Source of the DNA: Bdellovibrionales bacterium
GTDB taxonomy: Bacteria; Bdellovibrionota; UBA1018; CAIMNF01
DNA length: 64,000 nucleotides
Direction: 5' to 3'
NCBI GenBank assembly: GCA_947502835.1
Contig: CANNBJ010000001.1
Span: 1-64,000, forward strand
The translations under genes and the position numbers were made by a program. Of the stretch, positions 1 to 64,000 are shown one piece after another; within the stretch, counting starts at the first letter, position 1; each line of letters opens with the position of its first letter. The notes under the pieces were generated by a model. The model was not told the DNA's origin and ran no database searches. It saw only the letters and a program-made list of their open reading frames with translations.

Positions 1-29
1 ATCCGAAAAAAGGTCCCCGAAGAAGGTTT

Positions 30-145
30 GGGGGTGTCTTTAGCGGCGGGGTCCCACCTGATTCCATTCCGAACTCAGAAGTTAAGCCCGCCTGCGGCGA
101 CGATAGTGCCGAGGTAGCTCGGTGTCAAAATAGCACGACGCCCCC
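30..145 (+). rRNA. rrf: 5S ribosomal RNA
   Basis: The conserved 5S core is readable: CCATTCCGAACTCAGAAGTT at 64-83, followed by AAGCCCGC and the loop region around 100-130. The ends pair as helix I: GGGGGTGTC at 30-38 with GACGCCCCC at 137-145, allowing one G-U pair. The length of about 116 nt is normal for 5S. It should be the last gene of an rRNA operon whose 16S and 23S genes lie left of the window. Exact ends are uncertain by a few bases. Confidence 0.93.
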
Positions 146-156
146 ATTTATATTAC

Positions 157-198
157 AAAACCCCCTGGTTGCTTCTTCACGGCAGCCAGGGGGTTTTT
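157..198. terminator. Bidirectional intrinsic terminator after 5S rRNA
   Basis: A 12-bp stem pairs CCCCCTGGTTGC (161-172) with GCAGCCAGGGGG (182-193), with one G-U pair and a 9-nt loop. AAAA precedes it and TTTTT follows, so it can end the rRNA transcript on the plus strand and the lipoprotein gene on the minus strand. Confidence 0.9.
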
Positions 199-209
199 GC
201 GTTTTAGGG

Positions 210-665
210 CTATTGATTCAGGCTGAAAGAAGCTTCGGCCGTGAGTTCGTTTCCAAGGCTGTCATGATAGGAAACTTCGACTTGGTGTTTGCCGGGAAAA
301 ATGATGGTTCCCATGTAGCAAGAGGTGATTGGCATGTCTTTTTCGACATAAAGGATTCGTCCTGCAGCCAGTTTTGAAGAGATGACCTGTCCATCCAGTT
401 TAATGGTGTAGTCCTTCAGTTGATCAGAGTCCTCGATTGAGAAAATGAGTTTGAACTTTGCATAAGGAAGTTCCTCAGACTCCTTCGGAGCGATGATCCG
501 GACCGTGCCCGAAGGGTCGGAGGGATTCTCAGGGTTTGCGCTCGCAACCGAGCTGACCCGTTCCACCGGGCGTGCCGGATCAGAGACTTGAATCAAGGCA
601 TCCTGTGAGCCACAAGCGGTTACTGCGATCGAAAGAGCCATTCGTAGAGCAATTTTTTTCAACAT
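210..665 (-). CDS. Lipoprotein with an Ig-like domain, function unknown
   Basis: The predicted 151-aa protein starts with a lipoprotein signal (MLKKIALRMALSIAVTAC; lipobox AVTAC), so it should be lipidated and anchored in the envelope. The ATG at 665 is chosen because AGGGGG lies about 6 nt upstream; a longer frame to 737 has no ribosome-binding site and would bury the signal peptide. Residues 55-151 look like a beta-sandwich of bacterial Ig type (alternating hydrophobic strands, ending in a Leu-Gly-Asn-Glu hairpin). No catalytic motif is visible. It ends directly at the bidirectional terminator. Function is unknown; a surface structural or adhesive role is only a guess. Confidence 0.75.
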   Translation of the reverse strand: MLKKIALRMALSIAVTACGSQDALIQVSDPARPVERVSSVASANPENPSDPSGTVRIIAPKESEELPYAKFKLIFSIEDSDQLKDYTIKLDGQVISSKLAAGRILYVEKDMPITSCYMGTIIFPGKHQVEVSYHDSLGNELTAEASFSLNQ

Positions 666-698
666 ATTTATCCCCCTAGAAGAATCTTCGCCGACACG

Positions 699-731
699 CG
701 TCATTTTTGACAATGTGTCATCGGTGACACA
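699..731. promoter_or_regulatory. Two TGTCA-N4-TGACA-type palindromes, candidate operator
   Basis: Upstream of the lipoprotein gene, TGTCA-TCGG-TGACA occupies 716-729; its arms extend to TGTGTCA/TGACACA at 714-731. A second site, CGTCA-TTTT-TGACA, lies at 699-712, with centres 17 bp apart. Paired palindromes ahead of a gene suggest a dimeric regulator, but the protein that binds is unknown. Confidence 0.4.
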
Positions 732-799
732 TACCAAATACAGCGGTTTTCATCGAGAATTCCAGGGCAGGGCGGCTCCAGATCAAATTTATCTGGGTT

Positions 800-1735
800 T
801 CAGATCTCGCCGAGTTGCTCCGCAATTTGCAGAATCACCACGCCGTAGTCCCTGCTACGGTTGTAGGCGTAGAGTGCTTGGGCCTGGGAGTCGGTCGAAT
901 CCGGCTTCCATCCATTCTGTTTCAGGAAGTTTCCAACACTCAGGATTGCATCCGAGATGAGAAACAGATTCGGTTTTTTTCGGTACTCCGAGATCGCATA
1001 CTTTGCGTAACTTGAGGGTAGAAACTGAGGAATTCCGAAGGCTCCGGCGAAGGAACCCCGAAGTTTGAAGGCATCAAGCTTGCCTGATTCATGAAGCCTC
1101 GAGAGCTCCTTCAGTTCCGAGATGGCCCACTCGGATTTTTGTTTGCATCGCTCTTCCAGCTTTCTCGCGGCTGTCGCAGGGTCGGGTTTCTCTGCGGTTT
1201 TTGCTCCGTCGAGCTTAACCGGCAGGAGCTTTTCCATTTCCCTGCAAACCGATGGTTGTGAGGCAAGAGCGATGGAATAGAACACAAAGGGCACCGCATG
1301 TTGGCCCATGTCGTTCCCGAGCTTGGTTTCAACCCAGAGGAGTGCCGCAATCGACTCGGCCGAAACACGATATCGTTTTTCGGCTGCAAGAAAACTGTGA
1401 TGATGGGCCATCAAGTAGCGTGAGGTTTTTTTTCTGGCCCGCTTCGAGTCGTGCTTCAGGTAATCCCCCTGGTAGAGGAATCCATAAACATTCGGCTCAA
1501 TGAGTTTGAGCGAGGATTGGATCCAGTTCTTTTTCCTGGTGTATTTGAGCTCGATTTCCCCGAGGAAGTCGGGGGAGATCCCCTTTTGGAAGAGCTCCTT
1601 CCGCGCCGTTTCCGTGATCTGTTCCGGGATCAACGGGACATCGGGTACGGGTGCCTGGTCCTTGGCAACTCCGGGTTGGGCGCACGCAAGGCCGAAGGCG
1701 AAGGTGATCAGGATTCCCAGGGAGTGCTTCAGCAT
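800..1735 (-). CDS. Lytic murein transglycosylase, MltB-like (GH103/SLT_2)
   Basis: This 311-aa secreted enzyme should cleave the MurNAc-GlcNAc bond of peptidoglycan with formation of 1,6-anhydroMurNAc. The N-terminus is a signal peptide (LGILITFAFGLACAQ; Cys18 might act as a lipobox). The MltB-type core is clear: catalytic Glu136 in ALLWVETKLGN, then GSFAGAFGIPQFLPSSYAKY around residue 230, and the ALYAYNRSRDYGV motif near the C-terminus. There is no peptidoglycan-binding domain. It lies 43 nt downstream of the papain-like protease gene on the same strand, so the two may be co-transcribed as an envelope-remodelling pair. Confidence 0.9.
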   Translation of the reverse strand: MLKHSLGILITFAFGLACAQPGVAKDQAPVPDVPLIPEQITETARKELFQKGISPDFLGEIELKYTRKKNWIQSSLKLIEPNVYGFLYQGDYLKHDSKRARKKTSRYLMAHHHSFLAAEKRYRVSAESIAALLWVETKLGNDMGQHAVPFVFYSIALASQPSVCREMEKLLPVKLDGAKTAEKPDPATAARKLEERCKQKSEWAISELKELSRLHESGKLDAFKLRGSFAGAFGIPQFLPSSYAKYAISEYRKKPNLFLISDAILSVGNFLKQNGWKPDSTDSQAQALYAYNRSRDYGVVILQIAEQLGEI

Positions 1736-1778
1736 GTGATTGAGTGTACCGGAAACGGAATGCAGATTTGGAATGAAA

Positions 1779-2765
1779 TCATTGCCGGGTTATGGAGAGG
1801 GTGCTCGTCAAGTAGCGTGAAAGCTTGCTCTCCGGGAACCACAGATAGCCCGCCTCGCATTTGATCTTGGGATCGTATTGAGAGCAGTCTTCGCCATAGG
1901 AGTTTTTCATCAGGTAAACGCATTCTTTTTGAGTGGGATCGTATTTTCGACCATAGAGGAGCACTGTATGGAGATCATCAATCTTCCGTTTTGCGCTGTC
2001 ATAGTTTCCGAAAACCCCGCTGAAGAAGTCCACTGATACCGGCATTTTCGAGGAGAGTTGGGAATTGATCCGCTGAAAGACCCGTCGCCCCGTAAGCTTG
2101 AAGCAGCTCTTGACCGGACCCAGGGGATAGGGACGTCGTTCGCGATCGCATGCCGCCGTGCGGAGTGAGGCAAGAAGCGTGTTCTTCTTTGATCGTGCAA
2201 GGATTGAGTGGAATGAGCTGCGATTGATGTGTTCGAATTCATAATGCCAGGGAAGGGAGGAAGGTGTTGGATATTTTCCGCTTTGCACCTCTTTTTGCAG
2301 AGAGTACATTTCAAGGGTCGCTTTCAGGATTTCCACTTGATCTTTCTTTCCCGATGCATCAATCCGGGTCCACTCTTCGGATGGAAAGGCCCATTCGGGA
2401 CAGTATCCGGACTGAATCGCGCGTTTTACCGCCTTCACGATGAATCCGGTCTGGGGTGGTTCGCTCCTCGCTTCCTTCGACAGCAGTCTTTTGAAGAAGG
2501 TCATGGTTTTTGCCATGTCACTGCCCGAGTACAGGATCGCGATGTCTGCGGCCGACACCGGCTCCGGAAGGCGGTATGTGTATTGGAGATGGTCGGCTGC
2601 CGCATGAGCATAACACCAGGAGATGCCGCGTTGATTCCGCATCTTGAGGAGGAACTCGGAACGGAGATCAACGGGTGTGCAGGCTGATTCGGGAGTGCTC
2701 AGGTATGCGAATGCGGGTTCGGACATGGACACCAGAAACAAAAGAGCAAGAGTGTGAAGTTTCAA
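1779..2765 (-). CDS. Secreted papain-like (C1 family) cysteine peptidase, divergent
   Basis: The 328-aa product shows the papain layout: oxyanion Gln45 and catalytic Cys51 in NQRGISWCYAHAAADHL, the His in DLHTVLLYG, and the Asn in MKNSYGEDC near the C-terminus. The usual QGxCGSCW box is altered: the first Cys is missing and Trp precedes the nucleophile. I place the start at the TTG at 2765, because GGGGG lies 5 nt upstream and the product then begins with an ideal signal peptide, MKLHTLALLFLVSMSEPAFA. ATG codons at 2795 and 2822 are alternatives without a clear ribosome-binding site. The protein probably acts in the periplasm or outside. The substrate is unknown. Confidence 0.72.
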   Translation of the reverse strand: MKLHTLALLFLVSMSEPAFAYLSTPESACTPVDLRSEFLLKMRNQRGISWCYAHAAADHLQYTYRLPEPVSAADIAILYSGSDMAKTMTFFKRLLSKEARSEPPQTGFIVKAVKRAIQSGYCPEWAFPSEEWTRIDASGKKDQVEILKATLEMYSLQKEVQSGKYPTPSSLPWHYEFEHINRSSFHSILARSKKNTLLASLRTAACDRERRPYPLGPVKSCFKLTGRRVFQRINSQLSSKMPVSVDFFSGVFGNYDSAKRKIDDLHTVLLYGRKYDPTQKECVYLMKNSYGEDCSQYDPKIKCEAGYLWFPESKLSRYLTSTLSITRQ

Positions 2766-2881
2766 AGGGACCCCCAGACTCTTGATTTTACACATGCCTA
2801 ATTTAAAAACTGAACAGGACAAAAACCTGACACCCCGGAATTACGCGTGCGGCAGGATTCGCCCTGCATTATCCTGATGGA

Positions 2882-3631
2882 ATGAAGCGCGTTCTTCTCA
2901 TCCAGCATGAATCCTTCGAGGCGCTGGGGACCCTTGACCCTTTGCTTAAAAAAGAGGGAATCCGGATTCGCTATGTGAATTTTGAGCGTGCTCCTGACGC
3001 TGTTCCCGAAATTGACCGCTATGATGGTTTGATCCTGATGGGTGGCTATATGGGGGTGTATGAGTCCCATGTCTACCAGCACCTCAAAGTGGAAATGCGA
3101 TTGATCGAGGCTGCGCTGAAACGGAACATGCCGATTCTGGGCATTTGTCTCGGATCGCAGATTCTTGCCCATGTTCTTGGGGCGGAAGTGAGAAAACACA
3201 CGGAGCGGGAAATGGGTTGGGTTCCGGTGCATCTCACGGAGAAGGGCCGGAGTGACCCCATTTTTTCCGGATTCAAGGAAAGCGAGATGTTGTTTCAGTC
3301 CCACGGGGATACCTTCGAGATTCCCGCCTCTGCAGATCATCTCGCATTCTCGGAGGTCTGTCATGGACAGGCATTTCGATATGGAGACCGAGTGTACGGG
3401 TTTCAATTTCACATCGAGATTGACCGGCCCACCATCGGACATTGGATCGAGATGCCCGAGAACCGGGAGATTTTCCGGAATTCAGAGGGGCGCTTTGTGC
3501 CGGAAACGATTCTTGAAGAGACCGAAACGCACTTGCCTCGTTCCATCGAGCTCAGCCAAGGTGTCTTTCGGAATTTCTTGAAACGGTCGGGGGCAAGGAC
3601 GCCGAAAGTCCGTCTCGGCTCGGGAAGATAG
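2882..3631 (+). CDS. Class I glutamine amidotransferase domain protein (GMP synthase-like)
   Basis: A single GATase1 domain of 249 aa. The nucleophile elbow GICLGSQ holds Cys89, and the His-Glu pair is in GFQFHIE (His177, Glu179), so the triad is complete. There is no fused synthetase domain. Such stand-alone proteins resemble the glutaminase half of GMP synthase and the gamma-Glu hydrolases; the real substrate cannot be told from sequence. It is a lone gene, convergent with the acetyltransferase gene downstream. Confidence 0.85.
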   Translation: MKRVLLIQHESFEALGTLDPLLKKEGIRIRYVNFERAPDAVPEIDRYDGLILMGGYMGVYESHVYQHLKVEMRLIEAALKRNMPILGICLGSQILAHVLGAEVRKHTEREMGWVPVHLTEKGRSDPIFSGFKESEMLFQSHGDTFEIPASADHLAFSEVCHGQAFRYGDRVYGFQFHIEIDRPTIGHWIEMPENREIFRNSEGRFVPETILEETETHLPRSIELSQGVFRNFLKRSGARTPKVRLGSGR

Positions 3632-3692
3632 GAGCACTGTTTCGGATTCGTGCTGTGGGACCGGGTTTCCACACCGCCTGAGCGGTATCCTC

Positions 3693-4220
3693 TTAGAGTG
3701 TTTTTCCCATGAAAAGAAAGTTCCCGTTGGTTGTGGTTCTTTCAAATCCGTTTCTCAGGTAGAATCTGACATTCTCCGAGTCGGGTGAGGTGACGATGTG
3801 GACTCCGCAAGGAAATGGGTCCATCGTGCGGACTTCCGAGAGAAACCTTGAAATCAGTTTTGTTCCAAGGCCCATTCCGCGAGCCCCCTCGGTCAGGTTC
3901 AGATGGAGGTGTGCCGGGAACTCCCGCTCGATTTCGCTTCGAAATCTTTCAAGATAGGGGTTGAGTGAGAAATGGACGGGAAGGGTGAGAGGGGCTCCCG
4001 CAAGATACCCGAGGATCTGTCCAGAATCGATGGCGAGAAACATCCACTCGGGATTCTCAAGGTAGATGCCAAAATACTTTCTTTCGAATCGCAGTTGATC
4101 CTCAGCGGGAAGAGTGCGAAGCGAGGGAGCCGTCTCCTCGAAAATCCTCCGGGCTCCCGCCGAGCGTGCCGGCTGTTCCGAGGGGGGAGTGGAGCTGAGT
4201 TTCAGGATTTCCAGAGGCAT
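3693..4220 (-). CDS. GNAT family N-acetyltransferase
   Basis: The 175-aa protein carries the GNAT core: strand and acetyl-CoA loop in HLHLNLTEGARGMGLGTKLI (the R-x-x-G-x-G/A pyrophosphate-binding pattern, here ARGMGLG), then GVHIVTSPDSENVRFYLRNG, where the Asn/Tyr of motif B align. The acceptor substrate is unknown. The start is unsure: ATG at 4220 lacks a good ribosome-binding site, and a TTG at 4259 would add 13 Gly/Pro-rich residues. It runs just downstream of, and on the same strand as, the membrane protein gene at 4288. Confidence 0.78.
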   Translation of the reverse strand: MPLEILKLSSTPPSEQPARSAGARRIFEETAPSLRTLPAEDQLRFERKYFGIYLENPEWMFLAIDSGQILGYLAGAPLTLPVHFSLNPYLERFRSEIEREFPAHLHLNLTEGARGMGLGTKLISRFLSEVRTMDPFPCGVHIVTSPDSENVRFYLRNGFERTTTNGNFLFMGKTL

Positions 4221-4287
4221 GGGAATGGGGCCGGGATTCCCGCCTCCCCCGTCATTCAAGAGAGGGGAGGCGAAGAATCAAAATTCA

Positions 4288-4992
4288 TCAACCCGCGAGG
4301 AACGCCATCGCAAGATAGAGGAGAATCGTAACCAGAAGTCCGAAATGGATCACATGAGCCATTTTTTGGAGAAGGCCCATCTTGCCCTTGATCGCATTGA
4401 ACTCAATGGCACCAATCAGGATCGTGAACACGCTCCAGTAGGGAACCAGCGATGCCTGATCCGACAGGGTGACACTCAGGTGGGATGCTGCAGTCATGAA
4501 GAACAGCATCGGAACGGAAAACAGGGTGTTCGTCCTTGATGCGATCGCCGCGCGCGAAGCGAGATCGGCGATTCCAGGAAGGGCGGATTCCCCTTTGGAG
4601 GTGCGAACGGCGTTCTCAATGATGAGTTTGTTTGCGGGCCAGATGATGAGCCATACGTTCAGGAACATGAGAGTTCCGATCAGACCGCCCGTCAGGATCA
4701 CGGTTCCCCAAGCGGAAGTCGCCGGGATGCCCATAGCGCCCATCTTGTGGCCGATCATTCCCCAACCTGTGAGGAAGGTGAAAAGGGCACCATAACGGAA
4801 GTACTTCATGGTCCGGGGAGTCAGCTTCTGGAAAACCACCGACTTCGTGGCGGCATCCGCCTCCGACATGAATCCCATTTGGGAAAAGTTGAAATAGTAC
4901 AAGTGACCGATCCAGAGGATTCCGAAAAAGGTATGGAACCAGCGGAGCCAAAATTCAGCTGAAGCTCCTGAAAAAAGAGGTAAGTTCGACAT
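4288..4992 (-). CDS. Membrane protein of the urate-oxidase N-terminal (PuuD-type) family
   Basis: The 234-aa protein has six or more hydrophobic segments. The pattern FWLRWFHTFFGILWIG, then NVWLIIWPANKLII, then ASRTNTLFSVPMLFFMTAASH matches the membrane domain found at the N-terminus of PuuD urate oxidase. Unlike PuuD there is no C-terminal cytochrome c domain, so urate oxidation is not supported. The conserved His residues (HTFFG, GHLYY, GHKMG, ASHLS) could bind haem; that is inference. The ATG at 4992 has AAAGGAG about 6 nt upstream. No purine-catabolism gene lies nearby. Confidence 0.75.
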   Translation of the reverse strand: MSNLPLFSGASAEFWLRWFHTFFGILWIGHLYYFNFSQMGFMSEADAATKSVVFQKLTPRTMKYFRYGALFTFLTGWGMIGHKMGAMGIPATSAWGTVILTGGLIGTLMFLNVWLIIWPANKLIIENAVRTSKGESALPGIADLASRAAIASRTNTLFSVPMLFFMTAASHLSVTLSDQASLVPYWSVFTILIGAIEFNAIKGKMGLLQKMAHVIHFGLLVTILLYLAMAFLAG

Positions 4993-5074
4993 GTCATGCT
5001 CCTTTGTTGAGAGACCGCACGATAGCACACTGTCGCGTCAAGAGGGTGGAATTTTGGGTAAACTCACAATCGAA

Positions 5075-5818
5075 TCACTTGATTTTGAGGGTCGCGTTTC
5101 TCTGGAGCAGGCGATCCAGCTTGATCAGGCTCACAGTGGTCATGCGCTCGGCATCCTTGGGAAGGGGATTTGCAGCACTGATCGAGAAGGCCTGTTTGGA
5201 GGGGGAGAGCGATTTCTTTGCGAAGATCCCCACACCGTTTCGGCCCCGAAGCGGACTGGAATACAGTCCCGCAACTCCGGAAACTTCGGGAGAAAAGGGG
5301 TAGGAGAAGAAAAGATTCAAGGGGAACGGAATGGACTGTGTCACCGAATCGAGCGCGGGAATTCCGAGTGCGGCACCCACAATCAGGTCGGATTTGAGAC
5401 TGCCACCGAGGTAGATCCGGGACGCCTCGAGGATGGGGATTCCGATCATGCGGGTTGATCCCGCGTCCAGTGCGCGTGGCAGTTCCCTGCCGTTAGGGAG
5501 AGAAAGTCCGAGAGCCGGATCAATCGAACTTGCCGCCTCGAAATCGACAGAAAGGAAAAAGCGATTGGATCCGTCGTCAAGGGGTTGCAAAAGCAGGCTC
5601 CCCAGAGTCTGCAGGGAGCCCGGATGGCGGATCGGCACCTCGAGATTTGGAAAGTGGAGGCGTCCCATCAGGACGATCGCTTCGAAATCGACATAGGTGC
5701 GCCCCTGGGCCTCGTGGGTTCCCAAATCAACACCCTTGAGTTTCACGGTGTCTTTCGGGCTACAGGCGGTGGTGCAGAGGGCCAGGATCATGGACAAAAA
5801 AAGTACTGACTGCTTCAT
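5075..5818 (-). CDS. Lipoprotein, function unknown
   Basis: The 247-aa product begins MKQSVLFLSMILALCTTAC, a textbook lipoprotein signal with Cys19 as the lipidated residue. The ATG at 5818 has AGGAG about 8 nt upstream, which fixes the start. The mature part is rich in alternating hydrophobic residues with repeated Asp/Gly turns and no recognisable catalytic motif. It may be an LEA14/WHy-like or other beta-rich lipoprotein, but I cannot name a family. It stands alone, in the same direction as the helicase gene upstream. Confidence 0.7.
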   Translation of the reverse strand: MKQSVLFLSMILALCTTACSPKDTVKLKGVDLGTHEAQGRTYVDFEAIVLMGRLHFPNLEVPIRHPGSLQTLGSLLLQPLDDGSNRFFLSVDFEAASSIDPALGLSLPNGRELPRALDAGSTRMIGIPILEASRIYLGGSLKSDLIVGAALGIPALDSVTQSIPFPLNLFFSYPFSPEVSGVAGLYSSPLRGRNGVGIFAKKSLSPSKQAFSISAANPLPKDAERMTTVSLIKLDRLLQRNATLKIK

Positions 5819-5916
5819 GGTTTGAACTCCTAGAAACCTCTTCGGAGTTGGTGCAATGCGCATTGAGGAGAGGGGTGAAAATATTTCCCGGCGAAACCTT
5901 TGACGGAGCAGGGTTG

Positions 5917-8142
5917 TCAGGTTTTTTTCAGGCGTTTTTGGATCTCGTCAAAGAAGTTCTTCACCTCTTCTTCGTGTTTTTTGGCTGCTTCCTCGGATTT
6001 GAACACGGGCGTGGAGGATTCGTCGCGCTCGAGAATCAGCTCCGCGGGGATGTCTTCAAGAAAACGGCATGGATTTCTCGGAATCAACTTTCCGTAGCGC
6101 ACCCGATTCTTCGCTCGTGTGAGGTAGAGCTCTTCCCGTGCCCGGGTGATGCCGACGTAGAACAAGCGCCGCTCCTCGGAGAGGTCTGTGCCTTCATCAA
6201 TCGTGCGCTGATGGGGAAGAGTTCCATCTTCCATGCCCACCAGGAATACGATGGGAAACTCGAGCCCCTTTGCTCCATGCAAGGTCATCAAGGTCAGGGC
6301 ATTCTGGGGCACATCCTCTTCGTCCTTCTTTTCTTCTTTGGCATTCAGAACCAGTTGCGAGAGGAACTCCTGCATCACCGGAATCGCATTTTCAGGCGCT
6401 GTTTCCTGGGAGATTCCGGCGAGGTCCATCATGCCGATCGAGCTTGCAAGCTCATCGACATTTTCAAACCGCTTTTGCGCCTTGGCCACATCCTCTTCCT
6501 CGGCCTGAAGGGCCGCCTTGGCACCGATCCGCTCAAGGGACTTGCGGGCCCATTCGGAGATCGCCGTGAGAAACGCGCTGTCCTGTCCGCCGAAGTCCTC
6601 GCGTTTGATCTTTGCAAGATCCGAGTTCATCTCCGAGAGGAGTTCGAGGAAGGTTTGGATTCCCCGTTTCGTTTTCTCGTTGAATCCGGAACACACGACC
6701 GGATCCTGCATCGATTCGAAAAAGGAGCAACCATTCTTCACGGAATGTTCGTGGATCACCTGGATCGAGTTTTTCCCGATCCCCCGGGCGGGCCAGTTGA
6801 TCACGCGACGGATGGCCGAGTCGTCCTTAGGATTCAACGCAAGCTTCCAGAAGCAAAGAACGTCCTTTACTTCCTTGCGGTCAAGAAAGGAGAGGGCTCC
6901 GACGAGTTTGTAGGGGATTTGATGAAGCCTGAGCGCCTCCTCGAAGATTCGGGATTGCGAGTTCGAACGGTAGAGAATGGCGAACTCATTCCAAAGTGGA
7001 AAGGATGGATCATTGCGATGAACGGCGCGCTCGGCGGCCTTCTTTTGGATTTCCTCCGCCACCATTTTCGATTCTGCGCGATCCTCCTCCACGGCAACCA
7101 TGTGGATGGGCGACCCGGCACCCTTTCCGGACCACAACGATTTCGGAAATCGTTTCGGATTTTTCGAGATCACCGTGTTTGCGGCATTCAAGATGTTTTC
7201 GGTGCTTCGATAGTTGCGATTCAGGATGATTTTTTTGGTTCCCCGGAAGTGCTTTTCAAATCCCAGGATGTGCGAGGGGTCCGCTCCGCGCCACGCATAG
7301 ATGGATTGATCGTCATCTCCCACCACGCAAAGATTCGAGTGGGTTGAGGTGAGTGCTTCCAGGAGGCGGAATTGGGATGCATTCGTATCCTGGTACTCGT
7401 CGACCATGATGTATTGGAAGCGCCGGGAGAGAGCCTCCCTCACATCTGCATGGGCTTCAAGCAAGGTGACGGCATTGAAAAGAAGATCATCAAAGTCCAT
7501 CGAGTTCAGGAGGCGGAGGCGGTCTTGATAGCGGGGAAAAACGGATTGGAGAGCGATGGAGTAATCGTCATAGGAGACCTTCGGGCCCTTCAGGGTATCG
7601 AAAAAACGGGTGGCATCCTCGCCCGAGAGAAACTTGTTCTTTGCCTGTCCGATCTGAAAGAGAATCCAGGAGGGATCAAACTTTTTGGCGTCAATATTGA
7701 TCGATTTCAGAATCTCGCGGACGATGGATTCCTGATCGCTTGGATCCAGAATGGAGAATTCGGAGGTGTATCCAATGCGAGGTGCGAACTCACGGAGGAT
7801 CCGAACGCAAAGACTGTGAAAGGTCGAAACGATGAGTCCCTTGGCCGCCTTGTCGCCCGCGGATTTCCGGATCATGGCCCGAACCCGGTCCTTCAGCTCA
7901 TGGGCGGCTTTGTTGGTGAAGGAGAGACCCAGGATCCGGTTCGCAGGGATGTGCTTTTCAGCGATCAGGTAGGCGATCCTGTGGGTCATGGTATTGGTCT
8001 TGCCGCTCCCCGCGCCCGCAAGAATGAGCAAAGGACCCTCGGTATGGAGAACCGCCTCTTTTTGCTCAGGATTGAGTTTCCCGAGATCCAGTTTTTTCGT
8101 GACGGTTTGGGAAATGCTCTTGGGTTTTGGATGAACTTCCAT
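5917..8142 (-). CDS. UvrD/PcrA/Rep-type superfamily 1 DNA helicase
   Basis: A full SF1A 3'-5' helicase of about 741 aa. Walker A is GAGSGKT (about residues 43-49 from the ATG at 8142), motif II is DEYQDTN, motif III is VGDDDQSIYAWRGAD, and motifs V/VI are TLHGAKGLEFP and FYVGITRAREELYL. It should unwind DNA in repair or in clearing replication blocks. The Lys/Glu-rich C-terminal tail (EEAAKKHEEEVKNFFDEIQK) resembles the region where PcrA/UvrD contacts RNA polymerase, but that role is inference. Start choice: ATG at 8142; a TTG at 8163 is possible. It is divergent from thyA. Confidence 0.95.
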   Translation of the reverse strand: MEVHPKPKSISQTVTKKLDLGKLNPEQKEAVLHTEGPLLILAGAGSGKTNTMTHRIAYLIAEKHIPANRILGLSFTNKAAHELKDRVRAMIRKSAGDKAAKGLIVSTFHSLCVRILREFAPRIGYTSEFSILDPSDQESIVREILKSINIDAKKFDPSWILFQIGQAKNKFLSGEDATRFFDTLKGPKVSYDDYSIALQSVFPRYQDRLRLLNSMDFDDLLFNAVTLLEAHADVREALSRRFQYIMVDEYQDTNASQFRLLEALTSTHSNLCVVGDDDQSIYAWRGADPSHILGFEKHFRGTKKIILNRNYRSTENILNAANTVISKNPKRFPKSLWSGKGAGSPIHMVAVEEDRAESKMVAEEIQKKAAERAVHRNDPSFPLWNEFAILYRSNSQSRIFEEALRLHQIPYKLVGALSFLDRKEVKDVLCFWKLALNPKDDSAIRRVINWPARGIGKNSIQVIHEHSVKNGCSFFESMQDPVVCSGFNEKTKRGIQTFLELLSEMNSDLAKIKREDFGGQDSAFLTAISEWARKSLERIGAKAALQAEEEDVAKAQKRFENVDELASSIGMMDLAGISQETAPENAIPVMQEFLSQLVLNAKEEKKDEEDVPQNALTLMTLHGAKGLEFPIVFLVGMEDGTLPHQRTIDEGTDLSEERRLFYVGITRAREELYLTRAKNRVRYGKLIPRNPCRFLEDIPAELILERDESSTPVFKSEEAAKKHEEEVKNFFDEIQKRLKKT

Positions 8143-8235
8143 GTCCGACGGGGAAACTAGCAAAGGAGTTTTGATTTTGCAATTCGGGGATCAAAGTGCA
8201 GAATGGGGTCGGTTTGAAAGGTTCAAGGAGACACC

Positions 8236-9030
8236 ATGAGATCATACCTCGATTTGATGCAAAAGATTCTGGACGAAGGCACCCCGAAACAGGATAGGAC
8301 GGGCACCGGGACTTTGAGCTTGTTCGGGGCTCAGCTTCGCTTTGATCTTGAAGAGGGGTTTCCCCTGGTCACGACCAAAAAGGTGCACCTCAGGTCCATC
8401 ATTCATGAGCTTCTTTGGTTTCTGAAGGGAGACACCAATACCCGCTACCTCAAGGAGAACGGAGTCACCATCTGGGATGAGTGGGCGGACGAACACGGAA
8501 ATCTCGGGCCTGTGTACGGGGCGCAGTGGCGCTCGTGGCGAACTCCGGACGGAAAAACAGTGGACCAGATTTCCGAGGTTCTCGAGCAAATTCGTAAGAA
8601 TCCGGATTCGCGGAGACTCATTGTGAGCGCCTGGAATCCTGGCGAAATCCCTCAAATGGCACTTGCTCCCTGCCATGCATTCTTCCAGTTTTATGTGTCC
8701 AACGGCCGACTCTCCTGTCAGCTCTATCAGAGATCGGCGGATTTTTTCCTCGGAGTGCCCTTCAATATCGCAAGCTATGCACTGCTTACCCTGATGATGG
8801 CGCAGGTCTGTGATTTGAAGCCCGGCGAGTTTGTCCATACGTTCGGCGATCTTCACCTCTACTCGAACCACCTGGAACAGGCCAAGCTTCAGCTTTCCCG
8901 CGAGGTGCGGCCGTTGCCCCGGATGCGACTGAATCCGGAGGTGCGGAATCTCTTTGAGTTCACATTTCAGGATTTCACGCTCGAGGGCTACGATCCACAT
9001 CCGGCCATCAAGGCGCCGGTGGCCATATAG
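8236..9030 (+). CDS. thyA: Thymidylate synthase
   Basis: The 264-aa protein has the same length as E. coli ThyA and converts dUMP and methylene-tetrahydrofolate to dTMP and dihydrofolate. The catalytic Cys146 sits in [13 protein letters not shown], and the dUMP-binding stretches [20 protein letters not shown] and [12 protein letters not shown] are intact. AAGGAG lies 6 nt before the ATG. folA follows 14 nt downstream, so the enzyme that makes dihydrofolate is co-expressed with the one that reduces it. Confidence 0.98.
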
Positions 9031-9044
9031 GGAATGTTCAAGGA

Positions 9045-9566
9045 ATGAAACTCATCGCGATCGCCGCAGTCGGTAAGAATGGAGCTCTCGGATGGAAGGG
9101 AAAACTTCCCTGGAATTTACCCGAGGACCTTCGCTACTTCAGGGATTCCACCCGTGGTCAGATTGTCCTGATGGGGCGCAAAACCTATGATTCGCTCGGG
9201 AAACCCCTGCCCAAGCGTGAAAATGCCGTCTTGACCCGGGACCGCTCATTTCAGGCTGCGGGGGTTCGGGTATTCCATGATCTTGAGTCTGCGGTTCACT
9301 TCTACGGGAGCGCACCTGAGTTTCGTGAGCTGGATTTGTTTGTCATCGGAGGAGCGGAGATTTATTCGCTTTCGCTCCCGTTTCTCCATGAAATCCTGCT
9401 GACCGAGATTGAGGGGGAGTTCGAGGCGGACGCGTTCTTTCCGGGATATTCCGGCGGGGAATTTTCGATTCCGGGGTTTGAAAGAGTGGAAACACGACCC
9501 GGTCTGGAGTGTGATTCGGCATCCCACCGGTATCGTTTTTCGAGGTTTCGGCGCGCAAAATCCTGA
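9045..9566 (+). CDS. folA: Dihydrofolate reductase
   Basis: The 173-aa protein reduces dihydrofolate to tetrahydrofolate with NADPH. It shows the N-terminal strand MKLIAIAAVGKNGALGW, the substrate loop KLPWNLPEDLRYFRDST (the acidic residue of the PED/LKYF motif is present), the cofactor motif VLMGRKTYDSLG and the FVIGGAEIYS turn. It is the second gene of the thyA-folA operon. The 254 bp that follow hold no gene; they are AT-rich and probably contain the promoter of the regulator at 9821. Confidence 0.97.
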   Translation: MKLIAIAAVGKNGALGWKGKLPWNLPEDLRYFRDSTRGQIVLMGRKTYDSLGKPLPKRENAVLTRDRSFQAAGVRVFHDLESAVHFYGSAPEFRELDLFVIGGAEIYSLSLPFLHEILLTEIEGEFEADAFFPGYSGGEFSIPGFERVETRPGLECDSASHRYRFSRFRRAKS

Positions 9567-9820
9567 TCAAACCGCCTTGCTCGGGAAATGCGGAACCTTC
9601 TTTCTTCAAAAAAACCCATGAAAATCATGCACCTTTTCCGCGCAACAGGAAAAAGGCGAATTAAAATATTATCGTTGAATAATTAAATTAAACGTGATTA
9701 GTTGAATCCACTTCGAAAGGTGCGGTTCCTGCGTGGTTTCACGCCGAGCCGGACCTCCGGAGTAAACGAAAAAGATTGATTTAAACCCTGCGCAGGAGTG
9801 CGCAAAAGGAGAAAACAAAG

Positions 9821-10291
9821 ATGAGAAGAGGTCGGCCAAAAGGCAAATCCACCGATAAACGTTCCTTCGGTCCCCTCGGGGATTTGATCCGGAAAAAGCG
9901 CCTGGAGCGCAATCTGGGGTTGCTCGATGTTGCGAAAGCCGTGAAATGCTCGGTTCAATTCATTTCGAACATCGAGCATGGTCGTGCCCCGCTTCCGTGG
10001 GACAAGGCGGAGAGGCTTTCCACGTATCTTGAGATTCCGATGGAGGATCTGCAGGCTGCGAATCTGTCAATTCGTGCCGATTACAAGAGTTTCATGGCGA
10101 CGTCGAGAGGAAAGCGGGTGGCGAAGGCCAATACCGTCCTCGGCTCCGTCCGTGAAGTGACCGGAGCGCTTGCCGCCCAATCCGGTACCGACGCGCAGCT
10201 GAGTGATTTCATCAAGTCGGTGCAAGCCCTGCCCATGGCAAACCGGAAAAGATTCTACGCGGAGGCCAGAAAGCTTCTCGAAACTTTGTAG
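9821..10291 (+). CDS. XRE-family transcriptional regulator with an AT-hook-like N-terminus
   Basis: The 156-aa protein starts RRGRPKGKSTDK, which contains an AT-hook core (GRP with flanking basic residues), then a Cro/CI helix-turn-helix at about residues 20-75 (LIRKKRLERNLGLLDVAKAV, then SVQFISNIEHGRAPL). The C-terminal 80 residues are helical with no ligand domain seen. AAAGGAG lies 9 nt before the ATG. The gene is single and ends at a strong hairpin terminator. The AT-rich upstream region would suit autoregulation, but no operator was pinned down. Confidence 0.85.
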   Translation: MRRGRPKGKSTDKRSFGPLGDLIRKKRLERNLGLLDVAKAVKCSVQFISNIEHGRAPLPWDKAERLSTYLEIPMEDLQAANLSIRADYKSFMATSRGKRVAKANTVLGSVREVTGALAAQSGTDAQLSDFIKSVQALPMANRKRFYAEARKLLETL

Positions 10292-10313
10292 CCGAGGGGT
10301 GATTTCATTGGGG

Positions 10314-10355
10314 AAGAGGGCCCGGGGTTGTGATACCCTGAGGCCCTCTTTTTTT
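10314..10355 (+). terminator. Intrinsic terminator after the XRE gene
   Basis: AAGAGGGCC (10314-10322) pairs with GGCCCTCTT (10342-10350), and the stem runs into T tracts up to 10355. The next ATG (10356) follows at once, so this hairpin also sits where the leader of the HNH gene should be. Confidence 0.88.
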
Positions 10356-10688
10356 ATGGGTTCTGACGACGAATTTTATTTTTTGAACAAGGACGATACC
10401 GATCCCAAGAGGCTCAAGGCCGAGCGGGAGAAGGCCCGTGAGCTTCGAAAAACCCCTTGGTGGAGGGAAAAGCTGAAGACCGGCCTTTGTCATTATTGCA
10501 ACCATAAGTTTCGGGCCAGCGAACTCACTATGGATCACCTTGTGCCCCTTGCGCGGGGAGGCAGGTCGGTGAAGAACAACCTCGTACCGGCATGCAAAGC
10601 ATGCAATGCCGGAAAGCGCCTTTCCACCCCTGTGGACCTGCTTTTGAAGCAAATCGAGTCCGGGAAAAAGGGCGACCCCGAATCCTGA
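10356..10688 (+). CDS. HNH endonuclease-like protein
   Basis: A 110-aa protein with a short acidic N-terminus, a basic helical stretch (KRLKAEREKARELRKTPWW) and then a complete zinc-ribbon HNH fold: CHYC, TMDHLVPLARGG, NNLVPACKACN. The two Cys-x2-Cys pairs bind structural zinc and the DH...N residues form the beta-beta-alpha-Me active site. Such small HNH proteins are common as house-keeping nucleases of unknown role. The ATG comes directly after the T tract of a terminator and has no ribosome-binding site, so a TTG at 10383 or weak translation is possible. Confidence 0.83.
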   Translation: MGSDDEFYFLNKDDTDPKRLKAEREKARELRKTPWWREKLKTGLCHYCNHKFRASELTMDHLVPLARGGRSVKNNLVPACKACNAGKRLSTPVDLLLKQIESGKKGDPES

Positions 10689-10818
10689 GTGGCAATCTCT
10701 CTCATTGATGCGCGCCGCGTCCTGATTTTGGAATTTGTGAATTGTCACACCAAAGTCATTGCCAACTTTTCGAGTTTTCAATACCGTGTGGGAATTCCAG
10801 CAGTACGTTTAAATAGGT

Positions 10819-10845
10819 GAAAGCTCAAGGGATGCTTGAGCTTTC
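10819..10845 (+). promoter_or_regulatory. Perfect 11-bp inverted repeat in the act operon leader
   Basis: GAAAGCTCAAG (10819-10829) and CTTGAGCTTTC (10835-10845) are separated by 5 nt, 33 bp upstream of the actA ATG. No T tract follows, so it is not a terminator. It can be an mRNA stabiliser hairpin or an operator near the transcription start. Confidence 0.55.
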
Positions 10846-10877
10846 CGCGATCAACAAAGGAATTGGAGCAACCCAGC

Positions 10878-11456
10878 ATGAACTCTGGTCTGCGCAAATT
10901 TGCGTTATTTGGAGCGGTGGTAAGCATTGGCCTGCTTTTGGCGGCCTGGACGGTTCTTCCACGAACGTCGAATCAAGGCTACGAGCCGGATCAGCCGATC
11001 CCCTTCAGTCATAAGCTTCACGCGGGCACTTTCAAGATGGATTGCCGTTATTGTCACGGGGGCGCCTACAAGGGAGCTCATGCAACCGTGCCTTCCGTAT
11101 CCACCTGCATGAACTGTCACTCCCTTGTGTATCCGGAAAGTCCTTGGATGCAGAAAATCAAGAAAACGTACGCGGAAGGAAAGCCGATTGAATGGGTGCG
11201 GATCCATGAGGTTCCGGACCATGTGCACTTCAATCACAAGCGGCACGTTTCAAAGGGGGTTTCCTGTGAGACCTGTCATGGAAATGTGAAGGAAATGGAC
11301 AAGGTCTATCAGGCGCAACCGCTGACGATGGGGTGGTGCTTGAATTGCCATCGCGGATTCGAAACCCCGCAGTATCTGAGAAAGAAGATCCATCCCGAGA
11401 ATCCGGAGGGAACGGATCCTGTTGCACCGTTCACCTGTAACACCTGTCACTATTAA
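10878..11456 (+). CDS. actA: Alternative complex III subunit A, pentahaem cytochrome c
   Basis: The 192-aa protein has one N-terminal membrane segment (residues 8-26) and five CxxCH haem motifs: CRYCH, CMNCH, CETCH, CLNCH and CNTCH. Together with the periplasmic layout this is the pentahaem ActA, which accepts electrons from the iron-sulfur subunit ActB and passes them to the mono-haem ActE or the oxidase. GGAG lies 9 nt before the ATG at 10878; an earlier in-frame ATG at 10836 falls inside the leader hairpin and is less likely. First gene of the six-gene act operon. Confidence 0.95.
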   Translation: MNSGLRKFALFGAVVSIGLLLAAWTVLPRTSNQGYEPDQPIPFSHKLHAGTFKMDCRYCHGGAYKGAHATVPSVSTCMNCHSLVYPESPWMQKIKKTYAEGKPIEWVRIHEVPDHVHFNHKRHVSKGVSCETCHGNVKEMDKVYQAQPLTMGWCLNCHRGFETPQYLRKKIHPENPEGTDPVAPFTCNTCHY

Positions 11457-11473
11457 TTTTGGAGCGGATGAAA

Positions 11474-14400
11474 ATGGAACCCACGCAAAAGCCAGTATCA
11501 GAAATGAAGTTCGAGAAACCCCGCCATTGGGTGAGTGTCGAGGAATTGAAGCCCGAGTATTGGGCGGACGGAGAAGCGCAAGCCCGCCATTCCCAGGAGT
11601 TCTTCGACAAACCGATCGAAACCCTTGAGAAGATCGAGGCGATGGATCGGGCCGGAGTATCGCGCCGGGACTTCCTGACCGTGATGGGAGCCAGCATGGC
11701 GATGGCGAGTTTTGCCTGTGCTCGCAGGCCCGTGAACAAGATCATTCCCTATGTGGTTCAGCCGCAGGAGATGACTCCCGGTAATCCGCTTTATTTCTCC
11801 TCCACATGCCGCGAATGCGCCAACGCGTGCGGCCTCATTGTGAAGACCCGCGAGGGGCGCCCCATCAAGCTCGAAGGAAATGATTCCCATCCGGTGAACG
11901 GAGGCTCGCTCTGCGCGCAGGGGCAGGCTTCGGTTCTGAACCTTTATGATCCTGACCGGCTCAAGAAGCCAATGAAGGGGGCGAAGGGTGGTTCAAAATC
12001 CGCCCTCAATTGGGCGGAGGCGGATGCCTTGGTTGTGGACGCACTGAAGGCATCGAAGAGGGTAAGGATCCTCTCCCTTCAGGAGTCGAGTGAAAGCTCG
12101 CGTCGAGCGATTCGTGAATTCATGTCGGCCTTTGCGGATGCAAAATGGATCGAGGCGGATCCCGTGGGGCTGGACGAAGTTGCCGAAGGTCAGAGTGAGA
12201 GTTATGGCACCCGGGTGGTGCCGGAGTATGCATTCGATCGTGCCGAGATGGTTCTATCCATCGGTGCGGACTTCCTCGGAACCTGGGGAAATCCCGTCGG
12301 AAACGCCCAAAAATGGTCGAAGATGCGCAAGCTTTCCCAGGCAAAGGATTCACTCTCCAAGCTTGTGGTGTTTGAGAGCAACATGAGCAATACAGGCGCG
12401 AGTGCGGATGAGCGGTTTCCCATCCTCCCCGGTTCCGAAGTTGCGGTGGGGCTTGCAATCGCTCACGAGATGATTGTGGTTCAAAAGAAGGGAAAATTTG
12501 CAGGAAATGCGGATGTTTCCGCGTATCTGGCGGGTTCTCTCGAAGAGTGGTCCTCCAAGGCAGGTTCGCTTGATGCCGGGAAACTGAAAAAAGTCGTATC
12601 TGATCTTTGGGAGTCAAGAGGCAAGGGAATTGTCCTCGCGGGCGGAAGTCGCGGGCTCCAGGTTGTGGTGAACCTTCTCAACAGCAACCTCGAAAATGAG
12701 GGAAAGACAATCGACGGAACCGCAAACGTGGTTCCACATACCGGATCCATCCATTCCTTGACCGCGCTTCAATCGGAGCTCGAGGCGGGTCTTGTGGATG
12801 TCCTGATCGTTCATGGAGCCAATCCCGTGTACACCATGCCGAAAGGGCAGGCGTTCGGCGAGGCCATGAAGAAAGCGAAACTTGTGGTGGCGGTCGGGGA
12901 TCGCATCGACGAGACTGGTGCTTTTGCCGATGTTGTTCTTGCCGAGAACCACTATTTGGAAAGTTGGGGAGATGCCCGTCCGAATGCATCGACCTATTCC
13001 GTACAGCAACCGACCATTGCGCCATTGTTTGATACACGATGCTTTGAAGACATGATGGTGGGCTGGGTGCGCGGTGGAATCAAAGCCACAGGGCTTCTGG
13101 CCCAAGTGGCGCAGAACCCAAAAGGAAGCTATTACGAGTACGTAAAAGAAAACTGGAAGCAGACGCTTTATCCATCCCATGGAAAAGGACAAAGCTTCAA
13201 TGACTTCTGGGAAACGACCCTGCAGCAAGGGGTTTTGGCTGGCAAGCCCGGCCCTGCGAGAGAGCGCTCCTTCAAAGCCTCGTCGCTCAAGCTTGCGAAG
13301 GACGAATCCGCAAAAATCAAGACCCTCTCCCTTGGAAAAAAGAGCACCGGAGCTGTGATGGAGGCGTCCGGCCTGATGCTCGGGCTTTATTTCAAAGGAT
13401 CCATGGGTGACGGAAGATCCGCGAACAATGCCTGGCTTCAGGAGATGCCGGATCCGATTACCACCGTGACTTGGGACAACCACCTCAACATCGGGCCCGC
13501 CCATGCATCCGAGCTTGGTCTCCAGACAAACGACGTGGTGATCCTGAAGGGTGCTCAAGGTTCCTTTGAGATTCCCGTGAAGGTTCAGCCAGGAATTGCC
13601 AAGGGAGCCGCAACCCTCGCACTGGGATACGGCCGTACGGCTGCGGGAGCGGTCGGAAACGGAGTGGGGCAGAATGCCTTCATCTTCAGCGAACTCGCTG
13701 GCCAGGCGGGAATGACCTATTCCGGAACCGAGGTTTCCATCACGAAAACCGGAAAGAAATACCAACTGGCCGAGACCCAACTTCACCACAAGATCATGGG
13801 GCGTCCGATCTTGAACGAGATCAGCTATGACGAGTTCAAGAAAGACCCGAACGCGTCCATGGAAACCGAGCCCCATCTCAAGATGGACAAGGTTCCGACC
13901 CTTTGGTCCGAGCCCTTCGATTATTCGAAGAGTCCTCATCGCTGGATGCTCGCAGTGGATCTCCACTCGTGCACCGGATGTGGAGCATGTGTGATCGCGT
14001 GCCAGGCCGAAAACAACACTCCTGTCGTGGGACGTGACCGTGTTCGCCAGAGCCGTGAAATGCACTGGATGCGGATCGACCGCTATTACATGGGCGACGA
14101 GAACAACCCCACAGTGGCATTCCAGCCGATGATGTGTCAGCACTGCGAAAATGCCCCTTGTGAAACAGTGTGCCCGGTGGTTGCGACCTCCCACAGCGAA
14201 GATGGTCTCAATCAGATGACCTACAGTCGTTGTGTCGGAACCCGCTACTGCCAGAACAACTGTCCTTACAAAACCCGGCGCTTCAACTTCTTTGATCACT
14301 GGAAGGATGTGAAGGACACGGCAAACATGGTCTGGAACCCGGATGTCACTGTTCGGTCACGCGGAATCATGGAAAAGTGCACCTTCTGCGTTCAGCGGAT

Positions 14401-14671
14401 CAATGAAGCGAAGGGCAAGGCCAAGGACAAGAAAGCCGACATCAAGGACGGGGATCTCAAGACCGCGTGTCAGCAGACCTGTCCGACCGATGCGATCATT
14501 TTTGGAAATGTGAACGACAAGGAGAGTGCGATCAACGCGTGGATCAAGAATCCGAGAGCGTTCCGTTCCATGGAAATTCTCAACACCAGACCTGCGGTTC
14601 ACTATCTCACCAAGGTGAGAAACGCAGAAGGATCAGTAGCAGAGGGAGGCAAAGGACATGGCCACAGCTAA
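11474..14671 (+). CDS. actB: Alternative complex III subunit B, molybdopterin-like and Fe-S fusion
   Basis: A 1065-aa fusion protein. A Tat-type motif SRRDFL is at residues 63-68, so it is exported folded. The first ~750 residues are a molybdopterin-oxidoreductase-like domain with a Cys cluster (CRECANAC ... LCAQG); in characterised complexes this part carries no Mo. The C-terminal part is a PsrB-like ferredoxin domain with four clusters: [35 protein letters not shown] and [17 protein letters not shown]. The ATG at 11474 has GGAG at the right distance; ATG 11468 is too close. The 3' end overlaps actC by 14 nt, implying translational coupling. Confidence 0.95.
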
Positions 14672-16040
14672 TCACGAAACGCTCAAGCCGATTCAGGATG
14701 TACTCGTTACAGGGGACAGAACGTTTGCGGAAGTGAACGAGGATGTGGCGCGCCCGCTGGAGAACTTTCCAACAGGGAAGTGGTGGGTGTGTTTCATCGC
14801 CGCCATGGCAGCCTTTTTCATGGGTGCCGTACTTCTTCTTGAGACCTTCAAGAACGGGGTGGGGCTCTGGGGGCTCAACCAGCCCGTGGGCTGGGGTAAC
14901 GATGTGACCACCTTCGTGTTCTGGGTGGGGATTGGTCACGCAGGGACCTTGATTTCTGCGATTCTCTTCTTGTTCCGGCAGAAGTGGCGGACGGGGATCA
15001 ACCGCTCGGCCGAGGCCATGACGATTTTCGCGGTCATGACTGCGGGGATGGTGATCTTGACGCATACGGGACGCGCATGGCTTGCTGCTTTCTGGCTCCT
15101 TCCGTATCCGAATCAGCGCCAGCTTTGGCCGAACTTCCGTTCGCCTCTGGAGTGGGACGTGTTCGCGGTTTCGACCTATTTCACGATCTCCCTGATCTTC
15201 TGGTACACGGGTCTTGTGCCGGATCTTGCTTCCATCCGGGATCGCGCGAAAAACAAGGTGCGCAAGTTTTTGCTGACCATTGCATCCCTCGGTTGGCGCG
15301 GATCGAACAAGCAGTGGGTGCATTACGAGCAGGCGTATTTGATTTTTGCAGGCCTTTCGACTCCGCTCGTTTTGTCGGTTCACTCGGTGGTCTCGTTTGA
15401 CTTCGCGGTCTCCCAGCTACCGGGCTGGCACACCACAATCTTCCCGCCGTACTTCGTCGCAGGAGCGATCTTCTCAGGGTTTGCCATGGTTGTGACACTT
15501 CTGGTGCTCGCGCGTGAGGCGTTCAACCTGAAGCACTACATCACCATGGATCACCTGGAGAAGATGAACAAGATCATCATGACCACCGGGATGCTCGTGG
15601 GGTATGCCTACGCGGTTGAATTTTTCATCGCCTGGTACTCCGGCTCCACCTTCGAACGCGCGACCTTCATCAACCGTGCTTTCGGGGATTACTGGTGGGC
15701 GTACTGGATCATGGTTTCCTGCAACGTGTTCATTCCTCAGCTCTTCTGGGTGAAAAAGTTCCGTCGCTCGATTCCAGTGATGTTCGTGGTGTCCCTCTAT
15801 GTGAACATCGGGATGTATTTTGAGCGGTTCGTGATCATTGTAACCTCCCTTCATCACGACTTCCTGCCCTCCAGTTGGGCGAACTACATCCCAAGCTGGG
15901 TGGAACTCGGAATGTTCACAGGGTGGATCGGATTCTTCTTCATCTGGTTCCTTCTGTTCGTGCGCTTCCTTCCATCCATTGCCATGGGCGAAGTGAAGTC
16001 GGTCATGGATCAACCTCGCAAAGGAGCAAGTCATGCATAA
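14658..16040 (+). CDS. actC: Alternative complex III subunit C, NrfD/PsrC-like quinol-binding membrane protein
   Basis: The 460-aa integral membrane protein has about ten hydrophobic helices. It begins with a soluble stretch ([20 protein letters not shown]) and then shows the NrfD-family pattern. It should hold the quinol-oxidation site of the complex and is a paralogue of ActF. AGGGAGGC precedes the ATG inside actB, and the end overlaps actD by 8 nt. Residues such as [15 protein letters not shown] and [11 protein letters not shown] match the family's helix pairs. No cofactor motif is expected. Confidence 0.94.
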
Positions 16041-16611
16041 GGAAAATGCCGTTCCTGTGTTGTCCGGAGTGGTCGGTTTTTTTGATGATCCCGAGAGCCT
16101 CACCGAGGCCGCGGCGAAGGTGAGGGATTCAAGCTACAAGCAGTTTGATTGCTTCACTCCTTATGCGGTTCATGGTCTTGAGCATGCGCAGGGGCTTCCG
16201 CGCTCCAAGGTTCCGTATGTCACCGGGATTTTTGCATTCACGGGTACGGCAACCGCATTTGCGTGGCAGTATGCGGCCTCCGCAACCTGGTGGCCCCACA
16301 TCATCGGCGGAAAGCCGATGAATTCCCTGCCTGCCTTCGTCCCGATCATTTTCGAGTTGTCGGTGCTCTTTGGCGGGATTGCGACTTTTTTCGGGATGCT
16401 TGCCTTCAATCGTCTCCCGAACCTGAAAAAGCGGGCCTTTGATCCTTCGATCACGAACAACCGGTTTGCCATCATGATTGAGAATCCGAATGAGGAGATC
16501 GAAGACGAAGAAGAACATGTGGCGTTTTCACCGGAGCAGGCGGAACAGTTCCTGAAATCCGTGGGCGCCAAGGATGTGAGAAAGGTATACAACGAAGGGT
16601 GGTTTTCATGA
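16033..16611 (+). CDS. actD: Alternative complex III subunit D (DUF3341)
   Basis: The 192-aa protein begins with a cytosolic ferredoxin-like part ([21 protein letters not shown]) followed by two transmembrane helices around residues 60-85 and 103-125, then an acidic tail ([20 protein letters not shown]). This is the DUF3341 architecture of ActD, a structural subunit that packs against ActC/ActF. It overlaps actC by 8 nt and actE by 4 nt (ATGA), typical of a tightly coupled operon. Confidence 0.93.
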
Positions 16612-17198
16612 AGACCATGAAGCTTCTGGGCGGGTTGAGTGCCGCGGGGATGTTGGTGAGCGGCTGTTACGTGAAACACAAGGATCCGTACTATGTGTAC
16701 GCCCCTGATATGCATTTCAGTGTCGCGCTGAAGGCTCAGGAAGAGGGGGCCACTCGCCCGATTCCCGCGGGAGCGATTTCCCGTGAATCCAGACCTTACG
16801 AGATCGCAAGCATGGATGACGCCGCACGCAATCCGAATCCCGTGAAGAGATCCCGGGACTCATTGAACGCGGGTCGGGATTTGTACAATTCCTACTGCAT
16901 TGTCTGCCACGGCCAGTACGGGGAAGGGGATGGCACGGTGACTTCCATGCCGAATTGGCCTCGCCCTCTGATGCCAAGGCCGCCGAGTCTTCAAAGCGAG
17001 AAGATCCGGGATTACAAGGACGGACAGATTTTTCACGTTATTTCGATGGGCCAAAACACCATGCCGTCCTACGCCGAGAAGCTGAATCCGGAGGAACGGT
17101 GGCAGGTGGTTCACTACCTTCGCGCCCTCTACCGGGCCAAACATCCGACAGCCGAGGACCTGAAAAAGGCCGAAGGCATGGTCGAGGAAAACATCTAG
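16608..17198 (+). CDS. actE: Alternative complex III subunit E, mono-haem cytochrome c lipoprotein
   Basis: The 196-aa protein has a lipoprotein signal with Cys20 (MLVSGC) and one haem motif CIVCH at residues 97-101, in a class I cytochrome c domain; a candidate axial Met lies in SMGQNTMPSYAEKL. It should sit on the outer face of the inner membrane and shuttle electrons from ActA to the oxidase. The ATG at 16608 overlaps the actD stop (ATGA). A longer frame from 16599 is not needed. Confidence 0.94.
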   Translation: MKTMKLLGGLSAAGMLVSGCYVKHKDPYYVYAPDMHFSVALKAQEEGATRPIPAGAISRESRPYEIASMDDAARNPNPVKRSRDSLNAGRDLYNSYCIVCHGQYGEGDGTVTSMPNWPRPLMPRPPSLQSEKIRDYKDGQIFHVISMGQNTMPSYAEKLNPEERWQVVHYLRALYRAKHPTAEDLKKAEGMVEENI

Positions 17199-17217
17199 GA
17201 AAGATCGAGGAGAGTTT

Positions 17218-18426
17218 ATGGGTAATGCACATGTGATGGATCATAAAATCGAGAATCCGGGTGTGTTGAAGGCGTCCGGCACGATGACCGGGCTGTTCTT
17301 CGCGCTGATCATCATCGGCATCATCTCGTTCTTTGTGCTTTTTGGAACGAGCGCCCCGCATGCATGGTCTGCTTTGCTGCGGGCGCACTTCTACTTTCTC
17401 GGTGTTTCCATGTGCGCCTTGTTTTTCGTGGTGATCCAATGGGTGACCACATCGATGTGGAGCGCTCCCGTGCGCAGGATTGCGGAGGCGTTTACTGCCT
17501 ATATTCCGTTTCTCTTGGTGTCCACGGTGCTTGTCATTCTCGGTGCCCATTCCATTTTTGAATGGACCCATGTCGAGCAGGTGAAAAACGATCCCATCAT
17601 TTCAGGGAAGCTTGGCTACCTCAACATGGGGTTCTTTGTGACCCGCACCCTCATTGCGGTGCTCGGGTGGATTCTTTTTGCACGCAAGATTGTAGGTGGC
17701 TCCCTGCGGTCTGATTCCGGGGTGACCTACCAGCCGATCTTCGAGGGGAACCGCAAGTTCGGGGTTGCGTTCCTCGCGTTCTTTGCGATTACGTTCTCGA
17801 TGTCGGCTTTCGACCAGTTGATGTCTTTGGATCCCCATTTCTTCTCGACCATGTTCGGGGTGTATACTTTTGCCGGAAGCTACCAGACCTTTTTCGCCTT
17901 CTTCGCAATTGTTGTGATCCTCATGAAGCGGGCGGGGTATCTCGGAAAGGTCGTGAACGAGAATCACATTCACGACATTGCAAAACTCATGTTCGCATTC
18001 ACGGTGTTTTGGGCCTACACAGGGTTCTCCCAGTACATGCTGATTTGGTATGCCAACCTTCCTGAGGAAACCGGATACTTCCTCCTGCGTTTCAACGAGG
18101 GTTGGGAGCCTTGGACGATTTCGTTGTTTGTCGGGAAATTCTTCATGCCGTTCTTCCTTTTGCTGCCAAGAGGCAACAAAAGAAGCGAGGAAGTGGTTTT
18201 CTTGACGGCATGCTGGATCATTGCAATGGAGTATCTGGATTTGAACTGGATGATCCAGCCGCAGGTATTCTCAGCCGGACCGAAAATCCACTGGGCGGAC
18301 ATCGGTGTATGGCTCGGGTTCCTTGGAGTGTTTGGCTTGATGGTGAGCAGATTCTTGCAAAAACACAATGTGGTCGCGATTCGGGATCCGTATCTCCCGG
18401 ATTCCGTGTTTCATCATCACATCTAA
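17218..18426 (+). CDS. actF: Alternative complex III subunit F, NrfD-like membrane protein
   Basis: The 402-aa polytopic protein has about ten transmembrane helices and is the second NrfD-like subunit, paralogous to ActC. Family features include SALLRAHFYFLGVSMCALFF, the FDQLMSLDPHFFSTMFGVY segment and the FTVFWAYTGFSQYMLIWYA helix. It probably contributes to proton translocation or assembly of the complex. GAGGAG lies 7 nt before the ATG, and the gene follows actE after 19 nt. A hairpin terminator directly downstream closes the operon. Confidence 0.93.
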   Translation: MGNAHVMDHKIENPGVLKASGTMTGLFFALIIIGIISFFVLFGTSAPHAWSALLRAHFYFLGVSMCALFFVVIQWVTTSMWSAPVRRIAEAFTAYIPFLLVSTVLVILGAHSIFEWTHVEQVKNDPIISGKLGYLNMGFFVTRTLIAVLGWILFARKIVGGSLRSDSGVTYQPIFEGNRKFGVAFLAFFAITFSMSAFDQLMSLDPHFFSTMFGVYTFAGSYQTFFAFFAIVVILMKRAGYLGKVVNENHIHDIAKLMFAFTVFWAYTGFSQYMLIWYANLPEETGYFLLRFNEGWEPWTISLFVGKFFMPFFLLLPRGNKRSEEVVFLTACWIIAMEYLDLNWMIQPQVFSAGPKIHWADIGVWLGFLGVFGLMVSRFLQKHNVVAIRDPYLPDSVFHHHI

Positions 18427-18433
18427 GGGCGCG

Positions 18434-18465
18434 AAGGCGGATCGCAAGATCAGGCCGCCTTTTTC
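18434..18465 (+). terminator. Terminator of the act operon
   Basis: AAGGCGG (18434-18440) pairs with CCGCCTT (18455-18461), followed by a short T run. The hairpin overlaps the last codons of the convergent small gene, so both transcripts meet here. Confidence 0.75.
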
Positions 18466-18656
18466 TTCTGTTCGCTCCTTTGTTCCCTTGTGGGAAACGG
18501 GATGACCTCCGCCAGAGGTGCGTCCTCGGGGATGGGCTTTGAATCGTTCCCTTGTTGTTTTGCTTTGATCCGATCAATGAGTTCACGGTTGATCTTCGCA
18601 AAGTAAGCTTCTTCTGCATCATAGCCACTATGGGCCCAATAGTTTTTGAGGATCAT
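18450..18656 (-). CDS. Small hypothetical protein (68 aa)
   Basis: The 68-aa product (MILKNYWAHSGYDAEEAYFA..., then basic, Lys/Gln-rich) has no signal or membrane segment and ends in a poly-Lys tail KKKAA. The N-terminal half looks like an ordered amphipathic helix-hairpin (AEEAYFAKINRELIDRIKAK); the rest is low complexity. The start has only a weak purine stretch upstream. It is convergent with actF, and its stop lies within the terminator stem. Codon use and the non-random first half make it likely real. I do not recognise a family. Confidence 0.55.
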   Translation of the reverse strand: MILKNYWAHSGYDAEEAYFAKINRELIDRIKAKQQGNDSKPIPEDAPLAEVIPFPTREQRSEQKKKAA

Positions 18657-18734
18657 AGTGTTCTATTTTACCCGGATTGGGGGCGGGGGAATAGATGTGT
18701 CAGGATTGATCAGTTCGAATCAAGTTGACTCAAA

Positions 18735-18787
18735 TTGACTCAAATGAAATGCCGCTGTTTGAAAGGCATGGATTCTGAGGGGTGTCC
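18735..18787 (+). repeat. Island-flanking direct repeat, copy A
   Basis: A 53-bp sequence starting TTGACTCAAATG and ending GAGGGGTGTCC matches 48 of 53 bases of copy B at 25784-25836, in the same orientation. An extra TTGACTCAAA unit precedes it at 18725-18734. The 156 bp between this copy and the subtilase stop hold no gene I can support. Confidence 0.85.
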
Positions 18788-18943
18788 CCACGGACTCACC
18801 AAGCCCAAAGAGGACTTTGCAGTCCCGAGTTTACCTTGCAATCTATTCTTGGACGAATTTCTTCTGAATTTTACATACGCAGCGAAGTTCATCTGCCGTG
18901 GCGAAATCACTCCATCGGTCATTGATTTGCTTCCGAGTTAAAT

Positions 18944-20461
18944 CTACTGTTCGCGGATTAGATGTTTCATAGCCTCATAGGCATCGAGAAGACCTCCCGT
19001 TGCTGAGAGACTCTCAAGGGGGACTAGCTTTGAGGAATCTGCTGCTGGCGGAACCACACCAAGTTCTGGATAGCGTCGGGCCGACTTGAGTATCGCATTG
19101 CGAATCTTCGAAGCGGGAGCATTTGGAAAACGGGACCAGAGTAAAGCCGCGACGCCTGTCACTTGGGGGGCGGCAAGCGAGGTACCCCCAACTTCCTCGA
19201 TTTGATTTCCGAGAGTTGGCGCTTGAATTTTCTCACTTGGCGCGAAGATATCAACAGATAGCTTTCCGTAATTGGAAGAGGAGGCAATCAGGTTTTCCCC
19301 GTGCATGCGGTTTGATCCGCCTACCTCTATCCAGTGGTTAGCAAGCCTCGGATCACGCTGGTTTCCGTTCAGCTTTGGGCTTGGATACGATCTGACAGCC
19401 GGCAAATCCAGATTCATTCCGCTATTTCCTGACCCGTGGACAAGAAGCACATCGTGCGCTGCTGCGTAGGAGAGAGCTTCCTGAACCAGTTCACGCTCTT
19501 CGGAGATGCGCTTTGCAAAACTCATGTTAATGATACGAGCGCCGTGATCTACGGCGTATCGGATGGCCCGAGCGATGTCGACATCCCGCTCATCGCCGAC
19601 GGGAACGGCACGGATGGGCATGATGCGGACCGCGTCTGCAAGGGTAGCAATGACACCGGCAACGCAGGTGCCGTGGGAGGCATTGGGTCCCACAATATCG
19701 TTGTTGCCCGCCTCATCAATGGCTTTCGTCTCATCAAAATCCAAATTCAAATGGTAATCAAGCTCGAGCTTCGAGAACGGCATGAGAGCCATCAGAAAAT
19801 CCGAGGTCATTCCTTGTTCGAAGAGGCTGTGAGCCTTGATCTTGGCACTCGCGACATCAGGAGAATCTACGTTTAACTCTTGGAGAGCCGAAGTCGACTC
19901 AGAAGTGAGGCCGTGGGACTTCAGGAGTGTGATCGCATCCAATCCTGATTTAAATTTCGCATACTCGTTCTCAGCCGTCGCTCGAAATGCGGTGACATCC
20001 TCAAGAGCTTCCTTCAATGCAGTTTGCTCGACCGGAGTGAGATCAAGCGGATCTTTGGACTGTAAGTTTTTTACCACGCGTACCGTTGATTTGGTTAGGT
20101 AGAGGGCGTTCTCACCTGAGCGTTTGCCAAGGAGATTCCAACCGTGAATATCGTCGACGATTCCGTTGTGATCGTCATCCACCCCGGGGGCCCCATTGGT
20201 TTCGCGAGAGTTAACCCATAGCTTACCGTTAAACGCTGGGTGATTGATGTCGACTCCAGTGTCAATCACAGCGACTGTGATCGGCGCGACGGCTTTCGGA
20301 AACTTTAGGTGCTTCCTCAGGCGCAGGGTCGAGGTGCCTTCAACCCCGTCTTTGTGGGGGTTGAGCATGAACCAAGGGACAGCAGGTTCGGGAGGTTTGG
20401 TGGAGGCTTGGCTGAGAAGAGGGAGAGTCAGGAATGCAACGATTGCTGGGGAAAAATGCAC
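18944..20461 (-). CDS. Secreted subtilisin-family (S8) serine protease
   Basis: The 505-aa protein has a signal peptide (residues 1-20) and the full S8 triad: Asp67 in AVIDTGVDINHPAF, His263 in NASHGTCVAGVIA, and Ser428 in GGTSLAAPQVTGVAALL, with oxyanion Asn346 in GSGNSG. Between Asp and His there is a long insert of about 190 residues that is mostly helical and charged; in other S8 enzymes this gap is about 40. The start is GTG at 20461, with GGATAA 9-14 nt upstream. It is the last gene of the island operon, 97 nt after the SelO-like gene, so it may mature the exported peptide outside the cytoplasm. That role is inference. Confidence 0.9.
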   Translation of the reverse strand: MHFSPAIVAFLTLPLLSQASTKPPEPAVPWFMLNPHKDGVEGTSTLRLRKHLKFPKAVAPITVAVIDTGVDINHPAFNGKLWVNSRETNGAPGVDDDHNGIVDDIHGWNLLGKRSGENALYLTKSTVRVVKNLQSKDPLDLTPVEQTALKEALEDVTAFRATAENEYAKFKSGLDAITLLKSHGLTSESTSALQELNVDSPDVASAKIKAHSLFEQGMTSDFLMALMPFSKLELDYHLNLDFDETKAIDEAGNNDIVGPNASHGTCVAGVIATLADAVRIMPIRAVPVGDERDVDIARAIRYAVDHGARIINMSFAKRISEERELVQEALSYAAAHDVLLVHGSGNSGMNLDLPAVRSYPSPKLNGNQRDPRLANHWIEVGGSNRMHGENLIASSSNYGKLSVDIFAPSEKIQAPTLGNQIEEVGGTSLAAPQVTGVAALLWSRFPNAPASKIRNAILKSARRYPELGVVPPAADSSKLVPLESLSATGGLLDAYEAMKHLIREQ

Positions 20462-20558
20462 GGCGGAATTATCCGATAAAAAAAGTCAAATATCAAGGAG
20501 AAAGTTGTGCAAGGTTCTCCAATCTGGATTGCAAAACTTCATTGGAAATTATTTTGGT

Positions 20559-22028
20559 TTACTTGTTTGCAAAGGTTGTTTCAATTTGAAGCTCAGCGTA
20601 GGAAAGGGCAGTGAGAAACCCCTCTGGTGTGGTCTCTTTTTCAACCGCTTTGATGCACTCTGCAAAAAGCCGATGCCAGCCAGAGTCGATGTCAGCAAGA
20701 AAACGCTCCCTTGGGAACCACGATGGTGCAATTAAGGAAGGTGATTTACCTAGCTCAAGCCCATACCGGGCTTGAGTGACGATATCAGATTGGTAGGGAC
20801 CCGAAAGTTTGATCGAACCTGTGAGGCGAAGGCTGCGCTGCTGGTCGATGACCTCAGCGAGCCCAGCCTGCGCGTGGTCTCCGATCCGGGAGCCGTAGTG
20901 GTTCCGAATAAGCCCGACCCAATGAGAATCATTGAAGATTCTGGACTCGCGGACAAGGCGGGTCTCGATCTCACTGGAAATAATTCTAAGGAGCTCGTGA
21001 TAGGGAGCATGGGCTGGATTTTTCAGATACCCGTAATAGAGCTCACGGGCCCTGCACCAGCCCAACAGATCCAGAATCCACTCCCTCACTTGCTTAACGG
21101 CTTGGAAGACTTCGAAGTGGGCGGGGCAGTCGAACTCCCGATCCTCCCGGTTCGAAAAATCATAGATAAGGTCTGGACCGGTCACGAGTGGGACTTCGAG
21201 GTCTAGAAACTTGATTCCGGCGGAGAAATTGTTATTCAGGCTGCACCAAAGAATTCCCGAGGTCTGGAATCGAAAGAACTCCTCGAGACCGAGAACCGTT
21301 TGGGACTCGATCTGACCAAAAATGGTACCAATCTCTTCATTTATCCCATCCTCACTCTTGGTAAAGTCCGCGTCGAGGGAGGTACCCCAATCACGGATCA
21401 CCCGGGTGAGAGCATCGAGCGATACATCTGCTCCGGACCGTAGGAGCCATGAGAAGTTGGTGAATCTAAGGAATCCAGATGGCTTCACCGAGATCGCCTG
21501 AAGGGTCCTGTCGCAAGGAGGCATAAGATTGAAATCAAAATTGCCCCCTGAAGCGTAGGTCTTTCGGGCAACCTCCGCGAGGGAAGCGTGCATTTCTGCA
21601 ACGAGAAGTCCGTCACAAGGGATTATGGACTTCCCAAGTCCGAGCTGCTTCACCCACACGCTCACGAGGTACTCACGCGCCGCCGAAGAGGCAAGCAAGT
21701 GACCGGATCCATGGTAATAGTCGCTATTCCGCACTGGAAACATTGGGGTTAATCCCACACCCTTCAGGTAATGATCGCCGAAGTGTATCGAGCGGGCCGA
21801 TCCGAGATGAAACACGGGAGCGCCAGGTTGGATCTGAAAGTCGGAATAGGCTGAGCCCTCCCAGTCAGAAAAATCGGAACTGGTCCGGAAAGAGCCGTGG
21901 CGAAGATGAGATTCCGTCACCCAAGCGAGATCATGATGAACCTCGCGCAGGGAACTGAATCCTTCAGCCCGCTTGATCCTGACAGAAGATGAGTAAGGTC
22001 TGATTCTTTGTGAGAGAGATTCCATCAT
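20559..22028 (-). CDS. Divergent SelO/YdiU-like (pseudokinase AMPylase fold) protein
   Basis: The 489-aa protein has no signal peptide. By eye it follows the order of blocks in SelO/YdiU: YLKGVGLTP at 88-95 (SelO LKGAGxTP, P-loop-side Lys89), SSAAREYLVSVWVKQLG at 114-130 (SelO SSIREFLxSEAMxxLG, Glu119), ISVKPSGFLRFTNFSW at 179-194 (SelO RVAPSxLRFGxFE), and SLNNNFSAGIKFLDLEVP at 263-280 (SelO MNTDNMSxxGxTxDYGPF, Asp276 as metal ligand). The SelO catalytic Asp of NTDN appears to be Asn here, and the Arg of MRVAPS is missing, so activity may differ or be lost. SelO transfers AMP to Ser/Thr/Tyr. The ATG overlaps the stop of the exporter gene (ATGA). The SelO assignment is tentative. Confidence 0.6.
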   Translation of the reverse strand: MMESLSQRIRPYSSSVRIKRAEGFSSLREVHHDLAWVTESHLRHGSFRTSSDFSDWEGSAYSDFQIQPGAPVFHLGSARSIHFGDHYLKGVGLTPMFPVRNSDYYHGSGHLLASSAAREYLVSVWVKQLGLGKSIIPCDGLLVAEMHASLAEVARKTYASGGNFDFNLMPPCDRTLQAISVKPSGFLRFTNFSWLLRSGADVSLDALTRVIRDWGTSLDADFTKSEDGINEEIGTIFGQIESQTVLGLEEFFRFQTSGILWCSLNNNFSAGIKFLDLEVPLVTGPDLIYDFSNREDREFDCPAHFEVFQAVKQVREWILDLLGWCRARELYYGYLKNPAHAPYHELLRIISSEIETRLVRESRIFNDSHWVGLIRNHYGSRIGDHAQAGLAEVIDQQRSLRLTGSIKLSGPYQSDIVTQARYGLELGKSPSLIAPSWFPRERFLADIDSGWHRLFAECIKAVEKETTPEGFLTALSYAELQIETTFANK

Positions 22029-24160
22029 AATAGGCGCCCATCCTTCATGGTATGAATCTTATCGGCAATCGCCGGCATTGCATCGCTGTGGGAGGCGATC
22101 AGGAAGATCCGGTTAGTCTTGTTCTTTTCGATCAAGCTCATGATGCGCTTTTCGGACTCTTCATCGAGCGATGAGGTGGGCTCATCCATGATGATGAACG
22201 GTTGCCCGCTGAGGAGCGCGCGGATTGTTGCAAGCCGTTGAATCTGGCCGCCCGAAAATCCTTTGGCAACATCAGAAACTTGAGATCGGATTCTGAGCGG
22301 GAATTCCTTTAAGGTGTCGAGCAACCCGGCATCCTCAATCAGCGCATACACACGGGCTTCGTCAACTGAGCGCCCCAGGGTAAGGTTTTCGAGAATGGTT
22401 CCATCAAAGAGGCGGGATTCCTGATCCAGATATGCACAGTGTTTCAGTCTGCGGTACTCCTCCCAGGTGACTCCCTTGATGCCGTTAATGAGGATTTCGC
22501 CGTTCGAAGGGGCGAAGATACCCGAGCACACGCCAAGGAGACTGCTTTTTCCGATACCGCTCGGCCCCCGGATGAGGGTGACGGTCCCTGCTTTCAGCGT
22601 GAGGTCGAGGTCTCTGATAACGTATCTGCCTAGATCGCCGCGATATCCGAACGACAAATCTCTGAATTCGAGCTGCTCGATGGGTTTTCCGATGATCTCC
22701 AAAAAACTAGGCGTCGAAGTGCGCTTGATCGAAGGGTCATGAGTGTCTGAGAAGAGATCAAGGAGACGTTGATATGCGAGTATTGCACTTTGAATCGAGA
22801 CCTGATACGACTCGAATGAACCGAGAATCGAAATCACTGTTAACTGAAGAGAGAGCACCGTGACAAGATTCCCTGCGGTGATAAGCCCCTTCTCATAAAT
22901 TCCCGCAAGAAGCAGAGTACCTACAAACTGAAGGAGGGCGCTTCCCGTGATCCGAACCCAGCTCCAATTTCTTGATAGAGTCTGGAGCTGTAAGTTCATC
23001 TTTCCGATACTTTTTGTCGTTCGGGCCCAGCGTCGGAAAAAAAAACCAGTCGAGCCGTTCATTGACAGCCACTTTTTTAGAGTGAGAAGCTCATAGAGAC
23101 TACTCCCAGACTGCGCGACTTTGAGTGACACTCGATAAGAGCTCCTGGATCTGTTTTGGGCCGAGAACATGTTGAGCACGAAGGAGAAGGTACCAAGGGC
23201 CAAGGCCGAGATGGCTGCCGTTGATGATATGCGCCAAATAAGCGCCAGCGCGAAGAGAAGCGAGAAGAGACGCGAAACCGTACCCGTGAGCACATTACCT
23301 GCCAGTAATTGGAATTCAGAGATAGCAGCGGAGCGGGTCGCGTAATCCCCCAAGCGTCTTGAAGAAAACTGGATCCAGTCGAGGTTGAGGATGCGACGGA
23401 TTAGTGCGCCGTTCATCGAGAGTTCGAGCATCTTTTCCAACCGCGAGCTCAACCAGTTCTGGAAAGTTCCTATGAATGAACCAATTGAGCCTGCCAAGAC
23501 GAATCCTGCAATCATTAGGGTCGAGTTGCTCTTCGAGATCAGGCGATCGATCATCTTCCCGAAAAATACCGAGGGTAGGGTTTCAAGGGCGGCGACCGAA
23601 ATGGAGAGTGCTATGAGCCAAAGGAGAAGGGGCCGATAGCGGATGAAAATTTCCCGGAGCTCCTTTGACTGGCCGTAGCGGAGCTGTCGGGGCGCGGTGT
23701 TCGCGACATCACGGTTTAGGTGCGCATCAAAATAGAGCCCCTGCCGGTGGTAACGACCGGCGATCTCGGAAGGCTTGAAACGCAGGCGGCCGTAGGCGGG
23801 ATCCATGATCTCGCATTTGACTTTCTTTCCCCGACGTATAGGACGCATAAGTACGAAGTGACCCGCACCGCTTTGAATTGCCTCGGGCCTTGTGCACAAA
23901 ACAAATATCCCGTTCTCGGTTAGAAGCGATTCCAGTTCATCAAACTCGATCGGATCGCAATGAAGACCGATCTTCGCGGAAGCGGTTCCGATTTCCGCTA
24001 GGGTTGCGCCGTCAGAATCGAGATGGACCTGCGCACGGACCCCTTGGTAATCGGCATTGATATTGAAATATTTCGCCGCTGACAGGAGCACCGCAACCCC
24101 GCAATCCATCAAGTCATGCTGGGAAACTACCGGAAGTTCCGTTGAAGAGTCTTTTGCCAT
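22025..24160 (-). CDS. Peptidase-containing ABC exporter (PCAT) for double-glycine leader peptides
   Basis: The 711-aa protein has three parts. Residues 10-140 are a C39 peptidase: Gln14 and Cys20 in SQHDLMDCGVAVLLSAAKY, His101 in GAGHFVLMRP and Asp120 in EIMDPAYGR, so the triad is intact. Six membrane helices follow at about 170-450. The C-terminal ATPase has Walker A GPSGIGKSS, signature FSGGQIQRLATIRALL and Walker B FIIMDEPTSSLDEES. It should cut the leader after Gly-Gly and export the core peptide. It starts 52 nt after the 392-aa gene and overlaps the SelO-like gene by 4 nt. The small gene at 25483 encodes a fitting substrate. Confidence 0.93.
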   Translation of the reverse strand: MAKDSSTELPVVSQHDLMDCGVAVLLSAAKYFNINADYQGVRAQVHLDSDGATLAEIGTASAKIGLHCDPIEFDELESLLTENGIFVLCTRPEAIQSGAGHFVLMRPIRRGKKVKCEIMDPAYGRLRFKPSEIAGRYHRQGLYFDAHLNRDVANTAPRQLRYGQSKELREIFIRYRPLLLWLIALSISVAALETLPSVFFGKMIDRLISKSNSTLMIAGFVLAGSIGSFIGTFQNWLSSRLEKMLELSMNGALIRRILNLDWIQFSSRRLGDYATRSAAISEFQLLAGNVLTGTVSRLFSLLFALALIWRISSTAAISALALGTFSFVLNMFSAQNRSRSSYRVSLKVAQSGSSLYELLTLKKWLSMNGSTGFFFRRWARTTKSIGKMNLQLQTLSRNWSWVRITGSALLQFVGTLLLAGIYEKGLITAGNLVTVLSLQLTVISILGSFESYQVSIQSAILAYQRLLDLFSDTHDPSIKRTSTPSFLEIIGKPIEQLEFRDLSFGYRGDLGRYVIRDLDLTLKAGTVTLIRGPSGIGKSSLLGVCSGIFAPSNGEILINGIKGVTWEEYRRLKHCAYLDQESRLFDGTILENLTLGRSVDEARVYALIEDAGLLDTLKEFPLRIRSQVSDVAKGFSGGQIQRLATIRALLSGQPFIIMDEPTSSLDEESEKRIMSLIEKNKTNRIFLIASHSDAMPAIADKIHTMKDGRLL

Positions 24161-24212
24161 CTTCTCGATTCTAAGCCAGCTCTAAGTTGAGAGAAAGAGA
24201 TTTGTCCCCCTT

Positions 24213-25391
24213 TCAAGGAAGGCAAAAAACATGGTCGTCAAAACTCGCGACAAGGTCGTCACTCTTGACCCGAGCAAACGATTCCAAGGGGCGCTTCAGA
24301 TGAGTGGCGATCCAGTCCATACTGAGAGGGTGGGTTTCGGTAATAAACCGGAAGATCAACTGCTGCCGCTCCGAATCGGAGATATCATTGTAGTCGATCA
24401 TTGAAAGAACAAGCTCGTCGGCTCCAGGATAGTGCTTTAGGAATGCGCTTGAGTCAGGTGCCACAAACTTTTCGATGCAGACGAGTCTGGGATCGGAAGG
24501 GAATCCCGGAAGCTTTGAGATTCGGTCTACCTGCAAGCTTGCATTTGAATCATCGAGCTCGCCCCGCGTTGTCAGGGACCACACGCGTTTTCCAATATGG
24601 CCAATGAGGTCGTTTTGCCATGGTTCCTGCGCTAGAACAGGGGAATCGTCGAAAGGGGAAGCTAAGGTGCCAGTAAGAGAGGCCGCCCAACGCCGGGCGT
24701 ATCTGCGTTGCTTTGCCCCGTAACGGAGCTCATGAACGAGATATTCTTGAAGGGCAGGGCAGTTTTCGAGATCTTGAATGTCGAAACCTTGCATTTCTCC
24801 CTCCAGATAGAAACGGCAGATTTCACTGAAGAGGGATTCCCGATCAATTGAAAAATCCGGTGCGATGCTTTTGATTTCGCGAACCTGCGATTCGTTCAAT
24901 TGAATGGTGAGCTGAAAATACGGATCACTCAGTCCATAAAGAGGGCTTAAATTGAGTTTCGAGAGAATCCAGTAATCCAAGACCACGGTGGCCACTGCCT
25001 CAGAGATCAGCAAAAAAAATACGAGATTTCTCTCGCGGGTATAGTTGGGAATCGTGGCAGCGCCCGGGAATGCTGCAATTTCACGGAACGCCAATTGATG
25101 TAGATAGTCGTGAACGAGAAATAATGTTTCTTTCAGCAGAATCTTTCGGGCGATCTCCATCTCCGGAACCGCCCCTTTTCGGATCCACCTTGCGAGAAGC
25201 GAGTTCTGGTGAGTATATATCTTGCCGTTTAACGGGTTGAATCCGGCTTGGAACTCATTAACCAAGCCAGAATAAGCCCAACGAGCGTCATAGGGCCGGA
25301 AAAAGATATGTGTTCTGGAGTCAGTAGTCACTCTGTGAAACAAGGGATGCTCCATCTCGATTCGACTCAATGCCGTCTTCATCCTGTCCAT
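24213..25391 (-). CDS. Unknown protein with an HDxxH motif in the peptide-export operon
   Basis: The 392-aa protein has no signal or clear membrane segments and matches no family I recognise. A helical region holds KETLFLVHDYLHQLAFREIA, giving His94-Asp95-x-x-His98, and a second helix has SEAVATVVLDYW with Glu131 and Asp139. This spacing would suit a metal site (a degenerate zincin or a helical metalloenzyme), but that is speculation. The rest is charged and helical, with several Trp/Tyr. The ATG has AGGGAGA about 7 nt upstream. Its place right after the precursor gene argues for a tailoring enzyme, immunity protein or carrier. Confidence 0.75.
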   Translation of the reverse strand: MDRMKTALSRIEMEHPLFHRVTTDSRTHIFFRPYDARWAYSGLVNEFQAGFNPLNGKIYTHQNSLLARWIRKGAVPEMEIARKILLKETLFLVHDYLHQLAFREIAAFPGAATIPNYTRERNLVFFLLISEAVATVVLDYWILSKLNLSPLYGLSDPYFQLTIQLNESQVREIKSIAPDFSIDRESLFSEICRFYLEGEMQGFDIQDLENCPALQEYLVHELRYGAKQRRYARRWAASLTGTLASPFDDSPVLAQEPWQNDLIGHIGKRVWSLTTRGELDDSNASLQVDRISKLPGFPSDPRLVCIEKFVAPDSSAFLKHYPGADELVLSMIDYNDISDSERQQLIFRFITETHPLSMDWIATHLKRPLESFARVKSDDLVASFDDHVFCLP

Positions 25392-25423
25392 ACAGAATCT
25401 CCCTGCGACCTTTATAAATTCGA

Positions 25424-25453
25424 AGGCTCCTCCCGCAGAAGCGAAAGGAGCCT
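25424..25453 (-). promoter_or_regulatory. Hairpin between precursor and downstream genes, possible attenuator
   Basis: AGGCTCCT (25424-25431) and AGGAGCCT (25446-25453) form a perfect 8-bp stem with a 14-nt loop in the 91-bp gap after the precursor gene. No long T tract follows on the minus strand, so it is more likely a partial terminator or mRNA-end stabiliser that favours precursor expression. Confidence 0.55.
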
Positions 25454-25482
25454 AACTGAATTTGAAATCGGACCCGATTCAA

Positions 25483-25668
25483 TCAAGAACTAGCTTTCAA
25501 TGCTGGTACAGCTACGGTTTCCTTCTCCCCAGTGAATTCGTCATAAACTTCAACGCCATTGGCCCTTGTTTCGGTGCCTTTACTATTTACTGGAGACCTC
25601 TTAATCGGTTCGGCTCCACCCACAATCTTTTTGCTGTTTTCAAGGTCCTTTAGAGTTACTTTTTTCAT
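25483..25668 (-). CDS. Putative exported peptide precursor with double-glycine leader
   Basis: A 61-aa peptide. Residues 1-18, MKKVTLKDLENSKKIVGG, form a leader with the Gly-Gly cleavage site and a hydrophobic residue at -4 (Ile15), as used by C39 exporters. Cleavage would release a 43-aa core starting AEPIKRSPVNSK and ending VPALKASS. The core has no Cys, so it cannot form lanthionines or disulfides. It has nine Ser/Thr/Tyr, several Glu/Lys and a central YDEFTGEKET. GGA lies 8-10 nt before the ATG, and a strong promoter is upstream. Encoded with the PCAT exporter, it is the likely substrate. Its biological activity is unknown. Confidence 0.8.
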   Translation of the reverse strand: MKKVTLKDLENSKKIVGGAEPIKRSPVNSKGTETRANGVEVYDEFTGEKETVAVPALKASS

Positions 25669-25694
25669 TGATCATTTCCTTTCATCGAGTCCTG

Positions 25695-25713
25695 AGTCGA
25701 GGTTATCTCGACT
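25695..25713 (-). promoter_or_regulatory. Inverted repeat in the precursor 5' leader
   Basis: AGTCGAG (25695-25701) and CTCGACT (25707-25713) are perfect arms with a 5-nt spacer, 27 nt upstream of the precursor ATG and just after the predicted transcription start. It may be an operator or a leader hairpin. Confidence 0.5.
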
Positions 25714-25730
25714 ATTCTTTTGAAGTTTAA

Positions 25731-25760
25731 ATTAGAATCGAATCACGAGCAATCTGTCAA
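25731..25760 (-). promoter_or_regulatory. Sigma70-type promoter of the island operon
   Basis: On the minus strand TTGACA (complement at 25755-25760) is followed after 18 bp by TCTAAT (25731-25736), five of six matches to the -10 consensus. Transcription should start near 25724, giving a leader of about 56 nt. The -35 box forms half of the palindrome TGTCAA-AA-TTGACA at 25755-25768, so a repressor could cover it. Confidence 0.7.
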
Positions 25761-25783
25761 AATTGACACATCGCCACAAAGAT

Positions 25784-25836
25784 TTGACTCAAACGAAGTC
25801 CCGCTCTTTGAAAGGCATGGATTGTGAGGGGTGTCC
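25784..25836 (+). repeat. Island-flanking direct repeat, copy B
   Basis: This is the second copy of the 53-bp repeat (48/53 identical to 18735-18787). It lies one base beyond the ctaB stop codon, so it may be the original 3' flank of ctaB and copy A the duplicate made when the island arrived. Confidence 0.85.
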
Positions 25837-25837
25837 T

Positions 25838-26734
25838 TTATGACCTTGAATGCAGAATGATCGACCAGAGGTCTGCCGAGATCACGAACAGGTACAGTAG
25901 CAGGCTGAAATTGATGCTGAGAAAGAATCTGAGCCAAGACTTTTTCTCCGGAGACCTCAGGAACCGGTAGAGTTCGAACAGGAGCCATGCGCTCACGAAC
26001 ATGGAGCCGATCAGACCCGGGATTCCGGTGGGGAAAAAGAGAGTGGAGAGTAGTCCGATTGCCGCATACGCAAGACACCAAAGAGTAATCTGAAAGCGTG
26101 TGACTTCGTTCCCTTTTGCAACAGGAAGAGTGGGAAATCCGCCCTGGTCGTAGTCATTCGAGTATTTCAGGGCGAGCACCCAGAAGTGGGGCATTTGCCA
26201 AAAAAAGAGAATGGCGAAGAGATAGTAACCGCGCAAATCGGAGAGATCGTTCACCACCGCCTGGAATCCGATTAGAATGGGAAGGGCCCCCGGAATCGCT
26301 CCCGGTATGGCTGCAAATGCCATTTTTCTTTTCCACCACAGGGTGTAGAGGCCGTTGTAGCTGATGACGGCTGTAAGGCCCAGTGCGAGCACTTTCAGTG
26401 AAACAAGTTGCAAAAGAACGATCCCGGCAGCGAAGAGTGCAATGCTGACGGTCCATGCAAGGGGAAGGCTGATCCGGCCGCTCGGAATGGGGCGGGACTT
26501 GGTCCGATCCATCAAGGCATCTTCCCGATGTTCTTGAATTTGGTTTAACGCACCAGAGCCCAAGGCCAGGCATCCGGTTCCGCAGAGAGTGTTTATAAAC
26601 ACTACCCATTCAATCGGACTTTCCAAGGAGTGTCCGATAAAGAATCCGGCCGCAAGAGTGATGATCTCAAGGAGAACAATTTCGGCTTTGGTCAGCTTGA
26701 GAAGATCGCGGGATAAGTCTTTGAATTTTGCCAT
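25838..26734 (-). CDS. ctaB: Protohaem IX farnesyltransferase (haem O synthase)
   Basis: The 298-aa UbiA-family membrane protein attaches a farnesyl group to haem B to make haem O, the precursor of haem A for the neighbouring oxidase. The prenyl-diphosphate motifs are present: NQIQEHREDALMDRTKSRP at about residues 64-82 and the second Asp site in YSNDYDQGGFPTLPV. About eight or nine membrane helices are visible. It is divergent from sco-coxBACD, with a shared 71-bp promoter region. No ctaA is seen in the window. Confidence 0.95.
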   Translation of the reverse strand: MAKFKDLSRDLLKLTKAEIVLLEIITLAAGFFIGHSLESPIEWVVFINTLCGTGCLALGSGALNQIQEHREDALMDRTKSRPIPSGRISLPLAWTVSIALFAAGIVLLQLVSLKVLALGLTAVISYNGLYTLWWKRKMAFAAIPGAIPGALPILIGFQAVVNDLSDLRGYYLFAILFFWQMPHFWVLALKYSNDYDQGGFPTLPVAKGNEVTRFQITLWCLAYAAIGLLSTLFFPTGIPGLIGSMFVSAWLLFELYRFLRSPEKKSWLRFFLSINFSLLLYLFVISADLWSIILHSRS

Positions 26735-26751
26735 GTTGGGTGAGTTTTCTA

Positions 26752-26780
26752 TTACCGAACGTCCCTTAAAGTGTTATATT
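26752..26780 (+). promoter_or_regulatory. Candidate promoter of the sco-cox operon
   Basis: TTACCG (26752-26757), 17 bp, then TATATT (26775-26780). The -10 is good and the -35 weak. Transcription would begin near 26787, with GAGGAAGG and the GTG start just downstream. Confidence 0.45.
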
Positions 26781-26805
26781 AGTTCTCATACGAAGAGGAA
26801 GGTTT

Positions 26806-27696
26806 GTGAAGCTGCATTTTCTTAAAAATGCGTTTTTGTGCGCATCTTTCATGGCAACGAATCCCGGTGTCATGCCGGCGTTCCTCGGGCCTCTTGTTGC
26901 GGTGAGGGCACACGCCGTTGAGCTTCAGGGAGATCCGAAGAAGGTGCCCGAGGAGCTCGTGGGTGTTGGCGTGAAAGAGCACTTGGGTGAGGTGGTTGAA
27001 CTCAATGCCATCGAAGTGATCGATTCGCTTGCGGGCGAAAAAAAGCCCCTTTCCGCATATTTTCAATCCGGCAAACCGGTCCTCTTGAACTTGGTGTATT
27101 ACGAGTGCCCCATGCTTTGCACCATGGTCTTGAATGGAGTCAGCGAGGGCTTGAAGGGACTTGCGTGGTCGGTTGGCAAGGAATTCAACGTGGTCACGAT
27201 CAGCATCAATCCCAATGACACTCCCGCCATGGCCCGGGCGAAGAAGGAAAATTATCTCAAGGACTATGCAAAATCGGGTCACGATCTTGAAACGGCCAGG
27301 GCAGGCTGGAGCTTTCTCACGGCCGAGGAGAGCCAGGTCAGAAAGCTTGCCTCGCAGCTTGGCTTTGAGTATAAGTACGATGAAATCCAAAAGCAGTATG
27401 CGCATTCTGCGGTGACTTTTGTTCTGACCCCCACGGGCCTGATTTCGAGATATCTTTACGGAATCACCTACGAACCCAAGAACCTGAAGCTTGCGCTGCT
27501 TGAGGCGTCCCGAGGCAAGATCGGGAGTGTTTTTGATCGCTTGTTGATGTTTTGTTATCACTACGAACCGCTGGCGAGGGGATATTCTCTCCAGGCGATG
27601 AAGGTGATGCAGCTAGGGGCCATGTTCAGCATGGTCTTGATGGGCGGATACATGATGGTGTTCTGGACCCGTCAAAGGAAAGGAAGAATGAAATGA
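26806..27696 (+). CDS. sco: SCO1/SenC-family copper chaperone for cytochrome oxidase
   Basis: The 296-aa protein has a signal/anchor-like N-terminus, a thioredoxin-like SCO domain with copper ligands Cys101 and Cys105 in YYECPMLCTMVL and His200 in KQYAHSAVTFVLT, and a C-terminal membrane helix (MQLGAMFSMVLMGGYMMVFW). It should deliver copper to the CuA site of CoxB. The GTG start at 26806 has GAGGAAGG 3-4 nt upstream. It overlaps coxB by 4 nt (ATGA), so chaperone and target are coupled. Confidence 0.93.
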   Translation: MKLHFLKNAFLCASFMATNPGVMPAFLGPLVAVRAHAVELQGDPKKVPEELVGVGVKEHLGEVVELNAIEVIDSLAGEKKPLSAYFQSGKPVLLNLVYYECPMLCTMVLNGVSEGLKGLAWSVGKEFNVVTISINPNDTPAMARAKKENYLKDYAKSGHDLETARAGWSFLTAEESQVRKLASQLGFEYKYDEIQKQYAHSAVTFVLTPTGLISRYLYGITYEPKNLKLALLEASRGKIGSVFDRLLMFCYHYEPLARGYSLQAMKVMQLGAMFSMVLMGGYMMVFWTRQRKGRMK

Positions 27697-28775
27697 CAAA
27701 GCTGATGCTTTGCTTGCTGGCGATGATTCAAACGGCCCATGCGGCCACGATCCCTGTGGCAGCAACCGATCTTGCCAATGATTGGGACGGGATCTATTGG
27801 TTCCTTGTCTACCTGAGCCTGGTGTTTTTCGTCGGTATTGTGGGCGCGATGATTTACTTCGTGGTCAAGTACCGGAAGGAAGTCAACAAGAAGCCAAAAT
27901 ACATCCACGGCCACACGGGTCTTGAGATTGTTTGGACCGTTGTTCCCACGATCCTCCTGTTCGTTTGTTTCGGATGGGGCTGGTCTGTGTATCGTGACAT
28001 GGTTCACGGTCCTGCCGATGCAATGGAAGTCCGCGTGATCGGAAAGCAATGGCTTTGGCAATTTGTTTACAAAAACGGTACAACGATGGTTGGTGATCTC
28101 TTTGTTCCTGTGAATCGTCCGGTGAAGCTCATCATGTCATCCGAAGATGTCCTTCATGCATTTTTCATCCCGAACTTCCGCGTAAAGTCCGATGTCGTGC
28201 CCGGCATGTACACCTCGGTCTGGTTTGAGGCGAAGGTTCCCGGAATCCATCAAGTGTATTGCACCGAGTATTGCGGGACATCCCATTCAGGAATGCTGGC
28301 GCGGGTGGTGGTGCTGACAAACGATCAGTGGAAGGACTGGCTTGGCGGCAAGAAAATCGATGTGGATCAGCTTCCAGCGGATCCGACCTTTCCAGGGTAC
28401 AGAGCGAATCGTCTGGGTGAGGGGATGCCGGCGGCGCAGGCATCCGGCCAGGCAGGTGGTCAGCTCAGCCTCGCTGACAAAGGAAAAGCCTTGGTTTCTG
28501 CGAAGGGATGCATTGCGTGTCACTCCTCGGATGGAACCAAGCTGGTAGGCCCGAGCTACAAAGGAATCTACGGAATGGAAGAAAAGGTTCTCGACAACTC
28601 TGCAGGAGGCAAGTTGATCACAGTGAAGATCGATGACAATTACCTCCGTGAGTCGATTGAGAATCCCACCGCGAAAGTGGTGGAAGGGTATCCTCCGTCC
28701 ATGCCGCCCTACAAGGGCCTCGTGAACGAGGAAGAGATCGCAGCGATCATTGAATATATCAAGAGCTTGAAATAA
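27693..28775 (+). CDS. coxB: caa3 cytochrome c oxidase subunit II with fused cytochrome c
   Basis: The 360-aa protein has two N-terminal helices and a cupredoxin domain. CuA ligands are His155 (VLHAFFIP), Cys190, Glu192, Cys194, His198 and Met201 ([14 protein letters not shown]). A linker rich in Ala/Gly/Gln leads to a cytochrome c domain with CIACH at 273-277, as in caa3-type enzymes. Electrons from ActE, CoxD or another cytochrome would enter here. ATG 27693 overlaps the sco stop. Confidence 0.96.
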
Positions 28776-28788
28776 GGAGAACGGGATC

Positions 28789-30414
28789 ATGGCAAATTCA
28801 TCGACGGCACATGGTGATAACTACCTCAACCACTCGCATGGTTTGAAGTCATGGCTATTTACCCTCGATCACAAGCGAATCGGTCTGATGTACCTCTTCG
28901 TGATCTTGGCGATGTTCCTGATGGGCGGGGTCTTTGCCCTTCTGGTTCGGTGGGAGTTGTTCGCGCCGGGGATGCAGTTTTTCTCCTCGCCCAACACCTA
29001 CAACCAAGCCTTCACCTATCATGGTGCTATCATGGTGTTCATGGTGGTGATTCCCCTGATTCCGGCTGCAATCGGGAACTTCGTTCTTCCGATGCAGATC
29101 GGGGCCAAAGACGTCGCCTTTCCGCGGTGGAACCTGGTTTCCTATTACGTCTACCTCTTTGGTCTGATTGTGGCTGCAAGTACCCTGTTCATCAACAAGG
29201 TCGACACGGGCTGGACCTTCTACGCGCCATACTCGATCCGCACCGGGACAAGCGCCACTTTGGTGCTTCTTGGTGCCTTCATTATGGGGTTCTCCTCGAT
29301 CCTCACCGGGCTGAACTTCATCGTATCGATTCACAAGCTTCGCGCGCCGGGCCTCACTTGGGACCGCTTGCCCCTGTTCCTTTGGGCGCTCTACGCGACC
29401 TCCATCGTGCAGGTGCTTGCAACGCCCGTATTGGCGATCACTCTTCTGCTGTTGATCCTGGAACGGACCATCGGAATCGGGATTTTTGATCCGAAGCTCG
29501 GCGGGGATCCGGTATTGTTCCAGCACTTCTTTTGGTTTTACTCGCACCCTGCCGTTTACATCATGGTTCTTCCTGCGATGGGCGTGATCTCGGACATCAT
29601 CCCGACATTCTCGCGGAAACCGATCTTCGGCTACAAGGCGATTGCAGCTGCGACCTTCGGAATCGCGCTTGTTGCGTTTGTGGTTTGGGGACACCACATG
29701 TTCGTGAGCGGACAGTCCGAGTTTGCGAACTTCGTGTTCTCGTTCCTCACCATGCTGGTAGCCGTGCCCACAGGGGTGAAGGTGTTCAGTTGGCTTGCGA
29801 CCATGTACAAAGGGTCGCTCCGGATGGATACCCCGATGCTGTACGCGTTCGGATTCTTGTTTGTGTTCACCATCGGTGGACTCACCGGGGTTTTCCTTGC
29901 AGTGGTTTCTGTGGATGTTCACCTGACCGCGACCTACTTCGTAGTGGCACATTTCCATTACGTGATGGTGGGAGGAACCTTGCTTGCGTTCCTTGCAGGT
30001 CTCCATTACTGGTTCCCGAAGTTCTGTGGGAAGATGTACAACGAGGGAACCTCGAAAGTCGCAGCATGGCTGATCATGGTTGGTTTCAACGTGACTTTCT
30101 TCCCCCAGTTCATTCTCGGGGTCCTCGGGATGCCTCGCCGGTATGCCGATTATCTTCCGCAGTTTGAACAGTTGAACCGGATTTCGACCATCGGGTCATG
30201 GTTTTTGGGTGTGGGCTTCGTGATTGTTGCCTGGAACCTTGCCAAGGCGCTTAAGTACGGCGAAAAATCAGGTCCAAATCCATGGGGAGCACTTACGCTT
30301 GAGTGGCAGACCCCTTCACCGCCTCCGCACGAGAATTTCCTGAAGGAGCCCGTGGTGACCGAGGGGCCTTACGAATATCGTGGTGAAAAAGCATTGATGG
30401 GCTCTAACGCCTAA
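28789..30414 (+). CDS. coxA: caa3 cytochrome c oxidase subunit I (A2 type)
   Basis: The 541-aa subunit carries haem a, haem a3 and CuB. The helix VI motif reads [12 protein letters not shown] (residues 248-259): the usual Glu of the D-channel (GHPEVY) is replaced by the Tyr-Ser pair, which marks A2-family oxidases such as that of Rhodothermus. His253 and Tyr257 give the cross-linked pair, GHHMFVSG the other CuB ligands, and [11 protein letters not shown] the haem ligands. The gene sits between coxB and coxC with normal short gaps. Confidence 0.97.
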
Positions 30415-30429
30415 GAAAGGAATCGGATC

Positions 30430-31095
30430 ATGGCACACGGAACTGGCGCAGTTTCTCATTTGGAACGGCATCACGCTCATCACTTCAAGAACGGGCATGA
30501 GGAGTTCGAAGCATGCAAGCAGGGCATGTGGATCTTTCTCGTGACAGAAGTCTTGTTCTTCTCGGGAATGTTCGTGGCGTATGCCGTCCTTCGGGTGTTT
30601 TATCCTGACATGATGCACGATGTGCATCATCATAAAATCCTGGACTGGAGAATGGGTGCACTCAACACAGTGGTGCTGATCACAAGTTCTTGGACAATGG
30701 CCCGCGCGGTAAGCTCTTCCCAGCGGGGTGAGCACAAGAACACGGTTGGTTTCTTGTGGGCGACCCTTCTCTTGGCAGGGGTATTCCTCGTAGTGAAGTA
30801 CTTCGAGTATTCGCATAAGATCCATGAGCATATCCTGCCGGGAGCCCAGTATGCGTATGAAGGGTTGACGACGGCAAAAGTGCCGATCTTCATGTCGGTC
30901 TACTTCGTAATGACCGGGATCCACGGCCTGCACGTCGTGATCGGGATGGGGATCATCTATTACCTGATCCGCAGGGCGAATCGCAACGAATTCGGTCCGA
31001 AGTATTTTACCCCGGTCGAAATCACAGGTTTGTATTGGCACTTTGTCGACCTTGTGTGGATTTACCTGTTTCCACTTTTGTACCTGGTGGGCTGA
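30430..31095 (+). CDS. coxC: Cytochrome c oxidase subunit III
   Basis: The 221-aa protein has about five membrane helices (the first two of the seven-helix form are absent, as is usual in caa3 enzymes). Family landmarks are MWIFLVTEVLFFSGMFVAY, the His-rich loop DMMHDVHHHKILDW, the TGIHGLHVVIGMGIIY helix and the final YWHFVDLVWIYLFPLLYL. Glu36 of TEVLFF matches the conserved acid near the proton-entry side. It helps keep the oxidase stable during turnover. Confidence 0.95.
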   Translation: MAHGTGAVSHLERHHAHHFKNGHEEFEACKQGMWIFLVTEVLFFSGMFVAYAVLRVFYPDMMHDVHHHKILDWRMGALNTVVLITSSWTMARAVSSSQRGEHKNTVGFLWATLLLAGVFLVVKYFEYSHKIHEHILPGAQYAYEGLTTAKVPIFMSVYFVMTGIHGLHVVIGMGIIYYLIRRANRNEFGPKYFTPVEITGLYWHFVDLVWIYLFPLLYLVG

Positions 31096-31110
31096 GGAGA
31101 GGAGAAACAA

Positions 31111-31914
31111 ATGTCAGATCATCATTCCGAACATCATTCCGATCAACAACACCACGTTCTTTCGAACTCGATGGCCGCCAGGATTTTTGGCGCCCTTCTG
31201 GTCCTCACCGTAGTCACGGTGTGGGTTGCCCAGTTTGACCTCGGTGCGTGGAACTTCACGGTGGCAATGCTGGTGGCTTCCGTGAAGGCGACTTTAGTGT
31301 GCCTGTTTTTCATGGGTCTCAAGTATGACCATAAGGAAAATACGGTGATTTTCTCCACCTCCTTCATCTTCATGACAATTTTCATGATCTTGACCTTCGG
31401 CGATCTGCTGACCCGAGGTGATGTTTACGTGAAAGACATGAAGAAGATCATTCCGGATGGAGCAGTGGCTGCTCAGACCAAGTCCAAATACGAGTCTCCC
31501 TGGCTCTCGAATGCGGAACTCGTTTCGCATGGAAAAGAGCTTTTTGCGGCTCAATGTGTCACCTGTCATGGAGCAGGTGGTGCCGGGAACGGTGTGGCTG
31601 CTGCGGGACTCAATCCGAAGCCCCGGAATTTCACTGTGGGAGAGGGCTGGAAAAACGGGCGCAAGGCAAGCGCGATTTTCGGTACCTTGACCAAGGGCCT
31701 CAATTCCATGCCGGCGTTCGCATCCCTGCCCCCTGATGATCGTTGGGCACTGTCTCATTACGTGCGGACGCTCGGTCCCCATGAATCTGAGAAAGACTCA
31801 GCCGATGATCTCAAGAAAGCCGGGATCGATGCATCCGGCAGTGGTGGAGGTTCGTCCGGTGAAAAACAGATTCCGGTGGATGCTGCCATCGAATTCATGA
31901 GCGTTTCCGGATAA
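31111..31914 (+). CDS. coxD: caa3 oxidase subunit IV fused to a cytochrome c domain
   Basis: The 267-aa product joins two modules. Residues 1-100 are a prokaryotic COX4 subunit: a His-rich N-terminus (HHSEHHSDQQHH) and three membrane helices with the VKATLVCLFFMGLKYDH signature. Residues 135-230 are a class I cytochrome c with CVTCH at 149-153 and a likely Met ligand in GLNSMPAFASLP. The tail is Gly/Ser-rich. Subunit IV is normally only about 100 aa, so this fusion adds a second haem c to the oxidase besides the one on CoxB. A terminator follows 22 nt later. Confidence 0.9.
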   Translation: MSDHHSEHHSDQQHHVLSNSMAARIFGALLVLTVVTVWVAQFDLGAWNFTVAMLVASVKATLVCLFFMGLKYDHKENTVIFSTSFIFMTIFMILTFGDLLTRGDVYVKDMKKIIPDGAVAAQTKSKYESPWLSNAELVSHGKELFAAQCVTCHGAGGAGNGVAAAGLNPKPRNFTVGEGWKNGRKASAIFGTLTKGLNSMPAFASLPPDDRWALSHYVRTLGPHESEKDSADDLKKAGIDASGSGGGSSGEKQIPVDAAIEFMSVSG

Positions 31915-31936
31915 AGAATCACGAAGAACCGGTTTC

Positions 31937-31967
31937 AAGGGAAGCCCATTCCGGGCTTCCCTTTTTT
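31937..31967 (+). terminator. Terminator of the sco-coxBACD operon
   Basis: GGGAAGCCC (31939-31947) pairs with GGGCTTCCC (31953-31961) around a 5-nt loop, and TTTTTT follows. AA before the stem would allow weak function on the other strand for gpmA as well. Confidence 0.92.
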
Positions 31968-31970
31968 ATT

Positions 31971-32651
31971 TCAAAGGTATTGATCGGAAACAGGGACAAG
32001 GTTCGAGTCGAGCTCGAAGAGCCATGGAGATGCGGTTGGGATATTCAACTCGAGAACTTCCTCGGGGGACATGTTTTTCAAATGCTTCACAAGGCCGCGG
32101 AGGCTGTTTCCGTGAGCGACGATGAGGATGTTCTCATCACGCTTCAGTCTCATTGCGATCTCATCGTTCCACAAGGGCATCACGCGCTCAATTGTGGTTC
32201 GCAAGGATTCTGCCAAGGGCAAAGGCGACACGCTCTGATAACGACGATCGTATTTGGGATTCATCTCAGAGGAAGCGTCCAGTAGAGGAGGAAGTGTGTC
32301 GTAGGATCGACGCCAGATTTTGACTTGTGCTTCGCCATACTGTTTGGCGGTTTCTTCCTTGTTCAAACCCTGAAGAGCTCCATAGTGACGTTCGTTCAAT
32401 CGCCAGGATCGGGAGACCGGGTACCAAAGTCGCTCCATCGCCTCAAGCGCAAAAAAATGGGTCTTGATCGCCCGCTTCAAGACCGAGGTATAGGTATGAT
32501 GAAACTCGATGCCGAGGTTCCGGAGTTTTTTTCCTGCAGAGACGGCTTCTTCAACGCCTTTCGTCGACAGATCCACATCCACCCAGCCCGTGAAGCGATT
32601 CTCGAGATTCCATTGGCTCTCGCCGTGTCGAAGAATGATCAGTTTTCCCAT
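31971..32651 (-). CDS. gpmA: 2,3-bisphosphoglycerate-dependent phosphoglycerate mutase
   Basis: The 226-aa cytosolic enzyme interconverts 3- and 2-phosphoglycerate in glycolysis. The phosphohistidine motif LRHGESQWN (His9) opens the protein, SWRLNERHYGALQGLNK is the substrate/GpmA motif, and the second His lies in IVAHGNSLRGLVKHL. The C-terminus LFELDSNLVPVSDQYL is shortened, as in many bacterial forms. It is transcribed leftward, divergent from feoA, and ends against the cox terminator. Confidence 0.96.
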   Translation of the reverse strand: MGKLIILRHGESQWNLENRFTGWVDVDLSTKGVEEAVSAGKKLRNLGIEFHHTYTSVLKRAIKTHFFALEAMERLWYPVSRSWRLNERHYGALQGLNKEETAKQYGEAQVKIWRRSYDTLPPLLDASSEMNPKYDRRYQSVSPLPLAESLRTTIERVMPLWNDEIAMRLKRDENILIVAHGNSLRGLVKHLKNMSPEEVLELNIPTASPWLFELDSNLVPVSDQYL

Positions 32652-32675
32652 AGGTGTCGGATCATAGCGGAAATC

Positions 32676-32720
32676 TTGACCCGCGAGAAGCCTTCCGTTA
32701 TAAAATGAGAATGATTCTCA
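32676..32720 (+). promoter_or_regulatory. feoAB promoter with overlapping Fur box
   Basis: TTGACC (32676-32681), a 17-bp spacer and TATAAA (32699-32704) form a near-ideal promoter. TGAGAATGATTCTCA at 32706-32720 is a perfect 7-1-7 palindrome that differs from the Fur consensus TGATAATnATTATCA at one symmetrical position per arm. It covers the expected transcription start near 32711, so iron-loaded Fur would block initiation. Confidence 0.82.
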
Positions 32721-32980
32721 ATAGCGAGCCCGCCGTAACGCTGGGTGCACTGCAACCCGGGGACAGCGCGGAAATCACCGGGTTCCGGGTTTCCGGGGAA
32801 CAGATGGATTTTCTGATCCGCCTGCAAGAGGTGGGGTTTATTGTCGGAGAGCGTGTGGAAATCATCGGGAGCGCCCCCCTTGGAAAGGATCCGATCAGCA
32901 TCCGCGTGAAGGATGCCGTGTACGCACTTCGCCGGAGTGATGCCGACCTGGTCTTGGTGAAGCGTTCGGGGAATTCGTGA
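32711..32980 (+). CDS. feoA: Ferrous iron transport accessory protein FeoA
   Basis: The 89-aa SH3-like protein shows the FeoA pattern: TLGALQPGDSAEITGF, LIRLQEVGFIVGERVEII and APLGKDPISIRVKDAVYALRRSDADLVLV. It assists FeoB at the cytoplasmic face. The predicted transcription start coincides with the ATG at 32711, inside the Fur box, so the mRNA would be leaderless; ATG 32705 lies before the expected +1. No other in-frame start would leave the domain whole. It overlaps feoB by four bases (GTGA). Confidence 0.87.
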   Translation: MILNSEPAVTLGALQPGDSAEITGFRVSGEQMDFLIRLQEVGFIVGERVEIIGSAPLGKDPISIRVKDAVYALRRSDADLVLVKRSGNS

Positions 32981-34833
32981 AAAAACGCATCGCCTTGGTG
33001 GGCACACCCAATGCCGGAAAAACCGCATTGTTCAATTCCTTGACCCGCTCACATCAGCGGGTGGCAAACTATTCCGGAGTTACGGTGGAGAGCGCGGAGG
33101 CGGATTTTGATCTCCCGGACGGGGAGATGCTCAGTCTCGTCGATCTTCCCGGGGCCTACAGTCTCAGGCCCTATACCGAGGAAGAGAATGTGTTGGCAGG
33201 GGCCCTGAAAAGCAGTGGATTTTCGGGGATGATCCTTGTGGTGGATGCAACCCAGCCCGAGAGGGCGATTCGATTTCTCCTGGAGGTTCTGGATTCGACC
33301 GATCTTCCAGCCGTGGTGGCACTCAATATGAGTGATCTGGCAACGAAGCGCGGGTTTGAGTTCGACCTGGTTCAAGCAGCGGCCATTCTCGGAGTGCCGG
33401 TGATTCCAACTGCGGCGATCCGGAAGCACGGGCTGTCCGGGTTGATCGGTGCCCTCGGGGTTGCGCTCAGGACACAACAGAGAAAGAAACAGGCCCTTCT
33501 GGGAGCCCCGGCTGAAGTTGAAACAGTGGAGCAGATTACGGGACGGATTCTCGAGTTTTACAAGCGTGCGGATGCGGTTCTGAAGAAGATCATGGTCCGG
33601 AAGGGACTCCCGGATGACCGGAGTCGCTCGATCGACCGGATCGTGCTTCATCCCGTGGCAGGCCCGTTGATCCTGATTCTCGTCCTGGGGCTGGTGTTTC
33701 AACTGATGTTCAATCTCGCACAGTGGCCCATGGATTTGATCGATTCTGGATTTTCGGCAATCCAGGGCCTGGTTTCGGAATCCCGTCTGCCTCCGGATTT
33801 CAAGAGTTTTCTCTCGGACGGAATCGTCGCGGGTGTGGGCGGAACGCTCGTGTTTCTTCCTCAGATCCTCATTTTGTATGCACTGATTCTCTTTTTGGAG
33901 GATTTCGGGTTCATGGCCCGCGCCGTATTCATGTTGGATCACCTGATGGGGAAGGTGGGCTTGCATGGTCGTTCCTTTCTGCCTTTGCTCTCGAGTTATG
34001 CGTGCAATGTGCCGGGGATCATGGGAGCAAGGACGATCGAGAGCAAAGCGGATCGCGTGATCACGACGCTGATCATTCCCCTGACGACATGTTCGGCGCG
34101 GATTCCGGTGTATGGACTTTTGATTTCCGCCTTCGTCCCGAATGTCCCCGTGCTTTTTGGATTGAAACTCCAGGGCTTGGTGATGCTCGGGCTGTATGCA
34201 ATCGGGATCCTTTCCGCGTTGCTCATGGGCGGAATCTTCAAGCGACTGCTGTTTCGGGGCCAGCGTCCGCCGCTTCTGATTGAGCTTCCTTCCTACAAAC
34301 GGCCCTCCTTGAGGAGTTTATTCCGGGGGCTTGTGTACCGGATCCAGCTTTTTCTGAAACGGGTGGGGACCGTGATTGTCTCGACCAGTGTTGTGATCTG
34401 GATTCTGCTCAGCTATCCGAAGTCCTCCGGTGGTGAAGGCGCCTTGGTTGACCAGTCCTATGCAGCACAGATCGGTCATTGGATCGAACCCGTTCTCAGG
34501 CCGATCGGGTTTGACTGGCGGATCTCCATGGCATTGATTCCGACCTTTGCCGCCCGCGAGGTGATGGTGGGAACCCTGTCCACCGTATATTCCTTGCAGG
34601 AAGGTGCTGCCGTTTCCGATTCCGGGAAGCTGAGTCTCCTGCTGAAGACCGAGTGGAGTCTTGCCACGGGGATGAGTTTGCTCGTATGGTTCATCTTCGC
34701 GCCGATGTGCGTTTCCACCCTGGCTGCGGCTCGCAGGGAGTTGAAGAGCACGCGCTACATGATCCTCATGATTTTCTATCTTTTTGCCCTCGCGTACGGA
34801 GGCTCTTTCCTTGCCTACCGCGCATTTCTTTGA
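32977..34833 (+). CDS. feoB: Ferrous iron transporter FeoB
   Basis: The 618-aa protein combines a cytosolic G domain with a membrane channel for Fe2+. G1 is GTPNAGKT (9-16), G3 DLPG (56-59) and G4 NMSD (117-120). The membrane part has the two Gate motifs around GVGGTLVFLPQILILYALILF and SYACNVPGIMGARTIESKADR. At 618 aa it is shorter than the E. coli protein (773), mainly in the spacer and C-terminal tail; there is no FeoC. The GTG start overlaps the feoA stop. Iron control through the upstream Fur box is expected. Confidence 0.95.
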   Translation: MKKRIALVGTPNAGKTALFNSLTRSHQRVANYSGVTVESAEADFDLPDGEMLSLVDLPGAYSLRPYTEEENVLAGALKSSGFSGMILVVDATQPERAIRFLLEVLDSTDLPAVVALNMSDLATKRGFEFDLVQAAAILGVPVIPTAAIRKHGLSGLIGALGVALRTQQRKKQALLGAPAEVETVEQITGRILEFYKRADAVLKKIMVRKGLPDDRSRSIDRIVLHPVAGPLILILVLGLVFQLMFNLAQWPMDLIDSGFSAIQGLVSESRLPPDFKSFLSDGIVAGVGGTLVFLPQILILYALILFLEDFGFMARAVFMLDHLMGKVGLHGRSFLPLLSSYACNVPGIMGARTIESKADRVITTLIIPLTTCSARIPVYGLLISAFVPNVPVLFGLKLQGLVMLGLYAIGILSALLMGGIFKRLLFRGQRPPLLIELPSYKRPSLRSLFRGLVYRIQLFLKRVGTVIVSTSVVIWILLSYPKSSGGEGALVDQSYAAQIGHWIEPVLRPIGFDWRISMALIPTFAAREVMVGTLSTVYSLQEGAAVSDSGKLSLLLKTEWSLATGMSLLVWFIFAPMCVSTLAAARRELKSTRYMILMIFYLFALAYGGSFLAYRAFL

Positions 34834-34939
34834 GCGGGGGGCGTCGGGCGCTTCTGGGCCGGAAATGCCATTCGTTTCAATGGATTAGCCTGGGGTTTTC
34901 GGCTTGAATTCGATTTCCAAATCAGGCAGAGTGTCCGCC

Positions 34940-36094
34940 ATGGGATACGAAATCAAAACCATCAATACCGTGCGTGAAAGAAAATTCAAGCCTGCTCCCC
35001 GTCCCACGATTTGGGCCGATGCGACCGAAAAGGATTGGAACAATTGGATCTGGCAGCAGCAAAAGCGCATCAAGACGATGGAGCAACTCGAGAAGGTGAT
35101 TCATCCCACTGCGGATGAGCGCGAAGCCTTCGCGCAGTCCCACGAAATGTTCAATATGGGGATTACCCCTTACTACGCGAGCCTCATGGATCCGAACGAT
35201 CCCAATTGCCCCATCCGGCTTCAGTCGGTGCCGGGAAAAGGGGAGCTCCATATCGCTCCTGAAGATCTCGAGGATCCACTCGCCGAAGAGAGGGACATGC
35301 CGGTGCCGGGAATCACGCATCGGTATCCGGATCGGGTTTTGTTTTACACCACCCACAACTGTGCCATGTACTGCCGCCATTGCACCCGGAAGCGGAAGGT
35401 GGCGGACCCGGACTCGGCCGCGTCTGCAAAAGCACTGGAAGACGGACTTGCGTACATTGAGCGCACCAAGTCCATCAGGGATGTCGTGATTTCAGGCGGA
35501 GATGCTCTCTCCAATTCCGACGACCGGATCGAATACATTCTGTCGAGGCTTCGTGCGATGGACCACGTCGAGGTGTTTCGGATCGGTACCCGGAACCTGG
35601 TGACTCTTCCCCAAAGGGTCACGGATGATTTTTGCAAGATGCTGAAGAAGTATCATCCTGTGTTCATCCATACCCATTTCAATCATCCCAAGGAGTGCAC
35701 GCAGGAGGCTTTTGATGCGTGTGCCAAGCTTGCGGATGCGGGATGTGTGATCAACAATCAGATGGTACTCCTGAAGGGCATCAATGATGATCCGAAGATT
35801 GTCATGGAGTTGAATCACAAGCTTCTCCAAATGAGAGTGCGTCCGTATTACATGTTCCAAGCAGATCTTTCCCAGGGAATCAGTCACTTCCGCACGCCGG
35901 TGGAGAAGGGGCTTGAGATCATCAAGGCACTCCGCGGTTGGACCTCGGGGATGGCCGTTCCACATTTTGTGATCGATGCTCCGGGCGGAGGAGGAAAAAT
36001 CCCCCTTCTTCCCAAGTACGTGATCAAGCACGAGGGCAAAGAGTGGACTCTTCGGAACTATCGAGACAAAGAGTATACCTATCTTGAACCCTAA
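34940..36094 (+). CDS. kamA: L-lysine 2,3-aminomutase (radical SAM, PLP)
   Basis: The 384-aa enzyme should convert lysine to beta-lysine. The radical-SAM cluster is Cys141, Cys145 and Cys148 (NCAMYCRHCTR) and the PLP Lys353 is in DAPGGGGKIP. Asp309 (QADLSQGISHFRT) and Asp346 (IDAPGG) match the two Asp that bind the lysine side chain; glutamate 2,3-aminomutases have Lys and Asn there, so lysine is the likely substrate. No beta-lysine acetyltransferase (AblB) follows, so the product's use is open. ATG 34940 is chosen; GTG 34931 and TTG 34904 are alternatives. Confidence 0.9.
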   Translation: MGYEIKTINTVRERKFKPAPRPTIWADATEKDWNNWIWQQQKRIKTMEQLEKVIHPTADEREAFAQSHEMFNMGITPYYASLMDPNDPNCPIRLQSVPGKGELHIAPEDLEDPLAEERDMPVPGITHRYPDRVLFYTTHNCAMYCRHCTRKRKVADPDSAASAKALEDGLAYIERTKSIRDVVISGGDALSNSDDRIEYILSRLRAMDHVEVFRIGTRNLVTLPQRVTDDFCKMLKKYHPVFIHTHFNHPKECTQEAFDACAKLADAGCVINNQMVLLKGINDDPKIVMELNHKLLQMRVRPYYMFQADLSQGISHFRTPVEKGLEIIKALRGWTSGMAVPHFVIDAPGGGGKIPLLPKYVIKHEGKEWTLRNYRDKEYTYLEP

Positions 36095-36530
36095 GCAGGT
36101 TTTTCCCGCTTTGTTTTTTCTTGCTGCCTGCGCAAGTGTTCCGGAAAGGACCAAACACCCTCACTATTCGTTTCCGGAGAAGTCGGTCTATCTGGAGCTT
36201 CCCTCGGGTCTCGAAGAAAGCCGCCCCTACAAGGTTCTTGGATGGGTGAAGGCGAAAGCCGATTGGCCCACTCTCGATCAGGACGGCTACAGCCAGTCGC
36301 TCTGCCGGAACTATTTCAACAAAGCCTCCGCATCCCTTCTGAAAGAGGCCAAAAAGGCGGGTGCGGATGCGGTGATTCAGGTCAGGTCCGTGGTGTTCAC
36401 CTTGGATGGGCGTACCGAGGAACATGCCACCCCGGAGTGTTCGGATGACGGTGCGGTGGGAGAGGTGTTGGTGCGCGGAATCGCCATTAAATTCAAGCCC
36501 TTGGATGAAAGTGTCGCCCGCCCACGTTAG
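36084..36530 (+). CDS. Small lipoprotein, function unknown
   Basis: A 148-aa protein that begins at a TTG overlapping the last 11 nt of kamA. MNPKQVFPALFFLAAC is a short lipoprotein signal with Cys16 as lipid site. The mature part contains LLKEAKKAGADAVIQVRSVVF, the alpha-beta pattern seen in RcsF/YbjQ-like small envelope proteins, and two further Cys (SLCRNYF, PECSDDG) that might form a disulfide. Coupling to kamA is by overlap. The function is not known. Confidence 0.7.
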   Translation: MNPKQVFPALFFLAACASVPERTKHPHYSFPEKSVYLELPSGLEESRPYKVLGWVKAKADWPTLDQDGYSQSLCRNYFNKASASLLKEAKKAGADAVIQVRSVVFTLDGRTEEHATPECSDDGAVGEVLVRGIAIKFKPLDESVARPR

Positions 36531-36587
36531 GACTCAAGGTTTTTGCTCTCTGCTCCGATAAAGAAGTGACGAGGGTAGACGAAAACC

Positions 36588-38558
36588 ATGAGCGATTCAG
36601 TCCTCAAAAAATTCGGGAAGTATTTTCTTCTCGATCGCATCGGAGAAGGGGGGATGGCCGAGATCTTCAGGGCCCGTCTTGCGTCTCCGGGCTCAAGTGG
36701 TCGCTTTGTCGTCATCAAGCGGATTCAGGGCGCGTACAGCAACAACAATGAGTTTGTGCAGATGTTCCGTGGTGAGGTGCAGGTCACCATGAGATTCACT
36801 CATCCCAATATCGTACAGCTGTACGAGTCCGGTGAGGAGAACGGGCAGCAATTCATCGCCATGGAGCTGGTCGAGGGACGAAACGTTCGTCAGATTCTTT
36901 CAAAAATTTCACAAAAACAGCAGAGAGTTCCAGTTCCGGCTTCCTGCCACATGATTGAACAGGCGGCGGCCGGGTTGAACTATGCCCATGCTTTCAAGGA
37001 CCGCATCACGGGGGAGCCCCTGAATGTCGTTCATCGCGATGTAAGCCCGCAAAACATTCTCGTTTCCTACGACGGAAACATCAAGGTCATCGACTTCGGA
37101 ATCGCAAAAGCCGCGACGAACGGGGACGCAACCCGGGCGGGAGTGATCAAGGGCAAACTCAGCTATTTGTCTCCCGAGCAGGTCATGGGTGAGTCGCTCG
37201 ACGGCCGTTCTGATCTTTTTGCACTCGGAATCGTCCTTTGGGAGCTCCTCACGGGAAAGCGGCTTTTCGTCGCAGAAGGGGACAATGAATTCCAGGTCCT
37301 GAAGATGATCGAGAGCTGCAACTCCTACGTCAAGGCCCCTTCCACTTATAATCCGGAAGTCCCGAAGGAGCTTGATGCTTTGGTGCTCCAAGCGCTGAGC
37401 CGGGATCCGAAGAAGAGATTCCAGACCGGAGATGATTTGGCCCGCGCCCTTCGAAAGATCCTTGCAATTCATTTCTCCGATTTCGGGTCATCCGATCTGT
37501 CGACTTTTGTAAAAAAGCTTTTCCACGATTTGATCGTGGAGGACCGAAAACAGCTCCAGCAGCTCAATGCAAAAGCCGAGGATTTGATCGCTCTTGGAAG
37601 CCAGATTGTCACGAAAGAGTCGCTCGCTCCCGCGCATTCCGCCATTCGGGATGCAACGAGAATCACGAACCTCGGGAACAAGTTCGAGAAGTCGCAAATC
37701 ACCAATGCGGAAAAGGTCGAGGTTGCCATCCAGCCCGATCGACAAATGAAGATTCCGGTCAATCGCGTTAGTCCTGCAACGAGCCCGGGTGCAAGGTCTG
37801 CTCCTGCTGTACCTCCTCCGGTTCGAAGGTCCCAAACACAGACCCAGATCTCGAATCCCGTTCCAGTGTCGGAGTCCAACGGGATTTTTGCGGGGATCCT
37901 CAAGCTGGCAGTCGCCGGTGCCGTGATGGCAGCGGGCGGGCTCTGGTTCAAGGGACAGTTTTTGCAGAAGAATGATCCCGCCGGGCCGAGTCGCAGTGTT
38001 GCAACCAGTGTGCCGGTCAATCCCGTGGTCAATCCTCAGGGAAAATCGGCACGGATCAAGCTCCGGTTTTTTCCTGATGGAAACCTCTCGCGAACCAGGG
38101 CAACCATCAATTCCCAGCCGGTGGATCTGGCGGGGGGGGAGTTCCCGGTCGCAGTGGGGGATCCGCTTGAACTGGTGGTCGATCGGCCGGGATTTGTCAC
38201 CTACCGCAAGGAATTCACGGTAAAGGATACCGATCTTGTTGACGGGAAGGATTTCAATCTCGATGTGAAGCTTGAGCCGATGGTCTATGGCACTCTCACG
38301 CTTTCCACGGTGCCTGATCTCGCGGATGTCACGATCGTAAGTCTTGACCAGGGAGCAAGTGGCAATCTCCAAAAGTCCGTGATCCTGAAAACCCCGATCT
38401 ATCGGGAGAAGCTCCCCGTGGGGCACTATCGGGTCATCATCCGGAATGATCTTTTGAATGTGGAAAAGACCTTCCAGATCGAAGTGAAGCAGGGGGATGT
38501 GATTGTGAAGAACGGGATTCCTCTGGAGGCCGCACGAAATCCAGCCGGAAAGCGCTGA
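36588..38558 (+). CDS. Eukaryotic-type Ser/Thr protein kinase with transmembrane helix and PEGA-like domain
   Basis: The 656-aa protein has a complete kinase domain (residues 10-290): glycine loop GEGGMAEIF, Lys44 in VVIKRI, Asp151/Asn156 in HRDVSPQNIL, Asp169 in VIDFGIAKA and SYLSPEQV as P+1 loop. A Pro/Ser linker (~380-430) leads to one membrane helix (ILKLAVAGAVMAAGGLWF, ~436-454). The periplasmic end has beta-rich, PEGA-like repeats (GTLTLSTVPDLADVTIV). It likely senses an envelope signal. Its stop abuts that of the convergent response regulator: the two stops share TGATCA at 38556-38561. Confidence 0.93.
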   Translation: MSDSVLKKFGKYFLLDRIGEGGMAEIFRARLASPGSSGRFVVIKRIQGAYSNNNEFVQMFRGEVQVTMRFTHPNIVQLYESGEENGQQFIAMELVEGRNVRQILSKISQKQQRVPVPASCHMIEQAAAGLNYAHAFKDRITGEPLNVVHRDVSPQNILVSYDGNIKVIDFGIAKAATNGDATRAGVIKGKLSYLSPEQVMGESLDGRSDLFALGIVLWELLTGKRLFVAEGDNEFQVLKMIESCNSYVKAPSTYNPEVPKELDALVLQALSRDPKKRFQTGDDLARALRKILAIHFSDFGSSDLSTFVKKLFHDLIVEDRKQLQQLNAKAEDLIALGSQIVTKESLAPAHSAIRDATRITNLGNKFEKSQITNAEKVEVAIQPDRQMKIPVNRVSPATSPGARSAPAVPPPVRRSQTQTQISNPVPVSESNGIFAGILKLAVAGAVMAAGGLWFKGQFLQKNDPAGPSRSVATSVPVNPVVNPQGKSARIKLRFFPDGNLSRTRATINSQPVDLAGGEFPVAVGDPLELVVDRPGFVTYRKEFTVKDTDLVDGKDFNLDVKLEPMVYGTLTLSTVPDLADVTIVSLDQGASGNLQKSVILKTPIYREKLPVGHYRVIIRNDLLNVEKTFQIEVKQGDVIVKNGIPLEAARNPAGKR

Positions 38559-39233
38559 TCAGGGGACGTACTTGTAGCCGACCCCGTAGACGCTTTGAAT
38601 GTGGTTGTTCATTGCGGGAATCTTCTTTCGCAGTGACCTGATGTGCACATCAATGGTCCGGTCCGTGGTCTCGGAAGCGGAGTCCTTCCAGATCTCCCGC
38701 ATGATTTCTTCGCGGGAAACCACGACGCCGTAACGTGCAGCGAGCAGTCGAAGGATGTCGAATTCCGTCAGGGTCAGGGAAATCGGGGATCTCTCGTAAT
38801 GGGCGACGCGCTGAAGAGTATCGATCTCAAGCTTTCCCACCACAACTTTTGGGGCGGGATTGGAGAGGGAGCGTGCAAGCCTTGTCTTGATTCGCGCCAG
38901 AAGCTCCTTGTGGTCAAACGGCTTTGGAAGATAATCATCCGCACCCATCGAGATTCCGTAGGTGATTTCAGCGGTGGTATTCTTTCCGGAGAGGAAAATC
39001 ACGGGGATGTTTTCAGTCTCGGGAATCGATTTCAAACGCTTGCAGGTGTCATACCCGTTCAGGCTTGGCATGACCACGTCGAGGACAATCAGCTCCGGCT
39101 GTTTCGTTTTTGCCAACTCGATCCCTTGAATCCCGTCTTGTGCAATCATGACTTCGAATTCACGGCTCAGCATGACCTGAAGGAATTTCCGTGTGTCCGC
39201 ATTGTCCTCGATGACAAGGATCTTTGCTTTCAT
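38559..39233 (-). CDS. OmpR-family response regulator
   Basis: The 224-aa protein has a receiver domain with phospho-acceptor Asp52 (LIVLDVVMPSLNG), the acidic pair Glu9/Asp10, and Lys in YLPKPFDHKELL, followed by a winged-helix DNA-binding domain (LTLTEFDILRLLAARYGVVV, then TIDVHIRSLRKKI and SVYGVGYKYVP). All active-site residues are present. There is no adjacent histidine kinase, so it is an orphan; the partner kinase must be elsewhere. Its start overlaps the STAS-type gene by four bases. Confidence 0.94.
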   Translation of the reverse strand: MKAKILVIEDNADTRKFLQVMLSREFEVMIAQDGIQGIELAKTKQPELIVLDVVMPSLNGYDTCKRLKSIPETENIPVIFLSGKNTTAEITYGISMGADDYLPKPFDHKELLARIKTRLARSLSNPAPKVVVGKLEIDTLQRVAHYERSPISLTLTEFDILRLLAARYGVVVSREEIMREIWKDSASETTDRTIDVHIRSLRKKIPAMNNHIQSVYGVGYKYVP

Positions 39234-39709
39234 TTCTCACTCCACAGGCGCTCAAACAGAGGGTTGAAGGGGTTCCTTCGATTGAGGGTGAGTTCTGAAT
39301 TTTTTTCCTCGATGGCAGTTTTCAGGGAACGATTCGCATCGATGATTTGCTCAAGATTGCGCCTCATTTCCTCGCGGAGTTCGATTTTCGCCTCAAGGAT
39401 CCGGATCTGCTTTTCGAGAGCCGATTGCAAAACCGCCGTTCGGGCGACTCCTGCTTCAATGTCGGTCATGGCGACCTGGAATGACACGCCCCTCGCGGAG
39501 GCAAGTGTCCTGAGCTCGGTCAGAATGCCCTGAAGTTCAAAGTCCGGGACTTGAAGAGTGATCTCACTCAAGTCGATCACCAGATACTCCGGATTCGATT
39601 CAAGAAAACGATGCAAGCTGCCCCTCAGGATTTGCAAATCTTCAGGAGAGATTTCGCCGTTGATTTTGAAGTGATGCACTTGTTCATCCATGGTGAAGAG
39701 CATTTTCAT
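39230..39709 (-). CDS. STAS-like domain protein with C-terminal coiled coil
   Basis: The 159-aa protein opens with a STAS-type alpha/beta fold (MKMLFTMDEQVHHFKINGEI, then LESNPEYLVIDLSEI, then ELQGILTELRTLASARGVSF). The position where anti-sigma-factor antagonists have a phospho-Ser is occupied by LQVPDFELQG, so no Ser is obvious. Residues 90-150 are a heptad-rich coiled coil (ALEKQIRILEAKIELREEMR). It overlaps the response regulator (ATGA), so the two act together. An anchor or scaffold for a phosphatase partner is an inference. Confidence 0.78.
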   Translation of the reverse strand: MKMLFTMDEQVHHFKINGEISPEDLQILRGSLHRFLESNPEYLVIDLSEITLQVPDFELQGILTELRTLASARGVSFQVAMTDIEAGVARTAVLQSALEKQIRILEAKIELREEMRRNLEQIIDANRSLKTAIEEKNSELTLNRRNPFNPLFERLWSEK

Positions 39710-39860
39710 ACCCTTTAGTTTTACACAATCTTAACAAATTCAAAAGGGCAGGCTTTGCTCGGCAGTTTTGTGGCGGATTATTGACGGACGAATGCATTCA
39801 GCGATCCAAAGTCCGCTTTTGTTTTGATCCAATGGTTCCGATAGGAAAAAGGGAGAACCT

Positions 39861-40994
39861 GTGGGACGGGCAATCGCTTTTCACAAATTCGGATGGCTTC
39901 TTGGATCGATCTTCCTTTCGAAGATTGCAGTTGCCCTGCCGTACTCTTATCCCGGAGTTCGTTACATCAGTCCCCACGGACAGTCTCTGGGAGGCATGAC
40001 CCTCCCTTTGAGCGATGAGACCGGCAATTCCCTTTTCAACAATCCGGCGGGCCTTGCGCGAAATCCGAAGTTCCGCTCCGAGCCGCTCAATCTCAACCTT
40101 GACCTCAACAGCGGGGTGTTGGGTTCATTCGTGAATTCGACCGGTTTTGCGTCTCTCGGTGGCTTCACCTCGAATCTCAATTCGAACGTGAACAAGGTGT
40201 ATAGCGGGGGATTCGGCAACCTGACAGCGGTCTCGTGGGGTGGGCTTGCCGTCGGGCTCCTGCTTCAGGAGAGAGTGCGAGCGTATTCCGATGGAACGAC
40301 GGTGAACTACGAAACCAGGAGCAATCTCGTTCCCGCAGTAGGCTACGGTCTCGCCCTTGCAAGGGGGGTAATGAGGGTGGGATACAGTTTGCAGCTCGTC
40401 AGTCAGGCGAGCGGGGTTGCCCAAGCCCCCTCCGATTCCTCCGCCGCATATCTGAAAGGAATTTCGGAGGGAAAGGGGATCTCCCATACCGCCTCCGTGA
40501 ATTTCGTTTTTCCCTACAAGTACATTCCCACCTTTTCTCTGGTCGGAAGAAACCTCTTCGGGATGCGGTACTCCTCGAATGGCCTGATCTCCAGGGCGCG
40601 CTCCCCGGTCGGGGTTCCTGAGGAGGAGGCGATGAGTGTGGATGCGGCCTTCAACTTCATGGCGAGACTCTATGGTCCCGTGAAGTCGAACTGGTATCTC
40701 CAATTCAAGGATGTGACCGGTGCAACCTCCATGGCATTGCTGGATAAACTGAGTCTTGGTCTGGATCTTGGAATCAGTCCGGCAGTTTCCGTGAGACTTG
40801 GTCTCAACAATCTCCAGCCGAGCGCGGGCATAGGGTATCGGAGTGAGATGAGTGAAATCAACCTCGCATACTATCAAGAGTTGACCCCCTTTCCCTCAAT
40901 CCTGAAATGGGACACTCGATACGCATTGCAATACAAGTTCTTTTTCCAGGACAGCAATCGAAGAGATCGGGAATCGGAGTTGCAGGCAAAATGA
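39861..40994 (+). CDS. Outer-membrane beta-barrel protein, putative
   Basis: The 377-aa protein has a signal peptide (GTG start, FGWLLGSIFLSKIAVALPYS) and then repeated amphipathic strands rich in Gly, Ser, Asn and aromatic residues, ending in YALQYKFFFQDSN. A plug-like N-terminal segment (SLFNNPAGLARNPKFRSEP) resembles the NPA(G/A) motif of FadL/PorV-type proteins. It may transport hydrophobic molecules or assist secretion. GGGAGAA precedes the GTG. Its stop overlaps the start of the phosphatase gene (ATGA), an odd but tight coupling of an outer-membrane protein with a cytosolic regulator. Confidence 0.78.
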   Translation: MGRAIAFHKFGWLLGSIFLSKIAVALPYSYPGVRYISPHGQSLGGMTLPLSDETGNSLFNNPAGLARNPKFRSEPLNLNLDLNSGVLGSFVNSTGFASLGGFTSNLNSNVNKVYSGGFGNLTAVSWGGLAVGLLLQERVRAYSDGTTVNYETRSNLVPAVGYGLALARGVMRVGYSLQLVSQASGVAQAPSDSSAAYLKGISEGKGISHTASVNFVFPYKYIPTFSLVGRNLFGMRYSSNGLISRARSPVGVPEEEAMSVDAAFNFMARLYGPVKSNWYLQFKDVTGATSMALLDKLSLGLDLGISPAVSVRLGLNNLQPSAGIGYRSEMSEINLAYYQELTPFPSILKWDTRYALQYKFFFQDSNRRDRESELQAK

Positions 40995-42145
40995 AGGACG
41001 AAGCAAAGAGAATGAGCATCAATATCAGTATTCTATGCAGGGATTCCGAGGTGGAGGGAGTTTGGAAGTCCGAATTGAAGACGATTCTGGGAACGATCCT
41101 CGGAGAGGGCGGAGCGCGGGTGTTTCCTGTCAGGGAGTCGGTTTCGGACCTGATTCTGATTGATGCGAAACGGAAGAACTGGCAACAATGGGCATCCGAT
41201 TTCGATCGGGGTGGGAAGAGTCTAGTTTTGGTGCTTCAGGATACGGACGCACTTCCACAATCAGAGGCGATGAGCCTTGTGGATGACCTGATTTTGAGTC
41301 CGTTTCATGCGGCTGCCCTGATGTCGGTACTGAAACATCACCACGAGAGAAAAGGCACGCAGGAGCTGATTCTGGAAAGCCGCGAGGCCCTGAAGGAGCT
41401 GGATGCGGCGAATGCGGTGTTGGGGAAAATCGTGGAGACAAAGACTCCGAAACGATTCACGGGGATCAAGGGAATCGATGTGATGAGCAAGCACCTCGCG
41501 GGCCTGAAACCCGGTGGGGATTACTTCGATCTCTTCGAATCCGACCACAAAGACCATGTAAACTTCTTGCTTGTGGATTCATCGAGCTACGGGATTTCAG
41601 CGGCACTGCTCGGGATGATCCTCTCGAGTTCGGCGAAGATTGGAAGCTCGGTCCAGACATCCTCGTCCCATTGGGTGCGGACAATCTTTGAGGAAATCAG
41701 CACAGCACTCGGGGAAGCGGGACATTTCAGTGTCTTTTTCGGAAGGCTGAATCGAAGGGACTTTTCCTTGCACTACCAAATGTACGGAAGTGTCGAGGCC
41801 TTCGTTGTGGATCGCGAGGGTGTCAGCAGAAAGCTTGAAAAGCATGGCCTGGCGATCAGCAACCAATCAAGGCCCGTATCCGATCGTGAGAGTGTCCTCC
41901 AGCTTCAGCCAAAGGACAGGATCGTTCTTCTGTCGGACGGGTTTGTGGGGGGCGCAGGTGGAGAGCACCGGTTGAATCGCCTGTTTGCGGATCAGTCCAA
42001 CCAGAATCCGTTTGCCCTGGTGAATGAGCTCGCATTCCAGATCAAATCCAAATTGAGTCCGGGTGAAACCTTCCCCGGAGAGGATTGCACGGCAATCGTC
42101 ATCGATATCCAGAACCGGGTCCTACGCCTCGCTCCTACCGGATGA
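40991..42145 (+). CDS. SpoIIE/RsbU-type PPM phosphatase with an N-terminal pseudo-receiver domain
   Basis: The 384-aa protein has an N-terminal receiver-like fold (ISILCRDSE, LILIDAK, KSLVLVLQD, DDLILSPFHAAALMSVL) in which the conserved Lys is Ser (LSPF) and the acidic pocket is reduced, so phosphorylation is unlikely. A short coiled coil follows, then a SpoIIE-type PPM domain with metal Asp in GGDYFD, LLVDSSSYG, LLSDGF and GEDCTAIVI. It should dephosphorylate a Ser/Thr-phosphorylated STAS or similar partner. The 24-nt overlap with mscS at the 3' ends is convergent. Confidence 0.85.
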   Translation: MKDEAKRMSINISILCRDSEVEGVWKSELKTILGTILGEGGARVFPVRESVSDLILIDAKRKNWQQWASDFDRGGKSLVLVLQDTDALPQSEAMSLVDDLILSPFHAAALMSVLKHHHERKGTQELILESREALKELDAANAVLGKIVETKTPKRFTGIKGIDVMSKHLAGLKPGGDYFDLFESDHKDHVNFLLVDSSSYGISAALLGMILSSSAKIGSSVQTSSSHWVRTIFEEISTALGEAGHFSVFFGRLNRRDFSLHYQMYGSVEAFVVDREGVSRKLEKHGLAISNQSRPVSDRESVLQLQPKDRIVLLSDGFVGGAGGEHRLNRLFADQSNQNPFALVNELAFQIKSKLSPGETFPGEDCTAIVIDIQNRVLRLAPTG

Positions 42146-42961
42146 GGGTATTGCGACGGTCCTGAGTTCCGGTACCGGATAGTTTTCCGTTTTGAGGATC
42201 TCGTAGATCCGCCTGTTTCCCTCGTTCAATACGGCTGCATGATCCTTGGGAAGAGCCGCCACCTTGAGGAGAATCACGGTGCCCAATGGATTGAATTCGG
42301 CGATTTCTCCAGCCGGAGCCGGTACCTTCAAAGTTCCTTCGATCGTGACCAGCCTGCTCCGTATTTTTTCGATGGCATCCAGTGGATCCACCGGATGCGC
42401 AAGCTGGAGACGGAAGCTTGCCATGCGATAGTCGTTCCGGCTGTAGTTCAGGATGTTCTCACTGAAGAGTTTGTTATTGCCGACAAAGTACCTGAGGTTG
42501 TCGCCGTTATCGATGGTGGTTGCAAAAAGACCGATCTCACGCACGACGCCTGTCACTCCCGCGGCACTGATGGTATCCCCCGATTTGAAGGGGCGGAAGA
42601 GGATCAGAAAAACTCCTGCCGCAAAATTCGAGAGCAGGCCGGACCAGGCAACACCGATGGCAACACCGGCCGCGGCAAGAATCGCCGAAAAAGAGGTGGT
42701 TTCAAACCCGAAAATCCCGAGGATTAAAATCAGCGCCACGGCCTTCAGGGCCAGGCCAAGCGAATGTTTCGCATAGTTCACCAGGGTCGGATCCACATTC
42801 TTTTTTTCGAGTGTCCGGATGAAGATTCCTTTGATGGCACGGATCAGGAGGTCCGCAAGGAACCAAAGAAGGAATGCACCGACCACCTTCAAGAAAAAAG
42901 GGATGAGGTATTGCTTGAACAAGACTTCGATTTGCATCAGATCCGGAATGGCAGGGCTCAT
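42122..42961 (-). CDS. mscS: Small-conductance mechanosensitive channel (MscS family)
   Basis: The 279-aa protein has the E. coli-sized MscS layout: three membrane helices with the pore helix GVAIGVAWSGLLSNFAAGVF, then LILFRPFKSGDTI opening the beta domain and a vestibule domain with LRYFVGNNKLFSENILNYS. It releases solutes on hypo-osmotic shock. The ATG overlaps the stop of dapF by four bases; the pair is likely co-transcribed. No extra N-terminal domain is present. Confidence 0.94.
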   Translation of the reverse strand: MSPAIPDLMQIEVLFKQYLIPFFLKVVGAFLLWFLADLLIRAIKGIFIRTLEKKNVDPTLVNYAKHSLGLALKAVALILILGIFGFETTSFSAILAAAGVAIGVAWSGLLSNFAAGVFLILFRPFKSGDTISAAGVTGVVREIGLFATTIDNGDNLRYFVGNNKLFSENILNYSRNDYRMASFRLQLAHPVDPLDAIEKIRSRLVTIEGTLKVPAPAGEIAEFNPLGTVILLKVAALPKDHAAVLNEGNRRIYEILKTENYPVPELRTVAIPSSGRSEA

Positions 42962-43746
42962 AGTTCACCTTCAAATGTCTTTTGCACAGGTCCCGAGAGC
43001 CAGATGTTCTCAAACGAAGAATCCAGGGAAGGGGTGAACCGAACCGAAAGCACTCCTCCCTGGCAATGGACCATGGTGCTGTGTTCGAGTCCGGCCTTGA
43101 GCAACCCACGATCGCGTGCGCTCACGATTGCGGTGGCGATCGCCCCCGTTCCGCAGGAGAGTGTTTCATCCTCAACCCCGCGTTCGTAGGTTCGCAGGAA
43201 AATCCGACCGGATTGGATTTCGTGGAAATTCACATTGATTCCTCCCGGGAGGAACAACGGAGAGTTGCGGAGTGCCCGGCCCTCCTTTACCACTTCATGG
43301 CTCAGCAGGTTGGAAACACCCACAACGAGGTGCGGGGATCCGGTGTCAAGAACCGGCCCAACGGAAGTTTCGTGGATCCGCTCCACATTTCCCATTTTGA
43401 GTTCCACGCCGGAATCAAGGCATTGGGCTTCGTGAACCCCGTCGATGGCAAGAAAACGGTAGTGCGATTTCTTCATCCCGAGCTCTTGCGCAAAATGAAC
43501 CAGTGCGCGGCCCCCGTTTCCACACATGCTGCACTCGCCACCGTCCGAGTTGTAGTTTTTCATCTCGAAATCGAAGCCGTCCGCTGTTTGCAGAAAGATG
43601 AGTCCGTCGGCACCGATCCCGAAGCGCCGGTGACAGAGGCGTTCGATGACAGCTCGCGGGAGTTGGAGGTTTCCCTTGCGATTGTCGATCAGGATGAAGT
43701 CATTTCCTGCCGCTTGGAGTTTTGTGAAACGGATTTTTTCCTTCAT
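42958..43746 (-). CDS. dapF: Diaminopimelate epimerase
   Basis: The 262-aa enzyme interconverts LL- and meso-diaminopimelate for lysine and peptidoglycan. The two catalytic Cys are in CSMCGNGGRALVHFA and LSCGTGAIATAI; QAAGNDFILID opens the protein, and NSDGGEC and YERGVEDETLSC are standard blocks. It lies between the unknown 338-aa gene (4-nt gap) and mscS (4-nt overlap). Confidence 0.96.
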   Translation of the reverse strand: MKEKIRFTKLQAAGNDFILIDNRKGNLQLPRAVIERLCHRRFGIGADGLIFLQTADGFDFEMKNYNSDGGECSMCGNGGRALVHFAQELGMKKSHYRFLAIDGVHEAQCLDSGVELKMGNVERIHETSVGPVLDTGSPHLVVGVSNLLSHEVVKEGRALRNSPLFLPGGINVNFHEIQSGRIFLRTYERGVEDETLSCGTGAIATAIVSARDRGLLKAGLEHSTMVHCQGGVLSVRFTPSLDSSFENIWLSGPVQKTFEGEL

Positions 43747-43749
43747 GGA

Positions 43750-44766
43750 TCAAAGTCTCTTCAGCAGGCTTGCACTCAATTCAATTTGGTATTGAGAGGG
43801 AAGGCGAAGCGGAGTGATTCGATGGTTCAGGTGCGTGAGCGCGGTTGCACCCCTCAATTTGGCGCGCCTCCGGAGTCCCTCGGTCATCCTGTCGAGAAGC
43901 TCCTGAAAGAGTTCGGATTGCTCCACCTCGAGGATCTCGGCACGGAGATACTGGACCATGCGGATCGAGTCGAGAACCTCATACTCTGCCGGCTTGTATT
44001 CGTTTGAGGGCAGGATCGGCACCTCCACCATCGTTTGACCGTTCGAGGATTCAAAATGAAAGGAGCGGGAGTTTCCGTCGTCCCCAATCAGGTCGGATTC
44101 ATTTTCAGCTCGCTTCAATCGAAAGGAGAGCCCCGTATCCCGAAGATCCTGAATGAGTTTGATTCCGGAAAACTCGCTAATTCTCGGAAGAAGCACTCGC
44201 TGGCTCTTGATTTGGAAGTCCAGCTCGCCCGAGGTGACTCCGATGGAATTCTCGGTAAGGAACAGAAGGAGCTTGTCACGGGAGTATGGATCGAAATCTC
44301 CCGAGATCTGGAGATTGAACTCATTCCGGGTTCCCGGTTCGAACGGCGCCTCTTGTTTCGACTCTGAATAGGCTTTCAGCTCATCCAGGACAGGCAAGGG
44401 CGGGTCGGGAATGAACGGGATTTCCTCGAGGACGGGGTCCGGCTCGGGTTGAGCTTCAAGTTCCGCGATCGGGGGACTTTCAGGAGGAGCTATTTCCTCT
44501 GGTGCAAGGATCGATTCTTGATCCAAAACAGGGGGATCCTCAAGAAAAGAGGTCTCAGGCGGCTGTTCCTCGGCAACCGGGTGATCCATCATTCCAATCT
44601 GATCCAAAGAGGCGAAATCATCGATCTGCTCAACGGGTTGGAGCTCATTGAACTCATCGGGTGAACTCCCGTCAGGGGCGTTCGGGTCATGCACAGGATC
44701 TGCTTGAGGCAGATCCATGATTCCGGTCAGATCTTTTTTTGGAGGAGCGCCCTGGTCCTGACTCAT
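43750..44766 (-). CDS. Unknown protein with acidic, proline-rich N-terminal half
   Basis: The 338-aa protein has a disordered N-terminus (residues 1-150) rich in Asp, Glu and Pro, with repeated short motifs such as PPES, DPVLEE and PDPPLP, and a folded C-terminal half with alternating strands and helices. The end (RGATALTHLNHRITPLRLP) looks like the heavy-metal-binding/YbjQ small fold, and the middle (DPYSRDKLLLFLTENSIGVT) may be a second domain. No catalytic residues stand out. It sits tightly between secA and dapF (3-nt gaps), so it is in the same transcript. I do not recognise the family. Confidence 0.65.
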   Translation of the reverse strand: MSQDQGAPPKKDLTGIMDLPQADPVHDPNAPDGSSPDEFNELQPVEQIDDFASLDQIGMMDHPVAEEQPPETSFLEDPPVLDQESILAPEEIAPPESPPIAELEAQPEPDPVLEEIPFIPDPPLPVLDELKAYSESKQEAPFEPGTRNEFNLQISGDFDPYSRDKLLLFLTENSIGVTSGELDFQIKSQRVLLPRISEFSGIKLIQDLRDTGLSFRLKRAENESDLIGDDGNSRSFHFESSNGQTMVEVPILPSNEYKPAEYEVLDSIRMVQYLRAEILEVEQSELFQELLDRMTEGLRRRAKLRGATALTHLNHRITPLRLPSQYQIELSASLLKRL

Positions 44767-44769
44767 GAT

Positions 44770-47496
44770 CTAGAGGTGGGCTCCATGGCACTTCTTGACC
44801 TTCTTTCCGCTCCCGCAAGGGCACTCGTCATTTCTTCCGAGTTTGGACAGATCCACACCGACAGGAAGAGGCTTCATTCCGGACAAGGCCTCTCTTGCGG
44901 TCGGGAGCTTTTGTGGGGCGAGGCCGCCTTGAATGGGGGCCTCCTCGATCGACTCTCCCTCAAGGTCGCCGGCCAGATCCTCTGGCGCGCTTGCCGAGAT
45001 CTGCACTGCGAACATCTTCCGGACCACGTCTCCCGTAATCTGGGCCATCATCATTTCAAAAAACCGGAAACCCTGTTTCTTGTATTCCACAAGAGGATCC
45101 TTCTGGCCGTATCCCTGCAACCCGATTCCATCGCGAAGGTGATCCATGGCGAGGAGGTGGTCCTTCCAGAGATGATCAATGGTTCCCAGAAGAACCATTT
45201 TTTCCACTTGGCGGATCATGTCCGGAGAATACTGGGTCTCCTTTGCGAGGTACGCCTTTTCAGCGAGGCCAATCAATACCTTCTTGAGCCCCTCACCCGT
45301 GAGGGGAACAATGTCCCGTTCGGTGAGATTTGCATGGGTTTGGAAGGTCACGGCAATCGCTTCATTGAGTTCTTTCAGATTCAGGCTGCTGGCACCATCC
45401 ACTTTGCGGATTTTTCCACCGGGGAAAAAGTCCTCGCAAATTGCATTGATGATTTCCTCCACCATGGAGAACACCATTCCCCGCAGGTCTTGCTGGCTTA
45501 GAACCTCACGCCTCCATGCATAGACAACCTTTCGTTGCTGATTCATGACGTCGTCGTATTCGAGGAGGTGCTTCCGGATGTCGTAGTTATGACCTTCCAC
45601 TTTCTTTTGCGCCCCGGCAATCGACTTCGTAATCCATACGTGCTCAATGGGGGCATCGTCTTCCATGAAGCGTTTGATGTTTACGCCGCCGAAAATGCGC
45701 ATCAAATCGTCATCGAGGGAGAGGTAAAATTTTGATTTACCCGGATCGCCCTGACGGCCCGCGCGACCCCGCAGCTGATTGTCGATCCGGCGGGACTCGT
45801 GCCGTTCCGTACCGATGATATAAAGGCCTCCCGCGGATTTCACGGCGTCGCGCTCTGTCTCAACGGTCTGTGCCCATTGTTTCGCATTCTCTTCAAGGCG
45901 CCTGTGCCATTCCGCCTTTTCCTCATCCGTTGCATCTGAGGCAAGAGATCCCGTCGCCTGCTTGGCTAAAAACTCGGCATTCCCCCCGAGGAGGATGTCG
46001 GTTCCCCGGCCCGCCATGTTGGTGGAGATGGTCACCGAACCGCGACGTCCGGCCTGAGCGACAATGTCGGCCTCGCGTTCGTGCTGTTTTGCATTCAAGA
46101 CGTTGTGGCGAATTCCGGAGGTCTTCAGGAGCTTTGAGAGCTGCTCGGATTTGTCCACGGAAATGGTCCCGACCAATACGGGCTGGCCTTTCTCGTTGGC
46201 GATTTTGATCTCATCCACAATTGCCTTCAGCTTCGATCCTTCCGATTTGTAGATGGTATCGGGCTCGTCTTTCCGCACATTGGTCCGGTTGGTCGGGATG
46301 ATGGTGACATCAAGGTTGTAGATCTGCTTGAATTCGGTCGCCTCGGTGTCGGCGGTTCCGGTCATTCCCGAGAGTTTTTTGTACATCCGGAAGTAGTTCT
46401 GGAAGGTGATCGTTGCAAGCGTCTGGTTCTCACTCTCGATGGTGACGCCCTCCTTTGCCTCGACCGCCTGATGGAGTCCGTCGCTCCAGCGGCGACCCGG
46501 CATGAGACGGCCCGTGAATTCATCGACGATGCACACTTCGCCATCCTTCACGACATAGTCCACGTCACGCTTGAAGAGCACATGCGCCCGGAGGGCCTGA
46601 TTCACATGGTGCAGGAGTTCGATGTTCGCCGGATCATAGAGGTTTTTGATTCCGAGTCGTTTCTCCATCTTGTCCACGCCCGATTCCGAGAGTGCAGCGG
46701 TTTTTGATTTTTCGTCGACCGTGTAGTCCGTGTCCTTGATCAAGCCGCCATCCGCCCGGATTTGCCGGTCAATCACATAGTACAGTTCGGTTGAGTCCTC
46801 GGACGGACCCGAAATGATGAGGGGAGTCCGCGCTTCATCAATCAGGATCGAGTCCACTTCGTCGATGATCGCGTAGTTGAGTTCGCGCTGAACGTAATCT
46901 TCAAGGCGGAACTTCATGTTGTCCCGGAGGTAATCAAATCCGAATTCATTGTTGGTTCCGTAGGTAATGTCGCAGCCGTAGTTCTGCTGGCGCTGGCGAT
47001 CATTCAGTCCATGAACGATGATCCCGGTGGAAAGGCCAAGAAATCCGAAAACGCGCCCCATCCATTCGCTGTCCCGTCGGGCAAGGTAGTCGTTGACGGT
47101 GATGACATGGACGCCTTTGCCCTCGAGCGCATTCGTGTACGAGGGAAGTGTGGCGACAAGGGTTTTTCCTTCGCCGGTCTTCATCTCCGCGATTCGGCCT
47201 CGGTGAAGCGTGATTCCTCCGATCATCTGAACGTCGTAATGGCGCTGGCCGATCACCCGCCATGCGGCTTCGCGGACGGTGGCAAACGCCTCAGGGAGGA
47301 TGGAGTTCAAATTCTCCCCTCGTGCCAGACGCTCCTTGAATTTCGCGGTCTGCGCCTTGAGGTCTTCGTTGGAAAGAGCCTTGATCTTCGGCTCGAGTGC
47401 GTTGATTTGCCGTAGAATCGGGTCAATGCTCTTGAGTTCCCGATCATTCTGAGTTCCAAAAATCTTTTTTCCAAGGTGACTGAGTTGTTGAATCAT
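44770..47496 (-). CDS. secA: Preprotein translocase ATPase SecA
   Basis: The 908-aa motor drives proteins through SecYEG. The start is ATG at 47496, giving [18 protein letters not shown], with GGAG about 8 nt upstream. Walker A reads [11 protein letters not shown], Walker B is in [20 protein letters not shown], the second nucleotide domain has [15 protein letters not shown], and [11 protein letters not shown] is the final motif. The C-terminus has the zinc SEC-C box [14 protein letters not shown], which binds SecB and phospholipid. It follows the M23 peptidase gene by 28 nt. Confidence 0.98.
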
Positions 47497-47524
47497 GGAG
47501 TTTCTCCGTTTGTTTCCGATTTCT

Positions 47525-48448
47525 CTAATTCTCAAGAATGTATGCCAGGGGGTCGACCGGGATGCCTTGAACCCGAACCTCATAATGGAGGTGGGATCCC
47601 GTCGATTGTCCCGAGTTGCCCATCAGGGCGATGGTTTGTCCGCGCTTCACCTTCTGGCCCGGCTTCACCAGGACTTTCGAGGTGTGTCCGTACCAGGTCT
47701 CAAGTCCGTACCCGTGATCCAGGATCACAATCTGGCCGTACCCCGACTTTCTTCCTGCGTATGAAACGGTCGCGAGTGCAGGGGAGCGAATGGGGGTTCC
47801 CATGACATTCGCCACGTCCACACCCTCATGCATTTTCTCAACACCGTCCCCCAAGGGCGAGAGGCGCACACCGAACCCGTTCGTGAAGTAGCCCTCGGCC
47901 GGCTTCTTTGTGGGGAGTGCGTTCAAGAAGGATTTCTGGTCGGACAGGAGTTCATACAAATCGTGAAGGTTTTGCTCAAGCGTGAGGGACTTCAGGCTCA
48001 AGCGCTCGAAATTCTGATCTTCCTTCTTCGGGAGCGACTGTTCAGTTGCGTTTTCCACCGGTTTGGCCGCGAAGGAAAGATTTGCAGCGGCATTGGGCGG
48101 GGGAAGCTCGATGTGTTGAGAGAGTTGGTCTTGATCCATCAGATTGGTGATCATTTTCAATCGGGCAGAGAAATTCTCGATGCGATCGAGGCTTGATTCC
48201 AATGCTTCCATCCGGTTTTGGTAAAGCTGCACGTTCTGCCGCAGCCTCCGGTTTTCGGACTGCAGCTCCCGGTTTTCATACACTTGGTTTGCCACGAAAC
48301 GATAATCCAGAAACAGGGTGAACGCGATCAGGATCAGAACGGGAAGGACCACCATTGCCGCGCGAAGAAGCCAGATCGGGATGTGGATTTGCCGCGCCTT
48401 CGAGGAGTTCTCCGGGATGATCAAGATGGTGTAAAAACGATTCGCCAT
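47525..48448 (-). CDS. M23 (LytM) family peptidase, membrane-anchored
   Basis: The 307-aa protein has an N-terminal membrane helix (residues 30-50), a periplasmic coiled coil (55-105, [20 protein letters not shown]) and a LytM domain from ~195. Zinc ligands are present: HEGVD (His-x3-Asp) and HLHYEVR. It probably cuts peptidoglycan cross-links, or activates amidases as EnvC/NlpD-type proteins do; the intact HxxxD and HxH favour real peptidase activity. It is the gene upstream of secA. Confidence 0.92.
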
Positions 48449-48455
48449 CCCGCCC

Positions 48456-49214
48456 CTATACTCCTTGCGCCTTCACAAGGACCACGGTGACGTTGTCATC
48501 TCCGCCGTTTGAATTCGCCGCGTGCACCAAGCGTTCAGCCGCCTCGGAGAGGGGGCGACCCCGACTTTCTCCGTCCATCAGGATTTCGTGCATGATCTGG
48601 TCTTCCACGGGTCCGGAAAGGCCATCGGAACACAGAAGGAAACCGTCGCCAGGACGGATCTCAACTTTGAAAACCTCTCCCCGGACATTCGGTTCATACC
48701 CCACGGAACGAGTGATGACGTTCTTCATTTCGTCCGACTTCATTTGTTCGCGGGTGATGAGCCCTGCCCTGAGCTTTTCCTGAACTAACGAATGGTCCTT
48801 GCTGATCTGCCAGATTCCCTCGGCATTCCAAAGGTAGGCGCGACTGTCTCCCACTTGCAGGATGGTCGCTTCATGGTCCGTGATTTTCAGGATGGTTGCG
48901 GTGGTCCCCATTCCCTCAAGTTGTGCCTCGCGCGAGGCCATTTCGTGGATCGCTTGATTTGCGATTTGAATGGATTGCTGAAGAATGATCGAATCCGGTT
49001 CGTTCTTGTCAAGGGAGGTGCGCACATGCTCCGTCACCTTTTCGACGCACAGTTGGCTGGCAATTTCTCCACCCTGGTGTCCCCCCATGCCATCCGCCAC
49101 AATGAAGAGTCCGGTTTCCAGATCTGCCAATCCGCAATCCTGGTTTTGTTTTCGTTTCAGACCGATGTCCGTCAAAAGGGCGCAACTCAATTGGAGAGTG
49201 GTCGTTGGGTTCAT
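48456..49214 (-). CDS. PP2C-family protein Ser/Thr phosphatase (PphA/Stp type)
   Basis: The 252-aa cytosolic enzyme has all metal-binding motifs: DIGLKRKQNQD, IVADGMGGHQGGE, GTTATIL, VGDSRAYLW, CSDGLSG and GGDDNVTVVLV. It should reverse phosphorylation by kinases such as that at 36588. The start ATG 49214 has GGGGG 8 nt upstream; ATG 49229 is possible. It is divergent from the prkA operon. Confidence 0.93.
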   Translation of the reverse strand: MNPTTTLQLSCALLTDIGLKRKQNQDCGLADLETGLFIVADGMGGHQGGEIASQLCVEKVTEHVRTSLDKNEPDSIILQQSIQIANQAIHEMASREAQLEGMGTTATILKITDHEATILQVGDSRAYLWNAEGIWQISKDHSLVQEKLRAGLITREQMKSDEMKNVITRSVGYEPNVRGEVFKVEIRPGDGFLLCSDGLSGPVEDQIMHEILMDGESRGRPLSEAAERLVHAANSNGGDDNVTVVLVKAQGV

Positions 49215-49444
49215 GGTATTCGCCCCCATTGTGTCCAAAAAGGCGTGGGAAGTCCACGCTTTCCACCATAAATCTCCTGATTCTCGAGAGCAGAGAGAAG
49301 GGAGAGTTGGCCCATTACTGAATTAATAAAGTCAAGCAAGAGAAGATGAACAGTCTCGCGCCGCAGCGCAAGGTGTTTCTCGAGCGGTTTCGATTCGCCT
49401 TTGGGCCGCCTTGGGAACCGGCCAGGCAAGAATAAATTAAATCA

Positions 49445-49461
49445 GTTTTATTAAATAAAAC
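49445..49461. promoter_or_regulatory. AT-rich 8-1-8 palindrome upstream of prkA
   Basis: GTTTTATT (49445-49452) and AATAAAAC (49454-49461) flank a single A. It ends 21 bp before the predicted -35 box, a place typical of activator sites. Confidence 0.45.
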
Positions 49462-49482
49462 GCACCGCAGGGGGAGTTTTTT

Positions 49483-49512
49483 TTGGACGCTCGCAGGCAG
49501 GGTCGATACACT
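49483..49512 (+). promoter_or_regulatory. Candidate prkA promoter
   Basis: TTGGAC (49483-49488), an 18-bp spacer and TACACT (49507-49512). The match to sigma70 is moderate; the start would be near 49520, 19 nt before the ATG. Confidence 0.4.
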
Positions 49513-49538
49513 GATTCGGAGAAGAGGGCCTCGAAATC

Positions 49539-51611
49539 ATGACTCAATCCGCACAAGAGTGGTCGAAATATCTGAATCAAATCCAATCCAAGGAAGAATT
49601 CCAGAACTTGAACTGGGAAGGCACCTTTTTCGAATACCTGGAAATGGTGAAAAAGGACCCTCTGATTGCGCGAAACGCGTTTCAGCGCATGTACGATATG
49701 GTCCTCACGTGGGGAACTGAAAACTTCGTCGAGTACAAAAAGGAAATTACCCGCTACAAGTTCTTCGACGATCCGATCGATCAGGGAAAAGACGCGGTTT
49801 TCGGCCTCGATGTGCAACTCATGAAACTTGTGAATTTCTTCAAGTCCGCAGCCTATGGCTATGGAACGGAAAAGCGAGTGCTTCTTCTGCACGGTCCAGT
49901 CGGTTCGGCGAAGTCGACCATCGCAAGGCTCTTGAAGAAGGGGATCGAGCAGTATTCCAGGACCGAGGCCGGCGCGCTTTATTCCTTCAAGTGGATTGAT
50001 CCGACTGGCAAGGGCGAGCCTCTTTTCGGTGGTGCCACCGAGATGATGTCACCCATGCATGAAGATCCGCTCAAGCTCATTCCTGAGGAAATGCGCGCGA
50101 AGGTTCTCTCTGAGATCAACAAAAACGCAAAAGGCGATTACAAGGTTGCGATCAAAGGCGACATGGATCCTGCCTCGCGGTTTGTGATGAGGGAACTCCT
50201 GAAGCGTTATCAGGGAGATTGGACACAGGTGATTCAGAATCACGTAAAAGTGGTTCGGATTGCGCTCTCCGAAAAAGACCGTCTCGGGATCGGAACCTTT
50301 CAGCCAAAAGACGAGAAAAACCAGGATTCCACCGAACTTACGGGAGATATCAACTACCGGAAAATTGCGGAATACGGCTCTGATTCCGATCCGCGGGCCT
50401 TCAATTTCGATGGGGAATTTTGTGTTGCCAATCGTGGCGTGATCGAGTTCATCGAAGTTCTGAAGCTCGATGTGGCCTTTCTCTATGACCTGTTGACCGC
50501 GTCCCAGGAACACAAAATCAAGCCAAAGAAATTCGCCCAGACCGACATTGATGAAGTGATCATCGGGCACACCAACGAACCCGAGTTCAGAAAGCTTCAG
50601 AACAACGAGTTCATGGAAGCGCTCCGTGATCGTACGGTGAAGATTGACGTGCCGTACATCACAAAGCTCAAGCATGAGGTCAAGATTTATGAAAAAGACT
50701 TCAATGCTCAAAAGATCCGCGGCAAGAGCATTGCGCCCCATACCATTGAGGTTGCGGCCATGTGGGCGATTCTGACCCGTCTTGAACATCCTAAAAAAGC
50801 GAACATTTCGCTCATGCAAAAGCTCAAACTCTATGACGGAAAGACTCTCTCGGGATTTTCGGAAGAGAACGTGAAAGAGCTTCGAAAAGAAGCGATTCGC
50901 GAAGGACTCGACGGAGTTTCGCCGCGTTATGTACAGGATAAGATCTCGAACGCGATCGTGAAGAGTGAGATTCCTTGCGTGAACCCGTTCATGATCCTGA
51001 ACGAGCTTGAAAGCGGGCTCAAGAATCATGCGCTCATCGCAAGCGAGGAGCGCCGACGCGAGTACCGGGACCTGATTGGGCTTGTGAAGCAAGAGTACGA
51101 GGACATCGTGAAAAACGAGGTCCAGCGTGCGATCTCGGCCGATGAGGATGCAATCGCAAAGCTGTGCGGCAATTACATCGACAACGTCAAGGCCTACACC
51201 CAGCGCGAAAAGATCCGCAACAAATACACGGGAATGGACGAGGAGTGCGATGAGCGCCTGATGCGTTCGATCGAGGAAAAAATCGACATTCCTGAGAGCC
51301 GCAAGGACGACTTCCGGCGCGAAATCATGAACTACATCGGCGCGCTTGCGATTGAGGGACGGACCTTCGATTACAAGACCAATGAACGTCTTCACAAGGC
51401 GCTGGAACTCAAGCTTTTCGAGGATCAAAAAGACACGATCAAGCTTACGAGCCTTGTGTCGAATGTGGTCGATCGCGCAACCCAGGAAAAGATCGATGTC
51501 GTGAAGTCACGACTCATCAAGTACTTCGGGTATGATGAGATCTCGGCGACCGATGTGCTGAACTTTGTTGCGAGCATCTTTGCCCGCGGCGATGTGAAGA
51601 AGCGGGAATAG
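49539..51611 (+). CDS. prkA: PrkA-family AAA+ protein (serine protein kinase)
   Basis: The 690-aa protein has an N-terminal AAA+ domain with Walker A GPVGSAKS (119-126) and a C-terminal kinase-like/winged-helix part. Blocks such as [33 protein letters not shown] and [20 protein letters not shown] are characteristic. In other bacteria PrkA (YeaG) works with YeaH in stress and stationary-phase responses and sporulation-related control. yeaH follows after 3 nt and spoVR after 2 nt more: a classic three-gene operon. Confidence 0.96.
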
Positions 51612-51614
51612 CCG

Positions 51615-52733
51615 ATGATTGATGGCGCACGCCGGGATCATGCCCGCTTCCGACAGATCGTTCGAGGCAAGATCAAGCAGGATCTGAAGAAGTACATCAC
51701 TCACTCGGAAATGTTCGGGCGCAAGGGCAAGGATACGGTGACGATCCCCATGCCTCAGATCGACATTCCTCGCTTCCGCTATGGATCCAATCAAGGTGGG
51801 GTGGGGCAAGGTGATGGAAATCCCGGGGATCCGGTTCCGGGCCAGGGTGATCCCAATCAAGAGGGTGAAGGCGGCAAGAAGGCCGGGCAGGATAGCGGCC
51901 AACACGACCTTGAAGTCGAGTTCACGTTAGAGGAGCTTGCCGAGATCCTGGGCGAACAGTTGCAGCTTCCGAAGATCGAGCCCCGCGGACAAAAGAACCT
52001 GAAATCCAAAGTCGATCGTTATACCGCGATTGCGTCCCAAGGTCCGAATTCGCTCAGGCACTTCAAGCGAACCTTCAAGGAGGCATTGAAGCGCCAGATC
52101 GCATCGGGCATTTATGATCCCGAGAACCCGGTGATTGTTCCGATCAAAAAGGACATGCGCTATCGGTCCTGGAAGTCGGATGTGAAGCACGAGAACTCGG
52201 CCGTGATCATCTACATGATGGACGTTTCGGGTTCAATGGGGGATGAGCAGAAAGAAATCGTAAGGACCGAAGCCTTTTGGATCAATACCTGGCTCAAATC
52301 CCAGTACAAAGGCGTTGAAACCCGCTACATCATCCATGATGCCACGGCAAAAGAGGTCGATGAGGATACGTTCTTCAGGACCCGCGAAAGCGGTGGAACG
52401 CTGATCAGCTCCGCCTACAAGGTGTGCGAGCAGATCATCAACAAGGATTATCCGCCCGGGGATTGGAACATTTATCCCTTTCATTTTTCGGATGGCGACA
52501 ACTGGTCGACCGAAGACACGAAGCTTTGCATTGACCTCATGAAGAACTCGCTTCTCCCGAAGGTGAATGCCTTTTGCTATGGACAGGTAGATTCCCGGTA
52601 CGGATCGGGTCAGTTCTACAAGGATCTGATCGAGGTGTTTGGAAGCGATGATGATTCGGTGATCCTGTCGCGCATCGAGAACAAGGACGGAATCCTCCAG
52701 TCCATCAAGGACTTTTTAGGAAAGGGACGCTGA
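51615..52733 (+). CDS. yeaH: YeaH/YhbH family protein (DUF444)
   Basis: The 372-aa protein has the DUF444 pattern: N-terminal [20 protein letters not shown], a Gly/Gln-rich linker ([19 protein letters not shown]), then a von Willebrand A-type core with a MIDAS-like VSGSMG in [17 protein letters not shown]. The partner is PrkA, encoded just upstream. The function in stress tolerance is known only genetically. Confidence 0.95.
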
Positions 52734-52735
52734 AG

Positions 52736-54226
52736 ATGGGCAATCGTTCCACCGCGCTCCCGATGGAGCTCGCAAAGCTGCAAGAAGAGATCAAGGGATA
52801 TGCCGAGGGCTTTGGTCTTGATTTCTTTGAGACGATCTTTGAAATGGTGCCGTCGGACGCGATCAATGCGCTTGCCGCCCAAGAGGGCTTTCCGGTGCGC
52901 TATCCTCACTGGCGCTTTGGGATGAACTACGACCAGTATTCGAAGGGCTATGAGTGGGGATTTTCCAAGATTTACGAAATGGTGATCAACACCAATCCAT
53001 CGTATGCCTATCTCATGAGCTCGAACTCGTATGTTGATCAGAAGATGGTGATGGCCCATGTGTATGGGCATGTGGACTTCTTCAAGAACAACTACTGGTT
53101 CTCAAGAACCAACCGCAAGATGCTCGACACCATGGCGAATCACGCGGTCAAGATCCGTCAGTACATGGATGATACCGGGCAGGATGAGGTTGAAGGATTT
53201 ATCGATATTTGCCTGAGTCTTGATAACTTGATTGATCCGAATCTTCCGTTTGAGAATCCCAAGTCTGCAAAGAAGGAAGAAGAGGCGCCGCGCGCGCAGG
53301 AACTCGGCAAGATCAAGGTCGAGCGCTCTTACATGGACAAGTTCATCAATCCACCCGAATTCATTGATGACCAAAAGAAGAAGCTCGAAGCCCAGGCAAA
53401 GCAGTCGCAGATGTTTCCGGCAAACCCTTCGCGCGACATTCTTCAGTTTTTGATGCAGCATGCTCCGCTCAAGGACTGGCAGCGGGATGTGATCCGGATG
53501 ATCCGGGATGAGTCGTATTATTTCATTCCGCAGATGCAGACCAAGATCATGAACGAGGGGTGGGCGTCCTATTGGCACTCTGAGATCATGACCAAGAAGG
53601 CGCTCAAGGATTCCGAGATCATTGATTTTGCCGATCACCATGCCGGGGTGACCGCGATGTCGCCTGGCAAGATCAATCCATACAAGATCGGGGTGGAGTT
53701 GTTCCGTGACATCGAAGACCGCTGGAACCGTGGTCGTTATGGCAAAGCCTTTGAGGATTGTTCCGATCTGCGGGAGCGGGCGCAGTGGGACAAAAAGCTT
53801 GGACTTGGACGGCAGAAGATCTTTGAAGTTCGAAAGGTCTGTAACGACGTGACTTTCATCGACGAGTACATCACGCCAGAGTTTGTGGATCGCTACAAGC
53901 TCTACACCTACGAGCACAATCGCAGGACCGGGCAATACGAAATTGTCGATCGGAACTTCAAGACCGTAAAAGAGAAGCTGCTCACGAGTCTCACCAATCA
54001 GGGGCAACCGCATATCTCTGTGTTCGATGCGAATTTCGAGAATCGCGGGGAGTTGCTTTTGATTCACAAACACTTGGGCGCGGACCTCGATTTAAAGTAC
54101 GCGCGCGAAACCATGCGCTCGATCTTCACGCTTTGGACCCGGCCTGTTCATATCGAAACCGAGGTTGAGGGGCGGAAGAGGTTCTTTACTTATACCAAGA
54201 ACCACGAATTCGTTGCCAAAGACTAA
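52736..54226 (+). CDS. spoVR: SpoVR family protein
   Basis: The 496-aa protein matches SpoVR: RYPHWRFGMNYDQYSKGYEW, MVMAHVYGHVDFFKNNYWF, KIMNEGWASYWHSEIMTK and DFADHHAGVTAM. The repeated His/Glu (HVYGH, NEGWASYWH, DHHAG) suggest a metal site, though no reaction is proved. It completes the prkA-yeaH-spoVR operon and ends 10 nt before a terminator hairpin. Confidence 0.95.
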   Translation: MGNRSTALPMELAKLQEEIKGYAEGFGLDFFETIFEMVPSDAINALAAQEGFPVRYPHWRFGMNYDQYSKGYEWGFSKIYEMVINTNPSYAYLMSSNSYVDQKMVMAHVYGHVDFFKNNYWFSRTNRKMLDTMANHAVKIRQYMDDTGQDEVEGFIDICLSLDNLIDPNLPFENPKSAKKEEEAPRAQELGKIKVERSYMDKFINPPEFIDDQKKKLEAQAKQSQMFPANPSRDILQFLMQHAPLKDWQRDVIRMIRDESYYFIPQMQTKIMNEGWASYWHSEIMTKKALKDSEIIDFADHHAGVTAMSPGKINPYKIGVELFRDIEDRWNRGRYGKAFEDCSDLRERAQWDKKLGLGRQKIFEVRKVCNDVTFIDEYITPEFVDRYKLYTYEHNRRTGQYEIVDRNFKTVKEKLLTSLTNQGQPHISVFDANFENRGELLLIHKHLGADLDLKYARETMRSIFTLWTRPVHIETEVEGRKRFFTYTKNHEFVAKD

Positions 54227-54236
54227 GAGGGCGTTC

Positions 54237-54263
54237 AAAAGCGCGAATCTGCTGCGCTTTTTT
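54237..54263 (+). terminator. Terminator of the prkA operon
   Basis: AAAAGCGC (54237-54244) pairs with GCGCTTTT (54254-54261) and T residues follow. The stem lies inside a sequence that is partly repeated at 54364-54381. Confidence 0.8.
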
Positions 54264-54381
54264 CCTGAAATCTCCTTCGGCGTACGCTGAGTACGCCTCA
54301 GTCGTTTTCATCAAAAAATCTTCGCATCTTCACCCTTTTTAACGCACTGCCCTAGTTGGGTTGAAAAGCGCGAATCTGCTG
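54237..54381 (+). repeat. 18-bp direct repeat pair and small palindrome
   Basis: AAAAGCGCGAATCTGCTG occurs at 54237-54254 and again, without change, at 54364-54381, starts 127 bp apart. Between them is a palindrome GGCGTAC-GCTGA-GTACGCC (about 54278-54296). No gene is seen. It resembles a dispersed intergenic repeat. Confidence 0.7.
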
Positions 54382-54412
54382 TATTTCTTATCGTTGTCTT
54401 CTAGTCACAAAT

Positions 54413-54603
54413 TGGCCCCTTTGAATGGGCATGGACCGAAAGCTCCATTGACCGATCCCATCGGAGTCATTGGTGTTTCGCCTCCGTTCCGCCTCCTGCG
54501 GCCTCGCTATCGTCAATCCGAACTCGCGAGAGTCGGCGAAACACCAATGACTCCGATGGGTTCAAGGCTGGCGCTCGAGAGCCATGCCCATTCAAAGGGG
54601 CCA
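54413..54603. repeat. 191-bp imperfect inverted repeat (long hairpin/cruciform)
   Basis: The outer arms, 54413-54434 and 54582-54603, are perfect 22-bp complements. The inner arms, 54457-54482 and 54535-54560, are perfect 26-bp complements. The 22- and 21-nt stretches between them do not pair well, and a 52-nt loop closes the structure. There is no transposase. The size suits a MITE-like element or a structured RNA. The rest of the gap (54264-54879) shows no supported gene. Confidence 0.88.
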
Positions 54604-54879
54604 GCTTGAATTGCGTTTTGGTTGACCCATGGTCGAAAAAAATCCGAATGATTTTAACTCTAGCGTGTCTAAGTTGACATTTTTTGGGACGGAATGGGTC
54701 TGAATGTACACATCTTGCGGGCGGCGACGGCGGCGGGTACTGGTTCCATTTCGCGGCTCATTGGGGTGCATTCAAGCAAGCCCATGGCCAAAATCATCTT
54801 GAGCTACACAGGGTGCGATCGATTGCTTTGTGTCTTTCGGAAGCCTGTGTGGCCACTCCTTCCGCCTCTGGGAATAAGA

Positions 54880-54908
54880 TTGACTATTTTAGCTAAATTA
54901 GCTAAAAT
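54880..54908 (+). promoter_or_regulatory. fic promoter with overlapping operator
   Basis: TTGACT (54880-54885), a 17-bp spacer and TAAAAT (54903-54908) make a strong promoter. Within it TTTTAGCT (54887-54894) and AGCTAAAA (54900-54907) form an 8-5-8 inverted repeat, with TTAGCTAA occurring twice. A repressor here would block RNA polymerase. Confidence 0.72.
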
Positions 54909-54927
54909 GATCCTAGGCGGAGGATGC

Positions 54928-55557
54928 ATGGGTTGGAACCTCAAGGACCTGCAAGAGACATTGTTGATTGGATCCACATTGGTGGAAGGGTCTACCCTGA
55001 GCGAAAAAGAGGCTCGGGAAATCCTTTCCGGAAAAACCGTGGCAGGGCACCCCGTATCAGAGGCGCGTGAAATCCTAAACTACCGTGCGGCGGTCGAATG
55101 GATCATAAGGGAGTTGAAAAAGAGCCCTTTTTTATCCCAGGATCTCATTCTCGGGTTTCATGCAAAGTTATTTCAAGGGTTCCCGAGTGAACATGGTCGC
55201 TTTAAGGCATCTCGGAATTTCACTTACCTTTCGGATGGCAGCCGATATGACTATGAGGCGCCGGGCAGGGTGGAGCCATTGATTCGAAAGTGGCTGGAGC
55301 GCTTTCAGGGTGGGAAGGATCCGATCAGTGTCGATGAGGGAGCGTGGCTTTATCATGAGTTCCAACGGATTCATCCTTTTGACGACGGCAATGGTCGAAT
55401 TGGGCGGATCCTGATCGCCTACTGGTTTCACTGGAAGATGAAGAAGGAGTTTTCCTTTTTTCTGCGCGACAAGGTGGAGCACCTGCAGGCACTCGAGCGG
55501 GCTAGTGCGGGGGATCTCGCGCTCTTGCGACAATTTTTCCAAAAGAGACTGAAGTGA
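54928..55557 (+). CDS. Fic-domain protein (putative AMPylator), class II
   Basis: The 209-aa protein has the complete Fic motif HPFDDGNGRIGR (His149-Arg160), as needed for transfer of AMP from ATP to a target hydroxyl. STLVEG at 16-21 fits the inhibitory (S/T)xxxE(G/N) helix, here N-terminal, so the enzyme should be self-restrained. The flap region (NFTYLSDGSRYDYEAP) is typical. ATG 54928 has GGAGG 6 nt upstream. A Phd/YefM-like gene follows after 7 nt, which suggests a toxin-antitoxin pair. The target is unknown. Confidence 0.92.
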   Translation: MGWNLKDLQETLLIGSTLVEGSTLSEKEAREILSGKTVAGHPVSEAREILNYRAAVEWIIRELKKSPFLSQDLILGFHAKLFQGFPSEHGRFKASRNFTYLSDGSRYDYEAPGRVEPLIRKWLERFQGGKDPISVDEGAWLYHEFQRIHPFDDGNGRIGRILIAYWFHWKMKKEFSFFLRDKVEHLQALERASAGDLALLRQFFQKRLK

Positions 55558-55564
55558 GGAGCGC

Positions 55565-55909
55565 ATGAACAAAGAACCCATGAAGAAAGAGCTCTCGAGT
55601 TTTCTCAACCCATCCTTGATCGAGGAATTGAAGAGGAAGATTGCAAGGGATGAGTTCAAAGGTCTGAGCTTCAAGCAGGCAATGGAGTTCATTCTGACCG
55701 ACGGTCTGATGCCAGAAAATGCATTGCCAGTGGGTTCGATTTTAAGGCTTGAAACCTGGGTCAGGGGTTTTGGTGAAGAGCAAGTGTTCAGTTACTCAGC
55801 CACCGAACTCAAGAACAAAACAGGGGAAATCCTGGAGCGAGTCCTGGCTGGCAATCCTGTTCGGCTTCACCGCCACGGGCGGGTCATTGCCGAAATTAAA
55901 AGGGTATAG
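55565..55909 (+). CDS. Phd/YefM-type antitoxin-like protein
   Basis: The 114-aa protein has a helical N-terminal half (LSSFLNPSLIEELKRKIARD, perhaps RHH-like) and a C-terminal Phd/YefM core: FSYSATELKNKTGEILERVL, then NPVRLHRHGRVIAEIKRV. In Phd proteins this core comes first and binds DNA, with the toxin-binding tail after it; here the order is reversed and the C-terminal tail is missing. It probably binds the palindromic operator ahead of fic. Whether it neutralises the Fic protein is not known. Confidence 0.78.
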   Translation: MNKEPMKKELSSFLNPSLIEELKRKIARDEFKGLSFKQAMEFILTDGLMPENALPVGSILRLETWVRGFGEEQVFSYSATELKNKTGEILERVLAGNPVRLHRHGRVIAEIKRV

Positions 55910-55950
55910 GATTGAGGTTTCCATCTTAAGCGCACTCTGCCAGCTGGATT

Positions 55951-56241
55951 TTATGAATCTAGCTGCGTTTTCAGGTATTTTTTTTCAAAAATAAAGGTTC
56001 CAAAGGGCAGGCACGAAAGCCCCCAGGCAAGGGCCAGGGTGTTTCGACTCCAGTTGCGTTTCTCTGAAAGCATCAATGCAGCTACACAATACGCGATGAA
56101 GAGCCCGCCGTGTGCCCGACCTGCATGCTTCACCCATTCCGGATTCTGAAGAATGTATTTGATGGGCATTGCGATGAACATCAAGAACAGAAGTGACACG
56201 CCTTCAAGTCTTCCTAAGAGCAAAAACCATTTCTCATTCAT
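55951..56241 (-). CDS. DUF3817 membrane protein
   Basis: The 96-aa protein has three membrane helices and the family signature: LGRLEGVSLLFLMFIAMPIKY and the HxG in AGRAHGGLFIAYCVAALM, ending LSCLPFGTFIFEKKYLK. It is an inner-membrane protein of unknown role, sometimes next to heme or transport genes. It is a single gene, convergent with the Phd-type gene. Confidence 0.85.
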   Translation of the reverse strand: MNEKWFLLLGRLEGVSLLFLMFIAMPIKYILQNPEWVKHAGRAHGGLFIAYCVAALMLSEKRNWSRNTLALAWGLSCLPFGTFIFEKKYLKTQLDS

Positions 56242-56357
56242 GGGAGGGATCTTGCCCTGAAGGGGGCGGGGGAGTCAATGCGGGCTCAAAATAAGAGGTC
56301 GAACCACCTGGAGTTCCTGGTTTCCCCATGTGATCCGAGTGAAGAGGGATGTTGGTC

Positions 56358-57056
56358 TCAGCGTCTTGACATGTCTAGTGAATACATTCGGCCTCGCGTT
56401 CTTCCCTCGGCCCGCACCTCTGGCATCGCTTCAAGATCCATCTGGGCTATTCTGCGCGAGATCAAGCCGTGACAGGCTTCCAGATAATCGCTGATCGGGA
56501 TTCGGCGCTTTCTTTGGAAGAGCCCATGCAGGATCAGTCGGCGCTCCTGAGGTGCTAGGGCGGTTCGTTGGAGCGACTCCTGTTTTAGTGCGAATTTGTT
56601 CACGAACACCTCTTGTCCGAGAAATCCCCATTTCTTGTAAAAAGAGGCAGGCTTTTCGGCTCCTTCTCGAACCGCCATACCGGCAAAGGGGAGTACACCA
56701 ATCAAAAACCCCTCGCCGCGGGCCTTTGGAGTTCGATGCAGGACGACCGCACTCCAGAGTTTGAAGAGAGCACGGTCTTTTTTTGGGCACAAAAACGCTC
56801 GGTACTGCTCAAGGAGAAGGCCAAGCACGGCGGGGGTATGTTGTTTTAAGTTGTACTCGCGAATGGGAATCGGTGAGAGCGTCCTCCAGTGACGATCAAG
56901 GGCGGTCAGCCATTCTTCGGCGAGTCGCGGATCAAAGCGAGTCCACTGCGCGATTCTGATCCAGTCTTCATTCGAAGGTGAATTCTTGGCACGCAACAGG
57001 CTCAGACTTTCATTGTGTTCGTCCGAAGTGGGAATCCGGATCTTATTCGAGTTCAT
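56358..57056 (-). CDS. Unknown protein, 232 aa
   Basis: The 232-aa product is soluble and helical, with many Arg and Trp (EDWIRIAQWTRFDPRLAEEW) and no signal peptide. The middle (GEGFLIGVLPFAGMAVREGA) has a conserved-looking glycine stretch, and the C-terminus is very basic (VRAEGRTRGRMYSLDMSRR). I recognise no family. Its start overlaps the truncated nucleotidyltransferase-like frame by 14 nt, so they are one transcription unit. It may be part of a defence-type or toxin-antitoxin locus; this is a guess from context. Confidence 0.6.
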   Translation of the reverse strand: MNSNKIRIPTSDEHNESLSLLRAKNSPSNEDWIRIAQWTRFDPRLAEEWLTALDRHWRTLSPIPIREYNLKQHTPAVLGLLLEQYRAFLCPKKDRALFKLWSAVVLHRTPKARGEGFLIGVLPFAGMAVREGAEKPASFYKKWGFLGQEVFVNKFALKQESLQRTALAPQERRLILHGLFQRKRRIPISDYLEACHGLISRRIAQMDLEAMPEVRAEGRTRGRMYSLDMSRR

Positions 57057-57387
57057 CCAGAAGCTCCTGCAGGAAATCGATCGCCTTCTCTGAGCCTGGG
57101 ATTCTGCGGCACAAGAGGTGACTCAATCGTCCTTCGACGATCTCGGTCTTGATCACGGCCCGAAGGAGTGCCCGGGCGTGGGGAATGTCTTTTGGTCTGC
57201 CGGCGAAGCACTTCATGATCAGCATGTCTTCCTTGCCGAGCGCCTCCACTCGAAGGAGGGATTCATGGAACACCTCAATCAGTCGATTCCCGTAGTCGGG
57301 AGGAAGAACATGCGAGAAGTTCGAGAAATGTAGGATTGAGTAGGTCTTTACCAGTTCCTTCCCTTTATTAGGGTTTCCCGCGTTCAC
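57043..57387 (-). pseudogene. C-terminal fragment of a DUF6036-type nucleotidyltransferase-like protein
   Basis: The 114-aa frame shows the late part of this family: FSHVLPPDYGNRLIEVF, then LGKEDMLIMKCFAGRPKDIPHARALLRAV. The N-terminal half that would carry the GG...D-x-D nucleotidyl-transfer site is absent: in-frame codons upstream of the GTG at 57387 reach a stop at 57421. So the gene is either 5'-truncated or a shortened binding module. It precedes and overlaps the 232-aa gene. Confidence 0.55.
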
Positions 57388-57581
57388 TGGTTCGATGAGT
57401 GCCTTGCTAGAGAAAACACTTTAAAGAATCAAGTGTGTCTTTGGTGACCCAATCCTTCTGTAATTTCAAGATTGTTAAGACCTGAAGCCTAATTCATTAA
57501 AGGAAAATGCCGATAAAGGTAAAATATATAAATAGGAAAAAACTCGTGTTTTTTTTGAAGTTAGAAGGAAAAAAATGGTTC

Positions 57582-60500
57582 ATGCCAGCTCCTCATCGAT
57601 TTCGATGGAAGGTCTTGGGAGTACTGTCTTTATTTTTTCTGACCTCTTGTTCACCTATAATTTTAGGAGAGCGTCCGTCCCAGAAGCGAGCTCGCCTTGC
57701 AGCCCAGAACAAATCAACCCCTGCTCTATCCTATGCCGACGCGACCGGCATGTCTGGCACCGTTGGAGTTGCGATGAGCATAACGCCCACCACGATCAGT
57801 GCGGGCCCGGGAGCAACGGTGCAAAGCTGCGCGATCAAATCAGGCACTCCGGCGCTGCCGAGTGGACTGAGTCTGAACAATTCAACTTGCGGTATCAGTG
57901 GAACTCCAAGTGCGAGTGCCGCCACTGCGAGCTACACAGTTCAGCTGACGAGCAGTCTTGGTCAAATTGTAGAGGCGAGCGTGAGCCTGTTGGTCACCGC
58001 TCTTCCGGTGCTTGCATCGGTGACTGTGATCAATTCGAGTCCGACGAACTCGACCACCTACGATCTTTCCTATGGAGCAGTGACGGGTGCTTTTGCGGAA
58101 TATTGCATTCGGGAGAACAGCATTGATGCTTCGGGATGCTCTTGGGTCACAGGAAGCACGCTTCCCGGAAGCTTCACCGTGAGTGGGGCGAACGGGGCAA
58201 AGACGCTGAGCGTGTGGATGAGAAACAGCCTAGGCGGTGTGAGCGCGCGAGTTGACTCGAATTCGGTGACTCTCGATACAGTGGCGCCGGCCACGCAATC
58301 CGGAATCGCGTTAAAAACTCCGGCATCAACGCCCGGGCTTTCCGCGACTCCTGTATTTACGGTCTCAGGGGTCACCTCAGGCGACACGGTTGCGATTTAC
58401 ACCAGTTCGAGTTGCGCTGTACCGAGCTTAAAGGGAAGTGCGGTGGTGACGAGCGGAAGCACGGTGGATTTGACGAGCTTGTCTTTGTCTGTTGGAGCAT
58501 ATGAATTCTATTCCGACTCCACTGACCCTGCAGGCAATCGCTCGGTATGTTCAGGCGTCGCAAGCCTCAGCGCAAGCTACGAGCGGGTCGCATCGGCTGC
58601 AAGCCTAAGCATCACCTCTCACACCTCGCCCCATAATTTTGGGAGTGTGGCGGTCGGGAGTGCGCAGAATCTGACTCTTACTGTTTCAAACTCAGGCGGA
58701 ATCACGGCAAGTTCAATCGCACTGGCCGGGATCTCAGGAGTATTCTCAAGAACCGGTGGCACCTGCGGATTCACTCTTGCATCGGGGGCCACCTGCACCA
58801 TCATCCTGGGCTTTGCTCCGGTCGTAGTGGTAAGCTCAAGCCAGACCTTGAGCATCACCTACACCGATGCGATCTCTACCGCCGGGAGCGTGAATTTTGA
58901 TTTAACAGGTGCGGGGACTTCAACCCCGGCTCTTTCCTTTGCCGGCGCGACCGGCACCTCGGGCACGGTTGGGATTGCGATGAGCATAACGCCTACCACG
59001 ATCAGTGCGGGCTCGGGAGCCACAGTGCAAAGCTGCGCGATCAAGGCAGGAACTCCGGCGCTGCCGAGTGGATTGAGCCTCAACAATTCAACTTGCGCGA
59101 TCAGTGGCACTCCAAGTGCAAGTGCCGCCACTGCGAGCTACACAGTTCAGCTGACCAGCAGTCTTGGTCAAATTGTAGAGTCGAGCGTGAGCGTAGCTGT
59201 GGTATCAGCCATCTCGACCCTTGCGGTTTCGGCAGGGGGCAGTCACACCTGCGCTTTGCTTTCAGATGGAACGGTGAAATGTTGGGGGAATGGGGGTTCC
59301 GGACAGCTAGGAAATGGAGCAACTGCCAGTCAAACCGCCCCCGTTCAAGTTACAGGAATCACAAACGCGACTGCGATTTCGGCGGGGGCTTTTCACACCT
59401 GCGCTTTGCTATCAAATGGAACGGTGAAATGTTGGGGGGATGGGGGCGCCGGACGGCTAGGAAATGGATCAACATCTGATCAATCCTCCCCTGTGCAAGT
59501 TGCAGGAATTACGACTGCGACAGCGATTTCGGCAGGCTACTATCATACCTGCGCGCTCCTTTCCGGAGGATCGCTCAGTTGCTGGGGCGCCGGCTGGAGT
59601 GGTCAGCTTGGCAATGGATCAACTTCCAATCAATCCTCCCCCGTGCAAGTTTCAGGGATCACAAACGCGACTGCGATTTCGGTGGGCATCCAGCACACCT
59701 GTGCACTCCTTTCGGGGGGAGAGCTCAGATGCTGGGGGTCTGGGGGTGCCGGACAGCTTGGAAACGGATCAATCTCTGATCAATCCTCGCCCGTGCAAGT
59801 TTCAGGCATCACAAACGCCAGTGCGATTTCGGCGGGCTACCAGCACACCTGTGCACTCCTTTCGGGGGGAGCGCTCAGATGCTGGGGGGGTGGGGCCTAC
59901 GGTCAGCTTGGAAACGAATCCACTGCGAATCAGTCGTATTCCGTGCAAGTTACAGGAATTACGAGTGCTACATCGATTTCGGCGGGTGGCAATCACACCT
60001 GCGCGCTCTTGTCGGGAGGAGCGCTCAGATGCTGGGGGTATGGACATTACGGCCAGCTTGGAAATGGATCAAACTCCTATCAATCCCCCGCTGTGCAAGT
60101 TTCAGGAATTACGAGTGCCACTTCGATTTCCGCAGGAGGCTCTCATACCTGCGCGATCCTTTCGGGGGGATCGGTGAAATGCTGGGGGTATGGGTCATCC
60201 GGGCAGCTGGGAAATGGTGCTTCTGGGGTTTCGGCAACCACGCCAGATTTGGTGCTAGGGCTTAGCGATGTCATTGCGATTTCGGCGGGCTATTCTCATA
60301 CCTGCGCGATCCTTTCGGGGGGATCGGTGAAGTGCTGGGGGTCTGGGGTTAACGGCAAGCTTGGAAACGGGTCAACCTCTGATCAATTCTCCCCCGTTTC
60401 AGTGACAGGAGTAACGGATGCCACTGCGATTTCGGCGGGTACCGCTCACACCTGCGCGATCCTTTCGGGGGGATCGGTGAAATGCTGGGGCTCGGGCTAT

Positions 60501-61388
60501 CTTGGAAATGGATCAACCTCCTATCAATCCCCCGCTGTGCAAGTTTCAGGAATCACGAACGCGATTGCGATTTCGGCAGGGGCCAATCACACCTGCGTTT
60601 TGCTTTCAGACACCTCGGTGAAATGTTGGGGTGAGGGGTATCTGGGTGAATTGGGCAATCTTTCAGCATACCTGTCCTCAACGTCATTACAAGTTCAGAA
60701 TGCCTCCGGCTCGGTGCTTACAGGCGTGACTTCACTTTCGATCGGAGGTTCACATTACATAGAAGATTTCGGAAGGTTTGCAAGTACTTGTGGTGTTGTG
60801 AGTGGCAGTGTGCGGTGTTGGGGAAGCAACTACTTCGGGATATTTGGAAACGGACAATCCGATTCTGACCCTGATTCGGGTACGATTTATCATTCATTTT
60901 CGCCAGTCTCAGCGATCGGGCTCAGCTCTACCGCTTCTACTGTTTCACTGGGACTTACCCATGTCTGTTCGCTGCTCTCAAATGGAACGATTCAATGCTG
61001 GGGGTATGGGGGTAACGGACAGCTCGGAAATGGAACAACATCCAATCAATTTTATCCAGTGCCAGTGACTGGAATTGCCACTGCTACCGCGGTTTCGTCG
61101 GGCGAAAACTATACCTGCGCGATCCTTTCAGGAGGATCGGTGAAATGTTGGGGGGCTGGGGGTTCAGGCCAGCTTGGAAATGGGTCAACTGCGAATCAAT
61201 CATCCCCTGTGTCCGGCTCCGGAATGACGAACGCTACTGCGATTTCAGCAGGACGTGAACACGCCTGCGCTTTGCTTTCAAATGGAACCGTAAAATGCTG
61301 GGGGGGTGGGTATTCCGGACAGCTTGCAAATGGATCAATTTATGGAGGTTATCCGAACCCCCAAACGGTTCTCTCGATTCCGGAATGA
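57582..61388 (+). CDS. Large lipoprotein with Ig-like domains and 14 RCC1 repeats
   Basis: The 1268-aa protein begins with a lipoprotein signal (RFRWKVLGVLSLFFLTSC). Residues 45-545 hold putative Ig-like (He_PIG/HYDIN-like) domains, of which one 90-residue unit occurs twice. From residue 547 to the end are 14 RCC1 repeats of about 50 residues with the motif ISAGxxHTCALLSxGxxxCWGxGxxGQLGNG; nearly every repeat has two Cys. Seven repeats form one beta-propeller, so two propellers are expected. It is probably cell-surface exposed and adhesive. The ATG at 57582 is preferred for the signal; a start at 57507 is possible. A Shine-Dalgarno sequence is only weak. Confidence 0.88.
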   Translation: MPAPHRFRWKVLGVLSLFFLTSCSPIILGERPSQKRARLAAQNKSTPALSYADATGMSGTVGVAMSITPTTISAGPGATVQSCAIKSGTPALPSGLSLNNSTCGISGTPSASAATASYTVQLTSSLGQIVEASVSLLVTALPVLASVTVINSSPTNSTTYDLSYGAVTGAFAEYCIRENSIDASGCSWVTGSTLPGSFTVSGANGAKTLSVWMRNSLGGVSARVDSNSVTLDTVAPATQSGIALKTPASTPGLSATPVFTVSGVTSGDTVAIYTSSSCAVPSLKGSAVVTSGSTVDLTSLSLSVGAYEFYSDSTDPAGNRSVCSGVASLSASYERVASAASLSITSHTSPHNFGSVAVGSAQNLTLTVSNSGGITASSIALAGISGVFSRTGGTCGFTLASGATCTIILGFAPVVVVSSSQTLSITYTDAISTAGSVNFDLTGAGTSTPALSFAGATGTSGTVGIAMSITPTTISAGSGATVQSCAIKAGTPALPSGLSLNNSTCAISGTPSASAATASYTVQLTSSLGQIVESSVSVAVVSAISTLAVSAGGSHTCALLSDGTVKCWGNGGSGQLGNGATASQTAPVQVTGITNATAISAGAFHTCALLSNGTVKCWGDGGAGRLGNGSTSDQSSPVQVAGITTATAISAGYYHTCALLSGGSLSCWGAGWSGQLGNGSTSNQSSPVQVSGITNATAISVGIQHTCALLSGGELRCWGSGGAGQLGNGSISDQSSPVQVSGITNASAISAGYQHTCALLSGGALRCWGGGAYGQLGNESTANQSYSVQVTGITSATSISAGGNHTCALLSGGALRCWGYGHYGQLGNGSNSYQSPAVQVSGITSATSISAGGSHTCAILSGGSVKCWGYGSSGQLGNGASGVSATTPDLVLGLSDVIAISAGYSHTCAILSGGSVKCWGSGVNGKLGNGSTSDQFSPVSVTGVTDATAISAGTAHTCAILSGGSVKCWGSGYLGNGSTSYQSPAVQVSGITNAIAISAGANHTCVLLSDTSVKCWGEGYLGELGNLSAYLSSTSLQVQNASGSVLTGVTSLSIGGSHYIEDFGRFASTCGVVSGSVRCWGSNYFGIFGNGQSDSDPDSGTIYHSFSPVSAIGLSSTASTVSLGLTHVCSLLSNGTIQCWGYGGNGQLGNGTTSNQFYPVPVTGIATATAVSSGENYTCAILSGGSVKCWGAGGSGQLGNGSTANQSSPVSGSGMTNATAISAGREHACALLSNGTVKCWGGGYSGQLANGSIYGGYPNPQTVLSIPE
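57716..57986 (+). repeat. 271-bp intragenic direct repeat, copy 1
   Basis: This segment encodes an Ig-like unit starting ALSYADATGMSGTVG. It is about 90% identical by eye to 58922-59192, offset by 1206 bp and in the same frame. Confidence 0.85.
58922..59192 (+). repeat. 271-bp intragenic direct repeat, copy 2
   Basis: Second copy of the Ig-like unit, starting ALSFAGATGTSGTVG. Recombination between the copies would delete 1206 bp (402 codons) in frame. Confidence 0.85.
59221..61385 (+). repeat. Tandem array of about 150-bp RCC1-coding units
   Basis: Fourteen units, mostly 147-150 bp, each with a block like GCGATTTCGGCGGG followed by CACACCTGCGC and TGCTGGGGG. Units 1-9, 12 and 13 are close in DNA sequence; units 10, 11 and 14 have diverged, and unit 9 is shortened. 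Confidence 0.9.
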
Positions 61389-61410
61389 ATCTTTGGTTTG
61401 AACAGGAACC

Positions 61411-63426
61411 TTAGCGAATTCGCGCCTTCATCATGAGCGCAAGATGAGTACCGTGCTCTTTTTTCGGGTGTTTCAGCTTTGAGCGGTGGTAGGTGCCGTC
61501 GGAACCCATCTCCCAGCCCTGGCGGTGGTCCTCGATCATGATTTCAAGAAACTCATAGATCCTGTCTTTGTGGGAGTGTTCTTCCACCGGGGCAACGGCC
61601 TCCACCCGAGTCGCAAGATTCCGGTGCATCCAATCGGCAGAGCCAATAAAAAACTCGCCGTTCAAAGGATCTTTCTCGCCATTCCTGAAGTAGAATACGC
61701 GGGAGTGTTCCAAGAATCGCCCGATGATCGAAAACACACGGATATTCTCGGAGTGTCCTTTCACCCCGGGTCTCAAACAACAAAAGCCGCGCACAATGAG
61801 GTCAATCTTGACCCCTGCATTTGATGCCTCATAAAGCGCTTGAATCATTTCGCGATCATCAAGGCTGTTCATTTTTGCAATGATGCGTGCTGGCTGGTCT
61901 TTCTTGGCGTGATGGATCTCTCGATGGATTTTTTTCAGGAACTGCTCTTTCATCGTGAGGGGGGCAACGAGCAGTTTTTTGTAGTCCTTCTTTTGAGACT
62001 TGCCGGTCAAAAAATGAAAGAGGTTCACAACATCATCTGCGATGTCCTTTTTGCAGGTAAATAGACCAAAATCGGTATAGAGCCTCGACGTCACCGAGTG
62101 GTAGTTTCCGGTGCCGATGTGGCAGTAACTGCGCATCTCATCGCCCTCTTGCCTCACCACAAGCGTGGTCTTGCAGTGGGTCTTAAGCCCGATCACTCCG
62201 TACACCACGTGTACTCCTGCATCTTCGAGATTTTGGGCCACAAGAATGTTCTTTTCCTCGTCAAAGCGGGCCTTCAGTTCCACGAGGCACACCACGTGCT
62301 TGCCGAGTTCAGCGGCACGAATGAGAAGCGGAATGAGCGGGCTGTCAGCGCCCACGCGGTAAAGGGTCATTTTGATTGCAACGACCTTCGGGTCATTCAC
62401 GGCAGAGCGAATGAATCGTTCCACCGAGTTCGCAAAGCTCTCATAAGGGTGGTGGACCAGAATGTCATTTTGCTTGATCGAAAGGAAAATATCCCTCTCC
62501 GGGTCTGAAAGGGCCGGCGGCGGAACCGGAATCCAAGGCTCGTATTTGTACTCGGGGCGCGACAGATCAAGAATGTGCTTGAGCGAAGTGTACTCAAGGA
62601 GGCCCTTCACTCCGAAAATCTGATCCTCATCGAGGTGCAGTTCATCCCGGAGCATATCGATGATCATCGTATCGCCATCGCCCCAGTACTCAAGACGCAC
62701 CACATCCCCGAACTTTCGCTCTTTTAACTCTTCTGAAATTTGCTCCAGCATGTCATCGGATTCGTCGTCGTGATCGATGTTGGTGTTGCGGGTGATCCGG
62801 AAGGGCATGACGTTCAGGATTTCCATGCCTTGAAAAAGCGAGCCCAGGTTTGAGGCAATCACTTCAAGGATGGTAACATATCGAGCTTTTTTCGAGTCCC
62901 GGCGTCCATCCACGCGAACCCACTGCGGGAAGTGAGTGGGAACCTTGAGTCGTGCGAACTGGGTCTCATCGTCCCGACCCGGGTACTTGAGCGTCACCCC
63001 GAGCGAAATCGAAAGGTTTGAGAGAAAAGGAAAGGGGTGGCCCGAGTCGACCGCGAAAGGAGTCAAAACCGGAAAGACCTGGGTTTGATAAAATGTGTTC
63101 GCGCGCTCTTTCTCCTGATCGCTCAGTTTGGCCCAAGGAACAAGTTCGATTCCTCCCTCCCTGAGGGCCGGCAGGAGGTCTTTTTTGAAACATTGCTGAG
63201 CCTCCTGGATGAGAGGGATCAAGCGCTCGCGAAAATGGACCCGTGCATGGGAATAGAGCGAACCCATGCGCTTCATGAAGTATTCGTCGAGATTGCTTTG
63301 AAAGATTCCCAAGAACCGGACCCGCTCAAAAAGAGGGGTGCGATCATCGAGCGCCTCGTGCAGCACCCGAGCGTTGAATTCAAGCCAGCCTAAATCGCGG
63401 TTGATGTAGAGGTCGTTTTCGCTCAT
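61411..63426 (-). CDS. ppk1: Polyphosphate kinase 1
   Basis: The 671-aa enzyme makes polyphosphate from ATP. It begins NRDLGWLEFNARVL, the N-domain motif. The autophosphorylated His is in GLKTHCKTTLVVRQEG, after VELKARFDEEKN; the second active-site His is near the end (FIGSADWMHRNLATRVEAVAPV). MTLYRV and GTGNYH are further signatures. It is transcribed toward the RCC1 gene and is divergent from nrdJ. Confidence 0.97.
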   Translation of the reverse strand: MSENDLYINRDLGWLEFNARVLHEALDDRTPLFERVRFLGIFQSNLDEYFMKRMGSLYSHARVHFRERLIPLIQEAQQCFKKDLLPALREGGIELVPWAKLSDQEKERANTFYQTQVFPVLTPFAVDSGHPFPFLSNLSISLGVTLKYPGRDDETQFARLKVPTHFPQWVRVDGRRDSKKARYVTILEVIASNLGSLFQGMEILNVMPFRITRNTNIDHDDESDDMLEQISEELKERKFGDVVRLEYWGDGDTMIIDMLRDELHLDEDQIFGVKGLLEYTSLKHILDLSRPEYKYEPWIPVPPPALSDPERDIFLSIKQNDILVHHPYESFANSVERFIRSAVNDPKVVAIKMTLYRVGADSPLIPLLIRAAELGKHVVCLVELKARFDEEKNILVAQNLEDAGVHVVYGVIGLKTHCKTTLVVRQEGDEMRSYCHIGTGNYHSVTSRLYTDFGLFTCKKDIADDVVNLFHFLTGKSQKKDYKKLLVAPLTMKEQFLKKIHREIHHAKKDQPARIIAKMNSLDDREMIQALYEASNAGVKIDLIVRGFCCLRPGVKGHSENIRVFSIIGRFLEHSRVFYFRNGEKDPLNGEFFIGSADWMHRNLATRVEAVAPVEEHSHKDRIYEFLEIMIEDHRQGWEMGSDGTYHRSKLKHPKKEHGTHLALMMKARIR

Positions 63427-63554
63427 AGAAGCCGCTTTCTTCGTTTCGGTGAAATACCTTCCGGGCTTGAGGCCACGCTCCGGGAGAGGGGTTCCCTTGC
63501 AAGCTCATGAATTTAAACTAATTTTATGTAAAAAGGCAAGTCCGGAACGGCACG

Positions 63555-63581
63555 ATTGTGTGATGCATTGTGTGATACAAT
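63555..63581 (+). promoter_or_regulatory. Tandem ATTGTGTGAT repeats upstream of nrdJ
   Basis: ATTGTGTGAT is found at 63555-63564 and 63567-63576, exactly 12 bp apart, and the second runs into TACAAT (63576-63581), a good -10 box. The predicted start near 63588 is almost at the ATG, so the repeats may be an operator in the -35/-20 region. Confidence 0.5.
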
Positions 63582-63589
63582 GATAAGCA

Positions 63590-64000
63590 ATGATGCGTGG
63601 AAAGAAACGTCAACGAAATGGGGCCAGAACCAAGGGGGCTCAAGCCGAGCCCTTGAAGGCAGGCCGCATCTTCAGGCGCTTTACACGTGAAGGGCGTTCG
63701 CCTTTCGCGGGGACGCGTTTTGTCCGTGCCAATTCCATCCTCCGGGATCCTTCCGGCAAGGTTCTCTTTGAGAAGAAGGGAATTGAGGTGCCGGAGGGAT
63801 GGTCGCAGCTTGCGATCGATATTTTGGCTTCAAAGTACATGAGGCGCGTCGGAGTTCCGAAGTCGGGGCAGGAGACCTCGGTGAAACAGGTGATCACACG
63901 GATTACCGGAAGGCTCAGGCAGGAGGCGGCCCGCTCTCGGGTGCTGAGTCCGAAAGATGCCCGGGTGTTCGAGGCCGAGCTTCAACACATCCTTCTCCAC
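63590..64000 (+). CDS. nrdJ: Vitamin B12-dependent (class II) ribonucleotide reductase, N-terminal part
   Basis: Only the first 137 residues are in the window; the gene continues to the right. After a basic leader (MMRGKKRQRNGARTKG) comes the NrdJ opening: GRIFRRFTREGRSPF, RANSILRDPSGKVLFE, VEVPEGWSQLAIDILASKYM-type blocks (here GIEVPEGWSQLAIDILASKY) and GQETSVKQVITRITGRL. The catalytic domains lie outside. It reduces ribonucleotides with adenosylcobalamin, independent of oxygen. ATG 63590 or 63593; neither has a Shine-Dalgarno sequence. The N-terminal annotation rests on family resemblance alone. Confidence 0.88.
   Translation, partial: MMRGKKRQRNGARTKGAQAEPLKAGRIFRRFTREGRSPFAGTRFVRANSILRDPSGKVLFEKKGIEVPEGWSQLAIDILASKYMRRVGVPKSGQETSVKQVITRITGRLRQEAARSRVLSPKDARVFEAELQHILLH

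What the first reader, a model, noticed from the sequence alone, without database searches (positions are those of the whole stretch)
18735..25836. Candidate new peptide system: Cys-free double-glycine peptide, PCAT exporter and SelO-like protein in one operon
Seen: a leftward run of five genes (61-aa peptide with VGG leader, unknown 392-aa protein, C39-peptidase ABC exporter, SelO-like protein, secreted subtilase) behind one consensus promoter, with a 4-nt overlap between exporter and SelO-like genes. Known: C39 exporters cut Gly-Gly leaders; SelO proteins transfer AMP to Ser/Thr/Tyr. Inference: the core peptide (no Cys, nine Ser/Thr/Tyr) could be nucleotidylated or otherwise modified by the SelO-fold enzyme, exported, then trimmed by the subtilase. 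There is no LanM, LanB, YcaO or radical SAM, so this fits no RiPP class I know.
Basis: partly seen in the sequence, partly recalled or inferred. Interest (0 to 1): 0.88.

Follow-up and report, generated by a model that had tools for sequence, protein, structure and literature searches.

The report
Microcin-like peptide maturation and export operon
A Bdellovibrio-type bacterium carries an operon that makes a small peptide, very probably modifies it with two enzymes (a distant SelO/MchC relative and a member of an unnamed family) and exports it; the same gene set recurs in unrelated bacteria and resembles, with one partner enzyme swapped, the machinery that finishes siderophore microcins in E. 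coli.

Summary
In detail: five leftward genes encode a 61-aa VGG-leader peptide, an unnamed 392-aa protein, a C39 peptidase-ABC exporter, a SelO-fold protein and a subtilase. The system is real beyond this window. Relatives of the 392-aa protein (invariant HDxxH…E…D…HE) were found in 14 further loci of Bdellovibrionota, Myxococcota and others; in nine a SelO-fold gene accompanies it, and 9 of 13 upstream regions examined hold a double-glycine-type peptide gene (4.4% of random segments do).

The interpretation needs correcting. The enzyme has the SelO fold (best match SelO, Z 18) but is neither a Pfam SelO nor without precedent: by sequence it lies nearer MchC, the SelO-like enzyme of class IIb siderophore microcins, which also use a GG-leader peptide and a C39 exporter. 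Like MchC, it lacks the SelO catalytic Asp, which points to activation of a carboxylate rather than AMP on Ser/Thr/Tyr. The microcin partner MchD is absent; the 392-aa protein, often with a 2OG-Fe(II) oxygenase, takes its place. So: a new variant of siderophore-microcin-type peptide maturation, with one enzyme of unknown chemistry. Product and role are unknown.

The parts
25483..25668 (-). Precursor peptide, 61 aa, double-glycine (VGG) leader of 18 aa and 43-aa core
   Evidence: homologue in same-genus genome G008 at the same place relative to the 392-aa gene; ribosome-binding site gaaaggaaatg
24213..25391 (-). 392-aa protein of an unnamed family; invariant E88, H94-D95-x-x-H98, E131, D139, H220-E221, R229; hallmark gene of the cluster
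   Evidence: no Pfam/NCBIfam family; relatives; model; no clear fold match
22025..24160 (-). Peptidase-C39-containing ABC exporter (PCAT), 711 aa
   Evidence: PF03412, PF00664, PF00005
20559..22028 (-). SelO-fold enzyme of a third branch beside SelO and MchC, 489 aa; 4-nt overlap with exporter gene
   Evidence: fold; relation to MchC and SelO
18944..20461 (-). Subtilase (Peptidase_S8), 505 aa, N-terminus like a signal peptide; role in the system uncertain
   Evidence: 97-nt gap and own promoter-like site
25731..25760 (-). Promoter-like site TTGACA-18-TCTAAT upstream of the peptide gene
   Evidence: Read directly from the sequence; not listed by the scan; no evidence of function
25784..25836 (.). 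53-nt direct repeat, copy beside ctaB
18735..18787 (.). 53-nt direct repeat, copy beyond the subtilase (91% identical to the other)

Best explanation
A dedicated maturation and export system for a small double-glycine peptide, built like that of class IIb siderophore microcins. Proposed working: (1) the ribosome makes the 61-aa precursor (the sequence shows it); (2) the SelO-fold enzyme binds ATP and metal with conserved Lys89, Glu119, Asn267 and Asp276 and activates a carboxylate of the peptide, its C-terminus or a Glu/Asp side chain, as an adenylate or phosphate (inferred from MchC/MceJ kinship and the missing catalytic Asp); (3) the 392-aa protein, a probable metal enzyme with an HDxxH...E...HE site, carries out or assists the joining or another modification of the core, in many relatives with a 2OG-Fe(II) oxygenase (inferred from co-occurrence and invariant residues; chemistry unknown); (4) the C39 domain of the ABC exporter cuts after Gly-Gly and exports the product (established behaviour of this family); (5) the subtilase may trim the peptide outside (weak).
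For: Gene set conserved: the 392-aa family plus SelO-fold gene in the window and nine further loci, six of them with a C39-type exporter; eight loci have a 2OG-Fe(II) oxygenase gene. Double-glycine-type precursor in 9 of 13 upstream regions against 4.4% of random segments, P about 4e-10 uncorrected for kinship; precursor pair L030/L036 under purifying selection, dN 0.18, dS 0.64. SelO fold: Z 15-18 to all listed SelO/YdiU structures, next the carboxylate-activating NIS synthetases AcsD/SbnC at 9-10. Nearer MchC than SelO: the family profile scores MchC up to 31.0 bits and SelO at most 9.0; the MchC profile scores the family up to 15.7, the SelO profile at most 7.8; shared N-x3-DGR-x2-D motif in most members, SelO's catalytic Asp absent in both. 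MceIJ/MchCD join a siderophore to the C-terminus of the microcin precursor (PMC6071977, PMC7472721).
Against: No MchD/HlyC acyltransferase gene in any of these loci and no siderophore or glycosyltransferase gene in the window operon, so the conjugated group, if any, is unknown. The family is a clade of its own (99/99), and the unrooted tree cannot say whether MchC is its sister. Precursor C-termini are not conserved across loci. Two loci have the 392-aa family and the oxygenase without a SelO-fold gene (L029, L039), so the two enzymes are not obligate partners. No immunity gene was recognised. The function of MchC itself is biochemically unresolved (PMC7472721).
Confidence: 0.5

Rival explanations
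1. The SelO-fold enzyme AMPylates (or UMPylates) a Ser/Thr/Tyr hydroxyl of the core, for example at the recurrent motif (E/K)-x-(Y/W), and the nucleotidylated peptide is exported.
For: SelO fold and known AMPylation of Ser/Thr/Tyr by SelO (PMC12409994); an aromatic residue after E/K-x recurs in the cores of the window, L028, L030, L036, L032, L034 and L037.
Against: The residue equivalent to SelO's Asp next to the metal-binding Asn is Asn in all nine family members, as it is Ser in MchC; sequence affinity is to MchC; the L040 repeat core lacks the aromatic motif.
Confidence: 0.15
2. Kinase-plus-lyase chemistry as in class III-V lanthipeptides: the SelO-fold enzyme phosphorylates or adenylates Ser/Thr and the 392-aa protein eliminates it to dehydroamino acids.
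For: A kinase-like enzyme with a neighbour of unknown function acting on Ser/Thr-bearing cores; some relatives have Cys spaced to Ser/Thr (L040 repeat MPPCPNVS).
Against: The cores of the window and L028 have no Cys, no LanC-type or known lyase family was matched, and the 392-aa family also occurs without the SelO-fold gene.
Confidence: 0.1
3. The SelO-fold and 392-aa proteins do not modify the peptide but act as regulators, immunity or transport factors; the peptide is exported unmodified as a signal or bacteriocin.
For: C39 exporters alone suffice for many double-glycine peptides (established knowledge); the family lacks one SelO catalytic residue.
Against: The ATP- and metal-binding positions are invariant and the best-studied relative, MchC/MceJ, is required for precursor modification (PMC6071977, PMC7472721).
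Confidence: 0.15
4. The 392-aa family is an oxygenase or hydrolase of zincin-like architecture (like the alpha-ketoglutarate HEXXH enzymes of other RiPPs) that oxidises the core, and the SelO-fold enzyme performs a separate, optional step.
For: HDxxH with an invariant Glu 33 residues on, embedded in TEAVATVGLDYW, on successive helices; weak zincin rows (selecase, PprI, M32) in the structure list at Z about 3; 392-aa family plus 2OG-Fe(II) gene without SelO-fold gene in L029 and L039.
Against: No useful match to the NCBIfam library even at E 10; Z about 3 is not significant; the middle residue is Asp, not Glu.
Confidence: 0.1

Closest known systems
Class IIb siderophore microcin maturation (MchC/MchD with MchE/MchF in microcin H47; MceJ/MceI with MceH/MceG in microcin E492)
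   Same: Double-glycine-type precursor, SelO-superfamily enzyme without the SelO catalytic Asp, C39 ABC exporter
   Different: No MchD (HlyC-like) acyltransferase; instead an unrelated 392-aa family and often a 2OG-Fe(II) oxygenase; no siderophore glycosyltransferase in the window operon; separate clade from MchC; other phyla; peptide not Ser/Gly-rich at the C-terminus
SelO / YdiU protein adenylyltransferase (PF02696)
   Same: Fold over about 310-340 residues (Z 15-18); Lys, Glu, metal Asn and Asp kept
   Different: No Pfam match; catalytic Asp and HGVMNTDN/DYG motifs replaced by NN-x-T-x-DGR-FLDLE; clustered with peptide and exporter; a normal SelO gene lies elsewhere in the same genome
IucA/IucC-type NIS synthetases (AcsD, SbnC)
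   Same: Next-best fold (Z 9-10); activate carboxylates with ATP; in G228 a FhuF/IucA-IucC-type gene stands beside the 392-aa family gene in place of the SelO-fold gene
   Different: Other sequence family; siderophore substrates
Alpha-ketoglutarate HEXXH RiPP enzymes (PflC, PosC, BpmH, ChlH)
   Same: His-x3-His plus downstream Glu in a RiPP-type cluster
   Different: The 392-aa family has HDxxH and no match to the family library; similarity is of motif type only

Membership tests
SelO protein adenylyltransferase (PF02696) | Sequence match to PF02696 | tested here: not met
   no Pfam family at E up to 1 for P0004; a true SelO lies at C3:139618-140952 of the same genome
SelO protein adenylyltransferase (PF02696) | SelO fold | tested here: met
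   seven SelO/YdiU entries at Z 15.1-18.1, 312-338 residues aligned; next family Z 10.1
SelO protein adenylyltransferase (PF02696) | Catalytic Asp beside the metal-binding Asn (NTDN) and D(Y/F)G | tested here: not met
   Asp in 16/16 SelO, Asn in 9/9 of this family; DLE in place of DYG, metal Asp kept
MchC/MceJ family of class IIb microcins | SelO-like sequence with S-N-x3-DGR-x2-D motif | tested here: inconclusive
   N-x3-DGR-x2-D shared by 7 of 9 (window and L028 deviate at DGR), preceding residue Asn not Ser; MchC profile scores 5-16 bits; separate clade
MchC/MceJ family of class IIb microcins | Neighbouring MchD/MceI (HlyC-like) acyltransferase | tested here: not met
   the MchD profile finds nothing in the window or its relatives, and finds it in all seven MchC loci searched
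Class IIb siderophore microcin | Double-glycine leader and C39 ABC exporter | tested here: met
Class IIb siderophore microcin | Ser/Gly-rich C-terminus of the precursor carrying the siderophore | tested here: not met
   Window core ends VAVPALKASS; relatives end GILPTFP, ATPALGAL, TYTETKN and others
Class IIb siderophore microcin | Siderophore attached to the exported peptide | not testable with these tools
   Needs mass spectrometry
Peptidase-C39-containing ABC exporters (PCAT) | C39 peptidase, ABC membrane and ABC ATPase domains with intact motifs | tested here: met
   (PF03412, PF00664, PF00005 all above cut-off); motifs read
Alpha-ketoglutarate HEXXH enzymes | Match to the known family and HExxH | tested here: not met
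   no such NCBIfam match at E up to 10; motif is HDxxH in all 14 members
RiPP (any class) | Post-translational modification of the core | not testable with these tools
   No product data

The most novel reading that the evidence does not exclude
A new class of ribosomal peptide natural product, spread over Bdellovibrionota, Myxococcota and other bacteria, defined by a metal enzyme family of new fold or chemistry (HDxxH...E...D...HE) paired with a third branch of the SelO superfamily that activates peptide carboxylates to form crosslinks or conjugates.
Probability: 0.4. Interest if true: 0.82.

Novelty: new variant of a known kind. Interest (0 to 1): 0.64.

Why it matters
It shows that SelO-fold enzymes in peptide maturation are not confined to enterobacterial and vibrio microcins: a third branch serves peptide clusters in predatory and social bacteria, with a different partner enzyme. 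That gives an independent handle on the unresolved question of how MchC/MceJ works (which group of a peptide a SelO-fold enzyme activates), and it flags an unnamed enzyme family (no Pfam or NCBIfam model) as a hallmark by which such clusters can be mined. The product of a Bdellovibrio-type bacterium could be an antibacterial or a signal.

Tried and rejected
Pfam, NCBIfam and PDB sequence searches for the SelO-like and 392-aa proteins gave nothing. A single-sequence scan of genome contigs with P0004 found no relative; the profile of the 392-aa family did. Plain MAFFT alignment of P0004 with SelO misplaced the catalytic loop and was replaced by profile alignment. Myxococcota and alphaproteobacterial samples (331 and 385 genomes) gave no new members, so the family is rare. 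Plasmids: no hit for the 392-aa family, no useful hit for P0004. Foldseek against PDB ranked the NiRAN domain of coronavirus polymerases first for P0004 (E 0.08), a known SelO relative; VIA-align put SelO first. For the 392-aa model the best structural rows (HCN channels, Z 5.6) are only helix packing; gluzincin-type peptidases recur at Z about 3, which is not significant. HD-domain dNTPase rows in Foldseek were considered and dropped for lack of the HD-domain ligand pattern. A first, too strict leader pattern matched none of the precursors and was replaced by a generic C39-leader pattern with a random-segment control; that pattern was written after the peptides were seen. No precursor was recognised in L033, L035, L039 or L024. 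G154 (L012) holds a remote SelO/MchC-like gene near a PqqD-like gene and glycosyltransferases, but its place is uncertain (long branch). The first literature search for SelO with RiPP found nothing; the mchC link came from a 2012 SelO paper.
Full report
What is there. The five leftward genes exist as described. The peptide gene has a good ribosome-binding site and a classic double-glycine leader (MKKVTLKDLENSKKIVGG). The exporter has C39 peptidase, membrane and ATPase domains with readable catalytic and Walker motifs. The exporter and SelO-like genes overlap by 4 nt. The subtilase is a Peptidase_S8 protein with a signal-like N-terminus, 97 nt downstream. Pfam and NCBIfam recognise neither the 392-aa protein nor the SelO-like protein. 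The genome has a separate, ordinary SelO gene.

Is it a system. A search of 369 genomes of the phylum with the SelO-like protein found two clear relatives, G008 (same genus, 39% identity) and G329; a profile search added only weak hits. In both, a relative of the 392-aa protein and a C39 exporter lie beside it. Each also has a small ORF in front of the 392-aa gene: in G008 a 74-aa VGG peptide whose core aligns with that of the window (VNAKG...AAGIEAYRETTGENE against VNSKG...ANGVEVYDEFTGEKE), and in G329 a 111-aa LKGG peptide with repeats of MPPCPNVS. The 392-aa protein is the best hallmark. Its profile found 13 loci in a collection of 84,980 species, three of them (L028, L039, L040) being genomes already seen: Enhygromyxa salina (three loci), unnamed Deltaproteobacteria, a Kofleriaceae bacterium, a Rhodospirillales bacterium, a Rhizobium-labelled MAG, an unnamed bacterium and Bdellovibrionota. 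A further relative, in G228, came from the phylum search. A SelO-fold gene adjoins or accompanies it in L028, L030, L032, L033, L034, L035, L036, L037 and L040, besides the window; an exporter in L028, L030, L032, L033, L034 and L040; a 2OG-Fe(II) oxygenase in L029, L030, L032, L034, L036, L039 and L040, and more loosely in L028. In G228 a FhuF/IucA-IucC-type gene stands in the place of the SelO-fold gene.

Precursors. Small ORFs with a ribosome-binding site and a C39-type leader lie directly upstream of the 392-aa gene in 9 of 13 loci, against 4.4% of random segments of the same loci (P about 4e-10; the loci are partly related, and the pattern was written after the peptides were seen). The L030 and L036 peptides differ mostly at third codon positions (27 against 11 and 9; dN 0.18, dS 0.64). 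Cores differ widely: Cys-free in the window and L028, Cys-bearing in L032, L034, L037 and L040. A loose motif (E/K)-x-(Y/W) recurs in the cores of seven loci. Most cores are rich in Lys and Glu/Asp.

The SelO-like protein. Profile comparison with 16 true SelO proteins aligns the whole length (probability 95%). The AlphaFold model (pLDDT 72, pTM 0.80) matches all listed SelO/YdiU structures at Z 15.1-18.1 over 312-338 residues; the next families are the siderophore synthetases AcsD and SbnC (Z 9-10) and then protein kinases. Foldseek's top rows are coronavirus NiRAN domains, known SelO relatives. So the fold is settled. Dudkiewicz et al. 2012 (PMC3281104) reported that MchC, needed to attach the siderophore in microcin H47, is a remote SelO. 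I read MchC from E. coli Nissle 1917 and seven relatives from plasmids; every MchC gene stands beside an MchD-type acyltransferase, and HlyD and C39-exporter genes follow in every stretch read far enough. The window family's profile scores MchC sequences up to 31.0 bits and SelO at most 9.0; the MchC profile scores the family up to 15.7, the SelO profile at most 7.8. A tree gives three clades: this family 99/99, SelO 99/97, MchC 93/88, unrooted. SelO has Asp before the metal-binding Asn in 16 of 16; this family has Asn in 9 of 9, MchC Ser in 8 of 8, and most members of both carry DGR where SelO does not. In SelO the catalytic Asp has moved next to the alpha-phosphate (PMC12409994); I take it to be this one. 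Its loss in both peptide-associated branches suggests a substrate that needs no deprotonation, such as a carboxylate; NIS synthetases and, from general knowledge, the pseudokinase SidJ are kinase-fold precedents. That inference is not shown here.

The 392-aa protein. No named family, 14 diverse members, invariant D35, W38, E88, H94, D95, H98, E131, D139, H220, E221, R229. The model (pLDDT 71.5, pTM 0.74) is helical, with H94/H98, E131 and H220/E221 on three long helices, as for a metal site. No fold match is significant. It is not related to MchD, MchC or SelO. It occurs without the SelO-fold gene but with the oxygenase in L029 and L039, so it is likely to be the more general modifying enzyme.

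How it most likely works. Precursor made; SelO-fold enzyme activates a peptide carboxylate with ATP (inferred); 392-aa enzyme, in many relatives with a 2OG-Fe(II) oxygenase, completes the modification (inferred, chemistry unknown); C39 exporter cuts at VGG and exports (established for the family); subtilase possibly trims (weak, found beside only one other locus). This works like class IIb microcin maturation. It is not a member of that family as defined, because the MchD partner is absent, the Ser/Gly-rich C-terminus is absent, and the enzyme is a separate clade.

Mobility. The operon lies between ctaB and a small gene that are 98-103 nt apart in two close relatives, G010 and G002, so it is an insertion here or has been lost there. 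It is framed by 53-nt direct repeats; further copies occur in this genome and in G002, one beside a transposase-like gene, so they look like insertion-sequence ends.

Limits. No product, no expression data, few and partly related loci, uncalibrated pairwise E-values, and literature limited to an open-licence library, in which no paper on SelO-type enzymes in peptide clusters other than the microcin ones was found.

Noticed in passing
18735-18787 and 25784-25836: 53-nt direct repeats (91% identical) frame the operon; further copies at C4:137092-137155 of the same genome and several in G002, one next to a transposase-like gene (L078), so probably insertion-sequence ends; the operon is absent from the same site in G010 and G002.
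   Followed up: partly
L012:4872-7873 (G154): A remote SelO/MchC-like gene with an SPNKENLLIDGRWID motif beside a glycosyltransferase, a PqqD-like 88-aa gene and a 59-aa peptide: possibly another peptide cluster using a SelO-fold enzyme.
   Followed up: partly
L024:8904-11846 (G228): In a complete Bdellovibrionota genome the 392-aa family gene is followed by a FhuF/IucA-IucC-type gene instead of the SelO-fold gene, with a subtilase gene divergent to it.
   Followed up: partly
L011:9938-10309 (G329), also L040: Repeat precursor: LKGG leader followed by several CPNVSMPP-type repeats, next to a prolyl-hydroxylase-like 2OG-Fe(II) oxygenase gene; candidate for a hydroxyproline-bearing repeat peptide.
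   Followed up: no
L094, L096, L097 (Klebsiella, Photobacterium and Vibrio plasmids): MchC/MchD-type clusters that also carry a radical SAM gene, and in L096 and L097 a family 2 glycosyltransferase; gene sets unlike classical class IIb microcins.
   Followed up: no
L025:7340-8479, L026:521-1660, L027:7516-8655: A 379-aa family in three related genomes, remotely similar to the 392-aa protein (same HDxxH, E, D, HE pattern) but with no peptide, exporter or SelO-fold gene recognised nearby.
   Followed up: partly
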